The notes beneath the pieces were generated by a model. That model ran no database searches and had not been told where the DNA came from. It was given only the letters and a program-made list of their open reading frames with translations. A program made the position numbers and the translations under genes. A stretch of 64,000 bases of DNA, taken from Geodermatophilus obscurus DSM 43160 (GTDB taxonomy: Bacteria > Actinomycetota > Actinomycetes > Mycobacteriales > Geodermatophilaceae). This document shows positions 1 to 64,000 of this stretch, piece after piece (position 1 is the stretch's first letter; every line of letters begins with the position of its first letter). The stretch lies in NCBI RefSeq assembly GCF_000025345.1, contig NC_013757.1, forward strand, positions 1,116,001 through 1,180,000. Reading direction: 5' to 3'.

Positions 1-197
1 AGTACGACGGCGGCCCGCTGCCCATCGAGCACGGCGGCCCGGTGCGGCTGCTCGTGCCGCACCTCTACTTCTGGAAGAGCGCCAAGTGGGTCACCCGGCT
101 GACCCTCCTGCAGCGCGACCAGCCCGGCTTCTGGGAGCAGAACGGCTACCACGACCGCGGCGACCCGTGGCGCGAGCAGCGCTACCAGGGTGACTGA
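1..197 (+). CDS. Sulfite oxidase-like molybdopterin oxidoreductase, C-terminal end (5' truncated)
   Basis: Only the last 65 codons lie in the window, read in frame from base 3 to the TGA at 195-197. The C-terminus has the pattern [12 protein letters not shown] followed by a Trp/Asp/Arg-rich end ([15 protein letters not shown]), typical of the YuiH-type sulfite-oxidase-like family that binds the molybdenum cofactor. Family members catalyse oxygen-atom transfer, but the substrate of this subgroup is unsettled. The next gene starts inside this one with an 8-base overlap and encodes a flavin/NAD reductase, a natural electron partner. The active-site cysteine region is outside the window. Confidence 0.8.
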
Positions 198-984
198 AGA
201 AGGACCCCGCTCTCCTCATCCCTCGCAGGCTGGGGATGAGCCTCTGAGCGGGGCCGTCCCGGCCCCGGGCGGGCCTGGAGGCGGGGCCGGCCGGGCGCCC
301 AGCGGCGGGTGGCGCACCGCGACCGTCGTCGGCGTCCGGCGGCCGGTGCCGCGGGCGGTGGAGCTGCAGCTCGACGTCGCCGACCGGGTTCGGCACCTGG
401 CCGGCCAGCACTACGTCGTCCGGCTGACCGCCGACGACGGCTACACCGCCCAGCGGTCGTACTCGGTCGCCTCCGCGCCGGGGGACCCGCTGGTCGAGCT
501 GTTCGTCGAGCGCCTGGACGACGGCGAGGTCTCCACCTTCCTCGCCGACGTCGTCGAGCCCGGCGACCGGCTGGAGGTGCGCGGCCCGATCGGCGGCTGG
601 TTCGTGTGGGACGGCGAGCGGCCGGCGCTGCTGGTCGGCGGCGGCACCGGCGTCGTCCCGCTGGTCGCCATGCTGCGCGCCGCGCGCGATCTCGGCCGCA
701 CCGACCTGCTGCGCACCGCCGTGTCGACCCGCACGCTCGCCGAGCTGCCCTACGCCGACGAGCTGCTCGAGGCCGGCGCGCTGGTGGTCACCACGCGCGA
801 GCCCCACGGGGTGCGGCCGGCCGGCCGGCTGACCGCCGCCGACCTCGTGCCGCTGTGCGAGCCGGGTCGGACGGCGTACGTCTGCGGTTCGGATGGCTTC
901 GCGGAGGCGGCCAGCCGGCTGCTCGTCGACCTGGGGATCCCGGCGGCCGACGTCCGCGTCGAGCGCTTCGGCGCCAGCGGGTGA
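190..984 (+). CDS. FAD/NAD(P)-binding ferredoxin-reductase-type oxidoreductase
   Basis: 264 residues from a GTG overlapping the previous stop. After a Gly/Pro-rich N-terminus of about 38 residues comes a ferredoxin-NADP-reductase fold. RSYSVAS is the flavin-binding RxYS motif, [12 protein letters not shown] is the nucleotide-binding loop, CGSDGF follows, and the chain ends in VERFG. It probably passes electrons between NAD(P)H and the molybdenum enzyme encoded immediately upstream. No other usable in-frame start precedes the first beta strand, so the GTG at 190 is preferred. The odd N-terminal extension is encoded by an inverted repeat (202-259). It may be a repeat element read as protein. 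Confidence 0.85.
202..259. repeat. Nested inverted repeat inside the start of the reductase gene
   Basis: CCCCGCTC (205-212) pairs with GAGCGGGG (246-253), and inside it CTCATCCC (215-222) pairs with GGGATGAG (233-240). Flanking GGA and TCC can extend the stem past a three-base bulge. The hairpin lies just after the overlapping stop and start codons. It could modulate coupling of the two genes, or be a copy of the dispersed GAAGGACCC-type palindrome family seen elsewhere in this window. Confidence 0.6.
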
Positions 985-1089
985 GGAAGGACCCCTCGAA
1001 GGACCCCCTGCCCTCGTCGGCCCCCCTGCAGGGTCCCGCCGCGAGCTTGCGAGCGGTGGGGGTGGGGGGAGGGCAGGAAGGGCCCTTCT
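985..1089. terminator. Bidirectional terminator-like repeat element between convergent genes
   Basis: CCTGCCCTC (1007-1015) pairs with GAGGGCAGG (1069-1077). Between the arms is the core CTGCAGGGTCCCGCC followed by GCGAGCTTGCGAGCGG (1026-1056). GAAGGACCC-like and GAAGGGCCC-like boundaries flank it. It fills the whole gap between two convergent genes and has no T-tract, as is common in actinobacteria. Closely related cores occur at 37185-37220 and 48943-49020. Confidence 0.6.
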
Positions 1090-2571
1090 TCAGCCGAGCG
1101 GCGGCCGCTCAGGGGTGTACAGCCATGCCTGGAAGAGGTCGTCGAGGTCGCGCCCGGACAGCTCCTCCGCCAAGGCGGTGAACTCCTCGGTGGTGACCGC
1201 CTCGCCGGCCCGCGAGGTGGCCCACTCCTCGACGATCTGGGAGAACGCCGTGTCGCCGACGACCTGCCGCAGCGCGTGCAGCGTCATGGCGCCGCGCTGG
1301 TAGACGGCCGGGTGGAAGAGCAGGGCGGTCTCCGGTCCCGGGTCCCCGACGAGGACGGTCCAGAAGGGCGGCTCCGAGCCGGCGAAGAGCGTGTCCGCGT
1401 TGGCGTACAGCCTGTCGAACTCCGCCTGCGGGGTGGAGAGGCCCTCCCGTTCCAGCCAGAGCCACTCGGCGTAGGTCGCGAATCCCTCGTTGAGCCAGAT
1501 GTGCTGCCAGGCGCCGAGCCGGACCGAGTCGCCGTACCACTGGTGCGCCAGCTCGTGGACCACGACCAGGTCGCCGGACAGCGGGTCGGCGAAGAAGCCG
1601 GGTGCGTACACCGGCCGGGTCTGGGTCTCCAGCGCGAAGCCCATGCCGGGGACGTTGTCGACGATCGCGCCCGCCGTGCTGAACGGGTACGGGCCGAACG
1701 ACTCGGCCAGGAACTCGATGACCTCCGGCTGCCGGGCCAGGGCCGCGTCGATGACCTCGCCGGCGAGCGGACCCTCGGTCGCCGGGGCCAGGTCCAGCTC
1801 GGCCAGGGTCGGGTCGACCGCGTCCCAGTACCGGATGCCGTCGGCCTCGTACGCCCGGAGGTCGAACTCGCCGACGGCGAGGGTCACCAGGTAGGTGGCC
1901 ATGGGCTCCTGGGCGTCCCACGACCACGTCGTCCACCCGTCGTGCGTCGAGGTGTCCTCGAGCGCACCGTTGGAGACGCCTTCGAGCCCCTCGGGGACGG
2001 CGATGGCCACGGCGACCGAGGCGGCGTCGAGCGGGTGGTCGTTCGCCGGGAACCAGGTGGCCGCGACGTCGGGTTGGCCGGCGACCAGGGCGCCGTCGTC
2101 GGTGTGGAAGAAGCCCGACTGTCCGAGCAGGGGGTCCTCGATCGTGGCCGGCACGCCGTCGTAGGTGACGGCGACGGCGAACTCGCGGTCGTGCCACAGC
2201 GGCCGATCCGGGGTGACCGTCAGCTCGCCGCCGTCCCGGCTCCAGGTCGCCGGCCGGCCGTCCACCGTCACCGACCGCACCTCCAGGCCCTCGAAGTCGA
2301 GGTTGAGGGCGGACAGGTCCTCGGTCGCGGTCGCCTCGATGGTCGCCGTGCCGGAGAGCACGTCGGTCGCGGGGTCGTAGCGCAGGTCCAGGTCGTAGTG
2401 AGCCACGTCGTACCCGCCGTTCCCGTCCAGCGGGTAGTAGGGGTCGCCGATCCCCGGGGCGCCCGGGGTCGGCTCCCCTGACCATCGCCCGTGGTCGTCG
2501 GCGACCGCGGTCGCCGGGACGAGCCCCACGAGGACCGTCGTGGTCAGCAGCACTACAGCCCTGCGGGCCAT
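1090..2571 (-). CDS. Secreted M1 family zinc metallopeptidase
   Basis: 493 residues. An N-terminal Sec-type signal peptide (MARRAVVLLTTTVLVGLVPATAVA) ends in an Ala-x-Ala-like site, so the enzyme is probably exported. The zinc signature HELAHQWYGDSV and the third-ligand motif NEGFATYAEW are intact. The usual GxMEN exopeptidase loop is replaced by GMGFALETQ, a variant I associate with actinobacterial secreted M1 proteins. That leaves aminopeptidase specificity plausible but unproven. Length suits an M1 catalytic core without the large C-terminal HEAT domain. The gene ends in the shared hairpin with the convergent reductase gene. Confidence 0.9.
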   Translation of the reverse strand: MARRAVVLLTTTVLVGLVPATAVADDHGRWSGEPTPGAPGIGDPYYPLDGNGGYDVAHYDLDLRYDPATDVLSGTATIEATATEDLSALNLDFEGLEVRSVTVDGRPATWSRDGGELTVTPDRPLWHDREFAVAVTYDGVPATIEDPLLGQSGFFHTDDGALVAGQPDVAATWFPANDHPLDAASVAVAIAVPEGLEGVSNGALEDTSTHDGWTTWSWDAQEPMATYLVTLAVGEFDLRAYEADGIRYWDAVDPTLAELDLAPATEGPLAGEVIDAALARQPEVIEFLAESFGPYPFSTAGAIVDNVPGMGFALETQTRPVYAPGFFADPLSGDLVVVHELAHQWYGDSVRLGAWQHIWLNEGFATYAEWLWLEREGLSTPQAEFDRLYANADTLFAGSEPPFWTVLVGDPGPETALLFHPAVYQRGAMTLHALRQVVGDTAFSQIVEEWATSRAGEAVTTEEFTALAEELSGRDLDDLFQAWLYTPERPPLG

Positions 2572-2790
2572 GGCCCCTCCCCGGTGTGGGCGGTCGTCCC
2601 GACACCGGGACGGCCGGACGCTAGCCCCGCCGGTGGTTGTTTCGACCCGACCCGGGCAGGCTCACCTCCTGTCGCGACGCGTTTCCTGACCGACCGCATC
2701 TGGGAGTCTGCTGTGAGCCACGTCATGGCGGTGGCCGCGGAGGGGTCCCCGTGTCCGGGGGCCGGCGGCCGCACCGGGAGAATCCAGGCC

Positions 2791-3306
2791 GTGCACACCG
2801 AGGTCTGCCCGGTCGAGGCCGTCGACGACGACCTCCGGGCGCAGCTGCTCGCCTGCTGGACCGACGTGAGCAACGCCGGCGGGTCGGTCGGCTTCGTGCC
2901 TCCGGTGACCGAGGAGGAGGTCGCGCCCCACCTCGACGCGGTGGTCGAGCGGGTGCACCGTGGCCACGAGCTGTTCGCCGTGCTGCGTGTGGACGGCGAG
3001 TTCGCGGGGTTCGCCGTCCTGTCGCTGCCGGTCAGCCCGCTGAGGCGGCACTGGGCCACGGTGCTGCGCGTGCAGGTGCGCCCGGAGCGGCAGGGGCGGG
3101 GCCTGGGCCGGGTGCTGGTGAGCGGGGTGCACGCCATCGCCCGGGACCGCGGGCTGGAGTTCCTGCACCTCACCGTGCGCGGCGGTACCGGTCTCGAGGC
3201 GTTCTACGCGACCTTCGGCTACCGCGAGTTCGGCCGGATGCCGGGGGCGGTCCGGGTGGCGCCGGGCGACGACCGCGACGAGCTGCACCTGACCTGCCGG
3301 CTGTGA
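2791..3306 (+). CDS. GNAT family N-acetyltransferase
   Basis: 171 residues from the GTG at 2791. The acetyl-CoA loop is RPERQGRGLG, followed by the helix and the FYATFGYREFG beta-bulge region typical of GNAT proteins. An in-frame ATG at 2725 would add 22 Gly-rich residues with no domain value, and the open frame also runs back into the divergent peptidase gene, so the GTG is preferred. The substrate cannot be read from sequence. Confidence 0.8.
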   Translation: MHTEVCPVEAVDDDLRAQLLACWTDVSNAGGSVGFVPPVTEEEVAPHLDAVVERVHRGHELFAVLRVDGEFAGFAVLSLPVSPLRRHWATVLRVQVRPERQGRGLGRVLVSGVHAIARDRGLEFLHLTVRGGTGLEAFYATFGYREFGRMPGAVRVAPGDDRDELHLTCRL

Positions 3307-3367
3307 GGGGGACCATCCGCCCCCCACGCCTCGCACGCTCGGCGCGGGACCCTGGAGGACGGGCCGG

Positions 3368-4066
3368 TCACGCGAGCGGATCGCGGCCGGCCACGGTGCC
3401 CTCGGCCGAGAGCAGGGCCAGGCGGGCGAACAGCTCCTCGGCATACCAGCCCTCCTGCGCGGTCCGGGTGACGACGGCGGCGTGCGGGGCGCGGTCGTAG
3501 GCGAAGGAGTTCAGCGCGGCCGCGGAGTCCCAGACGCTGAAGGTGCCCTGCAGCCCGAGCGGGGCCTCGCCGATGCCGAGCGCGAGGCGCAGGCCCGGGC
3601 TGTCGTGCAGGTCGGCGGAGACCGGTGGGACGGCGCGCCAGAACGTCACCGCCTTGCGCGGGGTCAGCCGGGCGCGGGTGACCGCGGCGACCGGGCCGTC
3701 CCAGCGCTGCGGCCAGGGCTTCCCGAACGGCTCCGCCCGCGACCACCGACCGCGGGCGGCGAGGGGTCGCATCCTGGCGCTCCACTGCTCGTCGGCGATC
3801 CGCTGCCACCGGCGGACGACGTCCCCGGACTCGAAGGCGGCGGCCGACCGCTCGTCGTCCCACACCGCCAGCAGCGCCCACCGGCGGGGGTCGGCGTCGC
3901 GCACGGTGAAGGTCCGCCCGCTGCCGGTGCCCAGCAGCTTGGCGAACCGCAGCCCGGGGGCGCGGCGCAGCGGACGCCGGCCGGTCGCCATCCGCATGAG
4001 CGCGGCGGGCACCGACCAGCCGGGCACGCCCCAGACGTGCAGGGTCGCCAGCCGTCGTGTGGTCAC
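3368..4066 (-). CDS. Spheroidene monooxygenase (CrtA)-like protein
   Basis: About 232 residues from the GTG at 4066. An in-frame ATG at 4120 would add 18 residues. The pattern of a conserved Trp-rich N-terminus, KAVTFWRAVPPVSADL in the middle, and a C-terminal segment FAYDRAPHAAVVTRTAQEGW matches the CrtA-like family, haem-containing ketolases of carotenoid end groups in phototrophs. In non-phototrophic actinobacteria these homologues often stand alone and their role is uncertain. No other carotenoid gene is adjacent. A CrtI-like gene lies 50 kb away at 53981. Confidence 0.7.
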   Translation of the reverse strand: MTTRRLATLHVWGVPGWSVPAALMRMATGRRPLRRAPGLRFAKLLGTGSGRTFTVRDADPRRWALLAVWDDERSAAAFESGDVVRRWQRIADEQWSARMRPLAARGRWSRAEPFGKPWPQRWDGPVAAVTRARLTPRKAVTFWRAVPPVSADLHDSPGLRLALGIGEAPLGLQGTFSVWDSAAALNSFAYDRAPHAAVVTRTAQEGWYAEELFARLALLSAEGTVAGRDPLA

Positions 4067-4189
4067 GGGTCCGATCCTCCCCGTCACGGGCGGGCCGCGC
4101 CGCGGCGAGGCCGCCGTCACCGGGCCCCGATCGATCGCAGCCGTCGCTACGCTGAGTCCTGCCCCGTGACACAGAGGCTGGGAGCGGGC

Positions 4190-4669
4190 ATGGCTGACCA
4201 GGTCGATCGCCGGCAGGACCTGCTGCGACGGATCAACGCACGCCGGGCGGGGGTCGAGGCCTACCTGCGCCGGCGGGGACCCCGCGTCCGGCGGTGGAGC
4301 ACCGTGACGCTGGTGCTCACGTCCCTGTCAGCGGTCTTCACCGCGGGACCCGCGCTCGGCGGGGTTACGTTCGCCGAGGCTGTCAAGAACCTGCTGGACG
4401 TCAACAGCACCTCGACGGTGTGGAAGACGCTCTGCTTCCTGGCTCTCCTGGTCTCGGTCGGCGCCACGGTCCTGACCAACATCAACAGGTCGCGCGACCC
4501 CGTCGCGGAACTCAGCGCGGTCGAGGCGGCCGGCGCCGAGCTCGAGGGGCTCGCCACGCTGTTGGAGTTCGGCACGATCTCCGTCGACGACGGCGTGAAG
4601 CTCTACCAGCAGTACGTCACCAAGATCCCGTTCGTGGACGACGCACCCGCCGTCGCCCGGCCGGGGTGA
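4190..4669 (+). CDS. Small two-helix membrane protein of unknown function
   Basis: 159 residues from the ATG at 4190, preceded by GGAG. An in-frame GTG at 4166 is possible. The N-terminus is basic (RRQDLLRRINARRAG). Two hydrophobic segments lie near residues 38-58 and 80-98, followed by an acidic soluble C-terminus with a possible helix (VAELSAVEAAGAELEGLATL). I do not recognise a family. The layout resembles SLATT-type two-helix proteins only loosely. It stands alone, with FNT-family channel genes downstream. Confidence 0.6.
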   Translation: MADQVDRRQDLLRRINARRAGVEAYLRRRGPRVRRWSTVTLVLTSLSAVFTAGPALGGVTFAEAVKNLLDVNSTSTVWKTLCFLALLVSVGATVLTNINRSRDPVAELSAVEAAGAELEGLATLLEFGTISVDDGVKLYQQYVTKIPFVDDAPAVARPG

Positions 4670-4776
4670 GCGACGCCGACGTGTGCGGCCGCGGGGGGTC
4701 CGGGTAGCTCCCATCCGGTCGCGCCTCCGCCTCGAGGGCCCGGGGAGCCGGCGGGCCGCCCGAGAGGAGGCCTGCC

Positions 4777-5589
4777 GTGGCGCAGACCGCACGCGAGGAG
4801 CTGGGCGAGACCGACGCCCCGGTCGAGGACCAGGTGGTGCAGGCCTTCGACAAGATCGTCGACGAGGGAGCACAACGGCTGCACCGCTCGTGGCGGGAGG
4901 TGCTGACCACCGGCCTGGCCGGCGGGCTCGAGGTGGCCACCGGCGTCGTCTCGCTGCTGGCCGTCTACGCCGCCACCGGTAGCCACCTGCTGGCCGGGCT
5001 GGCGTTCAGCATCGGCTTCATCGCCCTGATGCTGGCCAAGAGCGAGCTGTTCACCGAGGGCTTCCTCGTGCCCGTGACCGCGGTGGTCGCCGGTCGGGCG
5101 GGCGTCGGGCAGCTGGGCAAGCTGTGGGCCGGGACGCTGGTCGCCAACCTGGTCGGCGGCTGGCTGGTCATGTGGCTGGTCGTGCACGCCCTCCCCGAGC
5201 TCGGCGCTACGGCGGTCGAGTCGGGCCGCACCTTCGTCGAGGCCCCGCTGGACCTGCAGGCGGTCTGCCTGGCGCTGCTGGCCGGCGCCTTCATCACGCT
5301 GATGACCCGGATGCAGCACGGGGCCGACTCCGAGACGGGCAAGCTCGCCGCAGCGGTGGCCGGGGCGTTCCTGCTCGCCGGCCTGGTGCTGTTCCACTCG
5401 ATCCTGGACTCGCTGATCATCTTCGGGGCGATCCACCACGGCGCCCCGTACGGCTACGGCGACTGGCTGGCCTGGTTCTGGTACACGACGCTGCTGAACG
5501 TCGTCGGCGGGCTGGTGGTCGTCACGTTCCTGCGGCTGGTGCGCAGCAAGGAGCTGATCCAGCGAGAGCGGTCCGCCGCCCACTCCTGA
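4777..5589 (+). CDS. Formate/nitrite transporter (FNT) family channel
   Basis: 270 residues from a GTG with a good AGGAGG site. After a soluble acidic N-terminus of about 40 residues there are six hydrophobic segments. Conserved small-residue stretches include KSELFTEGF, where family members carry a kinked helix, and FHSILDS, which holds the histidine corresponding to the FNT pore histidine. The long charged N-terminus resembles the YfdC-like branch rather than FocA or NirC. It probably moves a small monovalent anion across the cytoplasmic membrane. The substrate is unknown because no formate or nitrite enzyme is adjacent. Confidence 0.85.
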   Translation: MAQTAREELGETDAPVEDQVVQAFDKIVDEGAQRLHRSWREVLTTGLAGGLEVATGVVSLLAVYAATGSHLLAGLAFSIGFIALMLAKSELFTEGFLVPVTAVVAGRAGVGQLGKLWAGTLVANLVGGWLVMWLVVHALPELGATAVESGRTFVEAPLDLQAVCLALLAGAFITLMTRMQHGADSETGKLAAAVAGAFLLAGLVLFHSILDSLIIFGAIHHGAPYGYGDWLAWFWYTTLLNVVGGLVVVTFLRLVRSKELIQRERSAAHS

Positions 5590-5819
5590 GGACGCCGTCG
5601 CGCTGGTGTCCCTGACCCCACCGCTGCTCGCGCTGGCCGGTGGCGTGGTCGCCTCCCGCGCTCCGCGGGCCTGGCCGGCGCCCGGCGCCCGGCGCCCGGA
5701 CGATGGGCGCGGTCCTGCTCGATGGCCCCGACGTCCAGGGCGGTCACCGGACCGTCCCCGAGGGCGGCGTCGCTGGCTACGCTGCCCTCGACGACCTCCC
5801 GACCCGTGAGGTGACGTCC

Positions 5820-6311
5820 ATGAGATCGCGCCAGCACCGTCCGGCCGTCGCGTGTGCACGGCCGCTCGCGCTCCTCTCGGCCGTGCTCGCCGGGCTCCTC
5901 GCGGGAGGGATGGTGCTCATCGAGGCGGTGCTCCTGCCGTTCTGGCGCAGCGTCCCGCCCGCCGAGTTCCGCAGGTGGTTCACGGCGAACGCCCCGCGCA
6001 TCCGCACGCTCATGGTGCCGCTGGGTGCCGCTGCCGGGGTGGTCGGTGTCGCCTCGGCGATCACGGACGTGGTCACCTCCCGCCGGCGCAGCCCGGCCTC
6101 GCTCACGGCCGCGGCAGCCACGGTGGGGGTCGTGGCCGTGACCGTCACGGTGAACGAACCGGCCAACCACCGGTTCACGGGAGGCTCCCTGACCGATGCG
6201 GAGACGGCGGACCTGCTGGCCTCGTGGGCGCGGTGGCACCACCTCCGGGTCGCCCTCGGCGTCGTCGCCACGGTGGCCGCGGCGTCGGCGCTCCCCCCGC
6301 GCAGGCCCTGA
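5820..6311 (+). CDS. DUF1772 family membrane protein
   Basis: 163 residues from the ATG at 5820. There are four hydrophobic segments. NEPANHRF and WARWHHLRVALG match the NxPxN and WxxWHxxR signature of DUF1772, the family that includes anthrone-oxygenase-like proteins. The physiological role is unknown. The 230 bases upstream hold a triple direct repeat of GGCGCCC near 5679-5700 and no other gene. Confidence 0.75.
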   Translation: MRSRQHRPAVACARPLALLSAVLAGLLAGGMVLIEAVLLPFWRSVPPAEFRRWFTANAPRIRTLMVPLGAAAGVVGVASAITDVVTSRRRSPASLTAAAATVGVVAVTVTVNEPANHRFTGGSLTDAETADLLASWARWHHLRVALGVVATVAAASALPPRRP

Positions 6312-6335
6312 GGCCCCGAGCACGCGGAACGGCCG

Positions 6336-6881
6336 TCATCCCTCGGTGGCCTGCCGGACGGCGGTCAGGTAGCGCGCCGTGGCCAGCCGCTGGACCAGCG
6401 TGCTGACCGGCCCGCCGAGACGGGCCAGCGGCGAGGCCAGCCGGGCGAACACCCGCAGCGTGAAGACGACGTCGCCGCCGGGCTCGAGCCGGACGACGAA
6501 CGCCTCCTCGCCGCTCTCCGGGTGGCCCGGCAGCGTGCCGTAGGCGAAGCCGCGCTCGTCGCCGGTCGCCTGCGCCCACACCACGCGGCACGGGATGTCG
6601 TAGCCCGGCCGCGGGAGCCCCGCGGTCAGGACGACGACGGTGCCCGGCTCGCTCGCCGGCCCGGTCGCCCGCACCCGCAGCCTGACGCCGCGCTGCATCC
6701 GCCAGTCGAACACCGCCGCCACGGCCCGCTGGAACGCCTCCGGGCCCGAGCCGACGACGACGGAGCGCTCGACGTGGTCGTAGCCGGCCGGCAGCTCGGC
6801 GTCCCGCGTGGCGCCCACCTCGGCGTAGGTGAACGGGACGTCGACCAGGTCGGCGGGGTCGAGGACGCGCAGGAGGCCCAT
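6336..6881 (-). CDS. DUF1990 family protein
   Basis: 181 residues. The sequence has the DUF1990 layout: an N-terminal FTYAEVG segment, GSGPEAFQRAVAAVFDWRMQRG in the first third, and a C-terminal half resembling a START-like fold (GFAYGTLPGHPESGEEAF). Function is unknown. Some plant and bacterial members are annotated as lipid-related. It is divergent from the HipA-like kinase gene with a 59-base gap, too short for two separate long leaders. Confidence 0.75.
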   Translation of the reverse strand: MGLLRVLDPADLVDVPFTYAEVGATRDAELPAGYDHVERSVVVGSGPEAFQRAVAAVFDWRMQRGVRLRVRATGPASEPGTVVVLTAGLPRPGYDIPCRVVWAQATGDERGFAYGTLPGHPESGEEAFVVRLEPGGDVVFTLRVFARLASPLARLGGPVSTLVQRLATARYLTAVRQATEG

Positions 6882-6940
6882 GCCCCCAGTGTCGTGGCCG
6901 CCGGTCCGCCCGGCGTCCCGCCGGTAGGGTCGCGGCCACT

Positions 6941-7798
6941 GTGCTGCCCGCCGTCACCGCCACCCGCTACGTCACCCCGCTGCGCGAGGGTGGCTCGCTG
7001 CCCGGGCTCATGGAGGCCGACGACCTGGGCACCTACGTGGTCAAGTGGCGGGCCGCCGGGCAGGGCGTGGAGGTGCTCGTCGCCGAGGTGGTCTGCGGCG
7101 AGCTGGCCCGGGCCCTGTCGCTGCCCGTGCCGGCGCTGGTGACCGTCGACGTGGCGCCGGAGCTGGCGGTGGGGGAGCCCGACGTCGAGGTGCAGGAGCT
7201 GCTGCAGCGCTCGGCCGGGGTCAACCTCGGGCTGGACTACCTGCCCGGGGCGCTGGACTTCGAGGCCGGCGTCGCGGAGGTCGACGCCGAGCTGGCCGGC
7301 CGGGTGCTGTGGTTCGACGCGCTCGTGGGCAACGTCGACCGCTCCTGGCGCAACCCGAACATGCTGTTCTGGCACGGCCGGCTGCAGCTGATCGACCACG
7401 GCGCCACGCTGACCTTCCACCACCACTGGCCCGGTGCCGCCGCCGCGGTGACCCGCCCCTACGACGCCGCGCAGCACGCGCTGGTCGAGTGCTCGCCCGA
7501 CGTCCGCGCCGCCGACGCCGCGCTCGGCGCCCGGGTCACCCGCCCGCTGCTGGAGCAGGTGCTGCGCCAGGTGCCCGACGACTGGCTGCAGGGACCGTCG
7601 CCGGACGACGCTCCCCAGGAGGTGCGCGCCCGCTACGTCGACCAGCTGCTGGCCCGGCTGGCCGCCCGCGACGCCTGGCTGCCGCCGCTGGTGGCCGCCG
7701 CGGCCGAGGGCGGGTCGCGCCGCCGCCGGGCCCCGCGCGGGGAGAACCGGCCGTCGTGGCTGGGCCCGCCGCCGCCTGCGGGGACGACCCAGCGGTGA
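6941..7798 (+). CDS. HipA-like kinase family protein
   Basis: 285 residues from a GTG. It lacks the N-terminal HipA-coupled domain and starts directly with the kinase lobe. VVKW supplies the probable ATP-contact lysine. NVDRSWRNPNML is the catalytic loop with Asp and Asn, and LIDHGATL is the DFG-like metal motif. The substrate is unknown. No HipB-like antitoxin is adjacent, so it should not be called a toxin on this evidence. The next gene (DUF3037) begins in its stop codon by a GTGA overlap. The C-terminal 35 residues are Arg/Pro-rich and probably disordered. Confidence 0.8.
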   Translation: MLPAVTATRYVTPLREGGSLPGLMEADDLGTYVVKWRAAGQGVEVLVAEVVCGELARALSLPVPALVTVDVAPELAVGEPDVEVQELLQRSAGVNLGLDYLPGALDFEAGVAEVDAELAGRVLWFDALVGNVDRSWRNPNMLFWHGRLQLIDHGATLTFHHHWPGAAAAVTRPYDAAQHALVECSPDVRAADAALGARVTRPLLEQVLRQVPDDWLQGPSPDDAPQEVRARYVDQLLARLAARDAWLPPLVAAAAEGGSRRRRAPRGENRPSWLGPPPPAGTTQR

Positions 7799-8187
7799 GC
7801 CGGGACACCTTCGAGTACGCCGTCCTGCGCGTGGTGCCGCGGGTGGAGCGCGGGGAGTCGCTCAACGCCGGCGTCCTCGTCTACTGCCGCCAGCGCGACT
7901 ACCTGGGTTCCCGGGTGCACCTGGACGCCGACCGGCTGCGCGCCCTGGACCCCACCGCCGACCCCGGCGCGATCCGCCGCGCGCTGCAGGCCGCCGCGGA
8001 CGTGTGCGCCGCCGACCCGGCATCCGGCGCCGCCGGGCGCGAGGCGCTGGGGTCGCGGTTCCGCTGGCTCACCGCGCCGCGCAGCACCGTCGTCCAGGCC
8101 GGGCCGGTGCACACCGGGCTGACCGACGACCCGGACGCCGAGGCCGACCGGCTGCTGCAGCTGCTGGTCCTGCCGCTGTCGGAGTGA
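7795..8187 (+). CDS. DUF3037 family protein
   Basis: 130 residues starting at the GTG of a GTGA overlap. The opening (FEYAVLRVVPRVERGESLNAGVLVYC) is diagnostic of DUF3037. These proteins are repeatedly encoded next to HipA-like kinases, as here, which suggests a partner, substrate or modulator, but I know of no firmly established function. The downstream DUF3995 frame overlaps its stop in the same 4-base manner, so the three frames form one transcription unit. Confidence 0.85.
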   Translation: MSRDTFEYAVLRVVPRVERGESLNAGVLVYCRQRDYLGSRVHLDADRLRALDPTADPGAIRRALQAAADVCAADPASGAAGREALGSRFRWLTAPRSTVVQAGPVHTGLTDDPDAEADRLLQLLVLPLSE

Positions 8188-8677
8188 CCGACCGCAGCAG
8201 GCTGCTGGCCCCTCCGGCGTACGGGGCGGCCGTGCTCGCGGCACTGTCGGCCGCGGTGAGCGCCCACTGGCTCGCCGGAGGCACCTGGTCGCTGTCGACC
8301 GTGCGGGGTGCCGTCGAGGCGCAGGGCCGGCAGGGCGGCGACGTGGTGACGGCCGGGCTCGCCCCGGTCGTGGTGCTGGAGCTCGCGGTCGCGGGGGCTG
8401 GCCCTGGCACTGGCACACCCGCCGGCCGGTCGCCGGCTGCAGCGGCTGGTCGGGACGGCGGCGCTGCTCGCCGGCGGCGGTGCTCACCCCCTACGGCGGG
8501 GTGCTCGTCGGCGTCGGGGCGCTGGCGTTGACCGGGGTCCTCGGCGAGCCGGCCGACCCCACCGCGCTGCGCTGGCACGTCCTCCCCTGGGACCCGTGGT
8601 TCCTGTTGTGGGGTCTGCTGCTCGTCGTCGCTGCGCTCTCCCGACGACGGCTGTCCCGCGGTAGCCCGTCCGGGTGA
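8184..8677 (+). pseudogene. Frameshifted DUF3995 membrane protein
   Basis: The frame starts at the GTG of a GTGA overlap with DUF3037 and encodes a normal first half (YGAAVLAALSAAVSAHWLAGG). It is then broken by two apparent one-base insertions, one in the G run at 8393-8397 and one in the GGCGGCGG stretch at 8473-8480. Removing one G at each place restores a 163-residue protein ending in WHVLPWDPWFLLWGLLLVV, the DUF3995 C-terminal signature. The total length minus two is a multiple of three. Both sites are G-rich, so assembly error and true decay are both possible. Confidence 0.75.
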
Positions 8678-8784
8678 ACGGCAGGTGGCCGGCGGCTTCA
8701 CGAGACCCACGCCCGTGCGTCATGCGGGCGTCGGTCCTCCGCACTAGCGTCCGGGCTCCGACGTCTCCCAGAGCCGAGGACCCG

Positions 8785-11019
8785 ATGACGGACACCTCCA
8801 ACCCCCGCCGCCGCCTCTTCCTGCCCCTGCTCAACTCGGTCCGTCACGGCACGCGCAGCCACGCGACCTGCCACTACAAGTGCGGCAACGCCTGCGACGC
8901 AGCCGTGCCCAACCGCACCGACAACCCCACGTTCGAGTCCGTCGTCCAGACGGCCCTCAGCCGGCGCGCCCTGCTCAAGGCAGCCGGCGCCGGGGCCCTG
9001 GTGGTGGCCACCGGCCCGCTGTTCCCCGAGCCGGCGGCGGCCGCGCCGGGACGCGCTGGGACGGCCCCGGACGGTGCCCTCACCTTCGAGCCGGTCGAGC
9101 AGAACTTCCTCGACGAGCTCGTCGTCCCGGCCGGTTACGGCTCCGCCGTCGTGATGCGCTGGGGCGACCCGGTGGAGGAGGGCGCGCCCGACTTCGACAT
9201 CGACGCGCAGACCGCCGAGGCGCAGGCCAGGCAGTTCGGCTACAACTGCGACTTCATCGGGTTCCTGCCGCTCGGGCGCCGGCGCGCCCTGCTCGTGGTG
9301 AACCACGAGTACACCAACGAGCAGCTGATGTTCTCCGGCGTCCCCGAGGAGGAGGCGCCGACCACCGACGAGCAGAAGCGCGTCGCCATGATGGCCCACG
9401 GCATCTCCGTGGTGCAGATTCAGCGACAGGGCGACTCGGGCGTGTGGCTGCCGACCCCCGAGCGCGACCGCAACCGGCGGATCACCGCCTCGACGCCCTT
9501 CCACGTCACCGGGCCCGCCGCGGGGTCGGAGTACCTGCGGACGACGGCAGACCCCGAGGGCCGCACCGTCCTGGGCACGCTCAACAACTGCGCCGGCGGC
9601 ATCACCCCCTGGGGCACGACGCTGCACGGCGAGGAGAACTTCAACCAGTACTTCGGGGCGTCCGCGCCGATCACGGAGGACCCGCGGGAGCCCCGTCTGG
9701 GCCGGTACAGCGTCAGCGCGGAGGACTCGGCCGGTCGTCGGTGGGAGGCCGTCGACCCGCGGTTCGACCTGGCGCAGGAGCCCAACGAGGTCAACCGCTT
9801 CGGCTGGGTCGTCGAGGTCGACCCGTACGACCCCACCTCGACCCCGCGGAAGCACACGTCGCTGGGGCGCTTCAAGCACGAGACGGCCAACGTCCGCATC
9901 GCCGAGGACGGCCGGGTCGTCGCCTACTCCGGGGACGACGAGCGGTTCGACTACATCTACAAGTTCGTGTCGAGGAAGAAGTACCGCGAGGGCGACGACC
10001 GCGCGGCGCGGGCGCACAACATGACGCTGCTCGAGGAGGGCGACCTCTACGTCGCCCACTTCAGCGGCGACTCGCCGGCCACGGAGATCGACGGCAGCGG
10101 CACCCTGCCCGGGGACGGCGAGTTCGACGGCACCGGCCGGTGGGTCCCGCTGGTGCAGGACGGCCGCTCGATGGTCCCGGGCAAGGACGTCGCCTGGGTG
10201 CTGACCTTCACCCGGCTGGCCGCCGACCGCCTCGGCAAGCAGCTCGACGCCAACGGGGACTTCCCCGACCCGGCCAACCCGGTGGTCGTCGACCCGGGGC
10301 AGGTCCCCACGAAGATGGACCGGCCGGAGGACATCCAGGTCAACCCGGTCAACCAGCGGGTGTACGCGGCCCTGACGAACAACTCGAACCGGACCGGTCA
10401 GGACGGGCGGCCCGGGGCGGACGAGGCCAACCCGGTGAGCCGGTCGTTCGCCTTCGACGCCGAGGACGGCCGTTACGAGGAGCGTCCCGGCAACCGCAAC
10501 GGCCACGTCATCGAGTGGGAGGAGACCGGCTCGATCGGGGGGGACACCTTCACGTGGCGGGTCTTCATCCTGGCCGGGAACCCGGAGGACCCCGGGACCT
10601 ACTTCGCCGGCTACGACAAGTCCCAGGTCAGCGCCATGTCCTGCCCGGACAACCTGGAGTTCGACCCGGCCGGCAACCTGTGGATCTCCACCGACGGCAC
10701 CGTGCTGTCGACCCGGAACCAGGAGGCGGGCACCGTCGGAGGCACGAACGACGGGCTCTTCGCCGTCCCGACCGAGGGAGCCGAGCGCGGGCACCTCAAG
10801 GCGTTCCTCACCGTGCCCATCGGTGCCGAGTGCAGCGGCCCGATGATCCCCCGGGACGGGCGGTCGGTGTTCGTGTCCGTCCAGCACCCGGGCGAGACCA
10901 CCGGCTCGACGAGGGACGCCCCGACGAGCACCTGGCCCGACCGGCTGCCCGAGCGGCCGTTCCCGCGGCCCAGCGTGGTGGTGGTCGCCCGCGAGGACGG
11001 CGGCCGGATCGGCAGCTGA
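8785..11019 (+). CDS. PhoX/DUF839 family secreted phosphatase-like protein
   Basis: 744 residues from the ATG at 8785, with GAGGA upstream. The twin-arginine-like SRRALLKAAGAGALV near residue 59 sits after a soluble N-terminal extension, the usual DUF839 arrangement. PhoX proteins are Ca/Fe-dependent alkaline phosphatases with a beta-propeller. Family hallmarks seen here include the NHEYTNEQ loop, NNCAGGITPWGT with the nearby GEEN, FGWVVEVDPYDP, and SCPDNLEFDPAGNLWISTDG. Enzymatic activity is inferred. It is a single gene with a strong terminator hairpin after it. Confidence 0.85.
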   Translation: MTDTSNPRRRLFLPLLNSVRHGTRSHATCHYKCGNACDAAVPNRTDNPTFESVVQTALSRRALLKAAGAGALVVATGPLFPEPAAAAPGRAGTAPDGALTFEPVEQNFLDELVVPAGYGSAVVMRWGDPVEEGAPDFDIDAQTAEAQARQFGYNCDFIGFLPLGRRRALLVVNHEYTNEQLMFSGVPEEEAPTTDEQKRVAMMAHGISVVQIQRQGDSGVWLPTPERDRNRRITASTPFHVTGPAAGSEYLRTTADPEGRTVLGTLNNCAGGITPWGTTLHGEENFNQYFGASAPITEDPREPRLGRYSVSAEDSAGRRWEAVDPRFDLAQEPNEVNRFGWVVEVDPYDPTSTPRKHTSLGRFKHETANVRIAEDGRVVAYSGDDERFDYIYKFVSRKKYREGDDRAARAHNMTLLEEGDLYVAHFSGDSPATEIDGSGTLPGDGEFDGTGRWVPLVQDGRSMVPGKDVAWVLTFTRLAADRLGKQLDANGDFPDPANPVVVDPGQVPTKMDRPEDIQVNPVNQRVYAALTNNSNRTGQDGRPGADEANPVSRSFAFDAEDGRYEERPGNRNGHVIEWEETGSIGGDTFTWRVFILAGNPEDPGTYFAGYDKSQVSAMSCPDNLEFDPAGNLWISTDGTVLSTRNQEAGTVGGTNDGLFAVPTEGAERGHLKAFLTVPIGAECSGPMIPRDGRSVFVSVQHPGETTGSTRDAPTSTWPDRLPERPFPRPSVVVVAREDGGRIGS

Positions 11020-11110
11020 CGAAGGGCCACCCTGCCCCCGCCGCTCCTCAGCGGACCCCCACTGCTCGCGAGCTCGGGGTGGTGCCCTGGACGGGCCCCT
11101 GCAGTACGGC

Positions 11111-11149
11111 CGACGGCGCCGGACCCCGTGCAGGGGTCCGGCGCCGTCG
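11111..11149 (+). terminator. Strong 17-bp terminator hairpin after the PhoX-family gene
   Basis: Arms 11111-11127 and 11133-11149 are perfectly complementary over 17 bases around a five-base GTGCA loop. The inner arm sequences are GGCGCCGGACCCC and its complement. There is no T-tract. It ends the PhoX transcript and isolates the LuxR-type regulator downstream. The preceding segment 11020-11105 carries another GAAGGGCC-type palindrome. Confidence 0.75.
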
Positions 11150-11234
11150 CGCACGTCGGGCCCGACGGGGTCCCGCGGCCACCTCCCGACGCCTAGGATC
11201 CGCTGCCTGGCGCGCGCCGAGGAGGTCGTCGCCC

Positions 11235-14135
11235 ATGATGGGTGGCCCGTTCTCCGCCGACGTCCCCCTCGTCGGCCGCGACGACGAGCTGTGCCGGCTG
11301 GACGCCGTCCTGACCCGGGTGCTCGGCGGGGACGCGCACGTCCTGGTGGTCTCCGGGCAGGCGGGGGTCGGCAAGACCCGCCTGGCACGCGAGGCGCTCA
11401 CCCGGGCCCGGTCCCGCGGCTTCCGCACGCTGACCGGCCTGGCCGGCCCCCTCCAGCGGGACCTGTCCCATGCGCCGCTGGTCGAGGCGCTGCGCCCCCT
11501 GGTGCGGCCGGATCCCCCTCGGAGCGCCCCGGTCCAGGACCTGTCCGACCTCGGCTGGCTGTTCGGGGACGCGTCCCGGCCGCCGACCCCGGCGCTCGGC
11601 GACCCGGGCCTGGAGCGGACCCGGCTGTTCGAGGCTGTGTGCCGGCTGCTCGAACGCACCGTGGCGCGACAGCCGGTGGCCCTGCTCGTCGACGACGTCC
11701 AGTGGGCCGACCGCGGCTCGCTGGCCCTGCTCCACCACCTCGTCCGCGGCCTGGCCGGGCGGCGGTTCCTGCTGCTGCTCACCCACCGCCCCGCGGAGAA
11801 CGAGCCGGCACTCACCGAACTGCTCACCGGGCTGCAGCGTGCGGGCGTGGTCACCGAGCTGCGTCTCGGGGGCCTGCCCGCGCGTGACGTCGAGCGGCTG
11901 GCGCAGGCCCTGCTGGCCGGTGAGCCCCCGCCGGCGCTGACCGAGGTGCTGGCCGCACGAGCCGGTGGCGTGCCCCTGTTCGTCGCCGCCCTCGTCGGCT
12001 TCCTGCAGGACAGCGGCACGCTGACCCGTCCCGACGGACGGTGGGTGCTCGCGGCTCAGCTCCCGGAGGCCGTGCCGGCGGTGGTGAGCGGGCTGCTCCG
12101 CAGCCAGGTCGAGCGGCTACCAGCCGAGGCGCGCGCCGTGCTCGACCTGCTCGCCGTGTGCGGCGGTCAGGCACCCCATCCGCTCCTCGAGGCGCTGACG
12201 CCCGGCGACCCGCTGATGGCCGGGCTGGCCGCCCTGCGCGGAGCCGGACTGCTCGCCGAGGAGGTGGCCGGCGGTGAGGTGCGCTACCGCGTCGTCCACC
12301 CGCTGCTCGCGGAGGTCGCCTACGACCTGCTGCCGCTGGTCACCCGCCTGAGGCGACACGCGGAGGTCGCCCGTGCCGTGGAGGCGCGGCTGCCCGGCCG
12401 GTGGGGACTGCTGGCCCCGCACGTGCGGCGCGCCGGCGACGAGCTCGACCCCCGGCACGCCCTCGACCTGCTCCTGACCGCCACGGACGACGCCCTGTCC
12501 CGGCACGCGGGGGACGAGGCGCTGGCCGACGCCCGGGCGGCCCGCGACCTCGCCACCCGCCTCGGCAGGCACGACCTCCTCCCCGGCCTGGCCGACCGGC
12601 TCGCCGAGGCCTGCCAGCGGGCCGGCCAGCGGGAGGAGGCGGTCACGGCCTGGCTCGACGCCGCCCGGTGGCAGCCGGCAGGCGGCGAGCGCGCCGACCG
12701 GCTGCACCGCGCCGCCGTCCTCGAGCTGCAGGCGGGGCGGGGGCAGGAGTGCCTGCGCTGGCTGGCAGCGGCCGAGGCCGAGCTGGCCGCGGTCGCCCCC
12801 TCGCCGTTCCACGTCCCCGTGGCCTGGTCTCGGCTGCAGGTCGCGGCCCGGTCCCAGGGGCCCGCCGAGGCGGAGGCGGCCATCGCCGACCTGGACCGGC
12901 TGGCCGACCGGCTCGGCTCCGCACGGGCACGGGCCGCCGTCCTCTACGGCCGCTGCCACACCGCCTTCACCGCGGGCCGCTACGAGGAGGCCCGGGCGCA
13001 CCTCGCCGCGCTGCTCGACACCGCGGCGGAGCTGGACGACCCGCTGCTGGGCGAGCGCGCCCGGCGTCCCGGGTTCGTCCTCGAGCTGGCCCGGGGGGAC
13101 CTGGGCGCCGCGCGGGCCCTGTCCGAGGAGGGACTGCGGCTGGTCCAGCGGATCGGGGTGCCGGCCCTGGAGCTGGCACACCGGGTCGACCTGGGCATGG
13201 CCGACTTCTTCGCCGGCGACTGGAACCGGGCCCTGCGCCGCTGCGGGGAGGTGCTCGACCTCGGGCAGCGGTTCGGGCTGCCGCGGGGGACGGCGGTGGG
13301 CATGGCGCTGCGCGCACTGGTGGCGGTGCGCCAGGGGCGGCTGGAGGAGGCCCGCGCGTGCGCCGGCGCGGCACGGGCGGCGTCCGACGCCTCCGCGCTC
13401 CCCGACCGCCACGTCCTCGGCCCGGTCGAGGCGGTCACGGCCGCCGTCGCGCTGGCCGAGGACGACCCGGCGACCGCCGCCGCGACCGCGGCGCGCGCCG
13501 TGCGGCGGCGCACGACGCTGCCCGCGTTCACCCTGGCGGTGGCTGCCGACGCGCAGCTCGTCGCGGGGAACCGGGAGGGTGCGGCCGCGGCCGCCACCGC
13601 CCTGGACGACCTCGGCCCCGGAGCGCCCTACCCGGCGGCCCTGGCCGCCGTCGTGCGCGGCCGGCTGGCGCGCGACCCCGACCGGCTCGCCCGGGCCGCC
13701 GCGGACCTGGCGCGGCTCGGGTTCCGGTACGAGGCCGCGGTGGCCGACGTGGACGCCGCCGAGGTGGCGGACGTCCGGGCCGACGCGGACGACCGGCTCG
13801 CTGCCGCGCTCTGCACGCTCGACGAGCTCGGCGCGCGCCCGCAGGCCGACCGCGCCCGGCGGTTGCTGCGCCGGCAGGGCCGTCGCGTGCCGGCTCCTCC
13901 GCGGGCACGCGGTCGCGGCCCGCTGAGCCGCCGCGAGGAGGACGTCGTCCGGCTGGTCGCCCGCGGCCTGTCCAACGCCGAGGTCGCCCGGCGCCTCTAC
14001 CTCAGCCCCCGCACGGTCACCACGCACCTGCAGCACGTCTACGCGCGGCTGCAGCTGGGGTCGCGTGCGGCGCTGGTGCGCTACGTGCTCGAGGAGCTGC
14101 CGCCGGACGCGTATCCCGGGCCCGCGGATACGTAG
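11235..14135 (+). CDS. Large ATP-binding LuxR family (LAL-type) transcriptional regulator
   Basis: 966 residues. The ATG at 11235 (a second ATG follows directly) has GGAGG about nine bases upstream. The N-terminal AAA/STAND ATPase has Walker A GQAGVGKT at residues 41-48 and Walker B LLVDDVQWAD. A long helical region of TPR-like repeats, very rich in Ala/Arg, follows. The C-terminal LuxR helix-turn-helix (LSRREEDVVRLVARGLSN, then RTVTTHLQHVYARL) lies near residues 895-950. Such LAL proteins activate neighbouring pathway operons. Here the likely target is the PEP-utilising enzyme/methyltransferase pair 67 bases downstream. A 7-base palindrome overlaps its stop codon. Confidence 0.88.
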   Translation: MMGGPFSADVPLVGRDDELCRLDAVLTRVLGGDAHVLVVSGQAGVGKTRLAREALTRARSRGFRTLTGLAGPLQRDLSHAPLVEALRPLVRPDPPRSAPVQDLSDLGWLFGDASRPPTPALGDPGLERTRLFEAVCRLLERTVARQPVALLVDDVQWADRGSLALLHHLVRGLAGRRFLLLLTHRPAENEPALTELLTGLQRAGVVTELRLGGLPARDVERLAQALLAGEPPPALTEVLAARAGGVPLFVAALVGFLQDSGTLTRPDGRWVLAAQLPEAVPAVVSGLLRSQVERLPAEARAVLDLLAVCGGQAPHPLLEALTPGDPLMAGLAALRGAGLLAEEVAGGEVRYRVVHPLLAEVAYDLLPLVTRLRRHAEVARAVEARLPGRWGLLAPHVRRAGDELDPRHALDLLLTATDDALSRHAGDEALADARAARDLATRLGRHDLLPGLADRLAEACQRAGQREEAVTAWLDAARWQPAGGERADRLHRAAVLELQAGRGQECLRWLAAAEAELAAVAPSPFHVPVAWSRLQVAARSQGPAEAEAAIADLDRLADRLGSARARAAVLYGRCHTAFTAGRYEEARAHLAALLDTAAELDDPLLGERARRPGFVLELARGDLGAARALSEEGLRLVQRIGVPALELAHRVDLGMADFFAGDWNRALRRCGEVLDLGQRFGLPRGTAVGMALRALVAVRQGRLEEARACAGAARAASDASALPDRHVLGPVEAVTAAVALAEDDPATAAATAARAVRRRTTLPAFTLAVAADAQLVAGNREGAAAAATALDDLGPGAPYPAALAAVVRGRLARDPDRLARAAADLARLGFRYEAAVADVDAAEVADVRADADDRLAAALCTLDELGARPQADRARRLLRRQGRRVPAPPRARGRGPLSRREEDVVRLVARGLSNAEVARRLYLSPRTVTTHLQHVYARLQLGSRAALVRYVLEELPPDAYPGPADT
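14111..14133. promoter_or_regulatory. Palindrome at the LuxR-regulator stop, candidate operator
   Basis: CGTATCC (14111-14117) and GGATACG (14127-14133) form a perfect inverted repeat with a nine-base GC spacer. It lies 70-90 bases before the start of the PEP-utilising enzyme and overlaps the regulator stop codon. Half-sites of seven bases spaced like this fit binding of a dimeric LuxR-type domain. A weak intrinsic terminator is an alternative. Confidence 0.45.
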
Positions 14136-14202
14136 ATCGACGGATGCCGCGCGGGCTGCGTACCGGACGACGCTCAGAACACCACGAACGGAGGCGTCCA
14201 CC

Positions 14203-16710
14203 ATGTCCGTCCAGCTGTCCGACCCGGCCACGGCCACGCCGGCCGTCGTCCCCCTCGACGCGGCCACCGACCCCGCCCGCGCCGGCCACAAGGCCGCCAA
14301 CCTCGCCGTCCTGCGCCGGGCCGGCCTCCCCGTTCCCGACGGGGTCGTCGTCACGGCGCGCGCCCCCGTGCCGGACGCCACCGGCTCCGACGTCCCCGAC
14401 GCTCTGCTCGCGGACCTGCTCGCCGCGGTCCGCGACTGGGGGGACGTGCCGCTCGCGGTCCGCTCGTCGGGCACCGGGGAGGACTCGCCGCAGTCGTCCT
14501 TCGCCGGCCTGTACACGACCGTGCTCGACGTACGCGGAACGGCCGCACTGCGCGACGCGGTGGCCCGCTGCTGGGCCTCGGCCGCCGCCTCCCGGGTGAC
14601 CGCCTACGCCGGACCCGGCGCGGCCCCGGCCATCGCGGTGCTGGTGCAGCCGATGGTCCCGGCCACAGCCGCCGGCGTCGCCTTCACCGCCGACCCGGTG
14701 ACCGGCGACCGCGAGGTCGTCGTCATCGACGCCGCCCGCGGCGTGGGGGAGCGGCTGGTCTCCGGCGCGGTGACGCCGGAACGCTGGGAGGTCCGCGGCG
14801 GACCCCGACGGCGCTCCGCGGACGACGACGCGGTGATCGTGGCCGCCACCGCGGCTGCCGTGGCCGATCTCGCCCGCCGCGCCGAGCAGGTGCTGGGCCG
14901 GCCGCAGGACGTCGAGTGGGCGGCGACCGCCGACGGTGAGGTCCTCGTCCTGCAGTCGCGCCCCATCACCACCCTCGCGGGCCGCACCGCGACGCCGGTG
15001 CCCGTCCCGGTCGAGCCCCCGGAGGGGTCCTGGGCGCGGGAGTACAGCCACGCGCCGCTGCCCTGGACCCCGTTCACCCGCGTGGTGTTCGAGCCGCGCA
15101 ACCGCGCGCTCGAGCAGATGTGCACGGAGCTGGGGCTGCTGTTCCAGCGGGTCGACTTCCGCGACATCGGCGGCTGGGAGTACCTGCGGATCGTCCCGCT
15201 CGGCGGCAAGGAGCCCCCGCCCCTGCCGGCCTGGGCCGTGCCGCTGGCGGTGCGGGTGGTGCCCGCGCTCCGCCGGCGGATCCGCAGCGGCGCCGCGGCC
15301 GTGCGCAGCGACGTCCCGGGCCGGCTGCTGGAGCGGTGGGAGGCGGAGTGGCGGCCGGACCTCGACGCCCGCATCGCCGCGCAGCGCGACGTCGACCTCA
15401 CGGCCCTCGACGACAGCGGGCTGCTCGCCTCCGCACGGGCCGCGCTCGAGCTGACCGAGAGGGGGCAGACGGCCCACTTCCGGCTGCACGGGGCGATCGC
15501 CATGGTGCTCGGCGAGCTGGCCGCCGTCAGCCGCGAGCTCCTCGGCTGGGACGACGCGCGGGTGTTCGACCTGCTCGCCGGCACCTCGCGGACGTCGACC
15601 GCCCCGGCGCGGGCGCTGGCCGGCCTCGCCGACCTGGTCCGGGAGCGGCCCGGGGTACGCCGGCTGGTCGAGGACGGCGCGCCCGTGGAGCGGGTGCTCG
15701 CCGCCGACGCCACCGTGGCGGAGGCCTTCGGTCGCTACCTGCACGAGTACGGCTGCCGGGTGCTGCGCTACGAGATCGCCGAGCCGGCACTGGAGGAGCA
15801 GCCGGGCCTGGTCCTGACGCTGCTCCGCGACCAGCTGTCCACCGGCTACGACCCCGACGCGTCCGAGGCGACCCTGCGCGCCCGGCGGGAGGCCACCCGT
15901 GCGGCCGCGGAAGCGGTGCTGGCCGGGCGCGGTACCGCCGACCGCGAGCGGTTCACCCGCGCGCTCGAGCGCGCGCTGCGGGCCTACCCGGTCCGCGAGG
16001 ACAACGAGGTGTCGACGATCAGCGCACCCTTCGCGCTGCTCCGCCGGGCCGCGCGGGAGGTCGGGCGGCGGCTGGCCGACCGCGGCCTGCTGGCCGACGC
16101 CGACGACGCCTTCCTGCTCGAGCCCGAGGAGCTGCTGGCCGCCCTGCGGGACGGCGCGGACCGCCGGGAGCTGGCCGACCGCCGGGCGGGGGAGCGGGCG
16201 TGGGTGCTCGCCCACCCGGGGCCGGCGAGCTACGGCCCGCCCCCGGCCCCGCCCCCGCCGCTGGCCGCGCTGCCGGCCGAGGCCCGGCTGTCCAACGGGG
16301 CCTTCCTGTGGGCGGTGGAGCAGATACTCGGCCCGGAGGCCGCCCCGGACCGCACCTCGCCGACCGGCCGGGCGGCGTCCGCCGACGGCGTCCTGCTCAC
16401 CGGCATCCCGGCGTCCGCGGGCTCTTACACCGGCCCGGTCCGGGTCGTCCGCTCCGAGGCGGAGTTCTCCCGGGTGCAGCCCGGCGACGTGCTGGTCTGC
16501 CCGGTCACCTCACCGGTCTGGTCGGTGCTCTTCCCCAGCATCGGCGCGCTGGTGACCGACGCCGGCGGGGCGCTGTCCCACCCGGCGATCATCGCCCGCG
16601 AGTACGGCCTGCCGGCCGTCGTCGCCACCGTCGAGGGGACCACCCGGCTGCACGACGACCAGCTCGTCACGGTCGACGGCACCACCGGCACCGTGCGGGC
16701 CGTCCGGTGA
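14203..16710 (+). CDS. PEP-utilising phosphotransferase (rifampin phosphotransferase/PEP synthase-like)
   Basis: 835 residues from an ATG with CGGAGG upstream. The N-terminal third is a pyruvate-phosphate-dikinase-type ATP-grasp domain (HKAANLAVLRRAGLPVPDG, RSSGTGEDSPQSSFAGLY, VLQSRPITTL). A long central linker region follows, and the C-terminus is a swivelling phosphohistidine domain with TDAGGALSHPAIIAREYGLP, the probable phospho-His being residue 793. The order ATP domain-linker-His domain, with no PEP-binding barrel after it, matches rifampin-phosphotransferase-like enzymes rather than PEP synthase. The acceptor is unknown. The gene is coupled to a methyltransferase and follows a LAL regulator. 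Confidence 0.75.
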   Translation: MSVQLSDPATATPAVVPLDAATDPARAGHKAANLAVLRRAGLPVPDGVVVTARAPVPDATGSDVPDALLADLLAAVRDWGDVPLAVRSSGTGEDSPQSSFAGLYTTVLDVRGTAALRDAVARCWASAAASRVTAYAGPGAAPAIAVLVQPMVPATAAGVAFTADPVTGDREVVVIDAARGVGERLVSGAVTPERWEVRGGPRRRSADDDAVIVAATAAAVADLARRAEQVLGRPQDVEWAATADGEVLVLQSRPITTLAGRTATPVPVPVEPPEGSWAREYSHAPLPWTPFTRVVFEPRNRALEQMCTELGLLFQRVDFRDIGGWEYLRIVPLGGKEPPPLPAWAVPLAVRVVPALRRRIRSGAAAVRSDVPGRLLERWEAEWRPDLDARIAAQRDVDLTALDDSGLLASARAALELTERGQTAHFRLHGAIAMVLGELAAVSRELLGWDDARVFDLLAGTSRTSTAPARALAGLADLVRERPGVRRLVEDGAPVERVLAADATVAEAFGRYLHEYGCRVLRYEIAEPALEEQPGLVLTLLRDQLSTGYDPDASEATLRARREATRAAAEAVLAGRGTADRERFTRALERALRAYPVREDNEVSTISAPFALLRRAAREVGRRLADRGLLADADDAFLLEPEELLAALRDGADRRELADRRAGERAWVLAHPGPASYGPPPAPPPPLAALPAEARLSNGAFLWAVEQILGPEAAPDRTSPTGRAASADGVLLTGIPASAGSYTGPVRVVRSEAEFSRVQPGDVLVCPVTSPVWSVLFPSIGALVTDAGGALSHPAIIAREYGLPAVVATVEGTTRLHDDQLVTVDGTTGTVRAVR

Positions 16711-17663
16711 CCGCCGCACCCCCCGCCGACCGGATAGTCGAGCTGGGGCACGTGGTCGAGGCGGCGGCCGCGCTCCGGACGGCCGTCCGGCTCGGGCTCC
16801 TCGAGCAGCTCGGGCGGGGACCGGCAACGGCCGACGAGGTGGCGGTCCGGTGCGGGACGGCGCCCGGCGCCACCGGACTCCTGCTGGAGGCGCTGGAGGC
16901 GCTCGGCGTCCTCCGGCGGGACGACGGCCGGTACGCGGTCACGGTGATGACGCGCTGGGTGGGCACGCTGGAGGCCGGCTGGGCCCGGTTGGACGACGTC
17001 GTCCGGACCGACCGGCCGATCGTGGCCGCGGACACCCCCGCGGGGGCGGCGGAGCTCTACCCCGAGGTCGTGCCGTTCCTCACCCGGCTGTTCGCGCCCG
17101 CGGCTCGCCAGGCGGCCGAGCGACTGGCACCGGTGGACGGCGAGGTGCTCGACGTCGGTGCAGGAGCTGCTCCGTGGAGCCTCGCGCTGGCTGCCGCGGA
17201 CCCGCGGGCCCGCATCACCGCGCTGGACCTGCCCGACGTGCTGCCGGTGACCCGGCGGGCGGTGTCGCAGGCCGGCATGGACGACCGGTTCCGGCTGGTG
17301 CCGGGCGACGTCTTCACCGCCGACCTCCCCGAGGAGGCGTACGGCCTGGTGCTGCTGGCCAATGTCTGCCACCTCTTCGACGCCGACACCAACCGGGCGC
17401 TGCTGCGGCGCCTGCGGCGGGTGCTCCGGCCCGGGGGGACGCTGGCCGTCGTCGACGCGCTGCCCTCGGAGGACCCCGACGAGCGCCGGCTGCTCGCCCT
17501 GTACGCGCTCGGGCTGCGGCTGCGCACGGTGGCCGGTGCGGTGTACCCCCTGGCGTCCTACTCCGCGTGGACGGAGGAGGCGGGCCTCGGGCCGGTCGAC
17601 GCGGTCCCGCTGTCCCGGACCCCGCCGCTCGCCCTGCTCACCTGCACCGCGCCGGCGACGTAG
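16707..17663 (+). CDS. SAM-dependent O-methyltransferase-type protein with N-terminal dimerisation domain
   Basis: 318 residues from the GTG of a GTGA overlap, so translation is coupled to the PEP-utilising enzyme. The N-terminal 95 residues form a winged-helix dimerisation domain (AAALRTAVRLGLLEQLG, LGVLRRDDGRYAVT). The catalytic domain has the SAM motif EVLDVGAGAAPWSLAL, the acidic loop ALDLPDVLP, and LRRVLRPGGTLAVVDALP. This architecture is typical of small-molecule O-methyltransferases in secondary metabolism. With its neighbours it may modify or inactivate the same compound. Confidence 0.82.
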   Translation: MTAAPPADRIVELGHVVEAAAALRTAVRLGLLEQLGRGPATADEVAVRCGTAPGATGLLLEALEALGVLRRDDGRYAVTVMTRWVGTLEAGWARLDDVVRTDRPIVAADTPAGAAELYPEVVPFLTRLFAPAARQAAERLAPVDGEVLDVGAGAAPWSLALAAADPRARITALDLPDVLPVTRRAVSQAGMDDRFRLVPGDVFTADLPEEAYGLVLLANVCHLFDADTNRALLRRLRRVLRPGGTLAVVDALPSEDPDERRLLALYALGLRLRTVAGAVYPLASYSAWTEEAGLGPVDAVPLSRTPPLALLTCTAPAT

Positions 17664-17678
17664 GCCTGCCCGACGCGC

Positions 17679-17981
17679 TCAGCCCGGGAACAGCGCGTCG
17701 ATCCGGCGAGCGAGCTCCAGGTCCAGCTCGGTGACCCCGCCCGCCGAGTGGGTGACCAGCGTCAGGTGCAGCGTGCGCCAGCGCAGGTCGACGTCGGGGT
17801 GGTGGTCCAGCTGCTCGGCGACGAACGCCATCCGCACCAGCGCGGCGACGGCGTCCGGGAAGTCGGGCAGCTCGACGCTGCGGCGGATGCCCTCCCCGTC
17901 CCCGGACCACAGCGGCAGCCCGGACAGGGCGGCGGCGAGCTCGTCGGGGGGCAGGCGCGGTGGTCGGGGCACGGCGGTCAT
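17679..17981 (-). CDS. 4a-hydroxytetrahydrobiopterin (pterin carbinolamine) dehydratase
   Basis: 100 residues. DHHPDVDLRWRTLHLTLVTH contains the family active-site histidines and is followed by SAGGVTELDLELA. The enzyme recycles carbinolamine-form pterin cofactors, and bacterial members may also serve in molybdopterin metabolism. No aromatic amino acid hydroxylase is adjacent. It lies 16 bases downstream of cysH on the same strand and may be the last cistron of the sulfur cluster transcript. Confidence 0.88.
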   Translation of the reverse strand: MTAVPRPPRLPPDELAAALSGLPLWSGDGEGIRRSVELPDFPDAVAALVRMAFVAEQLDHHPDVDLRWRTLHLTLVTHSAGGVTELDLELARRIDALFPG

Positions 17982-17997
17982 CCTGCCGCCGCGGACC

Positions 17998-18723
17998 TCA
18001 CAGGTGCAGGCCGCACTCCGTCTTGCCGCGGCCGGCCCAGCGGCCGGCGCGCGGGTCCTCGCCGGGGGCCACCGGGCGGGTGCACGGTGCGCAGCCGATC
18101 GAGGCGTAGCCGATCTCCTGCAGCGGGTTGACCGGCACCCGGTGCTCGGCGATGTAGGCGTCGACGTGCTCCTGCGTCCACGCGGCCAGCGGGTTGACCT
18201 TCACCATGCCGCGCTTGGCGTCCCAGTCGACGACCTTGGTGCCCGCGCGCGTCGGCGACTCGTCGCGGCGCACTCCCGAGCCCCACGCCGAGTACCCGGC
18301 GAGGGCCTTCGCCAGCGGCTGCACCTTGCGCAGCGAGCAGCACAGGTCGGGGTCGCGGTCGTGCAGCTCCGCGCCGTGCTCGGCGTCCTGCTCGGCGACC
18401 GTCTTCTCGGGCAGCACGTTGACCAGCGTGATCGGCATGACCCCGCTCACCCAGTCGCGGGTGCCGATGGTCTCGGCGAAGTGGTAGCCGGTGTCGAGGA
18501 AGACCACGTTGACGCCGGGGACCGCCCGCGACGCCAGGTGCGAGAGCAGCCCGTCGGCCATGGACGAGGTGACCGCGAAGTCGTCGCCGAAGGTCTCCCC
18601 GGCCCAGCGCAGGACCGCGAGCGCCTGCTCGACGGGGTCGGCGATGCCCTCGAAGCGGGCGTCGGCCGCTGCCGCCAGTTCTGGCGTGGCGAGCTCCGGT
18701 GTCGGCCGGACGGCGGTCGTCAT
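17998..18723 (-). CDS. cysH: Assimilatory adenylyl-sulfate (APS) reductase, thioredoxin-dependent
   Basis: 241 residues from the ATG at 18723, which overlaps the stop of the zinc-ribbon gene (ATGA). It reduces APS to sulfite. Two Cys pairs, CCSLRKV and CAPC, mark the [4Fe-4S] form that uses APS rather than PAPS. The C-terminal KTECGLHL carries the catalytic cysteine. A TSSMADG PP-loop-like segment lies near residue 52. It is the fourth gene of a minus-strand run with APS kinase, sulfite reductase and a small zinc-ribbon protein. Confidence 0.93.
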   Translation of the reverse strand: MTTAVRPTPELATPELAAAADARFEGIADPVEQALAVLRWAGETFGDDFAVTSSMADGLLSHLASRAVPGVNVVFLDTGYHFAETIGTRDWVSGVMPITLVNVLPEKTVAEQDAEHGAELHDRDPDLCCSLRKVQPLAKALAGYSAWGSGVRRDESPTRAGTKVVDWDAKRGMVKVNPLAAWTQEHVDAYIAEHRVPVNPLQEIGYASIGCAPCTRPVAPGEDPRAGRWAGRGKTECGLHL

Positions 18724-18905
18724 GGGTGCTGCACTCCTGTCCCGGTGAGCCGGACGGTGAAGGTCCGCAGGCAAGCGGCGCAGTGCCACTCGCTCCCGTC
18801 CCCGTGCGGGGTCAGCTCCTCGTCCCCGCAGTACGGGCAGAAGAACACGGGCAGCTGCCGTGCTCTTCCCCCACCTGCGGACTCCTCCTCCGTCAGAGCA
18901 GCCAC
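18720..18905 (-). CDS. Small zinc-ribbon protein between sulfite reductase and APS reductase
   Basis: 61 residues from the GTG at 18905. It overlaps the end of the sulfite reductase gene by 13 bases and the start of cysH by 4. CPYCGDEEL and CAACLRTF provide two CxxC knuckles, a rubredoxin-like zinc ribbon. Small proteins of this type occur at this position in other actinobacterial sulfite reductase loci, which suggests help with cofactor insertion or electron delivery, but the function is unestablished. It is easily missed because its frame also runs through longer spurious reading frames. Confidence 0.8.
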   Translation of the reverse strand: MAALTEEESAGGGRARQLPVFFCPYCGDEELTPHGDGSEWHCAACLRTFTVRLTGTGVQHP

Positions 18906-20563
18906 GCCTCCTCGGCCCGCGCCACGTAGGCGGCGAACCGCTCGCCGGGCTCCCGGCGCTCGAGGTAGCCGCGCAGCACCCGCTCGCAGTAGTCGGCGCT
19001 CTCGGCCTTGGTCACCTTGTGGCCGCGGAACTTGCGGCCGAAGGCGGCCTCGGTGCCGAGGTGGCCGCCCAGGTGCACCTGGAAGCCCTCGACCATCTCG
19101 CCGCTGTCGTCGCGCACCATCGAGCCCTTGAAGCCGATGTCGGCGGTCTGGAACCGGGCGCAGCTGTTCGGGCAGCCGTTGACGTTGATGCCGATCGGCT
19201 CGTCGAAGTCCGGCAGCCGCTTCTCCAGCTCGGCGTAGAGGTCCTGGGCGTGCTGCTTGGTCTCGACGATCGCGAGCTTGCAGAACTCCAGCCCGGTGCA
19301 GGCCATCGTGCCGCGCCGGAACGCGCTCGGGCGCACCAGCAGGTCGTGCTCGGCCAGCGCCGCGACGAGGTCCTCGACCCGCTCGTCGGGGACGTCGAGG
19401 ACGACCATCTTCTGCTGGGTCGTCGTCCGGGTGCGCCCCTGCCCGTACTCGTCGGCGAGGTCGGCGATCCGGGTGAGCAGGCTGCCGGTGATCCGGCCGG
19501 TGCGCAGCGCGAAGCCGACGGCGTTGGTGCCGTCCTTCTGCCGGGCGACGCCGACGTGGTCGCGCTGCTCGTGCTTCGGCGGAGCGGCGGCGGGGCCGTC
19601 GGGGAGCTTGTCGTGCAGGTACTCGTCCTCCAGCACCTGGCGGAACTTCTCCGGGCCCCAGTCGGCCACGAGGAACTTGATGCGGGCGCGGTTGCGCTGC
19701 CGGCGGTAGCCGTAGTCCCGGAAGATCGAGGTGCAGGCCGCCCAGACGTCGGTCACCTGGTCGGGCCGCACGAAGACGCCGAGCCGCTTGGCGAACATCG
19801 GGTTGGTCGACAGGCCGCCGCCGACCCACAGGTCGTAACCGGCCTCGCCGTCGGCGTTGCGCACCCCGACGAAGGAGATGTCGTCGATCTCCGGCTCGGT
19901 GCAGTGGTCGACGCAGCCGGACATCGACGTCTTCCACTTGCGCGGCAGGTTGCTGAACTCGGGGCTGCCGACGTACCTGGCCACCGTCTGCGCCATGACG
20001 TCGGAGGCGTCGAGGACCTCGTCCTCCAGGACGCCGGCCAGCGGGCAGTTGAGCATGCCGCGGGGGGTGTCGCCGCAGGCCTCGGTCGTGGTGAGGCCGA
20101 CCGCCTCGAGCCGGCGCCAAATCTCGGGGACGTCCTCGATGCGGATCCAGTGGTACTGGATGTTCTGCCTGTCGGTGACGTCGGCGACGTCGCGGCCGAA
20201 CTCGGTGCTGATGCCGCCGATGGTCCGCAGCTGGGCGCTGGTCAGCGCCCCGCCGTCGGTCCGCACCCGCATCATGAAGTAGGAGTCCTCGAGCTCCTCG
20301 GGCTCCAGCACGGCGGTCTTCCCGCCGGGGATGCCCTGCGCCCGCTGGGTGTAGAGCCCCATCCAGCGCATGCGACCGCGCAGGTCGCCCGGGTCGATGC
20401 CCCCGAAGCCGGTGTGCGCGTAGATGTCGAGGACCCGCTGACGCACCGTGAGGCCGTCGGCGTCCTTCTTCATCCGCTCGTTGGGGTTGAGCGGCTCCCG
20501 GTAGCCCAGCGCCCACTGGCCCTGGCCACGCTGGGGCCTGTTGCTGGTGCGGGGGGTCGTCAC
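18893..20563 (-). CDS. Ferredoxin-dependent nitrite/sulfite reductase
   Basis: 556 residues with the two-fold ferredoxin/sirohaem architecture. The siroheme-[4Fe-4S] ligands are TACTGLEFCKL and NGCPNSCARF, and the substrate-binding half has TDRQNIQYHW and CGDTPRGMLNCP. It catalyses six-electron reduction of sulfite to sulfide (or nitrite to ammonia). The neighbours cysH and cysC favour sulfite. The 5' region contains a separate leader peptide with a near-terminal cysteine (20663-20749), so expression is probably set by cysteine supply. Confidence 0.92.
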   Translation of the reverse strand: MTTPRTSNRPQRGQGQWALGYREPLNPNERMKKDADGLTVRQRVLDIYAHTGFGGIDPGDLRGRMRWMGLYTQRAQGIPGGKTAVLEPEELEDSYFMMRVRTDGGALTSAQLRTIGGISTEFGRDVADVTDRQNIQYHWIRIEDVPEIWRRLEAVGLTTTEACGDTPRGMLNCPLAGVLEDEVLDASDVMAQTVARYVGSPEFSNLPRKWKTSMSGCVDHCTEPEIDDISFVGVRNADGEAGYDLWVGGGLSTNPMFAKRLGVFVRPDQVTDVWAACTSIFRDYGYRRQRNRARIKFLVADWGPEKFRQVLEDEYLHDKLPDGPAAAPPKHEQRDHVGVARQKDGTNAVGFALRTGRITGSLLTRIADLADEYGQGRTRTTTQQKMVVLDVPDERVEDLVAALAEHDLLVRPSAFRRGTMACTGLEFCKLAIVETKQHAQDLYAELEKRLPDFDEPIGINVNGCPNSCARFQTADIGFKGSMVRDDSGEMVEGFQVHLGGHLGTEAAFGRKFRGHKVTKAESADYCERVLRGYLERREPGERFAAYVARAEEAWLL

Positions 20564-20662
20564 GGTGGCACTTCCTTCTGCGCCGCCCGCCGCGGCGCCG
20601 TGACCGGACGGGGTGGGCGCTGCCAGATCGGGAGGCGCAGCGGGTGCTGCGGGGGACCGAGG

Positions 20663-20749
20663 TCAGCGCGCGGGGCGACAGACCGCGCTGCTGACCAGCG
20701 CGAGGTCGATGTGACGGCGCGCAACGAGGAGCAGGGCGCGACCGGTCAC
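20663..20749 (-). CDS. Cysteine-type leader peptide upstream of sulfite reductase
   Basis: 28 codons from the GTG at 20749 (GGAG just upstream), or 34 from an in-frame ATG at 20767. The peptide contains RRHIDLALVSSAVCR, matching the actinobacterial 'putative leader peptide' class (RRHxDL...SSAxCR) found ahead of sulfur-assimilation genes. It ends 99 bases before the reductase start, and that gap holds G/C-rich complementary segments that could form alternative hairpins. The expected role is attenuation: ribosome stalling at the Cys codon near the end would change folding of the downstream leader. It lies between cysC and the reductase, so an internal promoter is likely. Confidence 0.75.
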   Translation of the reverse strand: MTGRALLLVARRHIDLALVSSAVCRPAR

Positions 20750-20790
20750 GGCTCCATGGTCCCACATCGGGGAGATCGGCGGCGCGTGAG

Positions 20791-21393
20791 TCAGCCGACG
20801 GAGGGGCCGGCCCCCTGCAGGTGCCCATCCCGAGCGTGCGGGGAGTCGGGGGCAGCAGGTCCTCCCGCCATGGCGGCGCGGATGCGCGCGACGGACTCGT
20901 TCAGCGGGGTGACCGAGGTGTCGAGGACGACCTCGGCGCGCGCCGGCGGCTCGTAGGGGTCGTCGATGCCGGTGAACCCGGTGATCTCCCCGGCCCGGGC
21001 CCGGGCGTACAGGCCCTTGACGTCGCGGCCCTCGCACACCTCCAGCGGGGTGGACAGGTGGACCAGCACGAACCGGCCGTGCTGCTCGACCAGCGCGCGG
21101 GCCTCCTCGCGGGCGGCCTCGTACGGCGCGATCGCGGCGACGACGACCGTGCCGCCGTGCTTCACGACCTCCCCGGCGACGAAGCCGATCCGGCGGATGT
21201 TGAGGTCGCGGTCCTCCCGGGAGAAGGAGAGCTCGCTGGACAGGTGGGTCCGCACGACGTCGCCGTCCAGGACCGTCACCGGCCGACCCGCGGCCTCCAG
21301 GTCGGCGACCAGCGCGTCGGCGATCGTGGACTTGCCCGCCCCGGAGAGGCCGGTGAGGAACACGGTGACGCCCGGGCGCGGTGCAGCTGACAT
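20791..21393 (-). CDS. cysC: Adenylyl-sulfate (APS) kinase
   Basis: 200 residues. P-loop GLSGAGKST lies near residue 15, and the family motifs DGDVVR, LSFSREDRDLNIRRI and KGLYARARAGEI are intact. It makes PAPS from APS. The downstream reductase is an APS-type enzyme, so CysC would not be needed for assimilation and may serve sulfation or storage, or control the APS pool. No CysD/CysN sulfurylase subunits lie in the window. The C-terminal 25 residues are a non-conserved tail. Confidence 0.92.
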   Translation of the reverse strand: MSAAPRPGVTVFLTGLSGAGKSTIADALVADLEAAGRPVTVLDGDVVRTHLSSELSFSREDRDLNIRRIGFVAGEVVKHGGTVVVAAIAPYEAAREEARALVEQHGRFVLVHLSTPLEVCEGRDVKGLYARARAGEITGFTGIDDPYEPPARAEVVLDTSVTPLNESVARIRAAMAGGPAAPDSPHARDGHLQGAGPSVG

Positions 21394-21427
21394 GCCGCCA
21401 GTCTCGCCCAGTTAGTCGCGACGGCGG

Positions 21428-21925
21428 CTACCGGCCCCGGTCCGCGACGGCCTCGTCGCTGAAGGACCGCCAGGCCTCCTCGAGGGCCGCCAGCTCGGCG
21501 ACCGGCGCCGGCAGCTCGCCCGCGACGACGTCGGCGAGGGTGACCTGCTCGAGCACCCGGCGGTAGGCCTCGCGGGCGGCCACCCACACCGAGGCCAGCG
21601 GAACGGCGGTGCCCGAGTACTCGACGTCCTCGGGGCGCTGGCCGTGCACCTCGGCGAGGAAGCCCTGCTCCACCCGCATGACCCGGGCGATGGAGACCTC
21701 CGCAGGCGGCAGGGCCAGCCGGTAGCCGCCCTCCCGGCCGCGCTGGCTGGTGACCAGGCGGGCGTGCTGCAGGTCGCTGAGGATCGACTGGAGGAAGCGG
21801 GACGGGATGCCCTGCGCCGCGGCGATGCGGTCGCAGGTCAGCGCTCCGGGGGCCGCCGCGGCCAGCTCCACGGCGGCTCGGACGGCGTAGTCGACCCGGG
21901 CGGTGATGCGCACGGTGCCCATCAT
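21428..21925 (-). CDS. Rrf2 family transcriptional regulator (CymR-like)
   Basis: 165 residues with a winged-helix N-terminus (ITARVDYAVRAAVELAA, SRFLQSILSDLQHARLVTS, REGGYRLA). The three clustered cysteines that bind an iron-sulfur cluster in IscR and NsrR are missing, so it resembles CymR-type cysteine regulators. Placement 34 bases ahead of cysC on the same strand supports control of the sulfur genes. It starts 35 bases from the divergent NUDIX gene. ATG codons at 21925 and 21922 are both possible. Confidence 0.85.
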   Translation of the reverse strand: MMGTVRITARVDYAVRAAVELAAAAPGALTCDRIAAAQGIPSRFLQSILSDLQHARLVTSQRGREGGYRLALPPAEVSIARVMRVEQGFLAEVHGQRPEDVEYSGTAVPLASVWVAAREAYRRVLEQVTLADVVAGELPAPVAELAALEEAWRSFSDEAVADRGR

Positions 21926-21960
21926 GTGGGCCGTCCCGCCCTGTCTGCCAGGGTGGCAGC

Positions 21961-22722
21961 GTGTCCCGGCTGCGTTTCACCACCCTGGTGGAGGCGCCGC
22001 TGACCGTGGCCTTCGACGTCGCCCGCGCCCTCGGCCGGCCCTGGCCGGTGCCGCTGGAGGAGGTCGTGTCGGTCCGGCCGTTCCACGACGTCTACGCCGT
22101 GGGGCCCGGCCGCGGCTGGCGCCGGCTGACCCACTCCCGCCGCTTCACCGCCACCGGCGCCGGCACCCTCGTCGAGGAGCAGGTGGACTGGGCGACCGCG
22201 CTGCCGGGACCGCTCGGACGGGTGGTGGACCCGCTGCTGCGCCGGCGCGTGCGCCGCGCGATGACGGTCCACCTCGACGGCTACGCCGCCGCTGCCGCCC
22301 GGCGGGCCCTCGACGTCGTCCAGGTGGTCGGCGCCGCGCTGGTGGACGGCGACCGGGTGCTCGTCGCCCAGCGATCGAGCGGGCCCTACGACGGCTGCTG
22401 GGAGTTCCCCGGCGGCAAGGTCGAGCCGGAGGAGGAGGAGCTCGCCGCGCTGGTCCGGGAGATCGGTGAGGAGCTCGGCGTGGCCGTCGTCCCGCAGGCG
22501 TTCCTCGGGGAGGTGGTGCTGGACGGCGTCGTCGCCGGCGGGCTGCCCGGCGCCTCCACGCTGCGGGTGTGGTCGGCCCGCGTCGAGACCGGGAGCGAGG
22601 TCACCGCGCACGAGCACAGCGAGCTGCGCTGGCTGACCGCGGACGAGCTGGAGTCGCTGGACTGGATCCCGGCGGACCGGCCGCTGCTGCCCGCCGTCCG
22701 CGCGCTGCTCGGCCGCCGCTGA
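21961..22722 (+). CDS. Fusion of a SRPBCC-like domain to a NUDIX (MutT-like) hydrolase
   Basis: 253 residues. The first half (about 1-115) resembles a SRPBCC/START-type domain (RFTTLVEAPLTVAFDVARAL, LTHSRRFTATGAGTLVEEQVDW). The second half is a MutT-like NUDIX domain with an intact box: GGKVEPEEEELAALVREIGE followed by ELGV, fitting Gx5Ex7REUxEExGU. SSGPYDGCWEFPGGK suggests 8-oxo-dGTP or related nucleotide hydrolysis. A single open frame spans both halves with no internal stop, so the fusion appears genuine. Confidence 0.8.
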   Translation: MSRLRFTTLVEAPLTVAFDVARALGRPWPVPLEEVVSVRPFHDVYAVGPGRGWRRLTHSRRFTATGAGTLVEEQVDWATALPGPLGRVVDPLLRRRVRRAMTVHLDGYAAAAARRALDVVQVVGAALVDGDRVLVAQRSSGPYDGCWEFPGGKVEPEEEELAALVREIGEELGVAVVPQAFLGEVVLDGVVAGGLPGASTLRVWSARVETGSEVTAHEHSELRWLTADELESLDWIPADRPLLPAVRALLGRR

Positions 22723-22763
22723 CGCCGCGCCTTCGCGCTCGAGGGGACCGGCCGCGAAGACAG

Positions 22764-22800
22764 CGACGGACGCCATCCCCTCAGGGGACGGCGTCCGTCG
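22764..22800. terminator. Bidirectional terminator hairpin between the NUDIX and CsbD genes
   Basis: CGACGGACGCC (22764-22774) pairs perfectly with GGCGTCCGTCG (22790-22800). Inside, TCCCC (22776-22780) pairs with GGGGA (22784-22788) around a TCA loop, with one mismatch between the stems. It lies between convergent genes. Confidence 0.8.
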
Positions 22801-22822
22801 GGTCGGTGCTGTACCGGCAGGT

Positions 22823-22993
22823 CTACTTGAAGACGTCCTTGACCTTCTCGCCGGCCTGCTTGAGGTTGCCCGAGGCCTGGTCGGCCTTGCCCTCGGCCTG
22901 CAGGTCGCGGTCGCCGGTCGTCTCGCCGACGGACTCCTTGCCCTTGCCCGAGAGCTCCTCGGCCTTGTTCTTCATCTTGTCGATGCCACTCAT
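22823..22993 (-). CDS. CsbD family stress-response protein
   Basis: 56 residues, Lys/Glu-rich and almost free of hydrophobic residues. It has the repeated pattern MKNKAEELSGKGKE, then GDRDLQAEGKADQASGNLKQ, diagnostic of the CsbD/UPF0337 family. In Bacillus the family is induced by the general-stress sigma factor. The molecular function is not known. A stress-sigma-like promoter lies 29-53 bases upstream, and a GAGAGGAG ribosome site precedes the ATG. Confidence 0.88.
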   Translation of the reverse strand: MSGIDKMKNKAEELSGKGKESVGETTGDRDLQAEGKADQASGNLKQAGEKVKDVFK

Positions 22994-23021
22994 GTCGACT
23001 CCTCTCGTCGGTCCGACCTGG

Positions 23022-23046
23022 ATACCCGGGATGGCGGACCTGACAC
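23022..23046 (-). promoter_or_regulatory. Stress-sigma (SigB/SigH-like) promoter for CsbD
   Basis: On the minus strand GTGT (23046-23043), a 15-base spacer and GGGTAT (23027-23022) fit the actinobacterial general-stress promoter pattern GTTT-N14-16-GGGTAT, with one mismatch in the -35 element. The predicted transcript would start about 20 bases before the ATG, just ahead of the ribosome site. Confidence 0.6.
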
Positions 23047-23226
23047 GCAGGCGGTGTCGCCGGTGGAAGAAGTCCGGCGGAGAGCAGCTCCGGCCGTAGA
23101 TCCTGGACGGCGGCGAAACACCCCGCGCGCGCAACCGTGATTCCACCCTGTGAGATCCTGAGCCGAGGTCACAAGTCGGTGTCGGTCGTGGACGCCCTTC
23201 GCAGAGCGCGCCTAGGGTCCCCGCTC

Positions 23227-23246
23227 GTACCGGGTTGACCCGGTAC
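23227..23246. promoter_or_regulatory. Palindrome upstream of the peptide-transporter operon
   Basis: GTACCGGG (23227-23234), TTGA, CCCGGTAC (23239-23246): a perfect eight-base inverted repeat about 95 bases before the substrate-binding protein start. It could be an operator or the base of a 5' leader hairpin. The bound factor is unknown. Confidence 0.4.
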
Positions 23247-23340
23247 CTGTCCGCACGACCCCGGCCGCCCGTCCGTGGACGCTGGCTGCCGGCGAACCGG
23301 TCCGTTCCCCCCGCAGCGCGGGACGAGGGAGGCATTGCAC

Positions 23341-24999
23341 GTGAGGTTGAGCAAGCGCTCTGCTGCGCTCATCGCGACCGGTCTGACCGGCGCGATGGTG
23401 CTGTCCGCCTGTGGCGGTGGCGGCGACGAGGACGGCGGATCGGGGGCTGCCGCCGCGGACGGCGGCAGTTTCACCGTCTACATCGCCGAGCCCGAGAACC
23501 CGCTCATCCCCGGCCAGACCACCGAGACCGAGGGTGCCCAGGTCCTCTACTCCCTCTTCACCGGACTCGTCCAGTACGACTCGGAGACCAACGAGGCCGT
23601 CTACACCGGGGTCGCCGACTCGATCGAGTCCGCGGACCAGACCACCTGGACCGTCAAGCTCAAGGACGGCTGGACCTTCCACGACGGCAGCCCGGTGCGC
23701 GCCCAGTCGTTCGTCGACGCCTGGAACTGGACCGCCTACAGCCCCAATGCGGCCAACAGCTCGTACTTCTTCGCCAACATCGCCGGCTACGACCAGCTGC
23801 AGGCCCCGACCGACGACGCCGGCAACGTGACCGGTGACCCGGCCGCCACGGCGATGAGCGGTCTGCGGGTGGTCGACGACCTGACCTTCGAGGTCACCCT
23901 GTCCGCCCCGTACGCCCAGTGGCCCACCACGGTCGGTTACAGCGCCTTCTACCCGCTGCCCCCGGCCTTCTTCGAGGACTCGGCGGCCTTCGGCGAGCAG
24001 CCGATCGGCAACGGCCCGTTCCGTGCCGATGAGCCCTTCGTCCCCGGTACCGGCGTCACGCTGACCCGCTACGACGAGTACGGCGGCGACAAGCCGGCCA
24101 ACGCCGCGTCTGTGCAGTACGTGGTCTACGCCGAGCAGGCGACCGCGTACCGGGACCTGCAGGCCGGGAACCTCGACATCATGGACGAGCTCCCGCCGGA
24201 CGCCCTCGCTTCCGCCGAGGCCGAGCTGGGCGACCGCCTCCTGCAGGTCGAGCAGGGGGACATCACCTCGCTGGGCTTCCCGACCTACGACGAGCGCTTC
24301 GCCGACCCGAACGTGCGGCGTGCCTTTTCGATGGCGATCGACCGCGAGTCGATCACCGAGGCGATCTTCCAGGGCACCCGCATCCCGGCGACGTCCTTCA
24401 TCAACCCGGTGGTCGACGGCTACCGCGAGGGCGCCTGTGACGTCTGCGAGCTGAACGTCGAGGAGGCCAACCGGCTCCTGGACGAGGCGGGCTTCGACCG
24501 CAGCCAGCCGGTCGACCTGTGGTTCAACGCCGGCGCCGGCCACGAGATCTGGATGGAGGCCGTCGGCAACCAGATCCGGGAGGGCCTCGGCGTCGACTAC
24601 ACGCTCCAGGGCAACCTCGACTTCGCCGAGTACCTGCCGCTGCAGGACGAGCAGGGCATGACCGGCCCGTTCCGGTCCGGCTGGATCATGGACTACCCGG
24701 TCGCCGAGAACTTCCTCGGCCCGCTGTACTCCAGCACCGCGCTGCCGCCCGGCGGGTCGAACGTGACCTTCTACAGCAACCCCGAGTTCGACGCGCTGCT
24801 GCAGCAGGGCAACTCGGCCGACACCAACGAGGCGGCGATCCAGGCCTACCAGGCCGCGGAGGACCTCCTGCTCCGCGACATGCCGGCCACCCCGCTGTTC
24901 TACCGGGTCAACCAGAGCGCCCACTCGGAGAACGTCGACAACGTGGTCGTCGACGCCTTCAACCGGATCGACACGGCAGCCGTCCAGGTCGTCGGCTGA
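23341..24999 (+). CDS. Peptide ABC transporter substrate-binding lipoprotein (family 5)
   Basis: 552 residues from the GTG at 23341 with GAGGGAGG upstream. The lipobox LSAC puts the lipidated cysteine at residue 24, followed by a Gly/Asp-rich linker. The mature part is a DppA/OppA-type solute-binding protein (TTWTVKLKDGWTFHDGSPV, FSMAIDRESITEAIF). It is the first gene of a five-gene operon with two permeases and two ATPases. A long hairpin follows it, which would leave the binding protein in excess over the membrane components. Confidence 0.92.
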   Translation: MRLSKRSAALIATGLTGAMVLSACGGGGDEDGGSGAAAADGGSFTVYIAEPENPLIPGQTTETEGAQVLYSLFTGLVQYDSETNEAVYTGVADSIESADQTTWTVKLKDGWTFHDGSPVRAQSFVDAWNWTAYSPNAANSSYFFANIAGYDQLQAPTDDAGNVTGDPAATAMSGLRVVDDLTFEVTLSAPYAQWPTTVGYSAFYPLPPAFFEDSAAFGEQPIGNGPFRADEPFVPGTGVTLTRYDEYGGDKPANAASVQYVVYAEQATAYRDLQAGNLDIMDELPPDALASAEAELGDRLLQVEQGDITSLGFPTYDERFADPNVRRAFSMAIDRESITEAIFQGTRIPATSFINPVVDGYREGACDVCELNVEEANRLLDEAGFDRSQPVDLWFNAGAGHEIWMEAVGNQIREGLGVDYTLQGNLDFAEYLPLQDEQGMTGPFRSGWIMDYPVAENFLGPLYSSTALPPGGSNVTFYSNPEFDALLQQGNSADTNEAAIQAYQAAEDLLLRDMPATPLFYRVNQSAHSENVDNVVVDAFNRIDTAAVQVVG

Positions 25000-25025
25000 C
25001 CGAGTAGCACCACCGCACCCACCAC

Positions 25026-25067
25026 CCGCCGGGGGCGCCGTCCGCAGCGGACGGTTGCCCCCGGCGG
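25026..25067 (+). terminator. Intra-operon hairpin after the substrate-binding protein gene
   Basis: The outer 11-base arms CCGCCGGGGGC (25026-25036) and GCCCCCGGCGG (25057-25067) enclose an inner eight-base stem (25038-25045 with 25047-25054). A small internal bulge separates the stems. It lies in the 148-base gap before the permease genes, a usual position for partial termination or 3'-end protection in ABC operons. Confidence 0.7.
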
Positions 25068-25147
25068 TACGCGTGCTCCGTACCGGGGCACGATGAGATC
25101 GGCGTCCCGCCCAGCTGAGCGCGGGGCGCACACACCCGAGGGGGGAC

Positions 25148-26071
25148 ATGGGCCGCTACGTCGCGCGCCGCCTGCTGCTCACCATCCCGGTCCTGATCGG
25201 CGCGTCGTTCCTCATCTTCGCGATGGTGTACGCGCTGCCGGGCGACCCGATCCGGGCCCTCGGCGGGGACCGCCCGCTGGCGCCCGCGGTCGTCGCCCAG
25301 CTCCGAGACGAGTACAACCTCGACGATCCGCTGCTCGTCCAGTACGCGAAGTACGTCGGGGACCTGCTCCAGGGGGACTTCGGCACCGACTTCCGTGGCC
25401 GGGATGTGCTCGACACCATCCAGCAGCGCCTGCCGGTCACCGTGCAGCTGACCGTCGTCGCGATCGCCTTCGAGGCGGTCATCGGCATCGTCGCCGGCGT
25501 CCTGGCCGGCATCCGCCGCAACGGCTTCCTGGACAACCTGGTGCTCGTCTCGAGCACGCTCGTCGTGTCCATCCCGATCCTGGTGCTGGCCTTCGTCGCC
25601 CAGTTCGTGTTCGGGCTCCAGTTGGGGTGGTTCCCGGTCTCCGGCGTCGGCGACGGGTGGTACAGCTTCCTGCTGCCCGGGCTCGTGCTGGCGGCGAGCT
25701 CGTTGGCCTACGTCGCCCGGCTGACCCGGACCAGCGTCGCGGAGAACATGCGCGCCGACTACGTCCGGACGGCCCGGGCCAAGGGGTTGCCCAACCGCAC
25801 GGTGGTCGTCCGGCACACCCTGCGCAACAGCCTGATCCCGGTGGTCACCTTCATCGGCGCCGACATCGGCACGCTGATGGGCGGTGCGATCGTCACCGAG
25901 TCGGTCTTCAACCTGCCCGGCATCGGACGGGCCGTCTTCGACGCCGTCCGCTCCCAGGAGGGTGCGGTGGTCGTCGGCATCGTGACGCTGCTCGTCATGT
26001 TCTTCATCTTCTTCAACCTGGTGGTCGACGTGCTGTACGCCGTCCTCGACCCGAGGATCCGCTATGACTGA
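25148..26071 (+). CDS. Peptide ABC transporter permease (DppB-type)
   Basis: 307 residues with an N-terminal membrane anchor (YVARRLLLTIPVLIGASFL), the typical periplasmic GDPIRALGG loop and five further hydrophobic segments. The cytoplasmic EAA-like loop is DYVRTARAKGLPNRTVVVRH, which docks on the ATPases. Its 3' end overlaps the second permease gene by eight bases. Confidence 0.92.
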   Translation: MGRYVARRLLLTIPVLIGASFLIFAMVYALPGDPIRALGGDRPLAPAVVAQLRDEYNLDDPLLVQYAKYVGDLLQGDFGTDFRGRDVLDTIQQRLPVTVQLTVVAIAFEAVIGIVAGVLAGIRRNGFLDNLVLVSSTLVVSIPILVLAFVAQFVFGLQLGWFPVSGVGDGWYSFLLPGLVLAASSLAYVARLTRTSVAENMRADYVRTARAKGLPNRTVVVRHTLRNSLIPVVTFIGADIGTLMGGAIVTESVFNLPGIGRAVFDAVRSQEGAVVVGIVTLLVMFFIFFNLVVDVLYAVLDPRIRYD

Positions 26072-27014
26072 TCAGCAGCAGGCCGCCCTGCGCCACGACG
26101 AGGTCGGGGCCGGTACGACGACCGGCCTGGCCAGCCCGTCGGTCGATGTCACCGAGTCCCGGCAGAACAGCCTGTGGAGCGACGCCTGGCGCGAGCTCAA
26201 GCGCAACCCGTTGTTCTGGATCGGCACGGTGCTGGGCGTGCTGTTCGTCCTCATGTCGCTGTTCCCGCAGTTCTTCGCCCGGGGCGCAGACCCGCGCGCG
26301 TGCTCGCTGTCCAACAGCAACCAGACGCCATCGGCGGAGCACTGGTTCGGCTTCGACCAGCAGGGTTGCGACTACTTGGCGCAAGTGGTCCACGGAGCGC
26401 GCAACTCGCTGATCATCGGCCTGCTCGCCGTGCTGGTGATCCTCGTGCTCGGGGTCGTGGTCGGCGCGGTATCCGGGTTCTTCGGCGGCGTGATCGACAG
26501 CGTGCTCAGCCGGGTCACCGACATCTTCTACGCGCTGCCGTTGATCCTGGGCGCGCTGGTCGTCCTCCGTAGCGGGACCCTGGGCCGCGGGGTGGTCGCG
26601 GTGGCGATCGCCCTGGCGGCCTTCGGCTGGATGACGGCGATGCGGCTGGTCCGCTCGCAGGTGATCGCGGTGAAGAGCTCGGACTACGTGGCCGCGGCCC
26701 GTGCCATGGGCGCCTCCAACAGCCGCATCCTGGTGCGGCACATCCTGCCCAACGCCGTCGCTCCGGTGCTGGTGTACACGACCATCACCATCGGCGTGCT
26801 GATCGCGGCGGAGGCGACGCTGACCTACCTCGGCGTCGGGCTCCAGCGGCCGTCCATCTCCTGGGGGCTGCAGATCGACGCGGGGCAGAACCTGCTCCGC
26901 ACGGCCCCGCACCTGGTGCTGTTCCCGAGCCTCGTCCTGACCCTGACCGTGATGGCGTTCGTGATGATGGGTGACGCCCTGCGCGACGCCCTCGACCCGA
27001 GGCAGCGCGCATGA
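26064..27014 (+). CDS. Peptide ABC transporter permease (DppC-type)
   Basis: 316 residues. A hydrophilic N-terminus of about 45 residues precedes the first membrane helix (NPLFWIGTVLGVLFVLMSL). The OppC/DppC features GFDQQGCDYLAQVVHGARNS and the EAA loop AARAMGASNSRILVRHILPN are present. The start overlaps the DppB-type gene, and the stop overlaps the ATPase start in ATGA, so all are coupled. Confidence 0.92.
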   Translation: MTDQQQAALRHDEVGAGTTTGLASPSVDVTESRQNSLWSDAWRELKRNPLFWIGTVLGVLFVLMSLFPQFFARGADPRACSLSNSNQTPSAEHWFGFDQQGCDYLAQVVHGARNSLIIGLLAVLVILVLGVVVGAVSGFFGGVIDSVLSRVTDIFYALPLILGALVVLRSGTLGRGVVAVAIALAAFGWMTAMRLVRSQVIAVKSSDYVAAARAMGASNSRILVRHILPNAVAPVLVYTTITIGVLIAAEATLTYLGVGLQRPSISWGLQIDAGQNLLRTAPHLVLFPSLVLTLTVMAFVMMGDALRDALDPRQRA

Positions 27015-28057
27015 CCCGACCCGAACCGTCCACCTCCGTCCTGCCGGGCACCGGCACGCCGGTGCTCGAGGTCGACGACCTGCACGTGGAGTTCCGCACC
27101 CGCTCCGGCGTGGTGAACGCCGTGAACGGCATCAGCTACAGCCTGGCCGAGGGGGAGACCCTTGCCATCCTCGGCGAGTCCGGCTCGGGCAAGTCGGTCT
27201 CCGCACAGGCGATCATGGGCATTCTTGACACCCCGCCCGCGGTCATCACCGGCGGGGGCATCTACTTCGAGGGCCGCGACCTGTTCGCCCAGTCGCCGGA
27301 GGAGCAGCGGAAGGTGCGCGGCCCGGGGATCTCGATGATCTTCCAGGACGCGCTCTCCTCGCTGAACCCCGTCTACAGCGTGGGCTTCCAGATCGGTGAG
27401 ATGTTCCGCGCGCACCGCGGGATGTCGAAGCGGGACGCCAAGAAGCACGCCATCGAGCTGATGGACCGGGTGCGCATCCCCGCGGCCGCGTCCCGCGTGG
27501 ACGACTACCCGCATCAGTTCTCCGGTGGCATGCGCCAGCGGGTGATGATCGCGATGGCGATCGCGCTCGACCCGCGGGTCCTCATCGCCGACGAGCCCAC
27601 CACCGCCCTCGACGTCACGGTGCAGGCGCAGGTCATGGACCTGCTCAAGGAACTGCAGCGCGACACCGGGATGGGCCTGATCCTGATCACCCACGACCTG
27701 GGGGTGGTGAACGAGGTCGCCGACAACGTGGCGGTCATGTACGCCGGGCGGATCGTCGAGCGCGGCACCGTGGACGACGTCTTCGGCAACCCGGCGCACC
27801 CGTACACCGACGGCCTGATGAGCTCGGTGCCGCAGGTGGAGGCCAAGGGCGGCCGGCTCCTGCCGATCGTCGGCCAGCCGCCGAACCTGGCGGCGATCCC
27901 CAGCGGCTGCCCCTTCCACCCGCGGTGCTCACGCCGGCGGCTCGGGGACGCCGCGGCGCCCGGCCGCGAGTGCGCCACCGACGTGCCGCCGCTGCGCCTG
28001 GTCGCCCCGGGCCGCGAGGCGGCCTGCCACTACAGCGAGGAGGTCCTCGGTGTCTGA
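27011..28057 (+). CDS. Peptide ABC transporter ATP-binding protein (DppD-type)
   Basis: 348 residues. Walker A GESGSGKS at 55-62, signature FSGGMRQR, Walker [13 protein letters not shown] and the switch ITHD are all intact. The C-terminal oligopeptide-transporter extension carries CPFHPRC and a later CHY, where family members can bind an iron-sulfur cluster. It pairs with the second ATPase downstream as a heterodimer. Confidence 0.92.
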
Positions 28058-29216
28058 CGACAGCTCCGGGAGCATCGCGGCGAGGAACGAGCGAGGAGCG
28101 GACCGGGGCGTGGATGGGGGCACCTCCCGCTTGCGGGGGACGGACCGATCGGCGGTGTCCGAGTCCACGACCGGCGCGACCGCCGCGTCCCGCACCGCGT
28201 CACCCCCCGGCGAGGCGCTGCTGGAGATCCGCGGCCTGAAGAAGCACTTCCCGCTGACCCAGGGGATCGTCTTCAAGCGCACCGTCGGCCACGTCCGAGC
28301 CGTGGACGGCGTCGACCTGACCATGCGCCGCGGCGAGACCGTGGGCCTGGTCGGCGAGTCCGGCTGCGGCAAGTCGACGGTGTCCAAGCTGCTGGTGGCC
28401 CTGGAGCGGCCCACCGACGGGCAGATCCTCTACAAGGGCCGCGACGTCGCCCGGATGAGCGGCCGCGCCCTCAAGGCCTACCGGCGCGAGGTCCAGATCA
28501 TCTTCCAGGACCCGTACGCGTCGCTGAACCCGCGGATGACCGTCGGCGACATCGTCTCCGAGGGCTGGGCCGTGCACGCCGACATCGCGCCGAAGAAGGG
28601 CCGGCTGCAGCGGACCCAGGAGCTGCTCGACCGGGTCGGGCTCAACCCCGACTACGTCAACCGCTACCCGCACCAGTTCTCCGGCGGTCAGCGGCAGCGC
28701 ATCGGCATCGCCCGGGCACTGGCGCTGCGGCCCGAGGTCATCGTCTGCGACGAGCCGGTGTCGGCCCTCGACGTCTCGGTGCAGGCGCAGGTGGTGAACC
28801 TGCTCGAGGACGTGCAGGACGAGTTCGGCCTGTCGTACCTGTTCATCGCGCACGACCTGTCCGTCGTCCGGCACATCTCCGACCGGGTCGCGGTCATGTA
28901 CCTCGGCAGCATCGTGGAGGAGGGCACCGACGCGCAGGTCTACGGCTCGCCGTCGCACCCGTACACGCAGGCGCTGCTGTCGTCGGTGCCGCTGCACGAG
29001 CCGCACCTGCGCGGGCAGAAGGACCGGATCCTGCTCCAGGGCGACGTCCCCAGCCCGGCCGACCCGCCGTCGGGCTGCCGGTTCCGCACCCGCTGCTGGA
29101 AGGCCCAGGACATCTGCGCCCAGGAGGCGCCCGCGCTGGTCGACCGCGGTCAGGGCCACGCCTCGGCCTGCCACTTCGCCGAGGCCCGCACGGTGGTCCC
29201 CGTGGACGTGGAGTGA
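28050..29216 (+). CDS. Peptide ABC transporter ATP-binding protein (DppF-type) with repeat-derived N-terminus
   Basis: 388 residues. The ATPase proper begins near residue 52 ([11 protein letters not shown]), with Walker [10 protein letters not shown], signature FSGGQRQR and Walker [13 protein letters not shown], and ends with the Cys-containing CRFRTRC extension. The first 50 residues are Ser/Arg/Gly/Thr-rich, not found in ordinary DppF, and encoded by a repeat-like stretch at about 28078-28150. The GTG start overlaps the previous gene by eight bases, so the extension is probably translated. Confidence 0.88.
28078..28150 (+). repeat. Repeat-like segment embedded in the DppF-type coding region
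   Basis: The run GCGAGGAACGAGCGAGGAGC is followed by GGGGGCACCTCCCGC and TTGCGGGGGACGG. It contains a CCCGC/GCGGG hairpin and GACC-type borders like the intergenic palindromes of this window, but lies in frame inside a gene. It encodes the aberrant N-terminal extension of the ATPase. Confidence 0.5.
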
Positions 29217-29253
29217 GGTGACGCGGCAGTCCCCCCGACGACGACGGACGTGC

Positions 29254-29334
29254 CGTGGTTGATCATGGGGTTGTTGCCGGTGACCGCTGCGTGTCCCGCC
29301 GTGTCGGCTGCGACAACCCCGTGATCAACGCACG
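29254..29334. repeat. Long imperfect palindrome (GTTGATCATGGGGTTGT type)
   Basis: GTTGATCATGGGGTTGT (29258-29274) pairs with ACAACCCCGTGATCAAC (29313-29329), 17 positions with a single T-G wobble. Outside it CGTG (29254-29257) pairs with CACG (29331-29334) past one bulged base. The loop is 38 bases. The arms are clearly AT-richer than the surrounding DNA. It lies between the ABC operon and mshB, so it may end the transporter transcript or be a mobile palindromic element. Confidence 0.75.
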
Positions 29335-29393
29335 GAGGGGGCGCGCGTGACTGCCTCGTCGTCCTCCGTCGTCGGCGTTGCAGGATGGAGCGC

Positions 29394-30278
29394 GTGACCC
29401 CCTCCCGCCGCCTGCTCCTGGTGCACGCCCACCCCGACGACGAGACGATCAACAACGGCGCCACCATGGCCCGCTACGTCGCCGAGGGGGCCCAGGTCAC
29501 CCTGCTCACCTGCACCCTGGGTGAGGAGGGGGAGGTGCTCGTCCCCGAGCTGGAGCTGCTGGCCGCCGAGCACGCCGACCAGCTGGGCGGCTACCGGATC
29601 GGCGAGCTGCGGGCGGCGATGGAGGCCCTGGGCGTCGCCGACTGGCGCTTCCTCGGCGGCCCGGGCCGCTACCGGGACTCCGGGATGATGGGGACGCCGG
29701 CCAACGACGAGCCCCGCGCGTTCTGGAACGCCGACCTCGACGAGGCGGTGGCGCACGCCGTCGCCGTCGTCCGGGAGGTCCGGCCGCAGGTGGTGGTCAC
29801 CTACGACGAGAACGGCGGCTACGGCCACCCCGACCACATCCAGGCCCACCGGGTCGCCATGCGCGCCGTGGACGCCGCCGCCGACCCCGCCTACCGCCCG
29901 GACCTCGGCGGGGCCTGGGAGGTCGCGAAGGTCTACTGGTGCTGCGTGCCGCGCTCGGTCCTGCGGCAGGGCATCGAGGCGCTGGCGGCGCTGGGGGAGG
30001 AGTCGCCCTTCGCGTCGCTGGACGACGTCGACGACCTGCCCTTCGCCGTCCCCGACGAGCTCGTCGCCGCGGCGGTCGACGGGCGGGCGCACGCCCGGCG
30101 CAAGGACGCCGCGATGCGCGCGCACGCCACCCAGATCACCGTCGACGGCCCCTTCTTCGCGCTGTCGAACAACCTGGGCCAGGAGGTCCTCGGCACCGAG
30201 TACTACCGGCTGGTGCGGGGGGAGCGCGGAACCGCCGACGGCTGGGAGGACGACCTCTTCGCCGGCCTGCCCGGATGA
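29394..30278 (+). CDS. mshB: N-acetyl-glucosaminyl-inositol deacetylase (mycothiol biosynthesis)
   Basis: 294 residues from the GTG at 29394, preceded by GGAG. An ATG at 29385 would add three residues. It deacetylates GlcNAc-inositol, the second stage of mycothiol synthesis. With the chosen start the zinc ligands of AHPDDE fall at His13 and Asp16, the numbering of the mycobacterial enzyme, and GHPDH supplies the third ligand near residue 145. [17 protein letters not shown] and [16 protein letters not shown] are typical of MshB rather than the Mca amidase. Confidence 0.93.
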
Positions 30279-30694
30279 GGGCGGTCTCCCGGGTCGCGGC
30301 CGGGCTGCTGGTCGTCGTCCTCGCCGTCTGGCTCGCGCTGGTCGAGGTCTTCTGGTTGCCGCTGCGGGTGTCCGGCGTCCCCGTCCCGGTGTCGGTGGTG
30401 GCCGCCGTCGTCGGCAACCTGCTGCTGGTCGCCCTGGCGGCGCGGTTGACCGGCTCACGGCTCGCCGCGGCGCTGCCCGCCGTGGTGTGGCTGGTCGTCG
30501 CCGTGGGCGCGAGCCTGCGCCGGCCGGAGGGTGACCTGCTCCTGACCGGCGGCGGCGTCCTCGGGTTCCTGTCCCTGGCCTTCCTGCTGGCCGGGGTCGT
30601 GGCCGCCGCCTTCGCCGTCGGGAAGGTGCTCGCCGCGCCCCGGGGCGGCGTCAGTCCGGCGCGTACCGGTAGTGGTAGCGGTGGTGCTCGATGA
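30275..30694 (+). CDS. Small four-helix membrane protein downstream of mshB (DUF6113-like)
   Basis: 139 residues. The ATG overlaps the mshB stop (ATGA). Four hydrophobic segments fill the chain, with short loops and a Gly/Ser/Arg tail. A membrane protein in this position is usual in actinobacterial mshB loci. The DUF6113 assignment is from recollection of context. Its last 44 bases overlap the convergent acetyltransferase gene. Function unknown. Confidence 0.7.
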
Positions 30695-31436
30695 GGCCCG
30701 CCCGCCGGTAGAGCACGCGTGCCGGCGCGTTGGACGCCGCCACCTGCAGGTACACCCAGCGCGCACCGCGCCGGGCGGCCCAGCGCTGCAGCCCGGCCAT
30801 CACCGCGGTGGCCAGCCCCTGCCGGCGGTAGCGCTCCTCGACGGTGACCGCGGCGACCCCGAGCCAGTCCTCGGTGACCACCCCGCGGGCGACGGCGGCC
30901 AGCGGGGCCGGTGGTGGCTCGAGGCGCACGGAGGCGAAGACGACGTCCTCGGCGTTGGTGAGCACCGCGCGGGCGGTCGGCGGCAGCGGGCGGCCGCGGT
31001 GCCGGTAGCCGGCCAGCCACGCGTCGTCCGGCTCGGGGGAGAGGCCGACCGGGACGCCGTCGGCCGCGGTGGGCGTCAGCGGCCCGGTCAGCACCAGCAC
31101 GTCCTCGTCGCGCTGCCAGCCGGCCGCGGCGAAGGCCGTGTCGGCGGCACGGGACTGCCGGCCGGGCAGCTGGGCGCACGGCCGCAGACCGCGGTCGGCG
31201 TACCAGCGGGCCACGGCGTCCGCCGCCTCCGGCAACGGCAGGCCGGGGTCGCCGACGACGAGGGCGGAGTTGGCCCGGCCGGTGAAGCCGCCGCCGGCCC
31301 GCAGCAGCCAGTCGCCGAGGGAGTCCTGCTCCGTGCCGCGCCAGCCCCGTGCGGCCAGCAGCTCGAGGCCTGCGACGTCCAGGGGTGACCGGCTCTGTCC
31401 CACGGTCCGATCCTGCGTCGTCGGCGGGGGCGCCAT
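30651..31436 (-). CDS. GNAT family N-acetyltransferase (tandem-domain type)
   Basis: 261 residues from the ATG at 31436. The C-terminal GNAT domain has VEERYRRQGLATAVMAGLQRWA (split by the acetyl-CoA loop RRQGLA) and [15 protein letters not shown]. The N-terminal 130 residues form a degenerate GNAT-like lobe. It is convergent with, and overlaps, the membrane gene downstream of mshB and is divergent from fdxA. Substrate unknown. Confidence 0.82.
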   Translation of the reverse strand: MAPPPTTQDRTVGQSRSPLDVAGLELLAARGWRGTEQDSLGDWLLRAGGGFTGRANSALVVGDPGLPLPEAADAVARWYADRGLRPCAQLPGRQSRAADTAFAAAGWQRDEDVLVLTGPLTPTAADGVPVGLSPEPDDAWLAGYRHRGRPLPPTARAVLTNAEDVVFASVRLEPPPAPLAAVARGVVTEDWLGVAAVTVEERYRRQGLATAVMAGLQRWAARRGARWVYLQVAASNAPARVLYRRAGLIEHHRYHYRYAPD

Positions 31437-31576
31437 CCCGGCGGGGTCGCACCCGGCGGAGGTCCGCCGAGCCACCCGTTCCGTTTCACGAGAGCGCCAC
31501 GGGCCATACTCAGGGGGAGAACGACCGGCCGTCGCGCCGGCGGAGCAACCCCGCACGTCCCCGGGAGGGAACCACC

Positions 31577-31903
31577 GTGACCTACGTCATCACCCAGGCC
31601 TGCGTCGACGTCCTCGACAAGGCGTGCATCGACGAGTGCCCGGTGGACTGCATCTACGAGGGCGACCGGATGCTCTACATCCACCCCGACGAGTGCGTCG
31701 ACTGCGGCGCCTGCGAGCCGGTGTGCCCGGTCGAGGCCATCTACTACGAGGACGACGTCCCGGACAAGTGGAAGGACTTCTACAACGCCAACGTGGAGTT
31801 CTTCTCCGACCTGGGCAGCCCCGGCGGCGCCGCCAAGACCGGCAAGATCGGCAAGGACCACCCGCTGGTGGCCGCCCTCCCGCCGCAGGGTGAAGGTCAC
31901 TGA
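31577..31903 (+). CDS. fdxA: 7Fe-8S ferredoxin
   Basis: 108 residues from a GTG preceded by GGGAGGG. The cluster ligands CVDVLDKACIDECPVDC and CVDCGACEPVCPVEA are those of FdxA with one [3Fe-4S] and one [4Fe-4S] centre. It carries low-potential electrons in the cytoplasm. It is coupled to dapC, whose CTG start overlaps the fdxA stop, an arrangement also seen in mycobacteria (fdxC next to Rv1178, from memory). Confidence 0.93.
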   Translation: MTYVITQACVDVLDKACIDECPVDCIYEGDRMLYIHPDECVDCGACEPVCPVEAIYYEDDVPDKWKDFYNANVEFFSDLGSPGGAAKTGKIGKDHPLVAALPPQGEGH

Positions 31904-33021
31904 CGAGCACGGTCACGGGGACGGCGGCCGGCCGGCTGCCCGACTTCCCCTGGGACTCGCTCGCCGGAGCCCGGGCCAAGGCGGCCCGGCACCCCGGCGG
32001 TGTCGTCGACCTCTCCATCGGGACGCCGGTCGACGACACCCCTGAGCTGCTCGCCACCGCCCTGGCCGGCGCCGGTAACGCGCCGGGCTACCCGACGGCG
32101 CTGGGCACCGCCGAGCTGCGCACCGCGGCGGCCGGCTGGCTGCAGCGCCGGCTCGGCGTGCGGCTGGCCGACCCGCTGGACGCCACTCCGTCGGTGGTCC
32201 CCACCGTCGGCTCCAAGGAACTCGTCGCGCTGCTGCCGACCATGCTGGGTCTGCGCGGCGCCGGCACGGTGCTGATCCCCGAGGTCGCCTACCCGACCTA
32301 CGAGGTCGGCGCGGTGCTGGCCGGACTCGGCGTGCGGCGCACCGACACCCCGCCGGACGACGCCGCCGGTGTGGTCCTGGTGTGGCTGAACTCCCCGGGC
32401 AACCCGCACGGCCGGGTGCTCACCGACGACGAGCTGCGCGCCTGGGTGGCGTGGGGGCGCGCCCACGGCGTCCCGGTCGTCGCCGACGAGTGCTACGCCA
32501 CCCTCGGCTGGGACGTCGAGCCGCGCTCGATCCTGCACCCGGAGGTCGCCGGTGCCGACCACGGCGGGCTGCTCGCCGTGCACTCGCTGTCCAAGCAGTC
32601 GACCGCTGCGGGCTACCGGGCCGGGCTGCTCTCCGGCGACCCCGCGCTGGTCCGCCAGGTGTGGGAGGTGCGCCGCCACCTCGGCCTGCTGGTGCCCACG
32701 CCGGTGCAGTCGGCCATGGCCGCCGCACTGGCCGACGACGCGCACGTCGACGAGCAGCGGGAGCGCTACCGCGCCCGCCGCGCCCGCCTGGCCGCCGCCG
32801 TCCGGGCCGCCGGCGCCCGCATCGACCACTCCGAGGCCGGGCTGTACCTGTGGGTCACCCGCGACGAGGACTGCTGGACGACGATCGACTGGCTGGCGGA
32901 CCTGGGTGTCGTCGCCGCCCCGGGCTCCTTCTACGGCCCGGCCGGCGGGCGGCACGTGCGCATGGCGCTGACCGCCACCGACGAGCGGATCTCCGCGGCC
33001 GTGGAGCGACTGGCGGGCTGA
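31900..33021 (+). CDS. dapC: Succinyldiaminopimelate transaminase, CTG start
   Basis: 373 residues. It transaminates N-succinyl-2-amino-6-ketopimelate in the succinylase lysine/diaminopimelate route. The open frame begins after a stop at 31891 and has no ATG, GTG or TTG before base 32158. That later GTG would remove LPDFPWDSLAGARAKAAR and the start of the substrate domain. The CTG at 31900 overlaps the fdxA stop as CTGA and has AGGGTGAAGG upstream, so it is the probable start. The pyridoxal lysine is in SLSKQSTAAGYRAG, and NSPGNPHGRVL is the aminotransferase I motif. Confidence 0.85.
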   Translation: MTSTVTGTAAGRLPDFPWDSLAGARAKAARHPGGVVDLSIGTPVDDTPELLATALAGAGNAPGYPTALGTAELRTAAAGWLQRRLGVRLADPLDATPSVVPTVGSKELVALLPTMLGLRGAGTVLIPEVAYPTYEVGAVLAGLGVRRTDTPPDDAAGVVLVWLNSPGNPHGRVLTDDELRAWVAWGRAHGVPVVADECYATLGWDVEPRSILHPEVAGADHGGLLAVHSLSKQSTAAGYRAGLLSGDPALVRQVWEVRRHLGLLVPTPVQSAMAAALADDAHVDEQRERYRARRARLAAAVRAAGARIDHSEAGLYLWVTRDEDCWTTIDWLADLGVVAAPGSFYGPAGGRHVRMALTATDERISAAVERLAG

Positions 33022-33049
33022 GCTCCGGTCGGCGCCTCGCGGCCCTGCG

Positions 33050-34873
33050 TCACCGCCCCGCGGCGTATCCCTGCATGCCGCGTGGGTTGGCCGCTGCCCG
33101 GAGGACCCCGGTCACGGGGTCGCGGCTGACCGCGGAGAGCCGTCCCAGCGACCAGGGGTCGCTGACCGTGACGGTGTGACCCCGGCGCCGCAACTCGGTG
33201 ATGACGTCGTCTCCGATGCGCGACTCGACCACCACCTCGCCGGTCGTCTCCCGCGGGTAGAAGGACGACGGGAAACCGGTGGTGTGCCAGGCCGGTGCGT
33301 CGATGGCGGCCTGCAGGTCGAGCCCGGCCAGGGTGTGGGCCAGCCAGAAGCACAGCTGCCACTGCTCCTGCTGGTCCCCACCCGGGGTGCCGAAGGCCAG
33401 CGTGGGGACGCCGTCCCGCGAGGCCAGCGACGGGGTGAGGGTCGTCCGGGGGCGCTTGCCGGGGGCGAGCGAGTTGGGCAGGCCCTCCTCGAGCCAGAAC
33501 ATCTGCGCTCGCGTGCCCAGGGCGAAGCCCAGCTCGGGGACCACCGGAGAACTCTGCAGCCAGCCGCCGGACGGCGTCGCGGACACCAGGTTGCCCCACC
33601 GGTCGACGACGTCGACGTGGCAGGTGTCACCGCGGGTGGTGCCGGTGGGCGCCACGGTCGGCTCCCCGATGCCGGCGCCCGTCGAGACCGCGTGCGCCCG
33701 CGCGTGCGCGGCCAGGACGTGCCGGGGCAGCTGCGGACGGCGTCCGCCCGGGGAACCGGGTTGCAGACCGGTGGACGCGTGGGTGCCCAGGAGGGCCCGC
33801 CGTTCGACGGCGTACGGCTCCGAGAGGAGGACGTCGGTCGGCACGGTGTCCACGTCCCCGTACCAGGCCTCCCGGTCGGCCATGGCCAGCTTCACGGCCT
33901 CGACGCAGGCGTGCACCAGGTCGGCGTCGGGGGCTGCGGACGGTGCCCGGCGTGTGCGGCCCTCCGGCAGGACGCCGTCCAGCACGGCCAGGGCCTCGAG
34001 CAGCGCCGGCCCCTGCGACCAGGGCCCCGCCTTCGCCAAGGTCCAGCCCCGCCAGTCCAGTGTGACCGGAGGCTCGTACGTCGCCGTCCAGCCGGCCAGG
34101 TCCTGCCCGGTCAGGAACCCGGCATGGTCCCGGCCGGAGTCGTCGCGCACTGGACCCCGGCAGAAGCGGTCGACTGCCTCGGCGACGAAGCCGCTGTACC
34201 AGGCCGACAGTGCCGCGTCGAGCTGCGCCTCACGGGAGGGGCCGCGCGCCGCGTCGAGCAACCGGCGGTACGTCGAGGCCAGGACCGGGTTGCGGAACAG
34301 CGAGCCGGGAGCGGGGGGATCGCCGTCGGCGGAGAGCCAGGTGGCGGCCGATGTGGGCCAGTGGGAGCGGAAGTGCGCGGAGACCGAGGCGACGGTCGCG
34401 GACACCCGTGGGACGACCGGGTGGCCCGTCTCGGCGTACTCGATGGCGAAGCGGAGCACGCTCTCCAGCGGGAGGGTGCCGTGGTCGCGCAGCAGCGTGA
34501 GCCAGGCACCCACCGCGCCGGGGACCGTGGCCGCGAGCAGTCCCGTCCCCGGGACGAGGTCGAGCCCGAGGTGGTCGAAGGCCTCGATCGTGGCGCCGGC
34601 CGGGGCGACCCCCTGACCACAGAGGACGACGGGCGCAGTCACGCCGTGCCTCCCGTCGCCCCGGGCGAAGAGCACCGGCACCTCACCACCCGGCCCGTTC
34701 AGGTGCGGTTCCACGACCTGCAGCACGAACCCCGTGGCCACCGCGGCGTCGAAGGCGTTGCCGCCGGCCTCCAGGGTCGCCATGCCCGCGGCGGTGGCCA
34801 GCCAGTGGGTCGAGGCAACCATGCCGAAGGTGCCGGCGAGCTCGGGCCGGGTGGTGAACGGTGTGGTGTCCAC
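33050..34873 (-). CDS. Gamma-glutamyltransferase family protein (Ntn hydrolase)
   Basis: 607 residues from the GTG at 34873. A longer open frame upstream is unrelated sequence. The self-cleaving threonine is in TRGDTCHVDVVDRWGN, followed by SATPSGGWLQSS. The large-subunit signature GGNAFDAAVATGFVLQVVEP and a C-terminal GTPGGDQQEQWQ are intact. No signal peptide is visible, so unlike classical GGT it is probably cytoplasmic. Mycothiol replaces glutathione in these bacteria, so the natural gamma-glutamyl or acyl substrate is open. Confidence 0.87.
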   Translation of the reverse strand: MDTTPFTTRPELAGTFGMVASTHWLATAAGMATLEAGGNAFDAAVATGFVLQVVEPHLNGPGGEVPVLFARGDGRHGVTAPVVLCGQGVAPAGATIEAFDHLGLDLVPGTGLLAATVPGAVGAWLTLLRDHGTLPLESVLRFAIEYAETGHPVVPRVSATVASVSAHFRSHWPTSAATWLSADGDPPAPGSLFRNPVLASTYRRLLDAARGPSREAQLDAALSAWYSGFVAEAVDRFCRGPVRDDSGRDHAGFLTGQDLAGWTATYEPPVTLDWRGWTLAKAGPWSQGPALLEALAVLDGVLPEGRTRRAPSAAPDADLVHACVEAVKLAMADREAWYGDVDTVPTDVLLSEPYAVERRALLGTHASTGLQPGSPGGRRPQLPRHVLAAHARAHAVSTGAGIGEPTVAPTGTTRGDTCHVDVVDRWGNLVSATPSGGWLQSSPVVPELGFALGTRAQMFWLEEGLPNSLAPGKRPRTTLTPSLASRDGVPTLAFGTPGGDQQEQWQLCFWLAHTLAGLDLQAAIDAPAWHTTGFPSSFYPRETTGEVVVESRIGDDVITELRRRGHTVTVSDPWSLGRLSAVSRDPVTGVLRAAANPRGMQGYAAGR

Positions 34874-34944
34874 GTGTGCGCACGCCTCCTCGGTGCCGGG
34901 CCGATGCGACCGACGGTCCCATCCTCGCCTCGAGGAGGATGCCG

Positions 34945-35877
34945 TCACCTGGCGAGCGTCAGGCGCACCGCGTCGGGGCCGGCGTCCGAGGGTGCCCATC
35001 CGCCGGCCGGCGTCCACTCCGACCCGGCGAAGGCGACCGACCGCAGCCCCAGCCGCTCGGCGTGCGCGACCGCCCAGGTCACCGCCGGCCAGCCGGCCGC
35101 CGGGGCGACCTCCACCGCGCCGAAGCGCTCGGTGGTCGTCGCGCCCAGCTCCGCCTCCACGACCGCCGCGGCGGCGGTGACCCGCGCGCTGAGCCGCCCA
35201 CCGGGGACGGGGGCCTGGTAGCGGCAGGTCAGCCGGCCCGGCTCGGGCGCGGCGAACGCCGCGGTGAGCTGCTGGGCCAGGGACTCGTGCTTCTGGTAGG
35301 CCTCCGGGAAGCCGCTGCGCTGCACGCGCTGGGCGGCATCGGTCAGCCGCAGGGACTCCCAGTTCCGCACCCGGACCAGGCCGTCGTAGAACTTCCCTGC
35401 CGAGTAGACCGGGTCGCGCACCTGCTCGGGGGTGCCCCAGCCCTGCGAGGGGCGCTGCTGGAACAGCCCGAGGGAGTCCCGGTCGCCGTGGTCGAGGTTG
35501 CGCATCGTCGACTCCTGCTGCGCGGTCGCCAGGGCGATGACGACCGCCCGCTCCGGCAGCCCGCGAGCGCGGCCGACCGCGGCGATCGTCGCGGCGGAGG
35601 CGGCCTGCTCGGCGGTCAGCGTGAGGCCGGTGCCCGCCACGGTGCAGGAGCCGGTGAGCTGCACCGGGTCCGGTCCCTCGATGCCCCGCACCAGCGCGAC
35701 CACCCCCAGGACCACGAGCCCGACCAGCCCCAGCGGCAGCCAGGAGCGCCACGACCCGGCCGGCGCCCCCCGGCTCCCGCGCTTGGCGGGAGGTCGCCTC
35801 CGAGCGGCTGGGCGGCGCGCCGGCGGCCGGCGGGCGGACGTCGTCCGCCGTGCCGTCGCGCTGCGTGTGCTGCTCAT
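34945..35877 (-). CDS. Membrane-anchored lysozyme-fold-like protein of unknown function
   Basis: 310 residues from the ATG at 35877. The N-terminus has about 45 very basic Arg/Pro/Ala residues, then one membrane helix (LPLGLVGLVVLGVVALV). The extracellular part contains ALATAQQESTMRNLDHGDRD and SLGLFQQRPSQGWGT, with a catalytic-like Glu in QQES, resembling transglycosylase-type domains of actinobacterial cell-wall proteins. The C-terminal 100 residues are a separate alpha/beta domain. Peptidoglycan binding or cleavage is inference. Confidence 0.75.
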   Translation of the reverse strand: MSSTRSATARRTTSARRPPARRPAARRRPPAKRGSRGAPAGSWRSWLPLGLVGLVVLGVVALVRGIEGPDPVQLTGSCTVAGTGLTLTAEQAASAATIAAVGRARGLPERAVVIALATAQQESTMRNLDHGDRDSLGLFQQRPSQGWGTPEQVRDPVYSAGKFYDGLVRVRNWESLRLTDAAQRVQRSGFPEAYQKHESLAQQLTAAFAAPEPGRLTCRYQAPVPGGRLSARVTAAAAVVEAELGATTTERFGAVEVAPAAGWPAVTWAVAHAERLGLRSVAFAGSEWTPAGGWAPSDAGPDAVRLTLAR

Positions 35878-35974
35878 CGCCCGCGACTGTAGGGGCGGAT
35901 CCTGGCAACGAGGTGCTGCCGCGGGGAGGTGTCCGTCGCTACGGTGTCCCGCCAGCCACCTGCGAGGAGACCGC

Positions 35975-37078
35975 ATGAGCGACGCCCTGCTGCCCGGCAC
36001 CACCGCGACCCGGGTGCCCACCGCCCGGCTGACCCAGAACGTCCTGCACCCCGAGGGGGTCGACCCGGCCGGGCCGGGGGAGCCCGTGCTCTTCGTGCAC
36101 GGCAACGTCAGCTCGGCGCTGTTCTGGCAGCAGCCGGTGCTCGCCCTGGCCGAGATCGGCCGGGCGCGGCCGCTCGCGGTCGACCTGCGGGGGTACGGCG
36201 ACACCGACCCGCTGCCGATCGACGCGCGGCGCGGGGTGCGGGACTGGGCAGACGACGTCGCCGCGCTCGTCGACGCCCTCGGCCTCGACCGGGTGCACCT
36301 GGTCGGCTGGAGCATGGGTGCCGGCGTGGTGCTGCAGTACCTGCTCGACCGGCCCGAGCGGGTGGCATCGGTGGCGCTGGTCGCGCCGGTCTCCCCGTAC
36401 GGCTTCGGCGGGACCGCCGGGCCGGAGGGACGACGGCTGTCGGAGGACGGCGCGGGCTCCGGGGCGGGCGCGGCCAACCCGGACTTCGTGGCAGCGCTCG
36501 CCGCGGGCGACACCACGGCCGACCGCCCGACCAGCCCGCGGTCGATCCTGCGCGCCTTCTACGTGGCGCCCGGGTCGCTGCCCATCGACCCGCAGCTCGA
36601 GGACGTGTTCGTCACCGCGATGCTCTCCACCCGCACCGGCGAGGACCACTACCCGGGGGAGGCCGCCACCTCTCCCACCTGGCCGGGTGTGGCACCGGGG
36701 GAGCGAGGGGTGCTCAACACGATGGCGCCGACGGTGTTCGACGTCTCCGGGATCACCGACCTGCCGGTCAAGCCGCCGGTCCTGTGGATCCGCGGGGACG
36801 CCGACGCCATCGTCTCCGACGCGTCGCTGTTCGACCTCGCGCAGCTGGGCGCGCTGGGCGCGGTGCCGGGCTGGCCGGGCGCCGACGTCTGCCCGCCGCA
36901 GCCGATGGTCGCCCAGACCCGCGCCGTCCTGGACCGCTACGCCGCCGGCGGCGGGACCTGTCAGGAGGTCGTGCTGCCCGGTGTCGGGCACTCCCCGCAC
37001 GTCGAGCGGCCGCAGGAGTTCATCGTCGCCCTGCTCGAGCACCTCGACGTCCCGGCAGCCGTGCCGGGGGACGCCTGA
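35975..37078 (+). CDS. Alpha/beta hydrolase fold protein
   Basis: 367 residues from the ATG at 35975 with GAGGAGA upstream. The nucleophile elbow is GWSMGAG, the oxyanion loop region is FVHGNVSSALFWQ, and the C-terminal catalytic histidine is in VGHSPHVERP. An acidic residue after WIRGDADAIV completes the triad. The lid is unusually long (about residues 150-260). Substrate unknown. Divergent from the membrane-anchored gene. Confidence 0.87.
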   Translation: MSDALLPGTTATRVPTARLTQNVLHPEGVDPAGPGEPVLFVHGNVSSALFWQQPVLALAEIGRARPLAVDLRGYGDTDPLPIDARRGVRDWADDVAALVDALGLDRVHLVGWSMGAGVVLQYLLDRPERVASVALVAPVSPYGFGGTAGPEGRRLSEDGAGSGAGAANPDFVAALAAGDTTADRPTSPRSILRAFYVAPGSLPIDPQLEDVFVTAMLSTRTGEDHYPGEAATSPTWPGVAPGERGVLNTMAPTVFDVSGITDLPVKPPVLWIRGDADAIVSDASLFDLAQLGALGAVPGWPGADVCPPQPMVAQTRAVLDRYAAGGGTCQEVVLPGVGHSPHVERPQEFIVALLEHLDVPAAVPGDA

Positions 37079-37110
37079 GGGCCGCCCGGCCCGGGCCCGG
37101 CCGGCTCCGT

Positions 37111-37135
37111 CCCCGCCCCGCCCCGCCCCGCCCCG
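37111..37135 (-). other. Potential G-quadruplex: five CCCCG units
   Basis: CCCCG is repeated five times without interruption. The minus strand therefore carries five runs of four G separated by single C, a textbook quadruplex-forming arrangement with one-base loops. It lies 33 bases after the hydrolase stop, between convergent genes, and precedes a copy of the CGAGCTTGCGAG repeat. Confidence 0.6.
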
Positions 37136-37161
37136 AGGAGCGTGAGGTGCTGGAACGGCCA

Positions 37162-37265
37162 CCCGTCAGGGGCCCGCTGGCCCCCTGCAGGAACCCGCGC
37201 CGAGCTTGCGAGGGGCGGGGGCAGAGGGTCCTTCCCCGAGGCGTGGGGAGAAGGGTGGTCCTCCT
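37162..37265. repeat. Dispersed palindromic repeat copy between convergent hydrolase and dapD genes
   Basis: CAGGGGCC...GGCCCCCTG at 37167-37187 forms a hairpin. It is followed by CCCTGCAGGAACCCGC and GCCGAGCTTGCGAGGGGCGG (37183-37218), and then GGGTCCTTCC and GGTGGTCCTCCTTCA borders. Core and borders match the elements at 985-1089 and 48934-49060. It probably terminates transcription from both sides. Confidence 0.6.
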
Positions 37266-38240
37266 TCAGTTGGCGTGCAGCTGGGCGTTGAGCTCGCCCC
37301 AGGTGCCCGTTCGGGGCAGCGCCTCCAGGGCACCGGAGACCGAGTTGCGGCGGAACAGCAGCCCGTCGCGGCCGGAGAGCTCGGCGGCCTTGACCACCGA
37401 GCCGTCGGGCAGGGTCACCCGCGAGCCGGCGGTCACGTAGCAGCCGGCCTCGACGACGCAGTTGTCGCCCAGCGAGATGCCGATGCCCGCGTTGGCGCCC
37501 AGCAGGCAGCCCGAGCCGATCGAGACGACCTGCTTCCCGCCGCCGGAGAGGGTGCCCATGATCGACGCGCCGCCGCCGATGTCGCTGTTCGGGCCGACGA
37601 CGACGCCGGCGCTGATCCGGCCCTCCACCATCGACGGCCCGAGGGTGCCGGCGTTGTAGTTGACGAAGCCCTCGTGCATGACCGTCGTCCCCTCGGCGAG
37701 GTGGGCGCCCAGCCGCACCCGGTCGCCGTCGGCCACGCGGACGCCCGAGGGGATCACGTAGTCGACCATCCGCGGGAACTTGTCGACGCCGAACACCGTC
37801 ACGTGGCCCAGCGCCGCGCGCAGCCGGTGGACGTTGAACGTCGCCGCCTCGACCGGGCCGGCGCTGGTCCAGGCCACGTTGGTCAGCAGGCCGAAGACAC
37901 CGTCCATGCTGATGCTGCGCGGGCTGACCAGCCGGTGCGAGAGCAGGTGCAGCCGCAGCCAGACGTCGTGGGTGTCGACCGGCGCCGCCGCGAGGTCGGG
38001 GATGACCGTGCGGACGGCGATCACCTCCACACCGCGGGACTCGTCGCGGCGCACCAGGCCGCCGTAGTCCGGGCCGAGCTCCCCGGAGATCTCCAGCGCG
38101 CCCAGCCGGGTGGTGCCCGGGCGCGCGCCCGCTGGTACCCCGAGTCGCGGCTCGGGGTACCAGGTGTCGAGCACCGTGCCCGCGGGGGTCACGGTGGCCA
38201 GACCGGCGGCAACGGCGGAGTGCGGGGCGGAGTCGGTCAC
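37266..38240 (-). CDS. dapD: Tetrahydrodipicolinate N-succinyltransferase
   Basis: 324 residues from the GTG at 38240. It succinylates tetrahydrodipicolinate in lysine and diaminopimelate synthesis. The central part is a left-handed beta helix of hexapeptide repeats ([19 protein letters not shown], then [21 protein letters not shown]). It is the actinobacterial long form with an extra N-terminal domain. dapE is divergent 233 bases away, with a 15-base perfect hairpin between them. Confidence 0.92.
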
Positions 38241-38311
38241 GGCGACGACGCTACCCAGCGCTGGTCGCAGTCCCCCGGCGTGGTCCGGGACGCAGAAGGG
38301 ACCTTCAGCAC

Positions 38312-38349
38312 GCTCGTGCTCTGCCCACCAGGGCGGGCAGAGCACGAGC
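38312..38349. repeat. Perfect 15-base inverted repeat between divergent dapD and dapE
   Basis: GCTCGTGCTCTGCCC (38312-38326) and GGGCAGAGCACGAGC (38335-38349) with an eight-base spacer. The intergenic space is shared by two divergent biosynthetic genes, so a terminator would be out of place. A regulator site, a 5' leader hairpin or a member of the GAAGGGACC-bordered palindrome family (GAAGGGACCTTCAGCA lies just before) are the options. Confidence 0.65.
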
Positions 38350-38473
38350 ACCCCGGGGTGTACCCGGTCGCTTCCCGGCTCCGTCGCGGCGGAGGTGAAC
38401 GGTGGGCGACGGGCCGGCGCCGCTGGCGCGCTGCGTCAGCCCACCTCCGACACCGCCCGTAGGCTCGGGAGTC

Positions 38474-39576
38474 GTGACCGACCTGCCCCTGCTCGACCCC
38501 GCCGCAGACGTGCTGACGCTCACCCGCGCACTGGTCGACGTCCCGTCGGTGTCGGGCAGCGAGGGTGCCCTGGCCGACGCGGTCGAGGCGGCGCTGCGGG
38601 CGCTGGGCGGTCTCGAGGTGGAGCGGGTCGGCGACGCCGTCCTCGCCCGGACCGACCTCGACCGACCCACCCGCATCGTCCTCGCCGGTCACCTCGACAC
38701 CGTGCCGATCGCCGACAACGTGCCCAGCCGGCTGGAGGACGGCCGCCTCTACGGCTGCGGCACCAGCGACATGAAGGCCGGCGACGCGGTGATGCTGCGG
38801 CTGGCCGGTCGCTTCGGCGTCCCGGGTGCTGCGCCCGCGCACGACCTCACGTTCGTCTTCTACGACAACGAGGAGGTCGAGGCGGCCAAGAACGGCCTCG
38901 GCCGGGTCGCGCGCGAGCGCCGCGGCTGGCTGTACGGCGACCTGGCGATCCTGCTCGAGCCCACCGACGGCGAGATCGAGGCCGGCTGCCAGGGCACCCT
39001 GCGGGCGGTGCTGGAGGTGCCCGGCCGGCGCGCGCACAGCGCCCGCAGCTGGCTCGGCGTCAACGCGATCCACGGCGCGGCCGGCATCCTCGCCACCCTC
39101 GCGGCCTACCGGGCGCGGGAGGTCGACATCGACGGGTGCGTCTACCGCGAGGGCCTCAACGCCGTCCGCATCGAGGGCGGTGTCGCCGGCAACGTCATCC
39201 CCGACGCCTGCACGGTGACGGTCAACTTCCGCTACGCGCCCGACCGGGACGAGGACGCCGCCGAGGCGCACGTCCGCGAGGTCTTCGCCGACGCGCTCGC
39301 CGCCGGCGTGACGCTGACCGTCGTCGACAACGCCGGCGGTGCACTGCCGGGCCTGTCCGAGCCGGCGGCTGCGGCCTTCGTCGCCGCCGTCGGCCGGCCG
39401 GCGCGGGCCAAGCTCGGCTGGACCGACGTCGCCCGCTTCGCCGCCTTCGGCATCCCCGCCGTCAACTACGGCCCCGGCGACCCGCAGCTGGCCCACACCC
39501 GCGAGGAGCACGTCCTGGTCGACCGGCTGCAGCCGGCCGAGGACGCGCTCGTCGCCCATCTCTCCGGGAGTTCTGC

Positions 39577-39580
<4 letters not shown>
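38474..39580 (+). CDS. dapE: Succinyl-diaminopimelate desuccinylase
   Basis: 368 residues from the GTG at 38474. Zinc-ligand motifs of the M20 family are [18 protein letters not shown] and [12 protein letters not shown], with the C-terminal His region [17 protein letters not shown]. It hydrolyses N-succinyl-LL-diaminopimelate. The frame continues upstream without stop to 38402 but with no conserved sequence. It overlaps the LOG-family gene downstream (ATGA). Confidence 0.92.
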
Positions 39581-40416
<836 letters not shown>

Positions 40417-40446
40417 CGACAGCCGGGGGAAGGGACTGAGGTCGAG

Positions 40447-40824
40447 GTGCTCGAGGCGGTCGTCTTCGTCCTCACCGTCGCGGTGGTCGGCGGGCTGCTG
40501 TTCCTCGGCGGCTCGGTGCTGCTCGGCCGGGGGGAGACCCAGCCCCCGGCCGACCCCGACCGCTCGCCGCTGGAGCTGCCCGAGGACCGGCCGGTCACCG
40601 CGGACGACGTCCGCGGGGTGCGCATGTCGGTGACCGTCCGGGGCTACCGGATGACCGAGGTCGACTGGCTGCTCGAGCAGTTGGCCCGGGCACTCGAGGA
40701 GCGCGACGCGGCGACCGCGGCGCTGCGCGCCCGGCTGGAGCAGTCCGGGCACCCGCCCGGCACGGACGCCGCCCCGCCGTCGGGCGCGGGCGCTGGTGGG
40801 AACGGAGCGCGCGCCGATGCGTGA
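40447..40824 (+). CDS. DivIVA-domain membrane-anchored small protein
   Basis: 125 residues from a GTG. One N-terminal helix (VLEAVVFVLTVAVVGGLLFLGG) is followed by a linker and a DivIVA-like segment (VTADDVRGVRMSVTVRGYRM, EVDWLLEQLARALEERDAA) that would form a short coiled coil. It is the counterpart of mycobacterial Rv1209 by context. A role in envelope growth or in anchoring partners is inference. It overlaps the following SRPBCC gene by eight bases. Confidence 0.85.
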   Translation: MLEAVVFVLTVAVVGGLLFLGGSVLLGRGETQPPADPDRSPLELPEDRPVTADDVRGVRMSVTVRGYRMTEVDWLLEQLARALEERDAATAALRARLEQSGHPPGTDAAPPSGAGAGGNGARADA

Positions 40825-41284
40825 ACTGGTGGAGACGGTGGTCGTCGACGCGCCGCCGCAGCAGGTGTGGGCGGCGCTCACCGACTGGACCCGCCAGGGG
40901 GAGTGGATGCTGCTCACCGACGTGGAGGTCACCGGCGGGGACCCGCACGCGGTCGGGGGCCGGCTCGCGGCCCGCACCGGCCTACCCGTGCGGGGACGGC
41001 GCCTGGGCGTCCTGGACACGATGGTGATCACCGAGTGGGACCCGCCGCGGCGCGCCGTCGTCCAGCACACCGGCCGGATCGTGCGCGGGCCGGGCACCTT
41101 CGAGGTCGCCCCCCAGGGCGCGGGTTCCCTCCTGACCTGGACCGAGCAGCTGTGGCTGCCCTTCGGCCCGCTCGGGCAGCTGGGCTGGCCGCTGGTCAAG
41201 CCGGCCGCGGTGGCGGGGATCCGCCTCTCGCTGCACCGCTTCGCCGACTTCGCGCGCCGCTACACCGGCCGGACCGCCCGCTGA
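40817..41284 (+). CDS. SRPBCC (START-like) family protein
   Basis: 155 residues from the ATG at 40817, inside the end of the DivIVA-domain gene. The opening ELVETVVVDAPPQQVWAALT and WEMLLTDVEV-like region (sequence GEWMLLTDVEV), then ITEWDPPRRAVVQHTGRIVR, match the polyketide-cyclase/START-like fold with a hydrophobic pocket. Ligand unknown. Confidence 0.82.
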   Translation: MRELVETVVVDAPPQQVWAALTDWTRQGEWMLLTDVEVTGGDPHAVGGRLAARTGLPVRGRRLGVLDTMVITEWDPPRRAVVQHTGRIVRGPGTFEVAPQGAGSLLTWTEQLWLPFGPLGQLGWPLVKPAAVAGIRLSLHRFADFARRYTGRTAR

Positions 41285-41294
41285 GCCCCGACGG

Positions 41295-41633
41295 TCAGGG
41301 AACGGCGCCCCGCCGGGTGCGGGTGAACGCGAGGGCCTCGCGGGCCAGCGGCAGGTCGGTGTCCGGCTCGCCGTCGGCCAGCGCGACCCACTCGCGGTAG
41401 GGCCGCCCCCGGCCGCCGAACGGCCCGCCGCGCCCGTCGGCCAGGAGCCCGGCGACGCGGTCCGCGGGCAGCGTGAGCACCAGCGCGCCGCGCACCACCA
41501 TCGCGAAGGCCGCGCCGTCGACCTTGAGCGCCCGCGAGCCGAACCGGCGGGGGCCGCTGGTGTCGGGCGGGGTCACGCCGGGCTCGCCGGCGAGGGCGTC
41601 GGCGAGGGCGGCGAGGCGGTCGGCGGCATCCAC
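41295..41633 (-). CDS. Small TfoX/YjbR-like domain protein
   Basis: 112 residues. RRFGSRALKVDGAAFAMVV followed by ALVLTLPADRVAGLLADG and GRGRPYREWVAL is a pattern of small alpha/beta proteins often annotated as TfoX N-terminal or MmcQ/YjbR-like. No competence context is seen. Function unknown. It ends 10 bases from the convergent SRPBCC gene and its start lies four bases from the CtaG-like stop. Confidence 0.6.
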   Translation of the reverse strand: MDAADRLAALADALAGEPGVTPPDTSGPRRFGSRALKVDGAAFAMVVRGALVLTLPADRVAGLLADGRGGPFGGRGRPYREWVALADGEPDTDLPLAREALAFTRTRRGAVP

Positions 41634-41637
41634 GCCC

Positions 41638-42378
41638 TCATGCTGGCTCGGCGACGGCGGCCGTGGGCGGTCCGGCGGCGCGGACGGCGGCGCGGCTGAC
41701 GTACCAGCGCCGCCACAGCACCCCGGCGACCACCAGCGTGACGACGGTGCCGCCGTCCCACATCAGCCGGGCGCCCTCCGCGGCGAACGGCACCCCCGGC
41801 AGGGCAGTGGCGTACAGCCACTTCGCCAGGACGTCGTGCGCGGCCGCGCCGGCGGCCAGGGCGCCGGCGCGCACCCCGACCCCGCGACGGTGCGGCGCCG
41901 GGTCCACGGCCAGCACCGCCGCGGTCGCGAGGTACCCGCTCACCAGCACGTGCAGCGCCACGAGCGCGGCCAGCGCCGGACGGTGGACGACGGCGGCGTG
42001 CAGACCGGTGCCGTACAACACCCACAGCCCGGCGGCGTTGGCCGGGACGGCGACCAGCGGGTCGGTCGCCCACCGCAGCGGCGGGGACCGCAGCACGCGG
42101 CTCAGCCGCCGGGCCGCCACGACCGGCAGCGCCCGCAGCGCCAGCGTGACCGGGGCGGCCAGCACCAGCAGCAGCGGCGCCACCATGCCCAGCAGCAGGT
42201 GCCCGGCCATGTGGAGGCGCAGGTCGCCGTGGGCGGCGGAGAGGACGGACCCGGCACCGGCCGCGGCCAGGCCGGCCAGCCAGGACACCGTCCGGAGGAG
42301 GGGCCACGGGGTCCGCCGGCCGGCCGCGACGTGGAGTGCGCCGGCGCCCAGCAGGACGGCGACGCACACGGCGGTCAC
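41638..42378 (-). CDS. CtaG-like cytochrome c oxidase assembly membrane protein
   Basis: 246 residues from the GTG at 42378, which overlaps the DUF2243 stop (GTGA). There are seven hydrophobic segments. HMAGHLLLGMVAPLLLVLAAPVTLALRAL is the hallmark of the caa3-type CtaG family, with conserved histidines on two helices likely to handle copper, and HVLVSGYL follows. It probably supports copper insertion into a terminal oxidase. No oxidase subunit gene is in the window. A copper-dependent oxidase does occur at 59853. Confidence 0.8.
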   Translation of the reverse strand: MTAVCVAVLLGAGALHVAAGRRTPWPLLRTVSWLAGLAAAGAGSVLSAAHGDLRLHMAGHLLLGMVAPLLLVLAAPVTLALRALPVVAARRLSRVLRSPPLRWATDPLVAVPANAAGLWVLYGTGLHAAVVHRPALAALVALHVLVSGYLATAAVLAVDPAPHRRGVGVRAGALAAGAAAHDVLAKWLYATALPGVPFAAEGARLMWDGGTVVTLVVAGVLWRRWYVSRAAVRAAGPPTAAVAEPA

Positions 42379-42830
42379 CGGACGGCGCGGCGGCGGGCCC
42401 GGACGAGCAGCGCTGCGCCGGCCAGGAGCAGCACGACGGCTGAGGCGTTCCAGGCCAGGTCGTAGCCGGTGAGGTCGACGCCGTAGCGGACCTGGTGCAC
42501 CCGCAGCAGCTTGTGGTCGACCACGCCGTCCCAGAGCTGGAAGGCGCCGGCACCCAGCAGCACGAACGCCCACCAGCGGACGGCGTCGAACGCGCCGCGG
42601 CGGCGGAGGTCGGCCAGCAGCGCCAGCCCGGCGACCACCGCCGAGAGCGTCGCGGCGTGCAGCAGGCCGTCGGAGACCAGGCCGGCCGTGCCCCCGGCGC
42701 GGTCGTAGAACGAGTGCCAGGCCAGGAGCTGGTGGAAGACGATCTCGTCGACCGAGCCCATGAGACCGGCGCCGACCAGCAGCCCCGAGGCCGCCGGCCG
42801 CCGGCCGGGCACGGGAGGGGCAGCGCTCAC
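42375..42830 (-). CDS. DUF2243 family membrane protein
   Basis: 151 residues from the GTG at 42830. FHQLLAWHSFYDRAG and LWDGVVDHKLLRVHQVRYGV are the diagnostic DUF2243 motifs, with several histidines at the membrane surface and four hydrophobic segments. It is regularly paired with CtaG-like proteins, as here by a 4-base overlap, so a shared copper or oxidase-assembly role is likely but undemonstrated. Divergent from the EamA transporter. Confidence 0.83.
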   Translation of the reverse strand: MSAAPPVPGRRPAASGLLVGAGLMGSVDEIVFHQLLAWHSFYDRAGGTAGLVSDGLLHAATLSAVVAGLALLADLRRRGAFDAVRWWAFVLLGAGAFQLWDGVVDHKLLRVHQVRYGVDLTGYDLAWNASAVVLLLAGAALLVRARRRAVR

Positions 42831-42915
42831 CGTCGGGCGGTGCCCGGTGCGGAGGCCGGGAAACGCCCGGGCAGGATGGCGGGGTGCGGGAGTGCGGCGG
42901 GGCGCGGGGGCAACG

Positions 42916-43821
42916 GTGAGCCGACGGGGGTGGGCGCTGTTCCTCGCGATGTCGCTCGTCTGGGGCGTGCCGTACCTGCTGATCAAGGTGGCCGTCGAGG
43001 AGCTGCCGCCGGTGGTCGTGGTCTTCGGCCGGTGCGTGCTGGGGGCGGCGCTGCTGCTGCCGTGGACCGTCGCCCGCGGCCAGTTGGGCCCGGCGCTGCG
43101 CCGCTGGCGGCCGCTGCTGGCCTTCACGGTCCTGGAGATGACCGGCCCGTGGCTGCTGCTGGCCTACGCGGAGCAGACGCTGTCCAGCTCGCTCACCGGG
43201 CTGCTCGTCGCCGGGGTGCCGTTCGTCGCCGCGCTGGTCGGCCGGCTGACCGGAGGCGAGGACCGGCTCGGCCGGGTGCGCCTGCTCGGCATGGGCCTGG
43301 GCGTGGCCGGCATCGCGGTGCTGCTCGGTCTGGACGTCGAGGGGATCGCGCCGCTGCCGCTGCTCGCGGTCGGGCTGGTCGTCGTCGGGTACGCGACCGC
43401 GCCGCTCATCGTCGAACGGTCGCTGCCCGACGTGCCGGGGGTGGCCGCGAGCGCCGTCGCGCTCACCGTCACCGCGGCGGTCTACGCGCCGTTCGCCGTC
43501 CCCCGGCTCGACGAGGCGGCGCGGGCCCCCGCCGACGCGCTGCTGGCCGTGCTCGTCCTGGGCGTCGTGTGCACCGCCGTCGCGCTCGCGCTGTTCTTCG
43601 CCCTGATCCGCGAGGTCGGCCCGCAGCGGGCGCTGGTCATCACCTTCCTCAACCCGGCGGTCGCGGTGCTGCTCGGCGTGCTGCTGCTGGACGAGCCGTT
43701 CACCCTCGGCCTGGCGGTCGGCCTGCCGGTCGTGGTGCTCGGCTGCGTGCTGGCCACCCGCCGCAGCCCAGTGCGCCGGGCCCGTGCCGAGCTGGGGGAC
43801 GTGGACGCCGCCGTCCCCTGA
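42916..43821 (+). CDS. EamA/DMT family transporter
   Basis: 301 residues from the GTG at 42916. Ten hydrophobic segments form two EamA repeats (LAMSLVWGVPYLLIKVAVEE in the first, ALVITFLNPAVAVLLGVLLL in the second). It exports or exchanges a small metabolite across the cytoplasmic membrane. The substrate is not deducible. No operon partner. Confidence 0.85.
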   Translation: MSRRGWALFLAMSLVWGVPYLLIKVAVEELPPVVVVFGRCVLGAALLLPWTVARGQLGPALRRWRPLLAFTVLEMTGPWLLLAYAEQTLSSSLTGLLVAGVPFVAALVGRLTGGEDRLGRVRLLGMGLGVAGIAVLLGLDVEGIAPLPLLAVGLVVVGYATAPLIVERSLPDVPGVAASAVALTVTAAVYAPFAVPRLDEAARAPADALLAVLVLGVVCTAVALALFFALIREVGPQRALVITFLNPAVAVLLGVLLLDEPFTLGLAVGLPVVVLGCVLATRRSPVRRARAELGDVDAAVP

Positions 43822-43938
43822 TTGCCCCGTCCGGGCGGGATGCCCTCGGGCTCGGCTCAAGCAACGGCCCGGTGCGTGTCGAGGACGACTCAGGCACCCG
43901 CCGGTCCGCGGGGGTCCTCGGCAGGAGGGACGCGACAG

Positions 43939-46900
43939 ATGCGGGACGTCGGCGCTGCTCAGCGGGCGGCCGGGCGCTCCCGGAGCCGCCTGCTGCGGCT
44001 GCTGGCCGTCGTCCTCGCCGTGCTGACCGTGGCGCTGGGCGGGCAGCCCGTGCCGGCACCGCGGCTGGACACGGTCAGCACCCAGGACCCGGCACCGCCG
44101 GAGAGCGTCGTGGTGACCCCGGCCGACCGCGCGCTCGCCGTCTCCTGGTCCGCGTCGGCCGAGACCGCGACGAGCGGGTACCAGGTCTTCGTGAACGGGG
44201 AGACCCAGCCGCGGGTCACGACGAACGCCTCCACCAGGACCGCGACCCTGACCGAACTGGTGAACGGTCAGCAGTACACGATCACCGTCCGGACCGTGAC
44301 GACGGGGACGGTCCTGCTGATCCCCACCACGTACGTGGGCCAGCCCAGCGGCCCCGTCCCCGGCACGCCGCGGGACACCGTCGCACCGGCCGCCCCCACT
44401 GGGGTGAGCGCTGCCCGCGGCGATGGCCGGGTCACGCTGTCCTGGACGGCCAACAGTGCCGACCACGATGCGGACGGCTACCGCGTGCTCCGCGACGGCG
44501 TCGACGTCAGCCGCCTGCTCGCCGGGCGCGCTACCGCCGGCTGGACCGACACCGGGCTGCTCAACGACCGCACCTACGTCTACACGGTGCAGACGCACGA
44601 CACGTCGGACAACTGGTCGGCCTCCTCGGCGCCCGCGGTCAGCGCGACGCCGACCGACCTCACCGCGCCCGCGGCGCCGACCGGCCTCGTCGGCGGCCGG
44701 GGGGACGGCCGGGCCGGCCTGTCCTGGACGGCGAACACCGAGCCCGACCTGGCCTCCTACCGGGTGCTGCGCGACGGCGTCGAGGTCGCCACGGTCACCG
44801 GCACGACGCACCTGGACCCCGGGCTGGTCAACGACCGGACGTACACGTACACGCTGGTCGCCGTCGACGGCCACGGGAACCGGTCGGCGCCCTCGGCCGC
44901 GGTCCAGGTCACGCCCACCGACCTCACCCCGCCGGCCGCGCCCACCGGGCTGACCGCCGTCCGCGGCGACGGCCAGGTGACCCTCTCCTGGACGGCGAAC
45001 GCCGAGCCCGACCTGGCCTCCTACCGGGTGCTGCGCGACGGCGTCGAGGTCGCCACCGTCAGCGGCGCGACGACGTACACCGACACCCGGCTGGTCGACG
45101 ACACCACCTACCGCTACACGCTGGCCGCGGTGGACACCCACGGCAACCGGTCGACCTCGTCGGCCGCGGTGACCGCGACCCCGCACGAGCTCAACGCCCC
45201 GGCGCCGCCCACCGGCGTGGCCGCCACCGCCTCCGACCGGCGGGTCGACCTGTCGTGGACGGCGAACGGCGAGACCGACCTGGCCGCCTACCGGGTGCTG
45301 CGCGACGGCGCCGTCCTGGCCACGGTGACCGGCGCGACGACCTACACCGACACCGCCGTGGTCAACGACACCACCTACGGCTACGCGCTGGTCGCCGTCG
45401 ACACCCACGACAACGCCTCCGCCCCGTCGGAGACGGTGCGCGCGACGCCCGCGGACCGCACCGCCCCGGCCCGGCCGACCGGCTTCACCGCCACCCGCGG
45501 CGACGGGCGGGTCGACCTCACCTGGACGGCGAACGGCGAGACCGACCTGGCCGCCTACCGGGTGCTGCGCGACGGCGCCGTCCTGGCCACGGTGACCGGC
45601 GCGACGACCTACACCGACACCGCCGTGGTCAACGACACCACCTATGGCTACGCGCTGGTCGCCGTCGACACGTCCGGCAACGTCTCCGCCGCCGCGACGG
45701 CGTCGGCCACGCCCACCGACCTCACCCCGCCGGCCGCGCCCCGGGGCGTGACCGCGGTGGAGAGCGGTGGCCGGGTCAGCCTCTCGTGGACGGCGAACGC
45801 CGAGCCCGACCTCGCCGGCTACGTCGTGCTGCGCGACGGCGCGGAGATCGCGAGCGTCGCGGGGACGACCCACGTCGACGGCAGTCCCGTCGACGGCGCC
45901 GCCCACAGCTACGCGGTGGTCGCCGTCGACACCCACGGCAACCGGTCGGCCTCCTCCACCGCAGCGACGGTGGCCCCGGCGGACCGGTCGGCGCCGGCCG
46001 CACCCACCGGGCTGGTCGCCACCGCCGGCGACGGGCGGGTCGCGCTCTCCTGGACGGCGAACACCGAGCCGGACCTGGCCGGGTACGTGCTGCTGCGCGA
46101 CGGGGTGCAGATCGCCACCCCGATCGGCACGACGTACACCGATCCCGGGCTGGTCAACGACCGCAGCTACGCCTACGCGCTGGTCGCCGTGGACGCCGGC
46201 GGCAACCGCTCCGACGCCGCGACCGCGAGCGCCACCCCCACCGACCTCACCCCGCCGGCCCGGCCGACCGGGTTCACCGCCGTGCCGGGCGAGGGGCGGG
46301 TCACGCTGACCTGGACGGCGAACACCGAGCCCGACCTGGCCGGGTACGTGCTGCTGCGCGACGGGGTGGAAGTCGCCACCCCGACCGGCACGACGTACAC
46401 CGATCCCGGGCTGGTCAACGACCGCAGCTACGCCTACGCGCTGGTCGCGGTGGACGCCCGCGGCAACCGCTCCGCCTCCGCGACGGCCGGCGCCACGCCC
46501 GTCGACCTCCCCCCGGCCGTACCGGAGGGGTTCACTGCCGTCGGCGGCGACGGGGAGGTCGCGCTCACCTGGACGGCGAACACCGAGCCCGACCTGGCCG
46601 GGTACGTGCTGCTGCGCGACGGGGTGCAGATCGCCACCCCGACCGGGACCACCTACACCGATCGCAGGCTGGTCAACGACCGCAGCTACGCCTACGCGCT
46701 GGTCGCCGTGGACGCCGGCGGCAACCGCTCCGACCCCGCGACCGCGAGCGCCACCCCGGCCGACCTCACCCCGCCGCCGGCGCCGACCGGCGTGGCCGCC
46801 GTCCCGGGGAACCGGCAGGCCGAGCTGCGGTGGGACGCCGGGGGCGCCGACGTCGTCGAGCACCGGGTGCTGGCCGCCGACGGGAGCACCGTCGCCACCG

Positions 46901-48327
46901 TGCCGGCGCCGGGGACCTCGGGAACGGTGACCGGCCTGGCCAACGACACGACGTACGCGTTCACCGTCGTGGCGGTCGACGCCGCGGGCAACGTCTCGGC
47001 GCGCTCCGCCGCGGTGTCGGTGACCCCGGCCTACGCCGTCGTCCCGGCCGAGGGGGCGGGGGAGAGCGGCGGCGTGGCCGCGAGCAGCGACGGCCGGTTC
47101 GTCGTCGTCGGCACCCGCGCCCGCCTCGAGCCGTCGGACACCAACACCGCCTACGAGCTGTACGTCGTCGACCGCACCGCCGGCACCCGGACGCGGATCG
47201 CCCCGCTGCCGGCGACCGCCACCGGCGCGGGCGACGCGACCAACACCAGCGTCCCGGCGGTCAGCGACGACGGGCGCTCCGTCGTCCTGGCCACGACCGC
47301 GGCCCTGGACCCGCGCGACACCAACGGGCTGGCCGACGTCTACCGGTTCGACGTCGCCGCCCGCAGCTGGACCCTGGTGAGCGCCCCTCAGGGCGGCACC
47401 GCCTCCCCGTCGGTGGCCGGCACCGTGCTGCAGCCCGCGGCGTCGGTCTACGCCACCGGCCCGTCGGTGGCGGTGTCGGGCGACGGCGACCTGGTGCTCT
47501 TCTACTCGGCGCGGGCGGACCTCGTCGCCGGCGACAGCAACAACCGGGTCGACGTCTTCGCCAAGCGGCTCTCCGACGGGACGGTCACCCGGGTCTCCAC
47601 GACCACCACCGGCGGCGAGCTCAGCGGCCCCGCCACGGGCCCGGCCCTGGCGCTGACCCCGGACGGCCGGTTCGCCGTCTTCGGCGCCGACAGCGCCTCC
47701 GGCGTGGTCGCCCACCGCAAGACGCTGTCCGGGGCGGGCGCGGGGGAGCTGCGGGTGGTCTCCCAGGTCACCACCTCCACCGGCCGGATGCTCCCGTTCG
47801 CCGTCTACCGCGACACCGGCGACCTGGCGGTCAGCGACGACGGGCGCTACGTCGCCCTGGTCACCAGCAACCGCGTCACCACGAACTTCCCCGCGCAGAC
47901 CTGGTCGACCGGGCTGGCGTACCGCGTGGACACCGTCACCGGCGCCGTCGTCCCTCTGGGGACGGGGCAGACGACGGTGTGGGAGCACCAGGTCGAGCTC
48001 GACCCGACCGGCCGCTACGCCTACTACTCCACCGCCGCGGCCGCGCTGCCGGCCGACACCAACGGGCACACCGACCACTACCGGCGCGACCTCGACGGCG
48101 GCGTCGCCGGGCCGCTCGTGCTGGTGACCGCCGACGCCTCCGGGCGGCCCACCACCGGCCCCACCGGCGCGATCACGCCGGCCGAGTACGGGCGGCTGCT
48201 GGCGGTCACCGGCGACCGGGTGCTGGTGACGACGTCGCAGCCGCTGACCGCGTCCGACGTCAACCGGCTGCGCGACCTCTACACCAAGGACCTGCGGACC
48301 GGTGCCGTGGGTGTGGGCCTGGGCTGA
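43939..48327 (+). CDS. Giant secreted multi-FN3 protein with C-terminal beta-propeller-like domain
   Basis: 1,462 residues from the ATG at 43939 with AGGAGGGA upstream. An N-terminal signal-like helix (LLRLLAVVLAVLTVALGG) is followed from residue 52 by eleven fibronectin type III modules of about 87-95 residues (SWTANTEPDLAGYVLLRDGV and LVAVDAGGNRS recur). The last 430 residues carry five spaced repeats of the form DTN...ELY or DVY (for example SDTNTAYELY, RDTNGLADVY, GDSNNRVDVF), suggesting TolB/PD40-type propeller blades. No LPxTG or membrane anchor is visible, so it is probably released or held by an unknown route. Adhesion or polysaccharide binding is a guess. Confidence 0.85.
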   Translation: MRDVGAAQRAAGRSRSRLLRLLAVVLAVLTVALGGQPVPAPRLDTVSTQDPAPPESVVVTPADRALAVSWSASAETATSGYQVFVNGETQPRVTTNASTRTATLTELVNGQQYTITVRTVTTGTVLLIPTTYVGQPSGPVPGTPRDTVAPAAPTGVSAARGDGRVTLSWTANSADHDADGYRVLRDGVDVSRLLAGRATAGWTDTGLLNDRTYVYTVQTHDTSDNWSASSAPAVSATPTDLTAPAAPTGLVGGRGDGRAGLSWTANTEPDLASYRVLRDGVEVATVTGTTHLDPGLVNDRTYTYTLVAVDGHGNRSAPSAAVQVTPTDLTPPAAPTGLTAVRGDGQVTLSWTANAEPDLASYRVLRDGVEVATVSGATTYTDTRLVDDTTYRYTLAAVDTHGNRSTSSAAVTATPHELNAPAPPTGVAATASDRRVDLSWTANGETDLAAYRVLRDGAVLATVTGATTYTDTAVVNDTTYGYALVAVDTHDNASAPSETVRATPADRTAPARPTGFTATRGDGRVDLTWTANGETDLAAYRVLRDGAVLATVTGATTYTDTAVVNDTTYGYALVAVDTSGNVSAAATASATPTDLTPPAAPRGVTAVESGGRVSLSWTANAEPDLAGYVVLRDGAEIASVAGTTHVDGSPVDGAAHSYAVVAVDTHGNRSASSTAATVAPADRSAPAAPTGLVATAGDGRVALSWTANTEPDLAGYVLLRDGVQIATPIGTTYTDPGLVNDRSYAYALVAVDAGGNRSDAATASATPTDLTPPARPTGFTAVPGEGRVTLTWTANTEPDLAGYVLLRDGVEVATPTGTTYTDPGLVNDRSYAYALVAVDARGNRSASATAGATPVDLPPAVPEGFTAVGGDGEVALTWTANTEPDLAGYVLLRDGVQIATPTGTTYTDRRLVNDRSYAYALVAVDAGGNRSDPATASATPADLTPPPAPTGVAAVPGNRQAELRWDAGGADVVEHRVLAADGSTVATVPAPGTSGTVTGLANDTTYAFTVVAVDAAGNVSARSAAVSVTPAYAVVPAEGAGESGGVAASSDGRFVVVGTRARLEPSDTNTAYELYVVDRTAGTRTRIAPLPATATGAGDATNTSVPAVSDDGRSVVLATTAALDPRDTNGLADVYRFDVAARSWTLVSAPQGGTASPSVAGTVLQPAASVYATGPSVAVSGDGDLVLFYSARADLVAGDSNNRVDVFAKRLSDGTVTRVSTTTTGGELSGPATGPALALTPDGRFAVFGADSASGVVAHRKTLSGAGAGELRVVSQVTTSTGRMLPFAVYRDTGDLAVSDDGRYVALVTSNRVTTNFPAQTWSTGLAYRVDTVTGAVVPLGTGQTTVWEHQVELDPTGRYAYYSTAAAALPADTNGHTDHYRRDLDGGVAGPLVLVTADASGRPTTGPTGAITPAEYGRLLAVTGDRVLVTTSQPLTASDVNRLRDLYTKDLRTGAVGVGLG
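45256..45671 (+). repeat. Recent tandem duplication within FN3 modules 5 and 6
   Basis: Bases 45256-45404 and 45523-45671 (149 bases each, offset 267) are identical except for one synonymous change (C at 45378, T at 45645, both Tyr). Modules 8-10 (from about 45996, period near 261) are also closely similar. Such identity points to recent unequal recombination or gene conversion. Confidence 0.88.
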
Positions 48328-48363
48328 CCACCGTCGTCAGTGCCGGTGGCTAGCGTGCCGGGC

Positions 48364-48933
48364 GTGGACGAGCGCACCCGCTGTGCAGGGCTGGTCAGAT
48401 GTGCATGGGGCGACAGCGCCCCCGAGTACGTGACCTACCACGACGAGGAGTGGGGGACGCCGCTGCACGGCGACGACGCCCTCTTCGAGCGGCTCTGCCT
48501 CGAGGCGTTCCAGTCGGGGCTGTCCTGGATCACCATCCTGCGCAAGCGCCCCGCGTTCCGGGCCGCCTTCGCCGGCTTCTCGATCGACGCGGTGGCCGAG
48601 TTCGGCGCCGACGACGAGGCGCGGCTGCTCGCCGACGCCGGCATCGTCCGCAACCGCGCCAAGATCGCCGCCGCCATCGGCAACGCCCGCGCCGCCCAGC
48701 GGGTCCCCGAGGGCCTGTCGGCGCTGCTGTGGTCCTTCGCGCCGACGACTCCGCGGCCCCGCCCGGCCACCCTCGCCGACGTCCCGGCGACCAGTCCGGA
48801 GTCGACCGCGATGGCCCGCGAGCTGAAGCGCCGCGGCTTCGTCTTCGTCGGCGCGACGACCGCCTACGCCCTCATGCAGGCGACGGGGATGGTCGACGAC
48901 CACGTGGCCACCTGCTTCCGTGCGACCCCGTGA
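48364..48933 (+). CDS. tag: DNA-3-methyladenine glycosylase I
   Basis: 189 residues from a GTG. RCAWGDSAPEYVTYHDEEWG at the N-terminus, then FERLCLEAFQSGLSWITILR, then the C-terminal DDHVATCF are the Tag family motifs. The early Cys and C-terminal His/Cys bind zinc. It excises 3-methyladenine from DNA in the cytoplasm. Context matches mycobacterial tagA, which also precedes the DUF3117 gene (Rv1210-Rv1211, from memory). Confidence 0.93.
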   Translation: MDERTRCAGLVRCAWGDSAPEYVTYHDEEWGTPLHGDDALFERLCLEAFQSGLSWITILRKRPAFRAAFAGFSIDAVAEFGADDEARLLADAGIVRNRAKIAAAIGNARAAQRVPEGLSALLWSFAPTTPRPRPATLADVPATSPESTAMARELKRRGFVFVGATTAYALMQATGMVDDHVATCFRATP

Positions 48934-49235
48934 GACGGCCTGCTGCAGGGTCCCGCCGCGGCCCCGTCCCGAGGCCGGCCCCTGCAGGGTCCCCCCACGA
49001 GCCTGCGAGTGGTGAGGGGAGGGGGTCCCTCCCCCCGTCCCCCACCCTCCGCGGGCTCAGGGCGGGCCCCCGGGCGCGGGCCGCTCCTGAGCCCCGCGAC
49101 GACCTGGAGCGCCTACGAACGGGGGGCTCGGGTTGGACCTGCGCGTGGGATACGGGATCATGTGGGCGGAGCTCACAGCATCGACGACGCCGTGAGCAGC
49201 CCACGGGCTGCGCTCGGCCGACGAAGGAGGCACGC
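48934..49235. repeat. Intergenic region with two copies of the CTGCAGGGTCCC repeat core
   Basis: In this 302-base gap, CTGCAGGGTCCCGCCGCG lies at 48943-48960 and CTGCAGGGTCCCCCCACG followed by AGCCTGCGAGTGGTG at 48982-49014. Complementary G-rich and C-rich tracts follow (GGGGAGGGGGTCCCTCCCCCC around 49017-49040). The first part probably terminates tag. The second half (49100-49235) should hold the promoter for the DUF3117 gene. I see no reading frame with protein character. Confidence 0.6.
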
Positions 49236-49403
49236 ATGGCGGCCATGAAGCCGCGCACGGGTGAAGGTCCCCTCGAGGTCACCAAGGAAGGGCGCGGCCT
49301 GGTCATGCGCGTTCCGCTCGAAGGCGGCGGCCGTCTCGTCGTCGAGCTGTCGCCCGACGAGGCGGCGGCCCTCTCCGAGGCCCTGAAGGGCGCGACCAGC
49401 TGA
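49236..49403 (+). CDS. DUF3117 family protein (Rv1211-like)
   Basis: 55 residues from the ATG at 49236 with a strong GAAGGAGG site. The sequence MAAMKPRTGEGPLEVTKEGR, then VMRVPLEGGGRLVVELSPDE and AAALSEALK, is the highly conserved DUF3117 protein of actinobacteria. The mycobacterial homologue has been described as calmodulin-like, but its role is not settled. Small enough to be missed by length cut-offs. Confidence 0.9.
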   Translation: MAAMKPRTGEGPLEVTKEGRGLVMRVPLEGGGRLVVELSPDEAAALSEALKGATS

Positions 49404-49492
49404 ACACCGCAGCGCACCTGCCCCCGGGCAGCCCCGCGCAGGACGACGCGGCCCCGGCCGCCGGCAGCACGCCGGCGACCGGGGCCGCGCCG

Positions 49493-51004
49493 TTGCCGCG
49501 GGTCGAGGTCCGCACCGAACTCCCGGCGCTCGGCGAGGACGACGTCCTGGCCGTGCCGGTGGGCAGCGGTGCCACGCTGCCCGCGTGGCTCACCGCCGCG
49601 GGCGCACCGGTCGACGCCGGTCTGCTCGCCGGCGCGCTGGCCGACACCGGCAACACCGGCCGCCCGGGGAACGTCACCGACCTGCCGGTCCCCGGCCGCC
49701 GGCCGCGCAGCGTGGTCGCCGTCGGGATCGGCGACGCGACGCTGCCGGACCTGCGCGGGTACGTGGCCACCGCCGTCCGCCGCGCGCAGACCCTCGCCGA
49801 GCACGGTGCGCGCCGGCTGGTGCTGCCGCTGGACGAGCCGGCCGCCCCCGCGGGTGCGGAGGAGGTGCGCGTCGCCGTGGAGGCCGCGCTGCTGGCCGGC
49901 TACCGCTTCCGGGAGACCTCGGCGCCGCACCCGCCGCGGCTGCAGACCGTCACGGTCGTCGTCGCCGACGGCACGGACCCGGCGGTCACCACCGCCGCGC
50001 GGGCCGGCGAGGTGACCGGCTCCGCGGTCGCCTGGGCCCGCGACCTGGTCAACACCCCCAGCAACACCAAGGACCCGGCCTGGCTGGCCGACCGGGCCGT
50101 CGAGCGGCTGGGCGGGCTGCCGCACGTGACGGTCACCGTGCTCGGCCCCGAGGAGCTGCGGGCCGGCGGCTTCGGTGGTGTGCTCGCCGTGGGCGGCGGC
50201 TCGGCCAGCCCACCCCGGGTGGTCGTGGCGAGCTCCCGCCCGCCGGGCGCCAGGGCGGGGCACGTCGTGCTGGTCGGCAAGGGGATCACCTTCGACACCG
50301 GCGGCATCTCGATCAAGCCCAACGCCGGCATGCGCGAGATGAAGACCGACATGGCCGGCGGCGCCGCCGTCTTGGCCGCGGTGGACGCCGCGGCCCGGCT
50401 GGAGCTGCCGGTGACGGTCACCGCCGTCGTCCCGGCCGCGGAGAACGCCGTATCCGGCTCGTCCTACCGCCCGGCCGACGTCGTGCGGCACGTCGGCGGC
50501 CGGACGACGGAGGTGCTCAACACCGACGCCGAGGGCCGGATGGTGCTCGCCGACGGGCTGGCGTGGGGGCGGCTGGAGCTGGGCGCCACAGTGCTGGTCG
50601 ACGTCGCCACGCTGACCGGGGCGATGAAGGTCGCCCTCGGCACCCGCACCGCGGGGCTGTACGCGACGAGCGACGGGTTGGCCGACGCGCTGCGCACCGC
50701 CGCCGGCCACGCCGGCGAGCCGGTGTGGCGGATGCCGCTGGCCGAGGAGCACGCCGACCTGCTCGACAGCGCCGTGGCCGACGCGAACAACGCGCCGGGC
50801 AACCCCGGTGGCACGACCGCCGCGCTGTTCCTGCGGCCCTTCGCCGGGGACCTGCCGTGGGCGCACCTGGACGTCGCGGGGCCGGCCCGCGCCGGGTCCG
50901 ACGAGGCCGAGGTGGTCAAGGGCGGCACCGGCTTCGGTGCGCGCATCCTGCTGCGCTGGCTGGAGGCCGGTGCGCCGGTCGACGCGTCGTCGGTGGTCGA
51001 CTGA
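49493..51004 (+). CDS. pepA: Leucyl aminopeptidase (M17)
   Basis: 503 residues from a TTG. There is no ATG, GTG or earlier TTG in the open frame. A CTG at 49400 overlapping the DUF3117 stop would add 31 Ala/Pro-rich residues and is an alternative. The C-terminal catalytic domain has the two-metal motifs LVGKGITFDTGGISIKPNAG, MKTDMAGGAAVLA and NTDAEGRMVLADGLAWG. The N-terminal domain is the M17 regulatory domain. Cytoplasmic peptide turnover. It is coupled to the next gene by TGATG. Confidence 0.92.
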   Translation: MPRVEVRTELPALGEDDVLAVPVGSGATLPAWLTAAGAPVDAGLLAGALADTGNTGRPGNVTDLPVPGRRPRSVVAVGIGDATLPDLRGYVATAVRRAQTLAEHGARRLVLPLDEPAAPAGAEEVRVAVEAALLAGYRFRETSAPHPPRLQTVTVVVADGTDPAVTTAARAGEVTGSAVAWARDLVNTPSNTKDPAWLADRAVERLGGLPHVTVTVLGPEELRAGGFGGVLAVGGGSASPPRVVVASSRPPGARAGHVVLVGKGITFDTGGISIKPNAGMREMKTDMAGGAAVLAAVDAAARLELPVTVTAVVPAAENAVSGSSYRPADVVRHVGGRTTEVLNTDAEGRMVLADGLAWGRLELGATVLVDVATLTGAMKVALGTRTAGLYATSDGLADALRTAAGHAGEPVWRMPLAEEHADLLDSAVADANNAPGNPGGTTAALFLRPFAGDLPWAHLDVAGPARAGSDEAEVVKGGTGFGARILLRWLEAGAPVDASSVVD

Positions 51005-52446
51005 TGGCGGACCTCGGCGTCGTCTTCCCCGCCGGGCCGGACGGCCGGCGCAGCACCGCTGCCCTCGGCCGGGCCGTCGTCGCCGACGCGCTGCGGCCGG
51101 TCGACCCGGCCGGTGCCGGCGCCGCCGAGCGGGAGACGAACTGGCGGGCCGGCTACCTGCCGCACTTCCGCCGGCTGGTGGAGGCCGGGATCGCCTCGCG
51201 GGAGGCGGCGCTGACGATCGCCGATGCGGGGCTGGCCTCGCTGCACCGGCGGATGCGGGTGGCCGGCCCGGACGGCGCGGAGACCGCGCTGGGCGACCTG
51301 GCCGCCGCACCGGCCGGCCGCGTCCTCGGCACGGCGGAGGTCATCGGCACCGCCGAGCACGAGCCGGAGCTGTCGCTGCCCTTCCGTGGCGAGCGGCTGC
51401 GCGGCGACGCGCTGCGGCGCCGGCTCGACGCCTGGGTCGAGAACGGGATCGTGGAGCCCTCGGCCGCCGAGGCGGTGCGCACCGTGATCGCGCACCCGGA
51501 GTGGCTGGCGCTGCCGGGCACCACCGTCGTCGTGCTCGGCGCCGGTGCGGAGATGGGGCCGCTGACCGCGCTGCTGCGCTGGGGCGCGCGGGTGGCCGGG
51601 ATCGACCTGCCCCGCCCGCAGCTGTGGGAGCGGGTGCTCGACACCGCCCGCCGCGGCGCCGGGACGCTGCTGTACCCGGTCGCCGGGGAGGACGTCGGCG
51701 CGGACCTGATCACCGAGGTGCCCGCCGTCGCCGACTGGCTGACCGGCCTGCCGGGGCACCTGGTGCTCGGCGACTACGTCTACGCCGACGGCGCCACCAA
51801 CGTGCGCGTGTCGACGGCGGTCGACGCGCTGACCGTCCGGCTGGCCGCGGCCCGGAACGACGTCGCGCTGGCCTTCCTCGCCACGCCGACCGACGTCTTC
51901 GCCGTCCCGCCGGACGCGGTGGCGCAGTCGGTGCGTGCCTACGCCGGGCGGTCACGGGCGGCGAAGCTGCTGGGCCGGCCGCTGCGGACGCTGTCGGCCG
52001 GGCGGCTGCTGCAGCGCGCGTACCTGCCGGGCAGCGACCCCGGCGTCCTCGACAGCCTGGTGGCCCAGCAGGGGCCGAACTACGCGCTGGCCAAGCGGTT
52101 GCAGCGGTGGCGGGCAACGGTCGCCCGGGCCGCCGGGACGACGGTGTCGATGAACGTCGCGCCGCCGACCCGTACCCGCTCGGTGCTGAAGAACCGCGCA
52201 CTCGCGGCGGCCTACGCAGGCGCGCACCGGTTCGGCGTCGAGGTCTTCGAGCCGGCGACGTCCAACGTGCTCATGGCCGCGTTGCTGGTGCACGACCTGC
52301 ACACCGGCGGCGGTCCGGCGCACGAGCAGCCGTGGCAGGACGAGGCGTACGCGGCGGTGCACGGCGGGCTGTGGCGGTCGGCCTACGCCCCACGCAGTGC
52401 GCTCGGCCTGGCCGCCCTGCTGGGCTACGGCGCCGCCCGCAGCTGA
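51004..52446 (+). CDS. Uncharacterised protein with Rossmann-like segment, coupled to leucyl aminopeptidase
   Basis: 480 residues, ATG overlapping the pepA stop. I do not recognise a named family. Near residue 170 the segment TTVVVLGAGAEMGPLTALLR, then WGARVAGIDLPRP, looks like a nucleotide-binding beta-alpha-beta unit with an acidic residue at the second strand end. Later parts are helical with conserved-looking motifs (YLPHFRRLVEAGI, GLPGHLVLGDYVYADGATNV, GPNYALAKRLQRWRATVARA). There is no signal peptide or membrane helix. Oxidoreductase or methyltransferase activity would be conjecture. Confidence 0.8.
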   Translation: MADLGVVFPAGPDGRRSTAALGRAVVADALRPVDPAGAGAAERETNWRAGYLPHFRRLVEAGIASREAALTIADAGLASLHRRMRVAGPDGAETALGDLAAAPAGRVLGTAEVIGTAEHEPELSLPFRGERLRGDALRRRLDAWVENGIVEPSAAEAVRTVIAHPEWLALPGTTVVVLGAGAEMGPLTALLRWGARVAGIDLPRPQLWERVLDTARRGAGTLLYPVAGEDVGADLITEVPAVADWLTGLPGHLVLGDYVYADGATNVRVSTAVDALTVRLAAARNDVALAFLATPTDVFAVPPDAVAQSVRAYAGRSRAAKLLGRPLRTLSAGRLLQRAYLPGSDPGVLDSLVAQQGPNYALAKRLQRWRATVARAAGTTVSMNVAPPTRTRSVLKNRALAAAYAGAHRFGVEVFEPATSNVLMAALLVHDLHTGGGPAHEQPWQDEAYAAVHGGLWRSAYAPRSALGLAALLGYGAARS

Positions 52447-52493
52447 GGGAGGACCTCCTGCCCCGCCCCTCGTGGGGAGGGCCCCGTCCTCCC
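52447..52493. terminator. Terminator-like hairpin between convergent genes
   Basis: GGGAGGAC (52447-52454) pairs with GTCCTCCC (52486-52493). The interior contains further GCCCC/GGGGAGGGC complementarity. It fills the gap between the unknown gene and the GntR regulator. Confidence 0.6.
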
Positions 52494-52508
52494 CACCCCC
52501 GCAGGCCG

Positions 52509-52886
52509 TCAGCCGGGTGGGGCGGTCGTGGGCCGGCGCAGCGCCTGCCGCACGGTCTCCAGGACGTCCGCCTCTGCCAGGCCGAGTCGGCGTGCCGCGG
52601 CGACCAGCCGGCCGGTGGCCTCGGCCAGCTCCGCTCCGTCTGCCGTCGCCGCCGCGCTGACGACCGCCCCCCGGCCACGGCGCAGCTCGATCAACCCCTC
52701 GTCCCGCAGCAGCTGGTATCCGCGCAGCACCGTGTGCACGTTGACGTCGAGCGAGGCGGCCAGGTCGCGGGCCGCCGGCAGCCGGTCGCCGGGGCCGATC
52801 GCGCCCGTGGCGATGTTCCGGCGGACCGCCGCGGCCACCTGGTCGCCCAGCGGGACCTGCGCGGCCGGGTCGATCCCGATCAGCAC
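52509..52886 (-). CDS. GntR family regulator, YtrA-type short form
   Basis: 125 residues from the GTG at 52886. A winged helix-turn-helix (VPLGDQVAAAVRRNIATGAI, LDVNVHTVLRGYQLLRDEGL, ELRRGRGAVV) is followed by only a short helical tail, the YtrA subfamily layout that lacks a ligand domain. It is the second gene of a two-gene operon with a DUF1648 membrane protein. A 23-base palindrome before the operon is the likely autoregulatory operator. Confidence 0.88.
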   Translation of the reverse strand: MLIGIDPAAQVPLGDQVAAAVRRNIATGAIGPGDRLPAARDLAASLDVNVHTVLRGYQLLRDEGLIELRRGRGAVVSAAATADGAELAEATGRLVAAARRLGLAEADVLETVRQALRRPTTAPPG

Positions 52887-53827
52887 ACCCGGCTCCGCTC
52901 GGCGAGGGTGTTGACCAGGGCGGCGGCGGTCGCGGCGTCGTCGACGGTGACGAGGAGGCGGGACCCGTCGGTGAGCTCCAGGTCGAGCGCCTCGCCGCTC
53001 CGGAGGACGACCGCCGTCCGCTCGCCACGCATCCGCAGCCCCCAGCCGCCCAGCTCCCGAGCCCGGACGTCGGACCGCCCGGCGCGGACCACGCGGGCCA
53101 GCGGCACGTGCACGCGGGGACGCGGGACGAGGGTGGCGCGGACGCTCACCCCGGAGTGGTCGACGGTGACGCGGACGGAGGTGGTCGGGGCCAGCAGGGC
53201 GGCGACCACCAGGGCCGGGACGCCGGCGCCGGGGCTGACGGCGGCCGACAGCACCACGCCCAGCGCGGCCAGCGTCACGGCGCCGGCCAGCATCGGGCGG
53301 GCCGCCACCACGCGGGTCCACACGGCGCGACCACCCGCCGGCAGCTCGACCCGGGGCGCGTCCGGTGGCGGGGGCTGCCGCGCCTCGGCCGGAGCCGGTA
53401 CCCGCGCCAGCGCCCACCCCAGCAGGCTCCCCGCAGCCAGCGCCAGGACGACCACCGGCAGCAGCCACCCGGTTGCCGGCTCCCCCAGGACGCGGCCGCG
53501 GTCGAGGCTGGTGACGAGCAGGACCGCAGGGCCGGCGGTGAGCACGGCGGCTGAGCCCACCGAGGCGGCCGCGAGCACCCGCAGCCCGGTCGGGTTGCCC
53601 CGCACGCTGCGGGCCACCAGGCCCCACAGCACGGCCAGGCCGACGCCGATCGTCAGTGCTGTCGCGGCGAACGTCCTGGCTGTGGTGACGCCGTCGACGA
53701 GTCCGCCGGGACCGACGTGCGAGGCCACCCCCGCAGGGAACCGGTCGCGCCAGGCCAGCGCAGCGAGGGCCACCGCGCCCGTTGCCAGGAGCGGCGACCC
53801 GACGGCGATCAGGGGGATGCGCGGCAC
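52880..53827 (-). CDS. DUF1648-domain membrane protein
   Basis: 315 residues from the GTG at 53827 with an ideal AAGGAGGT site. The first 45 residues contain the DUF1648 pattern (DRFPAGVASHVGPGGLVDGV). Several hydrophobic segments occur between residues 5 and 230, and the soluble C-terminal part resembles a PH-like domain (VRVTVDHSGVSVRATLVPRP). It overlaps the GntR gene by seven bases. Probably an envelope-stress or antibiotic-response membrane protein like others controlled by YtrA-type regulators. That is inference. Confidence 0.82.
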   Translation of the reverse strand: MPRIPLIAVGSPLLATGAVALAALAWRDRFPAGVASHVGPGGLVDGVTTARTFAATALTIGVGLAVLWGLVARSVRGNPTGLRVLAAASVGSAAVLTAGPAVLLVTSLDRGRVLGEPATGWLLPVVVLALAAGSLLGWALARVPAPAEARQPPPPDAPRVELPAGGRAVWTRVVAARPMLAGAVTLAALGVVLSAAVSPGAGVPALVVAALLAPTTSVRVTVDHSGVSVRATLVPRPRVHVPLARVVRAGRSDVRARELGGWGLRMRGERTAVVLRSGEALDLELTDGSRLLVTVDDAATAAALVNTLAERSRVC

Positions 53828-53840
53828 CAGGACCTCCTTG

Positions 53841-53863
53841 TTGTTCTAGTTCAACTAGAACAA
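53841..53863. promoter_or_regulatory. AT-rich 23-base perfect palindrome, GntR (YtrA-type) operator
   Basis: TTGTTCTAGTT (53841-53851), C, AACTAGAACAA (53853-53863): an 11-base perfect inverted repeat about 70 percent A+T in a DNA context near 75 percent G+C. It ends 13 bases before the DUF1648 start codon, just ahead of the ribosome site, so a bound protein would block the promoter. Confidence 0.8.
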
Positions 53864-53980
53864 TGGTGCCGGAATGAGCTGCCTGGCGGCAAGCCCACCG
53901 GGCAGGTCCGGGTCGCAGCCGGTCCCGTGCGCTCGCCCTGGGACGCCGAGCGGGTCGGCCGGTGCGCTGACGGGGACGGG

Positions 53981-55483
53981 TCAGGCCGGACCGACGAGGC
54001 CGGCGACGATCTCCGCCGAGAGGGCGACCAGCGGCAGGCCGCCACCGGGGTGCGCCGAGCCTCCGACCAGGAACAACCCGGGCACGGGTGAGGCGTTGCC
54101 GGGCCGCAGGAACGCCGCCCGGGCGCCGTTGCTCGACGTCCCGTAGATGGAGCCGCCGACGCTGCGGGTGTCGCGCTCCAGGTCGGCCGGCGTGCGGACG
54201 ACGCACCAGCGCACCCGGTCGCGGACGTCGAGGCCGCGGCGGGCCATGACCCCGAGCACCTGCTGCGCGTACCGGTCGGCGAGCCCCGGAGCGTCCCAGT
54301 CCACCCCGCCGGCCGGGTCGTGCCGGGGCGCGTTGACCAGCACGAACCACGACTCGCTGTCGTCGTCCGGCCGGGTCGCCGGGTCGTCGGGCGCGCTGAC
54401 GTACACGGTGGGGTCGGCGACCGGCTGCGGGGCGCCGCGGTGCCGGCCGACGCCGAAGACCGCGTCGAACTCGGCGTCGTAGTCGTCGGGGAAGAGGACG
54501 GTGTGGTGCGCGATCCCCGGCGTCCGCCCGCGCAGTGCCAGCAGCAGCACGAACCCCGAGAGGGACGGCGTGCTCCGGGCCAGGTCGCGGCGCACCCGCC
54601 GGGTCGGGCGGGAGGCGGGGAGCAGGTCGGCGTAGAGCGCCGCGGCGTCGGCACCGGAGACCACGACGTCGGCCCGCAGCACCTCCCCGCCGGCCAGCCG
54701 CACACCCGCGGCCCGGCCGCCCTCCACCAGCACCTGCTCCACGGTGGTCCCGGTGCGCACGACCGCACCGTGTTCGACCGCGCGCTGCGCCACCGCCTGG
54801 GCCAGCCGGCGCAGCCCGCCGCGCACGTACCAGGAGCCGAAGGCCTGCTCGACGTGGGGCACCGTCGCCAGCACCGCCGGCGCACGCCGCGGGTCGGAGC
54901 CGGAGTAGGTGGCGTAGCGGTCGAGCAGCGTGCGCAGCCGCGGGTCGCGCAGGTACGCCGTCCCCAGGCCGCGCAGCGTGCGCCACGGCGCGACCGTCGC
55001 GACGTCGGAGCCGCTGCGGGCCAGCCGGGCCAGCGTGGCCGCGCCGGCCAGCGGGGACCGCAGGAACGGCTGCTCGGTGACCCGCCACATCGCCGCGGCC
55101 CGGGCCATCAGCGCCGACCACTGGGCGCCGCTACCGGCGCCCAGTGCGGCGTCCAGCGCGGCGGGGACCGCAGCGGCGTCGCCCGGCACCGACAGCCGTG
55201 TCCCGTCGGCGAAGCGGTAGGCGACGGCCGGGTCCAGGCGCACCAGGTCGACGGCGTCCTCCAGCGGCCCGCCGGTGGCCGCGAAGAGGTCGCGGTAGAG
55301 CTGCGGGAGGGTGACCAGGCTCGGCCCGGTGTCGAAGCCGTGCCCGTTGCGGGCGTACCAGCCGAGCTTGCCCCCGACCTGCGGCGCCTGCTCCAGCACG
55401 GTCACCGCGTGGCCGAGGGCGGCCAGCCGGGCCGCAGCCGCCAGGGCACCCAGGCCGGCGCCCACCACCGCCACCCGAGCCAC
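53981..55483 (-). CDS. Phytoene desaturase (CrtI)-like FAD-dependent oxidoreductase
   Basis: 500 residues from the GTG at 55483 (a second GTG nine bases on is possible). The FAD-binding N-terminus is VAVVGAGLGALAAAARLAAL and VTVLEQAPQVGGKLG, and the C-terminus PGLFLVGGSAHPGGGLPLV is the second flavin contact found in CrtI/CrtD enzymes. It would desaturate or isomerise a polyene in the membrane. No crtB or crtE gene is nearby, so its carotenoid step is open. It is transcribed toward the GntR/DUF1648 operator. Confidence 0.82.
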   Translation of the reverse strand: MARVAVVGAGLGALAAAARLAALGHAVTVLEQAPQVGGKLGWYARNGHGFDTGPSLVTLPQLYRDLFAATGGPLEDAVDLVRLDPAVAYRFADGTRLSVPGDAAAVPAALDAALGAGSGAQWSALMARAAAMWRVTEQPFLRSPLAGAATLARLARSGSDVATVAPWRTLRGLGTAYLRDPRLRTLLDRYATYSGSDPRRAPAVLATVPHVEQAFGSWYVRGGLRRLAQAVAQRAVEHGAVVRTGTTVEQVLVEGGRAAGVRLAGGEVLRADVVVSGADAAALYADLLPASRPTRRVRRDLARSTPSLSGFVLLLALRGRTPGIAHHTVLFPDDYDAEFDAVFGVGRHRGAPQPVADPTVYVSAPDDPATRPDDDSESWFVLVNAPRHDPAGGVDWDAPGLADRYAQQVLGVMARRGLDVRDRVRWCVVRTPADLERDTRSVGGSIYGTSSNGARAAFLRPGNASPVPGLFLVGGSAHPGGGLPLVALSAEIVAGLVGPA

Positions 55484-55607
55484 GCCGCCACCGTACGGCG
55501 ACCCGCGCCGACCACGCCGGGGACGACCCGTTCCCCGGTCCTCCCGGAACCGGCAGCCGGAGGAACCGGCCGTCGTCTCGATCCGGGACGGGCCGCCCGC
55601 GACGGGA

Positions 55608-57281
55608 CTAAGCCGGGACCGCGAGGGCGAGGACGGCGAGGTCGTCGGCCTCGTAGCGGGAGTGACGCAGCCGCTCCTCCACCGCGGCGGTGACCGCCTC
55701 GACGGTCGCCTCCGCGTCCCCGGGGAGCCCGCCGAGCACCCGGAGCAGTCCCTCGTCGCCGAACTGCGCACCGGTGTCGTCGCGGGCCTCGGTGACCCCG
55801 TCGGTGTAGAGCACCATCGTCGTCCCCGGCGGGAGCTCGACCTCCACCACCGGGACGTCGAGGTCGGGGGAGATCCCCAGCGGGTGGCCGGGCACCCCGA
55901 CCTCCCGCGGGCCGTCGGGGCAGGCGAGCACCGGCAGCGGGTGGCCGGCCACGCCGACGGTCGCGCGGACGCCACCGGGACCGGGGGAGAGCATCAGGCA
56001 GACGGCGGTGACGAAGCGCAGCGGGCCGCCGGTCTGCTCGCGCAGCAGCGCCGCGTTGACCGCGCGCAGCACCTCGGCCGGGCCGGCCGTCGTCTCGGCC
56101 GCGGGGCTGGCCGCCGCACGGGCGGTGTGCCGGGTCAGCGCGGTGACGGCGGCGGCCTCGGCGCCGGTGCCGCAGACGTCGGCGATGAGCACCATCCAGC
56201 GACCGTCGGGCAGCGGCATGACGTCGTAGGTGTCGCCGCCCACCAGCCCGGCGCCCCCGCCGGGCCGGTAGCGGGCGGCCAGCTGGACGCCGCGGATGGC
56301 CGGCAGGTGCGAGGGCAGCAGGCTGCGCTGCAGGGTGTCGGCGAGCCGGCGGACCTCCGACTCGGCGCGCAGCCGGCCGAGGAACTGGCCGATCTGCCGG
56401 CCGGCGTGGGCCAGCACGTCGAGCAGCTCGGCCGGCACCGGCCGCTCCTCCCGTGAGAACAGCTCGCACACCGCGAGCAGCTCGTCACCGTGCACCACGG
56501 GGAAGGCCACGCCGCTGCGGATCCCGTCGGCGCGCGCCGCCTCGGCCCGGATGAACGACGGGTCCTCCCACAGGTTCTCGACGGCCACGGGCGACCGGCG
56601 GGTCCAGACGATCCCCGGGAGGCCCGTGCCACGGCGGAAGCGCAGTTCACGGGATGCGGTGTGCAGGGCGCCCGGCTCCTGGCCGGGCGCGGTCCACGTC
56701 CCGGCGTGGGACAGGGTGCCGGTCGTCCGATCGGGCTGCCAGAGCGTCGCGGTGTCCCAGTCCAGCTCGGTGCACAGCGTCGGCAGCAGGTCGCGGAAGG
56801 CGACGTCGGCGTCGCGGGCCTCGGTGAGCGCTGCGGTGACCCGCAGCGTCGCGGCGAGGTAGCGGCTGACCTCGAACTGCCGCTCCAGCAGGATCGTCGT
56901 GCTCGCGTCCCGCAGGACGGCCACCACGAGGGGGTCGCCGGCCACCGTGGCCGGGCGCCGCAACCGCGAGAGGGTGAGGTCGATGGCGACCTCGTGGCCG
57001 GCGGCGTGCAGCGCTGGGAGCTGGGTCGTCGCACCGACGAGCTTCCCCTCGCCGGTGGCCGCGTAGCGCGCGAAACCCGCACCGTGCCCGTGTCGGAGCC
57101 GCTCGGGCATGAGGACTGTGAGTGGCTGCCCCACCAGGTCCTCCGGTTCGTGGCCCAGCAGCACCCGTATGGCGGGGTTCACGTAGGCGATGCGACCTGC
57201 CCGGTCGGCGACGACCACGGCGTCGGGCAGTGCCCCCAGCAGGGACGGCGCCGACACCGCGACCTCGTGGTCGAGCGCCAT
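55608..57281 (-). CDS. PAS-GAF-SpoIIE (PP2C) serine phosphatase
   Basis: 557 residues. A PAS domain (about 8-120, DAVVVADRAGRIAYVNPAIR), a GAF domain (about 135-300) and a C-terminal SpoIIE phosphatase domain (about 315-557) follow in order. The metal-binding motifs are LVGGDTYDV, where most members have GGDFYD, then IADVCGTGAEAA and LYTDGVTEAR. Such enzymes dephosphorylate anti-anti-sigma factors in partner-switching stress networks. No anti-sigma pair is nearby. Two palindromes lie in its upstream region. Confidence 0.9.
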   Translation of the reverse strand: MALDHEVAVSAPSLLGALPDAVVVADRAGRIAYVNPAIRVLLGHEPEDLVGQPLTVLMPERLRHGHGAGFARYAATGEGKLVGATTQLPALHAAGHEVAIDLTLSRLRRPATVAGDPLVVAVLRDASTTILLERQFEVSRYLAATLRVTAALTEARDADVAFRDLLPTLCTELDWDTATLWQPDRTTGTLSHAGTWTAPGQEPGALHTASRELRFRRGTGLPGIVWTRRSPVAVENLWEDPSFIRAEAARADGIRSGVAFPVVHGDELLAVCELFSREERPVPAELLDVLAHAGRQIGQFLGRLRAESEVRRLADTLQRSLLPSHLPAIRGVQLAARYRPGGGAGLVGGDTYDVMPLPDGRWMVLIADVCGTGAEAAAVTALTRHTARAAASPAAETTAGPAEVLRAVNAALLREQTGGPLRFVTAVCLMLSPGPGGVRATVGVAGHPLPVLACPDGPREVGVPGHPLGISPDLDVPVVEVELPPGTTMVLYTDGVTEARDDTGAQFGDEGLLRVLGGLPGDAEATVEAVTAAVEERLRHSRYEADDLAVLALAVPA

Positions 57282-57324
57282 CCCTCACCTCCGATGCGGG
57301 GTTGTTCCTAGGGTCGCACACGTT

Positions 57325-57362
57325 GTGTCAGGGACCTGACACGGCCTGTCGACAAGTCGACA
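57325..57362. promoter_or_regulatory. Two palindromes upstream of the SpoIIE-type phosphatase gene
   Basis: GTGTCAGG-GA-CCTGACAC (57325-57342) and TGTCGAC-AA-GTCGACA (57347-57362) are perfect inverted repeats four bases apart. They lie 44-81 bases before the phosphatase start and just after the photoproduct lyase stop. Binding sites or promoter-proximal operators fit better than a terminator because the stems are short. Confidence 0.5.
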
Positions 57363-57380
57363 CGGAGCGGTGCCGTTGCG

Positions 57381-58460
57381 CTAGAACGCGTAGCGGATGC
57401 GCAGCCACGGCGCGTGCGCGGCGACGAGCTCCTGCACCCGCGTCACGCCGGCGCGCTTGACGTCGTTGCGGTACCGGACGTTCCAGCTGCCGTTCTGGCT
57501 GCGCTTGGGCTGCTGCAGGTCCGGCCGCCACAGCAGCTCCTCGGCCTTGGGGTGCCAGCCCAGGTTGACCTGGTGCAGGTCCCGGTTGTGCGTGAGCAGG
57601 ATGACCTCCGCGGCGGCCTGGGCCTTCGCCGCGGGGGAGAGCTCGTCGTCCAGCCGGCGCAGCAGCTGCGCCCAGTCGGCCTCCCAGCCCTCGCGCAGCA
57701 CGACGGGGGAGAGGTTGAGGTGCACCTCGTAGCCGGCCTCGACGAAGTCGTCGACCGCGGCGATGCGCTCGGCGACCCGGCTGGTGCGGATGTCGAGCAC
57801 CTTGGCGTCGTCCTCCGGCATCACCGAGAAGCGGATGCGGGTCCGGCCACGCGGGTCGAGGTCGAGCAGCTGCCGGTTGACGTACTTGGTGGCGAACGAC
57901 GCCTTGGCCGTCGGCAGTTCGGCGAAGGTGGCGACCAGGTCGGCGACGTTGTCGCTGACCAGCGCGTCGACCGAGCAGTCGCTGTTCTCGCCGAGGTCGT
58001 AGACCCACGCGTGCGGGTCGCACTGGTCGGGTTCGGTCTTAGGACCCTGCCGCGCCACGTGCCGGCGCAGGTAGCCGGTGATCTGCTCGATGTTGGTGAA
58101 GACGGTGATCGGGTTGGCGTAGCCCTTCTGCCGCGGCACGTAGCAGTAGGAACACGCCATGGCGCAACCATTGGCCGTCGACGGCGCGATCCAGTTCGCC
58201 GAGCGGCCGTTGAGCCGGGCGGTCAGCGACTTCTTGACGCCCAGCACCAGCGTCTCGGACTTCACCCGCACCCAGCGCTCGACGTTGCCCTCGTTGCCGT
58301 GCAGCTCCGGGATCTTCCAGTGCGAGGGGACCTCGACCACCTCGGCACCGGGGAAACGGGCCAGCACCTGCTGCCCGCGCGGTGAGGCGAGCGCGGCGGG
58401 CTCGGCGTAGACCTGGCGCACCTGCAGCAGGCGGGAGAGGGCGTCGGCCGGGCGGGACAC
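57381..58460 (-). CDS. Spore photoproduct lyase family radical SAM enzyme
   Basis: 359 residues from the GTG at 58460. The radical SAM cluster motif CAMACSYC puts the ligands at Cys99, Cys103 and Cys106. ENSDCSVDAL supplies Cys162, which appears to correspond to the hydrogen-donor cysteine of Bacillus spore photoproduct lyase. Such enzymes reverse the thymine dimer formed in dry or spore DNA under UV. In an actinobacterium it may serve desiccated cells or spores. The frame is open further upstream but without a conserved start. Confidence 0.88.
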   Translation of the reverse strand: MSRPADALSRLLQVRQVYAEPAALASPRGQQVLARFPGAEVVEVPSHWKIPELHGNEGNVERWVRVKSETLVLGVKKSLTARLNGRSANWIAPSTANGCAMACSYCYVPRQKGYANPITVFTNIEQITGYLRRHVARQGPKTEPDQCDPHAWVYDLGENSDCSVDALVSDNVADLVATFAELPTAKASFATKYVNRQLLDLDPRGRTRIRFSVMPEDDAKVLDIRTSRVAERIAAVDDFVEAGYEVHLNLSPVVLREGWEADWAQLLRRLDDELSPAAKAQAAAEVILLTHNRDLHQVNLGWHPKAEELLWRPDLQQPKRSQNGSWNVRYRNDVKRAGVTRVQELVAAHAPWLRIRYAF

Positions 58461-58576
58461 GGGGGACGACGCGGTGGGGTGGGCGGGGGACGACGGAGCA
58501 GCAGGGCTTCCCACGCCCGGTGCAGCGCCGCGCCCCGACGCGGTGTTCCCGCTGGTCGGCGCGTCGCGGCGGCGTC

Positions 58577-59200
58577 TCAGCAGCCGGCCGACAGCGACGG
58601 CAGCGCCCCCGGGTGGGGCCACAGCCGGGCGGTCACGGTGCCGACGAGCGAGGAGGTCGGCACCGGGCCGAAGGAGCGGGAGTCGACCGACCCGTCGCGG
58701 GAGTCGCTCAGCAGGAACAGCTCGCCCTCGGGCACGGTCACCGGCCCGAACCAGACGCCGTCCAGCCGGGCGGCGTCGATCGCCGGCTCGCACACCGGCG
58801 TCCCGTCGACCACCAGGACGCCGTCCTCGATGGCCACCTCGTCCCCGCCCACCCCGACGGCCCGCTTGACCAGCAGGCCGTCGTCGAGCGGGGCGGTCAC
58901 GGCGACGACGTCGCCACGCTGCACCGGCCCCTGCCCGTGCCGCACGAGGAGCAGGTCACCGGAGGCGACGGTCGGCGTCATGCTGTCGGAGTCGACCCGC
59001 ATGGGCTGCACCGGCAGCAGTCCGGCCGTGGCCGCCATCAGCGGCAGCGCCGCCCCGGCCGCGACCCACAGCGCGGCGCCGCGCAGCCGCTGCCAGGCCC
59101 GGCCGCCGGACCCTGGGGCCCGGTGCCGGGGGGAGCCGCCGCGGTCTCCGGTGCGGGGGTCACCGGAGACCGCGGCGGCGGTTCGGGGGGCGGTCCTCAC
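58577..59200 (-). CDS. lepB: Signal peptidase I (S26A)
   Basis: 207 residues from the GTG of a GTGA overlap with the upstream membrane gene. After a basic, Pro-rich cytoplasmic tail there is one membrane helix (ALWVAAGAALPLMAATAGLL). Catalytic Ser73 is in VDSDSMTPTVASGD and Lys112 in LLVKRAVGVGGDE. SDSRDGSVDSRSFGPV is box E. It is coupled in a run behind a multicopper oxidase, which suggests processing of exported proteins of this cluster rather than the general Sec enzyme. Confidence 0.9.
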   Translation of the reverse strand: MRTAPRTAAAVSGDPRTGDRGGSPRHRAPGSGGRAWQRLRGAALWVAAGAALPLMAATAGLLPVQPMRVDSDSMTPTVASGDLLLVRHGQGPVQRGDVVAVTAPLDDGLLVKRAVGVGGDEVAIEDGVLVVDGTPVCEPAIDAARLDGVWFGPVTVPEGELFLLSDSRDGSVDSRSFGPVPTSSLVGTVTARLWPHPGALPSLSAGC

Positions 59201-59856
59201 CCGAGGACGCCGGTGAGCCACAGCGCCCACGCGGACCCGCCCAGGACCAGCAGGGCGTCGAGCGTGCGACCCCGCCAGGACGTCGGCAGCAGCGCGGCCA
59301 GCGCAGCCACGGCCAGCAGTTCGGCGGTGACCACCGCGGTGCCGACCGCCTCGGGGCCGTGCCCGCCGGAGGACACGGAGAGCCCGTCCATCGCCACCGG
59401 CCCGGACGAGCCCACCGGCATGCCCTGGGCGAACTCGACACCGGTCACCGGGTCGACCGCCGTGGTCACCCGGCCGGGGACGTCGTGCAGGTGCCCGGCC
59501 GCCGCGGCGTCGTGCACGGCGAAGGCGTCCAGCAGCCCGGTCGTGTGCGCGACGACGTAGAGGCCCAGCAGGCCGACCGTGCCGAGGAGCGCCACGGCCA
59601 CCAGGTGCCGGTCCGGCCGGGTGCCGGCCCAGGCGCCGAGGACCAGCCGGGCGGCCAGCGCGGCCTGGGCCAGCGCGGTCAGCAGGAAGAAACCGACGGC
59701 CAGCTGACCTGCGGACAGGTGGTCGACCGCGGCGGCCACGTGCAGCCCGCCGGCGCCGGCCAGGCCGAGCGCTGCGACCAGCTGCCACCGGGCGCTGCTG
59801 CGACGTGCCCTCGGCTCGACCCGGGGAGCGGCCGGGGCGTCGGCGACGGCGGTCAC
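59197..59856 (-). CDS. Membrane protein of unknown function in the multicopper oxidase cluster
   Basis: 219 residues from the GTG at 59856 (GTGA overlap with the oxidase stop). Five or so hydrophobic segments: GLAGAGGLHVAAAVDHL, FFLLTALAQAALAARLV, VALLGTVGLLGLYVVAH, ELLAVAALAALL and ALLVLGGSAWALWL. A loop of about 60 residues between the third and fourth holds several His residues (HDAAAAGHLHD, SSGGHGPEA) that could face outward and bind copper. No named family recognised. Confidence 0.72.
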   Translation of the reverse strand: MTAVADAPAAPRVEPRARRSSARWQLVAALGLAGAGGLHVAAAVDHLSAGQLAVGFFLLTALAQAALAARLVLGAWAGTRPDRHLVAVALLGTVGLLGLYVVAHTTGLLDAFAVHDAAAAGHLHDVPGRVTTAVDPVTGVEFAQGMPVGSSGPVAMDGLSVSSGGHGPEAVGTAVVTAELLAVAALAALLPTSWRGRTLDALLVLGGSAWALWLTGVLG

Positions 59857-61892
59857 CGCGTCCGCCGGCGGGGCGCCGTGGTGGTCGCCGGGGCCGGGGT
59901 CGGCGTCGGGGTCGCGGTGGTGGAGCGGCGGGCGGGAGGAGCGGACGTGGTGGGCGCCGCAGCCGGGGAGCTCGGGGCTGCCGGCGTCGTCGTGGCGGTG
60001 GTGCCCGTGGTGGCGGTGCCCGTCGTGCCGGTGGTCCCGGTGCCGGTGGTCCCGGTGGCCGTCGTCCCGGTGCCCGTCGGCGGGGCCGGCGGCGACGTCT
60101 CGGCGAGCTGCTCGGCCGCCTCCTCCGCCACCTCGGCCTGCTCCTTCAACGCCTTCTCGTACGCCTTGAGCACCTCGTCGGGGTCGGCCGACTCGAAGTC
60201 GTCGGGCGTGCCGCGCGTCGGGGGGCAGGTGTTGATCGAGTCGCAGTCGATGTCGTGGTGACCCACCTGGTACTGGGTCATCATGTCGTGGTCCTCGTGC
60301 GAGAGGTTGTGGCAATGGATCATGTACCGCCCTTCCTCGTGCTCGAAGTGCAGGAGGAGGCGGACGGTCTCGCCCTCGCCGACGTAGACGACGTCCTTGG
60401 GGCCCAGCTCCTCCGGCCGCGGCGGGCGGCCGTTGCGGCTGAGGACCCGGAAGTCGACCAGGTGCACGTGCAGCGGGTGGAACCAGCCGCCGGAGGAGTT
60501 CTCGACCTCCCAGATCTCAGTGCTGCGCGGCTCGACCGTGGCGAAGACGTGCTCGTACCTGCTCTTCACGACGTCGTCCCAGGTCTCGCCGTTGATGACC
60601 CACAGGCCGTTGCTGCGCTCCAGCCGCATCCGGCGGGTGGCCTTCGACGTGGCCGGGTCCAGCGTCATCACCGGGTGCGGGGCGCCGAGCGTGCTCGGCA
60701 CGGTGTTGCCGTCGGTGCTCGTGACCGTCGTGCCGACCTCGAACTGCATCACCTTGCCGGTGTGGTCGTAGTCCCGGGCGTTCTTGACCCCGCCGTTGAG
60801 CAGCTGGACCCTCGTCCCCTTCAGGTCGGCGAAGTCGATGACGATCTCGTAGCGCTCGGCCATGCCGATCGTCAGCGTGGTGACCGTCTGCGGCTCGTGC
60901 ATGAACCCACCGTCGGTGGCGATCACCTGGAACGGCTTGCCGTTGCTCAGCTTGAGGGTGTAGCCGCGGGCCAGTGAGCCGTTGAGCACCCGGAACCGGT
61001 ACTTGCGCGGCTCGACCTTCATCGTCGGCCACGGCACCCCGTTGACCAGGATCACGTCCCCGTAGAGGCCGGACTCCCCGTCGTCGTCCCACATCAGCTG
61101 GCCGTTCCTGGTAAACATGACGTCGCTGATGACCAGCGGGAACTCGTACTGCGGCCGGCCCAGCCGGGCCTTCTCCCGGTCGTACCGCGGGATGCCGAGG
61201 TCGCGCTCGAGCCGCTCGTCGACCAGGTGGTACTGGGCGGCCAGGCCCATGTACACGTTCTGGGCGGTGTGGTGGACGCCGTGGTCGTGGTACCAGAGCG
61301 TCCGCGGCGAGCAGTTGTTCGGGTACATGTAGTTCTTCCACTCACCCGGGTCGGTGAGGTCGCCGGCGTAGCCGTCGAACTGCGGCTTGGACGGCGAGCC
61401 GTGCAGGTGGGTGGAGGTCCAGGGGACGTAGCCCATGGTCGGGTGCTTGGCCGGCAGGTTGTTGATCTGCTGCATGACGACCCGGCGGCTCTGGCCGGTG
61501 TTCACGTAGCTGTCCTGGTAGACGCGGATGGTGGGTCCCGGGACCAGCCCGTTGTAGCCCCACATCGTGGTCTTGATGCCCTTGATGAGCTCGACCTGGG
61601 TCGGCTTCTGCTCGATCTTGTAGTAGTCGGTGCCGGTGTAGGCGGCGCCGACGACCGGGGCGCCGGTGCCCGGGACGGCGCCGTAGCTGTTGCCCGGCTT
61701 GTCGTCGGAGCGGTACGGCGCCAGCACCGGCGGCGCGGTGAAGGCGGCGACGTAGGGCCGGGGCATCTTCTTCGTGTCGAGCTCCGAGGCGGTCCGCGCC
61801 GACAGGACGGCCTGGTACGGCAGGGCCATGGCCGCGGTCCCGGCCAGCGACACCTTGAGCACGTCGCGGCGGTTCAGGCTCGGCGTGTCCAT
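59853..61892 (-). CDS. Exported multicopper oxidase (CotA/bilirubin oxidase type)
   Basis: 679 residues from the ATG at 61892, with GAGGAG before it. A twin-arginine signal (LNRRDVLKVSLAGTAAMAL) implies folded export. Copper ligands are HLHG (162-165), WYHDHG (200-205), HPLHVH and HCHNLSHEDHDMM (about 526-538), so type 1 and trinuclear centres are complete. The last 135 residues are an acidic helix followed by a Thr/Gly/Ala/Pro low-complexity tail (TGTGTTATGTTGTG), likely a wall-spanning or glycosylated stalk. Phenol, bilirubin or metal oxidation are all possible. It is followed by coupled membrane-protein and signal-peptidase genes. Confidence 0.9.
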   Translation of the reverse strand: MDTPSLNRRDVLKVSLAGTAAMALPYQAVLSARTASELDTKKMPRPYVAAFTAPPVLAPYRSDDKPGNSYGAVPGTGAPVVGAAYTGTDYYKIEQKPTQVELIKGIKTTMWGYNGLVPGPTIRVYQDSYVNTGQSRRVVMQQINNLPAKHPTMGYVPWTSTHLHGSPSKPQFDGYAGDLTDPGEWKNYMYPNNCSPRTLWYHDHGVHHTAQNVYMGLAAQYHLVDERLERDLGIPRYDREKARLGRPQYEFPLVISDVMFTRNGQLMWDDDGESGLYGDVILVNGVPWPTMKVEPRKYRFRVLNGSLARGYTLKLSNGKPFQVIATDGGFMHEPQTVTTLTIGMAERYEIVIDFADLKGTRVQLLNGGVKNARDYDHTGKVMQFEVGTTVTSTDGNTVPSTLGAPHPVMTLDPATSKATRRMRLERSNGLWVINGETWDDVVKSRYEHVFATVEPRSTEIWEVENSSGGWFHPLHVHLVDFRVLSRNGRPPRPEELGPKDVVYVGEGETVRLLLHFEHEEGRYMIHCHNLSHEDHDMMTQYQVGHHDIDCDSINTCPPTRGTPDDFESADPDEVLKAYEKALKEQAEVAEEAAEQLAETSPPAPPTGTGTTATGTTGTGTTGTTGTATTGTTATTTPAAPSSPAAAPTTSAPPARRSTTATPTPTPAPATTTAPRRRTR

Positions 61893-61946
61893 CGAGGTGC
61901 TCCTCACTTACCGCTGGTGATCGGTGGAGGAACACTCCCGCGTCCG

Positions 61947-61976
61947 CCCCCCTCGTCACAGCCGGAACGAGGGGGG
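61947..61976. terminator. Hairpin between the histidine kinase and multicopper oxidase genes
   Basis: CCCCCCTCGT (61947-61956) pairs with ACGAGGGGGG (61967-61976) around a ten-base loop. On the minus strand it follows the kinase stop by 50 bases and precedes the oxidase start by 55. It could terminate or attenuate read-through from the two-component genes. Confidence 0.55.
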
Positions 61977-62026
61977 TGGGGGGCTCCCGCATTTGGGGGG
62001 TCCGTGCAGGTCAGGCTCTCGTGGCG

Positions 62027-63361
62027 TCACTGTCCGTGGTGCAGTGGCAGCACAGCGGTCAGCAGTGCGCCACCGCCGAGCCGATCACCCAGGGTCACCG
62101 TGCCGCCGAGGCCGACCACCCGGTCGCGGAGCAGGGCCAGCCCCAGGTGGCCCTCGGCGCGCCTGTCGGTGGACGCCGGGAAGCCGACGCCGTCGTCGGC
62201 GACCTCCAGGCGCACCGCGGGGCTGCCGCGCAGCACGGTCTCCTCGAGGGTGATCCAGGTGCGCTTGGCCTGCGCGTGGTGGGCGACGTTGGCCAGCGCC
62301 TCCTTGGCGGTGCGGTAGATCGCCGCGGTCACGTCCGGGGGCGTCTCCGGCAGCGGGGCGGCGTCGATGAGCACCTCGATGCCGGCCGCGCGCAGCGGCT
62401 CGGCGCTGTCGGAGATCGCCACCCCCAGGCCCGGCCCGCTGAGGTCGGGCGGGTAGATGTCGACCATCAGCCGGCGCAGCGACTGGACGGCGTGCCGGAT
62501 GGCCCCCACCAGCTTGTCGACGGTGGGCTGTCGCTCCTCGGGCAGGCTGCCGCGCAGCGCCGACAGCGCGTAGCTCACCCCGGCGAGGTCCTGCACCGGG
62601 CCGTCGTGCACGTCGGCGGCGATCGCCCGCCGCTCCCGGTCCGAGACCTCGACGTTGCGCTGCACCAGCGCCGTCCGTTCGGCCTCCTGGCGGCGTACCC
62701 GGCGGGCCAGGGACGTCGCGATCGGCACCTGGACCAGCTGCAGGACCACCAGTGCACCGATGGCCATCGGGATGATCTGGCCGCGCAGCCGCGCCGCCTG
62801 GCGGGCGATGCCGTCGTAGGCGAAGTACGCCTCGAAGGCCAGCTGCTCGCCGGGCCCGGTGAGGGGCGTGTACACCTCCAGCAGCGTCTGCGGCTCGCCG
62901 TCGGCCGCGGTCTCCGGTCGCTCGTCGACCTCGGCGACGGTGTCACCGCCGATCGCGGCCAGCACTCCGTCGGAGGGGCCGAGGTCCCGGCCGACGAGCT
63001 CGGGCTCGGTGGCCCAGACGACCTCACCGGTCGCCCGCCAGACGACCATGCGGACGACCGACCCGTCGCTCATCCGGTTCTCCGCGGCTCGGTCGAGCTC
63101 GTCGAACCGCCCCGGCGCGCCGGTCGGTGCCTGGGCCAGCCCCGGCTCGACCAGGAACTGCGCCAGCCGCTGCGCGGTGCGCTCGGCCTCCTCCAGCGCG
63201 TTCGCCCGTGCGATGCGCTCGCTCAGCCAGACCGTGCCCGCCGAGACGGCGAGCAGGACCAGCAGCGCGGTGGCGCAGAAGGCGACCAGCTCACGGCCCC
63301 AGACGGTGCGACGGGCCGGCACGGGTCCCGCGGAGGGGGAGGAGCCGAGGTCAGCGCTCAT
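62027..63361 (-). CDS. Sensor histidine kinase (NarL-system type)
   Basis: 444 residues from the ATG at 63361, inside the end of the response regulator gene (11-base overlap). Two membrane helices (AFCATALLVLLAVSAGTVWL and IIPMAIGALVVLQLVQVPI) flank an extracellular sensor domain of about 140 residues. The phosphoacceptor is in AADVHDGPVQDLAGV (HisKA_3), and the ATPase domain has EVADDGVGF and HLGLALLRDRV. It should phosphorylate the coupled regulator. The signal is unknown. Confidence 0.9.
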   Translation of the reverse strand: MSADLGSSPSAGPVPARRTVWGRELVAFCATALLVLLAVSAGTVWLSERIARANALEEAERTAQRLAQFLVEPGLAQAPTGAPGRFDELDRAAENRMSDGSVVRMVVWRATGEVVWATEPELVGRDLGPSDGVLAAIGGDTVAEVDERPETAADGEPQTLLEVYTPLTGPGEQLAFEAYFAYDGIARQAARLRGQIIPMAIGALVVLQLVQVPIATSLARRVRRQEAERTALVQRNVEVSDRERRAIAADVHDGPVQDLAGVSYALSALRGSLPEERQPTVDKLVGAIRHAVQSLRRLMVDIYPPDLSGPGLGVAISDSAEPLRAAGIEVLIDAAPLPETPPDVTAAIYRTAKEALANVAHHAQAKRTWITLEETVLRGSPAVRLEVADDGVGFPASTDRRAEGHLGLALLRDRVVGLGGTVTLGDRLGGGALLTAVLPLHHGQ

Positions 63362-64000
63362 CCGCAGCGCTGAGGAGCCCCAGCTGCTGGGCCTTGACGA
63401 CCGCCTCCAGCTGGGAGCGGACACCGAGCTTGGCGTGCAGCGACTTCACGTAGCCGCGGCAGGTCTCCAGCGTGATGCCGAGCACCCGGGCGATGGCCTT
63501 GACCTGCATCCCGCGGCCGAGGCAGTCGAGCACCTCCTGCTCGCGCCGGGTCAGCTGCGGCACCGCGCCCCGGCTCCCGGCCGAGGCGGTGCGGGGCGCG
63601 CCACCGGCGAAGGTGGAGGGAGCGACCAGCATCTGTCCCGGCTGCACGCGGGAGAGGACGTCGATCATCTCGGCTAGGGAGCCGTCCTTGGGGATGAACG
63701 CCGAGGCGCCGGCCTGCGCGGCGCGGACGACCCAGTCGGGGTCGCGGTGGGCGGTGACCACGGCGACGACGGCGTTCGGCGCGACCTCGCGGACCCGACG
63801 GGTGGCCGCCAGCCCGTCCTGGCGGGGCATCTCGATGTCCATCACCACGATGTCGGGCTGCAGGTCCTGCGCCATGGCCACGGCCTGCGCCGCCGAGTGG
63901 GCGGTGCCGATCGCGTCCATCCCGGCCGACGCCAGCGCCCCGGAGAGCAGCTCGGCGAACGTGCGGTGGTCGTCGACCACCAGCACCCGCGCCAGGTCGG
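63351..64000 (-). CDS. NarL/FixJ-type response regulator (5' end beyond the window)
   Basis: At least 212 residues. The reading frame continues to the window edge (DLAR before VLVVDDH), so the true start is probably just outside. The receiver domain has VVDDH, the phosphorylated Asp in VVMDIEMP and the switch Lys in FIPKDGS. The C-terminal LuxR domain is LTRREQEVLDCLGRGMQVKA and TCRGYVKSLHAKLGV. It is coupled to the kinase, and the multicopper oxidase cluster downstream is a candidate target. Confidence 0.9.
   Translation of the reverse strand, partial: DLARVLVVDDHRTFAELLSGALASAGMDAIGTAHSAAQAVAMAQDLQPDIVVMDIEMPRQDGLAATRRVREVAPNAVVAVVTAHRDPDWVVRAAQAGASAFIPKDGSLAEMIDVLSRVQPGQMLVAPSTFAGGAPRTASAGSRGAVPQLTRREQEVLDCLGRGMQVKAIARVLGITLETCRGYVKSLHAKLGVRSQLEAVVKAQQLGLLSAADER

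Follow-up and report, generated by a model that had tools for sequence, protein, structure and literature searches.

A conserved leader peptide with a fixed UGU cysteine codon as a probable cysteine-responsive attenuator of a sulfite reductase gene in Geodermatophilus obscurus

A short open reading frame upstream of the gene for a sulfite/nitrite reductase family protein (SiR) in Geodermatophilus obscurus encodes a peptide that is conserved among related bacteria, and comparison of these sequences indicates a real and probably leaderless cysteine leader of SiR. We consider it quite likely that the segment acts as a cysteine-responsive leader-peptide attenuator of SiR, and probably of the genes behind it, with a UGU codon as its control codon. 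The fixation of TGT at the conserved cysteine of these leaders is unexpected, as TGC otherwise prevails in the SiR genes.

The window, that is, the whole stretch of 64,000 nucleotides that was analyzed, provides the position numbers used throughout, and the genes described are on its minus strand. The original prediction had claimed a 28-codon minus-strand frame between cysC and the reductase gene. Such a frame is present when counted from a GTG at 20749: it occupies 20663..20749, consists of 28 codons and a stop, reads VTGRALLLVARRHIDLALVSSAVCRPAR with RRHIDLALVSSAVCRPAR as its C-terminal end, and contains one cysteine. Both flanking genes are found as claimed. The gene for adenylyl-sulfate kinase, cysC (20791..21393, APS kinase domain match), ends 41 nt before the GTG, and 99 nt separate the leader stop from the start of SiR (18893..20563, NIR_SIR domain match), the presumed controlled gene, whose closest match is the SiR of Geodermatophilus poikilotrophus (98% identical). 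The phosphoadenylyl-sulfate reductase gene cysH (17998..18789, PAPS reductase domain match) is presumed to be in the SiR transcript and is probably under leader control together with SiR. A zinc-ribbon protein, also predicted originally, can be recognized in a frame at 18720, between SiR and cysH, whose end has CPYC...CAAC motifs. Upstream of cysC lies a gene for an Rrf2-family regulator (21428..21925, Rrf2 domain match), and a further frame at 22823-23335 encodes a protein whose end resembles, from its sequence, a CsbD-type stress protein.

At E up to 0.01, the leader peptide is matched in 102 of 112 genomes of the host family, with the genome of G. obscurus among them; 92 of the 96 family genomes of good quality contain a match. 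From the 102 matching genomes, the best-match loci of 76 were fetched, and every one of them has SiR downstream; we refer to these as SiR-type loci. Class-wide, 51 of 79 leader loci among the matches listed have SiR downstream; these loci were picked from among those matches, and 11 of the 60 later ones, which repeated earlier loci, were dropped from the counts. When SiR was used as bait instead of the leader, the leader motif was found upstream in 78 of 80 named loci, compared with none of 240 control stretches inside SiR, in a set that overlaps the other genome sets and so is not independent of them. These SiR-anchored loci come from Geodermatophilus, Blastococcus, Modestobacter, Klenkia, Frankia, Actinomadura, Streptomyces and others, and the two without the motif belong to a Pseudonocardiales and to a Mycobacterium metagenome bin. 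Conservation in related genera, which had been raised as a check on the original prediction, is thus observed both in the family genomes and in the SiR-anchored loci. A protein search of plasmids gave no match.

The leader frame is under amino-acid selection. Among 74 distinct leaders (L121 was left out), the whole peptide has a pN/pS of 0.50 in this frame, and the core has one of 0.30. The two other frames of this strand give 1.5 and 1.4, and the spacer that follows gives 1.0 when treated as codons. Six residues other than cysteine (L-5, V-4, R-2, D+2, L+3 and A+9) are each present in 76/76 leaders and are each encoded by two to four codons, and the codon of the core histidine is CAC throughout the 76 SiR-type leaders, as is usual there. 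The motif persists class-wide, often with one cysteine.

An in-frame ATG at 20767 would extend the leader to 34 codons (MWDHGAVTGRALLLVARRHIDLALVSSAVCRPAR). We rejected this start, because the residues before the GTG at 20749 vary and conservation starts at the GTG. The corresponding position is occupied by V or M in 75/76 SiR-type loci, and GTG 20749 is the likely start of the leader. Six nucleotides before it there is a conserved extended -10 element, TGTGGGACCAT (20756..20766), with the hexamer GACCAT at 20756-20761. An element of the form TGNNANNNT is located 6-8 nt before an in-frame start in 76/76 SiR-type family loci, as compared with 0.8% in shuffled DNA over all sets, and a stricter form of the motif is present in 75/76. 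It is also found in 72 of the 78 SiR-anchored named loci. Among the class loci it occurs in 28 of the best 30 and in 24 of the 49 of a second set, and among the other family leaders in 0/18, so that it is not universal among leaders of the class. Five loci from Frankia and Parafrankia (L267, L271, L272, L274, L281) and one from Actinomadura (L273) lack the element at the usual spacing and keep the peptide and TGT.

If the last T of the hexamer is taken as -7, the G of the GTG becomes +1, which predicts a leaderless transcript that starts at 20749 from an internal promoter. The internal promoter claimed in the original prediction is thus supported by the extended -10, which is conserved and varies little in its distance from the start. 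The columns upstream of the element hold little information, and a sigma-70 consensus promoter with a -35 element was sought at the locus and not found. For 23 of the 76 family loci, the upstream stretch read contains no match to cysC, and the leader and SiR are still together; we left cysC out of the leader unit for this reason, and the pattern supports a link of the leader to SiR rather than to cysC. Transcription from cysC may also read through into SiR, so that the independence from cysC and the Rrf2 gene proposed in the original prediction stays a conjecture. In many family loci a stretch TGAGTCACAC or GTCACAC, noticed by eye, recurs about 21-23 nt before the -10 hexamer; it partly consists of the cysC stop codon, yet is present where cysC is absent, and is perhaps an activator site.

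The conserved cysteine, Cys24 (TGT at 20678..20680), is located 11 codons after the core histidine and is our proposed control codon. TGT is found at this position in 76/76 SiR-type and 18/18 other family leaders, and the 79 leaders of the class sets, among the matches listed, have TGT in 74, TGC in two and other residues in three. In total, TGT is present in 168/173 leaders, or in 168/170 of those that have the cysteine. The second class set has it in 19 of 21 families, and the SiR-anchored named set, which overlaps the others, in 78/78. The usage of other cysteine codons differs: SiR genes of the 76 family loci contain 645 TGC and five TGT, and the remaining 36 cysteine codons of the 94 family leaders are all TGC. 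Binomial tails calculated against the T share in the leaders' other two-fold codons (13% and 27%) are 8e-84 and 4e-39, values which relatedness makes far too small. At other cysteine positions, counted over all leaders, TGT accounts for 19 of 20 codons at +9, TGC for 42 of 52 at +7, and ten TGT and seven TGC are found at +10. The two TGC exceptions are L169, without any of the sulfur genes tested for, and L181, with SiR downstream. The latter leader (positions 397-453) has a promoter-like element as well as SiR, yet uses TGC, and is the only leader that clearly departs from the TGT rule; in L157, L183 and L075 the conserved cysteine is replaced or displaced.

Wobble decoding of UGU by the one tRNA-Cys is presumably slow. 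No conserved ACA partner for UGU was seen by eye in the spacer, and we therefore prefer decoding over base pairing as the probable cause of the UGU lock. TGT is not required for cysteine attenuators as such, since UGC dominates in the cysS leader of Rhodobacterales (PMC8632094). We met no earlier report of the lock in the literature searched, although that search was incomplete and is not proof of novelty.

Comparison with curated families places the leader close to known cysteine leaders. It scores 29.2 bits (E 4.9e-07) against NCBIfam NF042936, the Ms4527A leader family, and 23.2 or 22.0 bits against NF042934 (cis_reg_atten putative leader peptide), below the respective cut-offs of 45 and 27 bits; Pfam gave no match for the peptide, and Rfam covariance models, riboswitches included, gave none at 17500-22500 with E up to 1. 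We did not file the leader in either family, because both cut-offs are missed and the run of cysteines is absent. The leader-peptide class and the position given in the original prediction are right; the class is backed by the matches to both families, though at scores below their cut-offs. Like the NF042936 family, the leader has the RxHxDL core and SiR downstream, and the extended -10 recurs in the best class loci. Unlike this type, it has a single cysteine, as do 62 of the 76 SiR-type leaders (13 have two and one has three), whereas at least three are present in 19 of 22 leaders of the family f2, to which the loci above the NF042936 cut-off belong. Among the matches listed, all 17 loci over the cut-off have both the core motif and SiR downstream. 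This suggests that our leader probably works similarly and probably shares their descent. As in NF042934, a short ORF with the RRHxDL..V.SAxC motif precedes a sulfur gene, but the leader differs from the members of that family in being sub-threshold, so that the curated model would not name it.

In the attenuator described by Canestrari and colleagues, an RNA fold is said to hide the start of the next gene unless a ribosome stalls. We assume that Ms4527A corresponds to the polycysteine short ORF that Canestrari et al. 2020 studied in M. smegmatis. In contrast to that attenuator, our leader has one cysteine and no polycysteine tract; a leaderless transcript is predicted for it from the extended -10 at 6-8 nt in 76/76 loci. 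Cysteine-responsive attenuation by the M. smegmatis short ORFs (Canestrari 2020) is cited in passages of PMC9031893 and PMC13236596, the latter giving translation attenuation as the mode. Leaderless mycobacterial mRNAs carry Cys-enriched small ORFs, one of them before cysA2, according to Shell 2015 (PMC4633059). The cys leaders of Mycobacterium and Propionibacterium are likewise short ORFs before sulfur genes with no conserved terminator hairpin, but have runs of Cys codons near the stop instead of a single one (Seliverstov 2005, PMC1262725). Similar use of Cys codons in an upstream ORF as a sensor was proposed for uORFC-8-2, the cysS attenuator of Rhodobacterales (PMC8632094), which differs from our leader in that it contains two Cys codons in tandem, mostly UGC and in some cases UGU, and in that its 3' end resembles a terminator.

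On the basis of the frame and its selection, the SiR linkage, the promoter-like element and the fixed UGU, all of which come from sequence comparison, we infer a start site, ribosome stalling, cysteine sensing and a switch that may operate as follows. A promoter just upstream of the leader would start a leaderless mRNA at GTG 20749. Ribosomes would load on the 28-codon leader, read ...RRHIDLALVSSAV and then reach the single UGU codon. When Cys-tRNA is short, a ribosome would wait with UGU in its A site, covering element 2 of the last hairpin of the leader, and this stalled ribosome would change the fold of the spacer of about 100 nt such that more SiR is translated. When cysteine is sufficient, the ribosome would proceed to the UGA inside element 3, and SiR would stay low. 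We placed the switch on SiR translation because the reported kin act there and no intrinsic terminator was seen (0 terminator-like sites at 20500-21450); the step from the stall to SiR output is a guess. The presence of one Cys codon in 62/76 SiR-type leaders, where the studied cases have runs, argues against an attenuator.

Several RNA elements could take part in such a switch. Element 2, CAGCGC (20685..20690), lies within Ser20-Ser21-Ala22 and can pair with element 3, GCGCTG (20664..20669), which comprises the last base of codon 27, codon 28 and the first two bases of the stop. Downstream of the leader there is a hairpin 4:5, CGCAG...CTGCG (20636..20651), followed by element 6, GCAGCGCC (20616..20623), a conserved island in the non-coding spacer of 47 aligned loci, and by element 7, GCGCAG (20578-20583), which adjoins the Shine-Dalgarno-like AAGGAAG of SiR (20571-20577; together 20571..20583). 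The alignment (A1) included 47 of the 76 SiR-type loci, and 24 of the other 29 were inspected apart, with L008, L010, L015, L016 and L088 left out. The islands GCAGCGCC and GCGCAG stand out in a variable spacer, and are partly complementary to the leader end and to each other; CAGCGC occurs in element 2 as well as in element 6, and element 3, being complementary to each of them, can pair with either. Most loci of two genera lack element 6 or have another sequence in its place.

All six pairs of helix 2:3 are invariant in 47/47 aligned loci, which hence provide no covariation evidence either way, and the serine codon at +8, part of CAGCGC, is AGC in 75/76. Hairpin 4:5 has a compensating change, at a single base pair, in 7 of 47 sequences (0/500 shuffles were as high), and covariation of helices 5:7, 3:6 and 6:7 in the 47 aligned loci is not above shuffles. 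The leader RNA folds only slightly better than shuffles, with a z of -1.5 and 16 of 200 shuffles as good, and the spacer alone has a z of -0.8. Refolding with a masked ribosome footprint, in 74 loci (in L008 and L010 no SiR start was found), did not make the SiR start consistently more accessible: the difference of stop minus stalled exceeded zero in 44/74, with a mean of 0.07 kcal/mol. Helices were scored in the 54 of 74 loci that had all four elements; 2:3 and 3:6 are unscorable in the stalled state, since the assumed footprint edge cuts element 3, and helix 6:7 shifted by more than 0.1 in the expected way in seven loci and in the opposite way in ten. We rejected a trp-like switch (2:3 and 6:7 off, 3:6 on), for which there is no covariation above shuffles, element 6 is partly lost and masked folding gave no signal. 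Pairing 5:7 at the SiR Shine-Dalgarno was rejected as well, its covariation not being above shuffles. The alternative RNA folds that the original prediction had brought up for checking thus yielded no clear switch. Its overall interpretation is supported in part, namely for the class, the position, the internal promoter and the SiR linkage, and attenuation in response to cysteine is suggested by the comparison with studied kin.

The null results of folding are also relevant for a transcriptional switch, which differs from the attenuator only in the last step: fast completion of the leader would let Rho end transcription in the untranslated spacer, and a ribosome held at UGU would prevent this. 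The spacer is C-rich, there is no intrinsic terminator at 20500-21450, and folding gave no support for unmasking of the SiR start. Rho was also raised for terminator-less cys operons of Mycobacterium, in a prediction that its authors themselves call rather weak (Seliverstov 2005, PMC1262725). However, the 47 aligned loci have conserved islands close to the Shine-Dalgarno of SiR, and the mode cited for M. smegmatis is translation attenuation (PMC13236596). We consider termination by Rho rather unlikely. Another mechanism concerns the sensor. A nascent RRHxDLxxVxSA chain may itself hold the ribosome and sense a ligand such as cysteine or sulfide, the Cys codon being no more than the stall site, and such arrest may be combined with the attenuator. 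This would agree with non-cysteine residues that stay invariant while their codons vary, with the low core pN/pS and with a class-wide motif that often has one cysteine, but fixation of UGU at the codon level fits decoding better than a pure nascent-chain sensor, and kin with Cys runs are reported to be cysteine-responsive; we consider an arrest peptide unlikely. A class-wide hybrid of both, in which the RRHxDLxxVxSA peptide primes the ribosome and one Cys codon, locked as UGU because its decoding would be slow, senses starvation, while the leader's other cysteines may be UGC and so avoid misplaced stalls, is possible, and we propose it tentatively.

Amino-acid selection on the leader may likewise be expected of a small functional peptide, which, like an unregulated relic, would involve no attenuation. 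The linkage to a sulfur gene, the leaderless-type promoter element, the fixed UGU, the spacer islands and the studied mycobacterial kin all speak against both, and we regard them as very improbable. GC-rich windows hold many spurious frames, but conservation, in-frame selection and the controls refute a chance open frame, whose probability we take to be close to nil. The attenuator with UGU as control codon accordingly remains the reading that we prefer.

With this reading, a class of cysteine-sensing leaders known from work on mycobacteria comes to include Geodermatophilus and related bacteria, in a form with a single Cys codon. It also gains a position-specific UGU lock that is invisible to a protein-level family model. 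Should this lock indicate the control codon, stall sites could be predicted for leaders throughout the class, and decoding speed and the nascent chain could be directly tested against each other as sensors by point changes. If the hybrid is true, the mycobacterial Cys runs would represent an elaboration, and the control codon could be recognized by its spelling throughout a ribosome-directed regulon.

The genome of G. obscurus itself contains two further leaders that pass the NF042934 cut-off and one near it. These three precede genes for a TauD-like dioxygenase, a rhodanese-like sulfurtransferase and a TSUP-type permease (gene names from reading the sequences), sulfur-type genes such as a cysteine regulon would have. 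Four loci of this genome, near 4429176, 4859399, 1336740 and 2322124 (L138-L141), were noted as further leaders of the class, the last of them (L141) doubtful, and all four have TGT.
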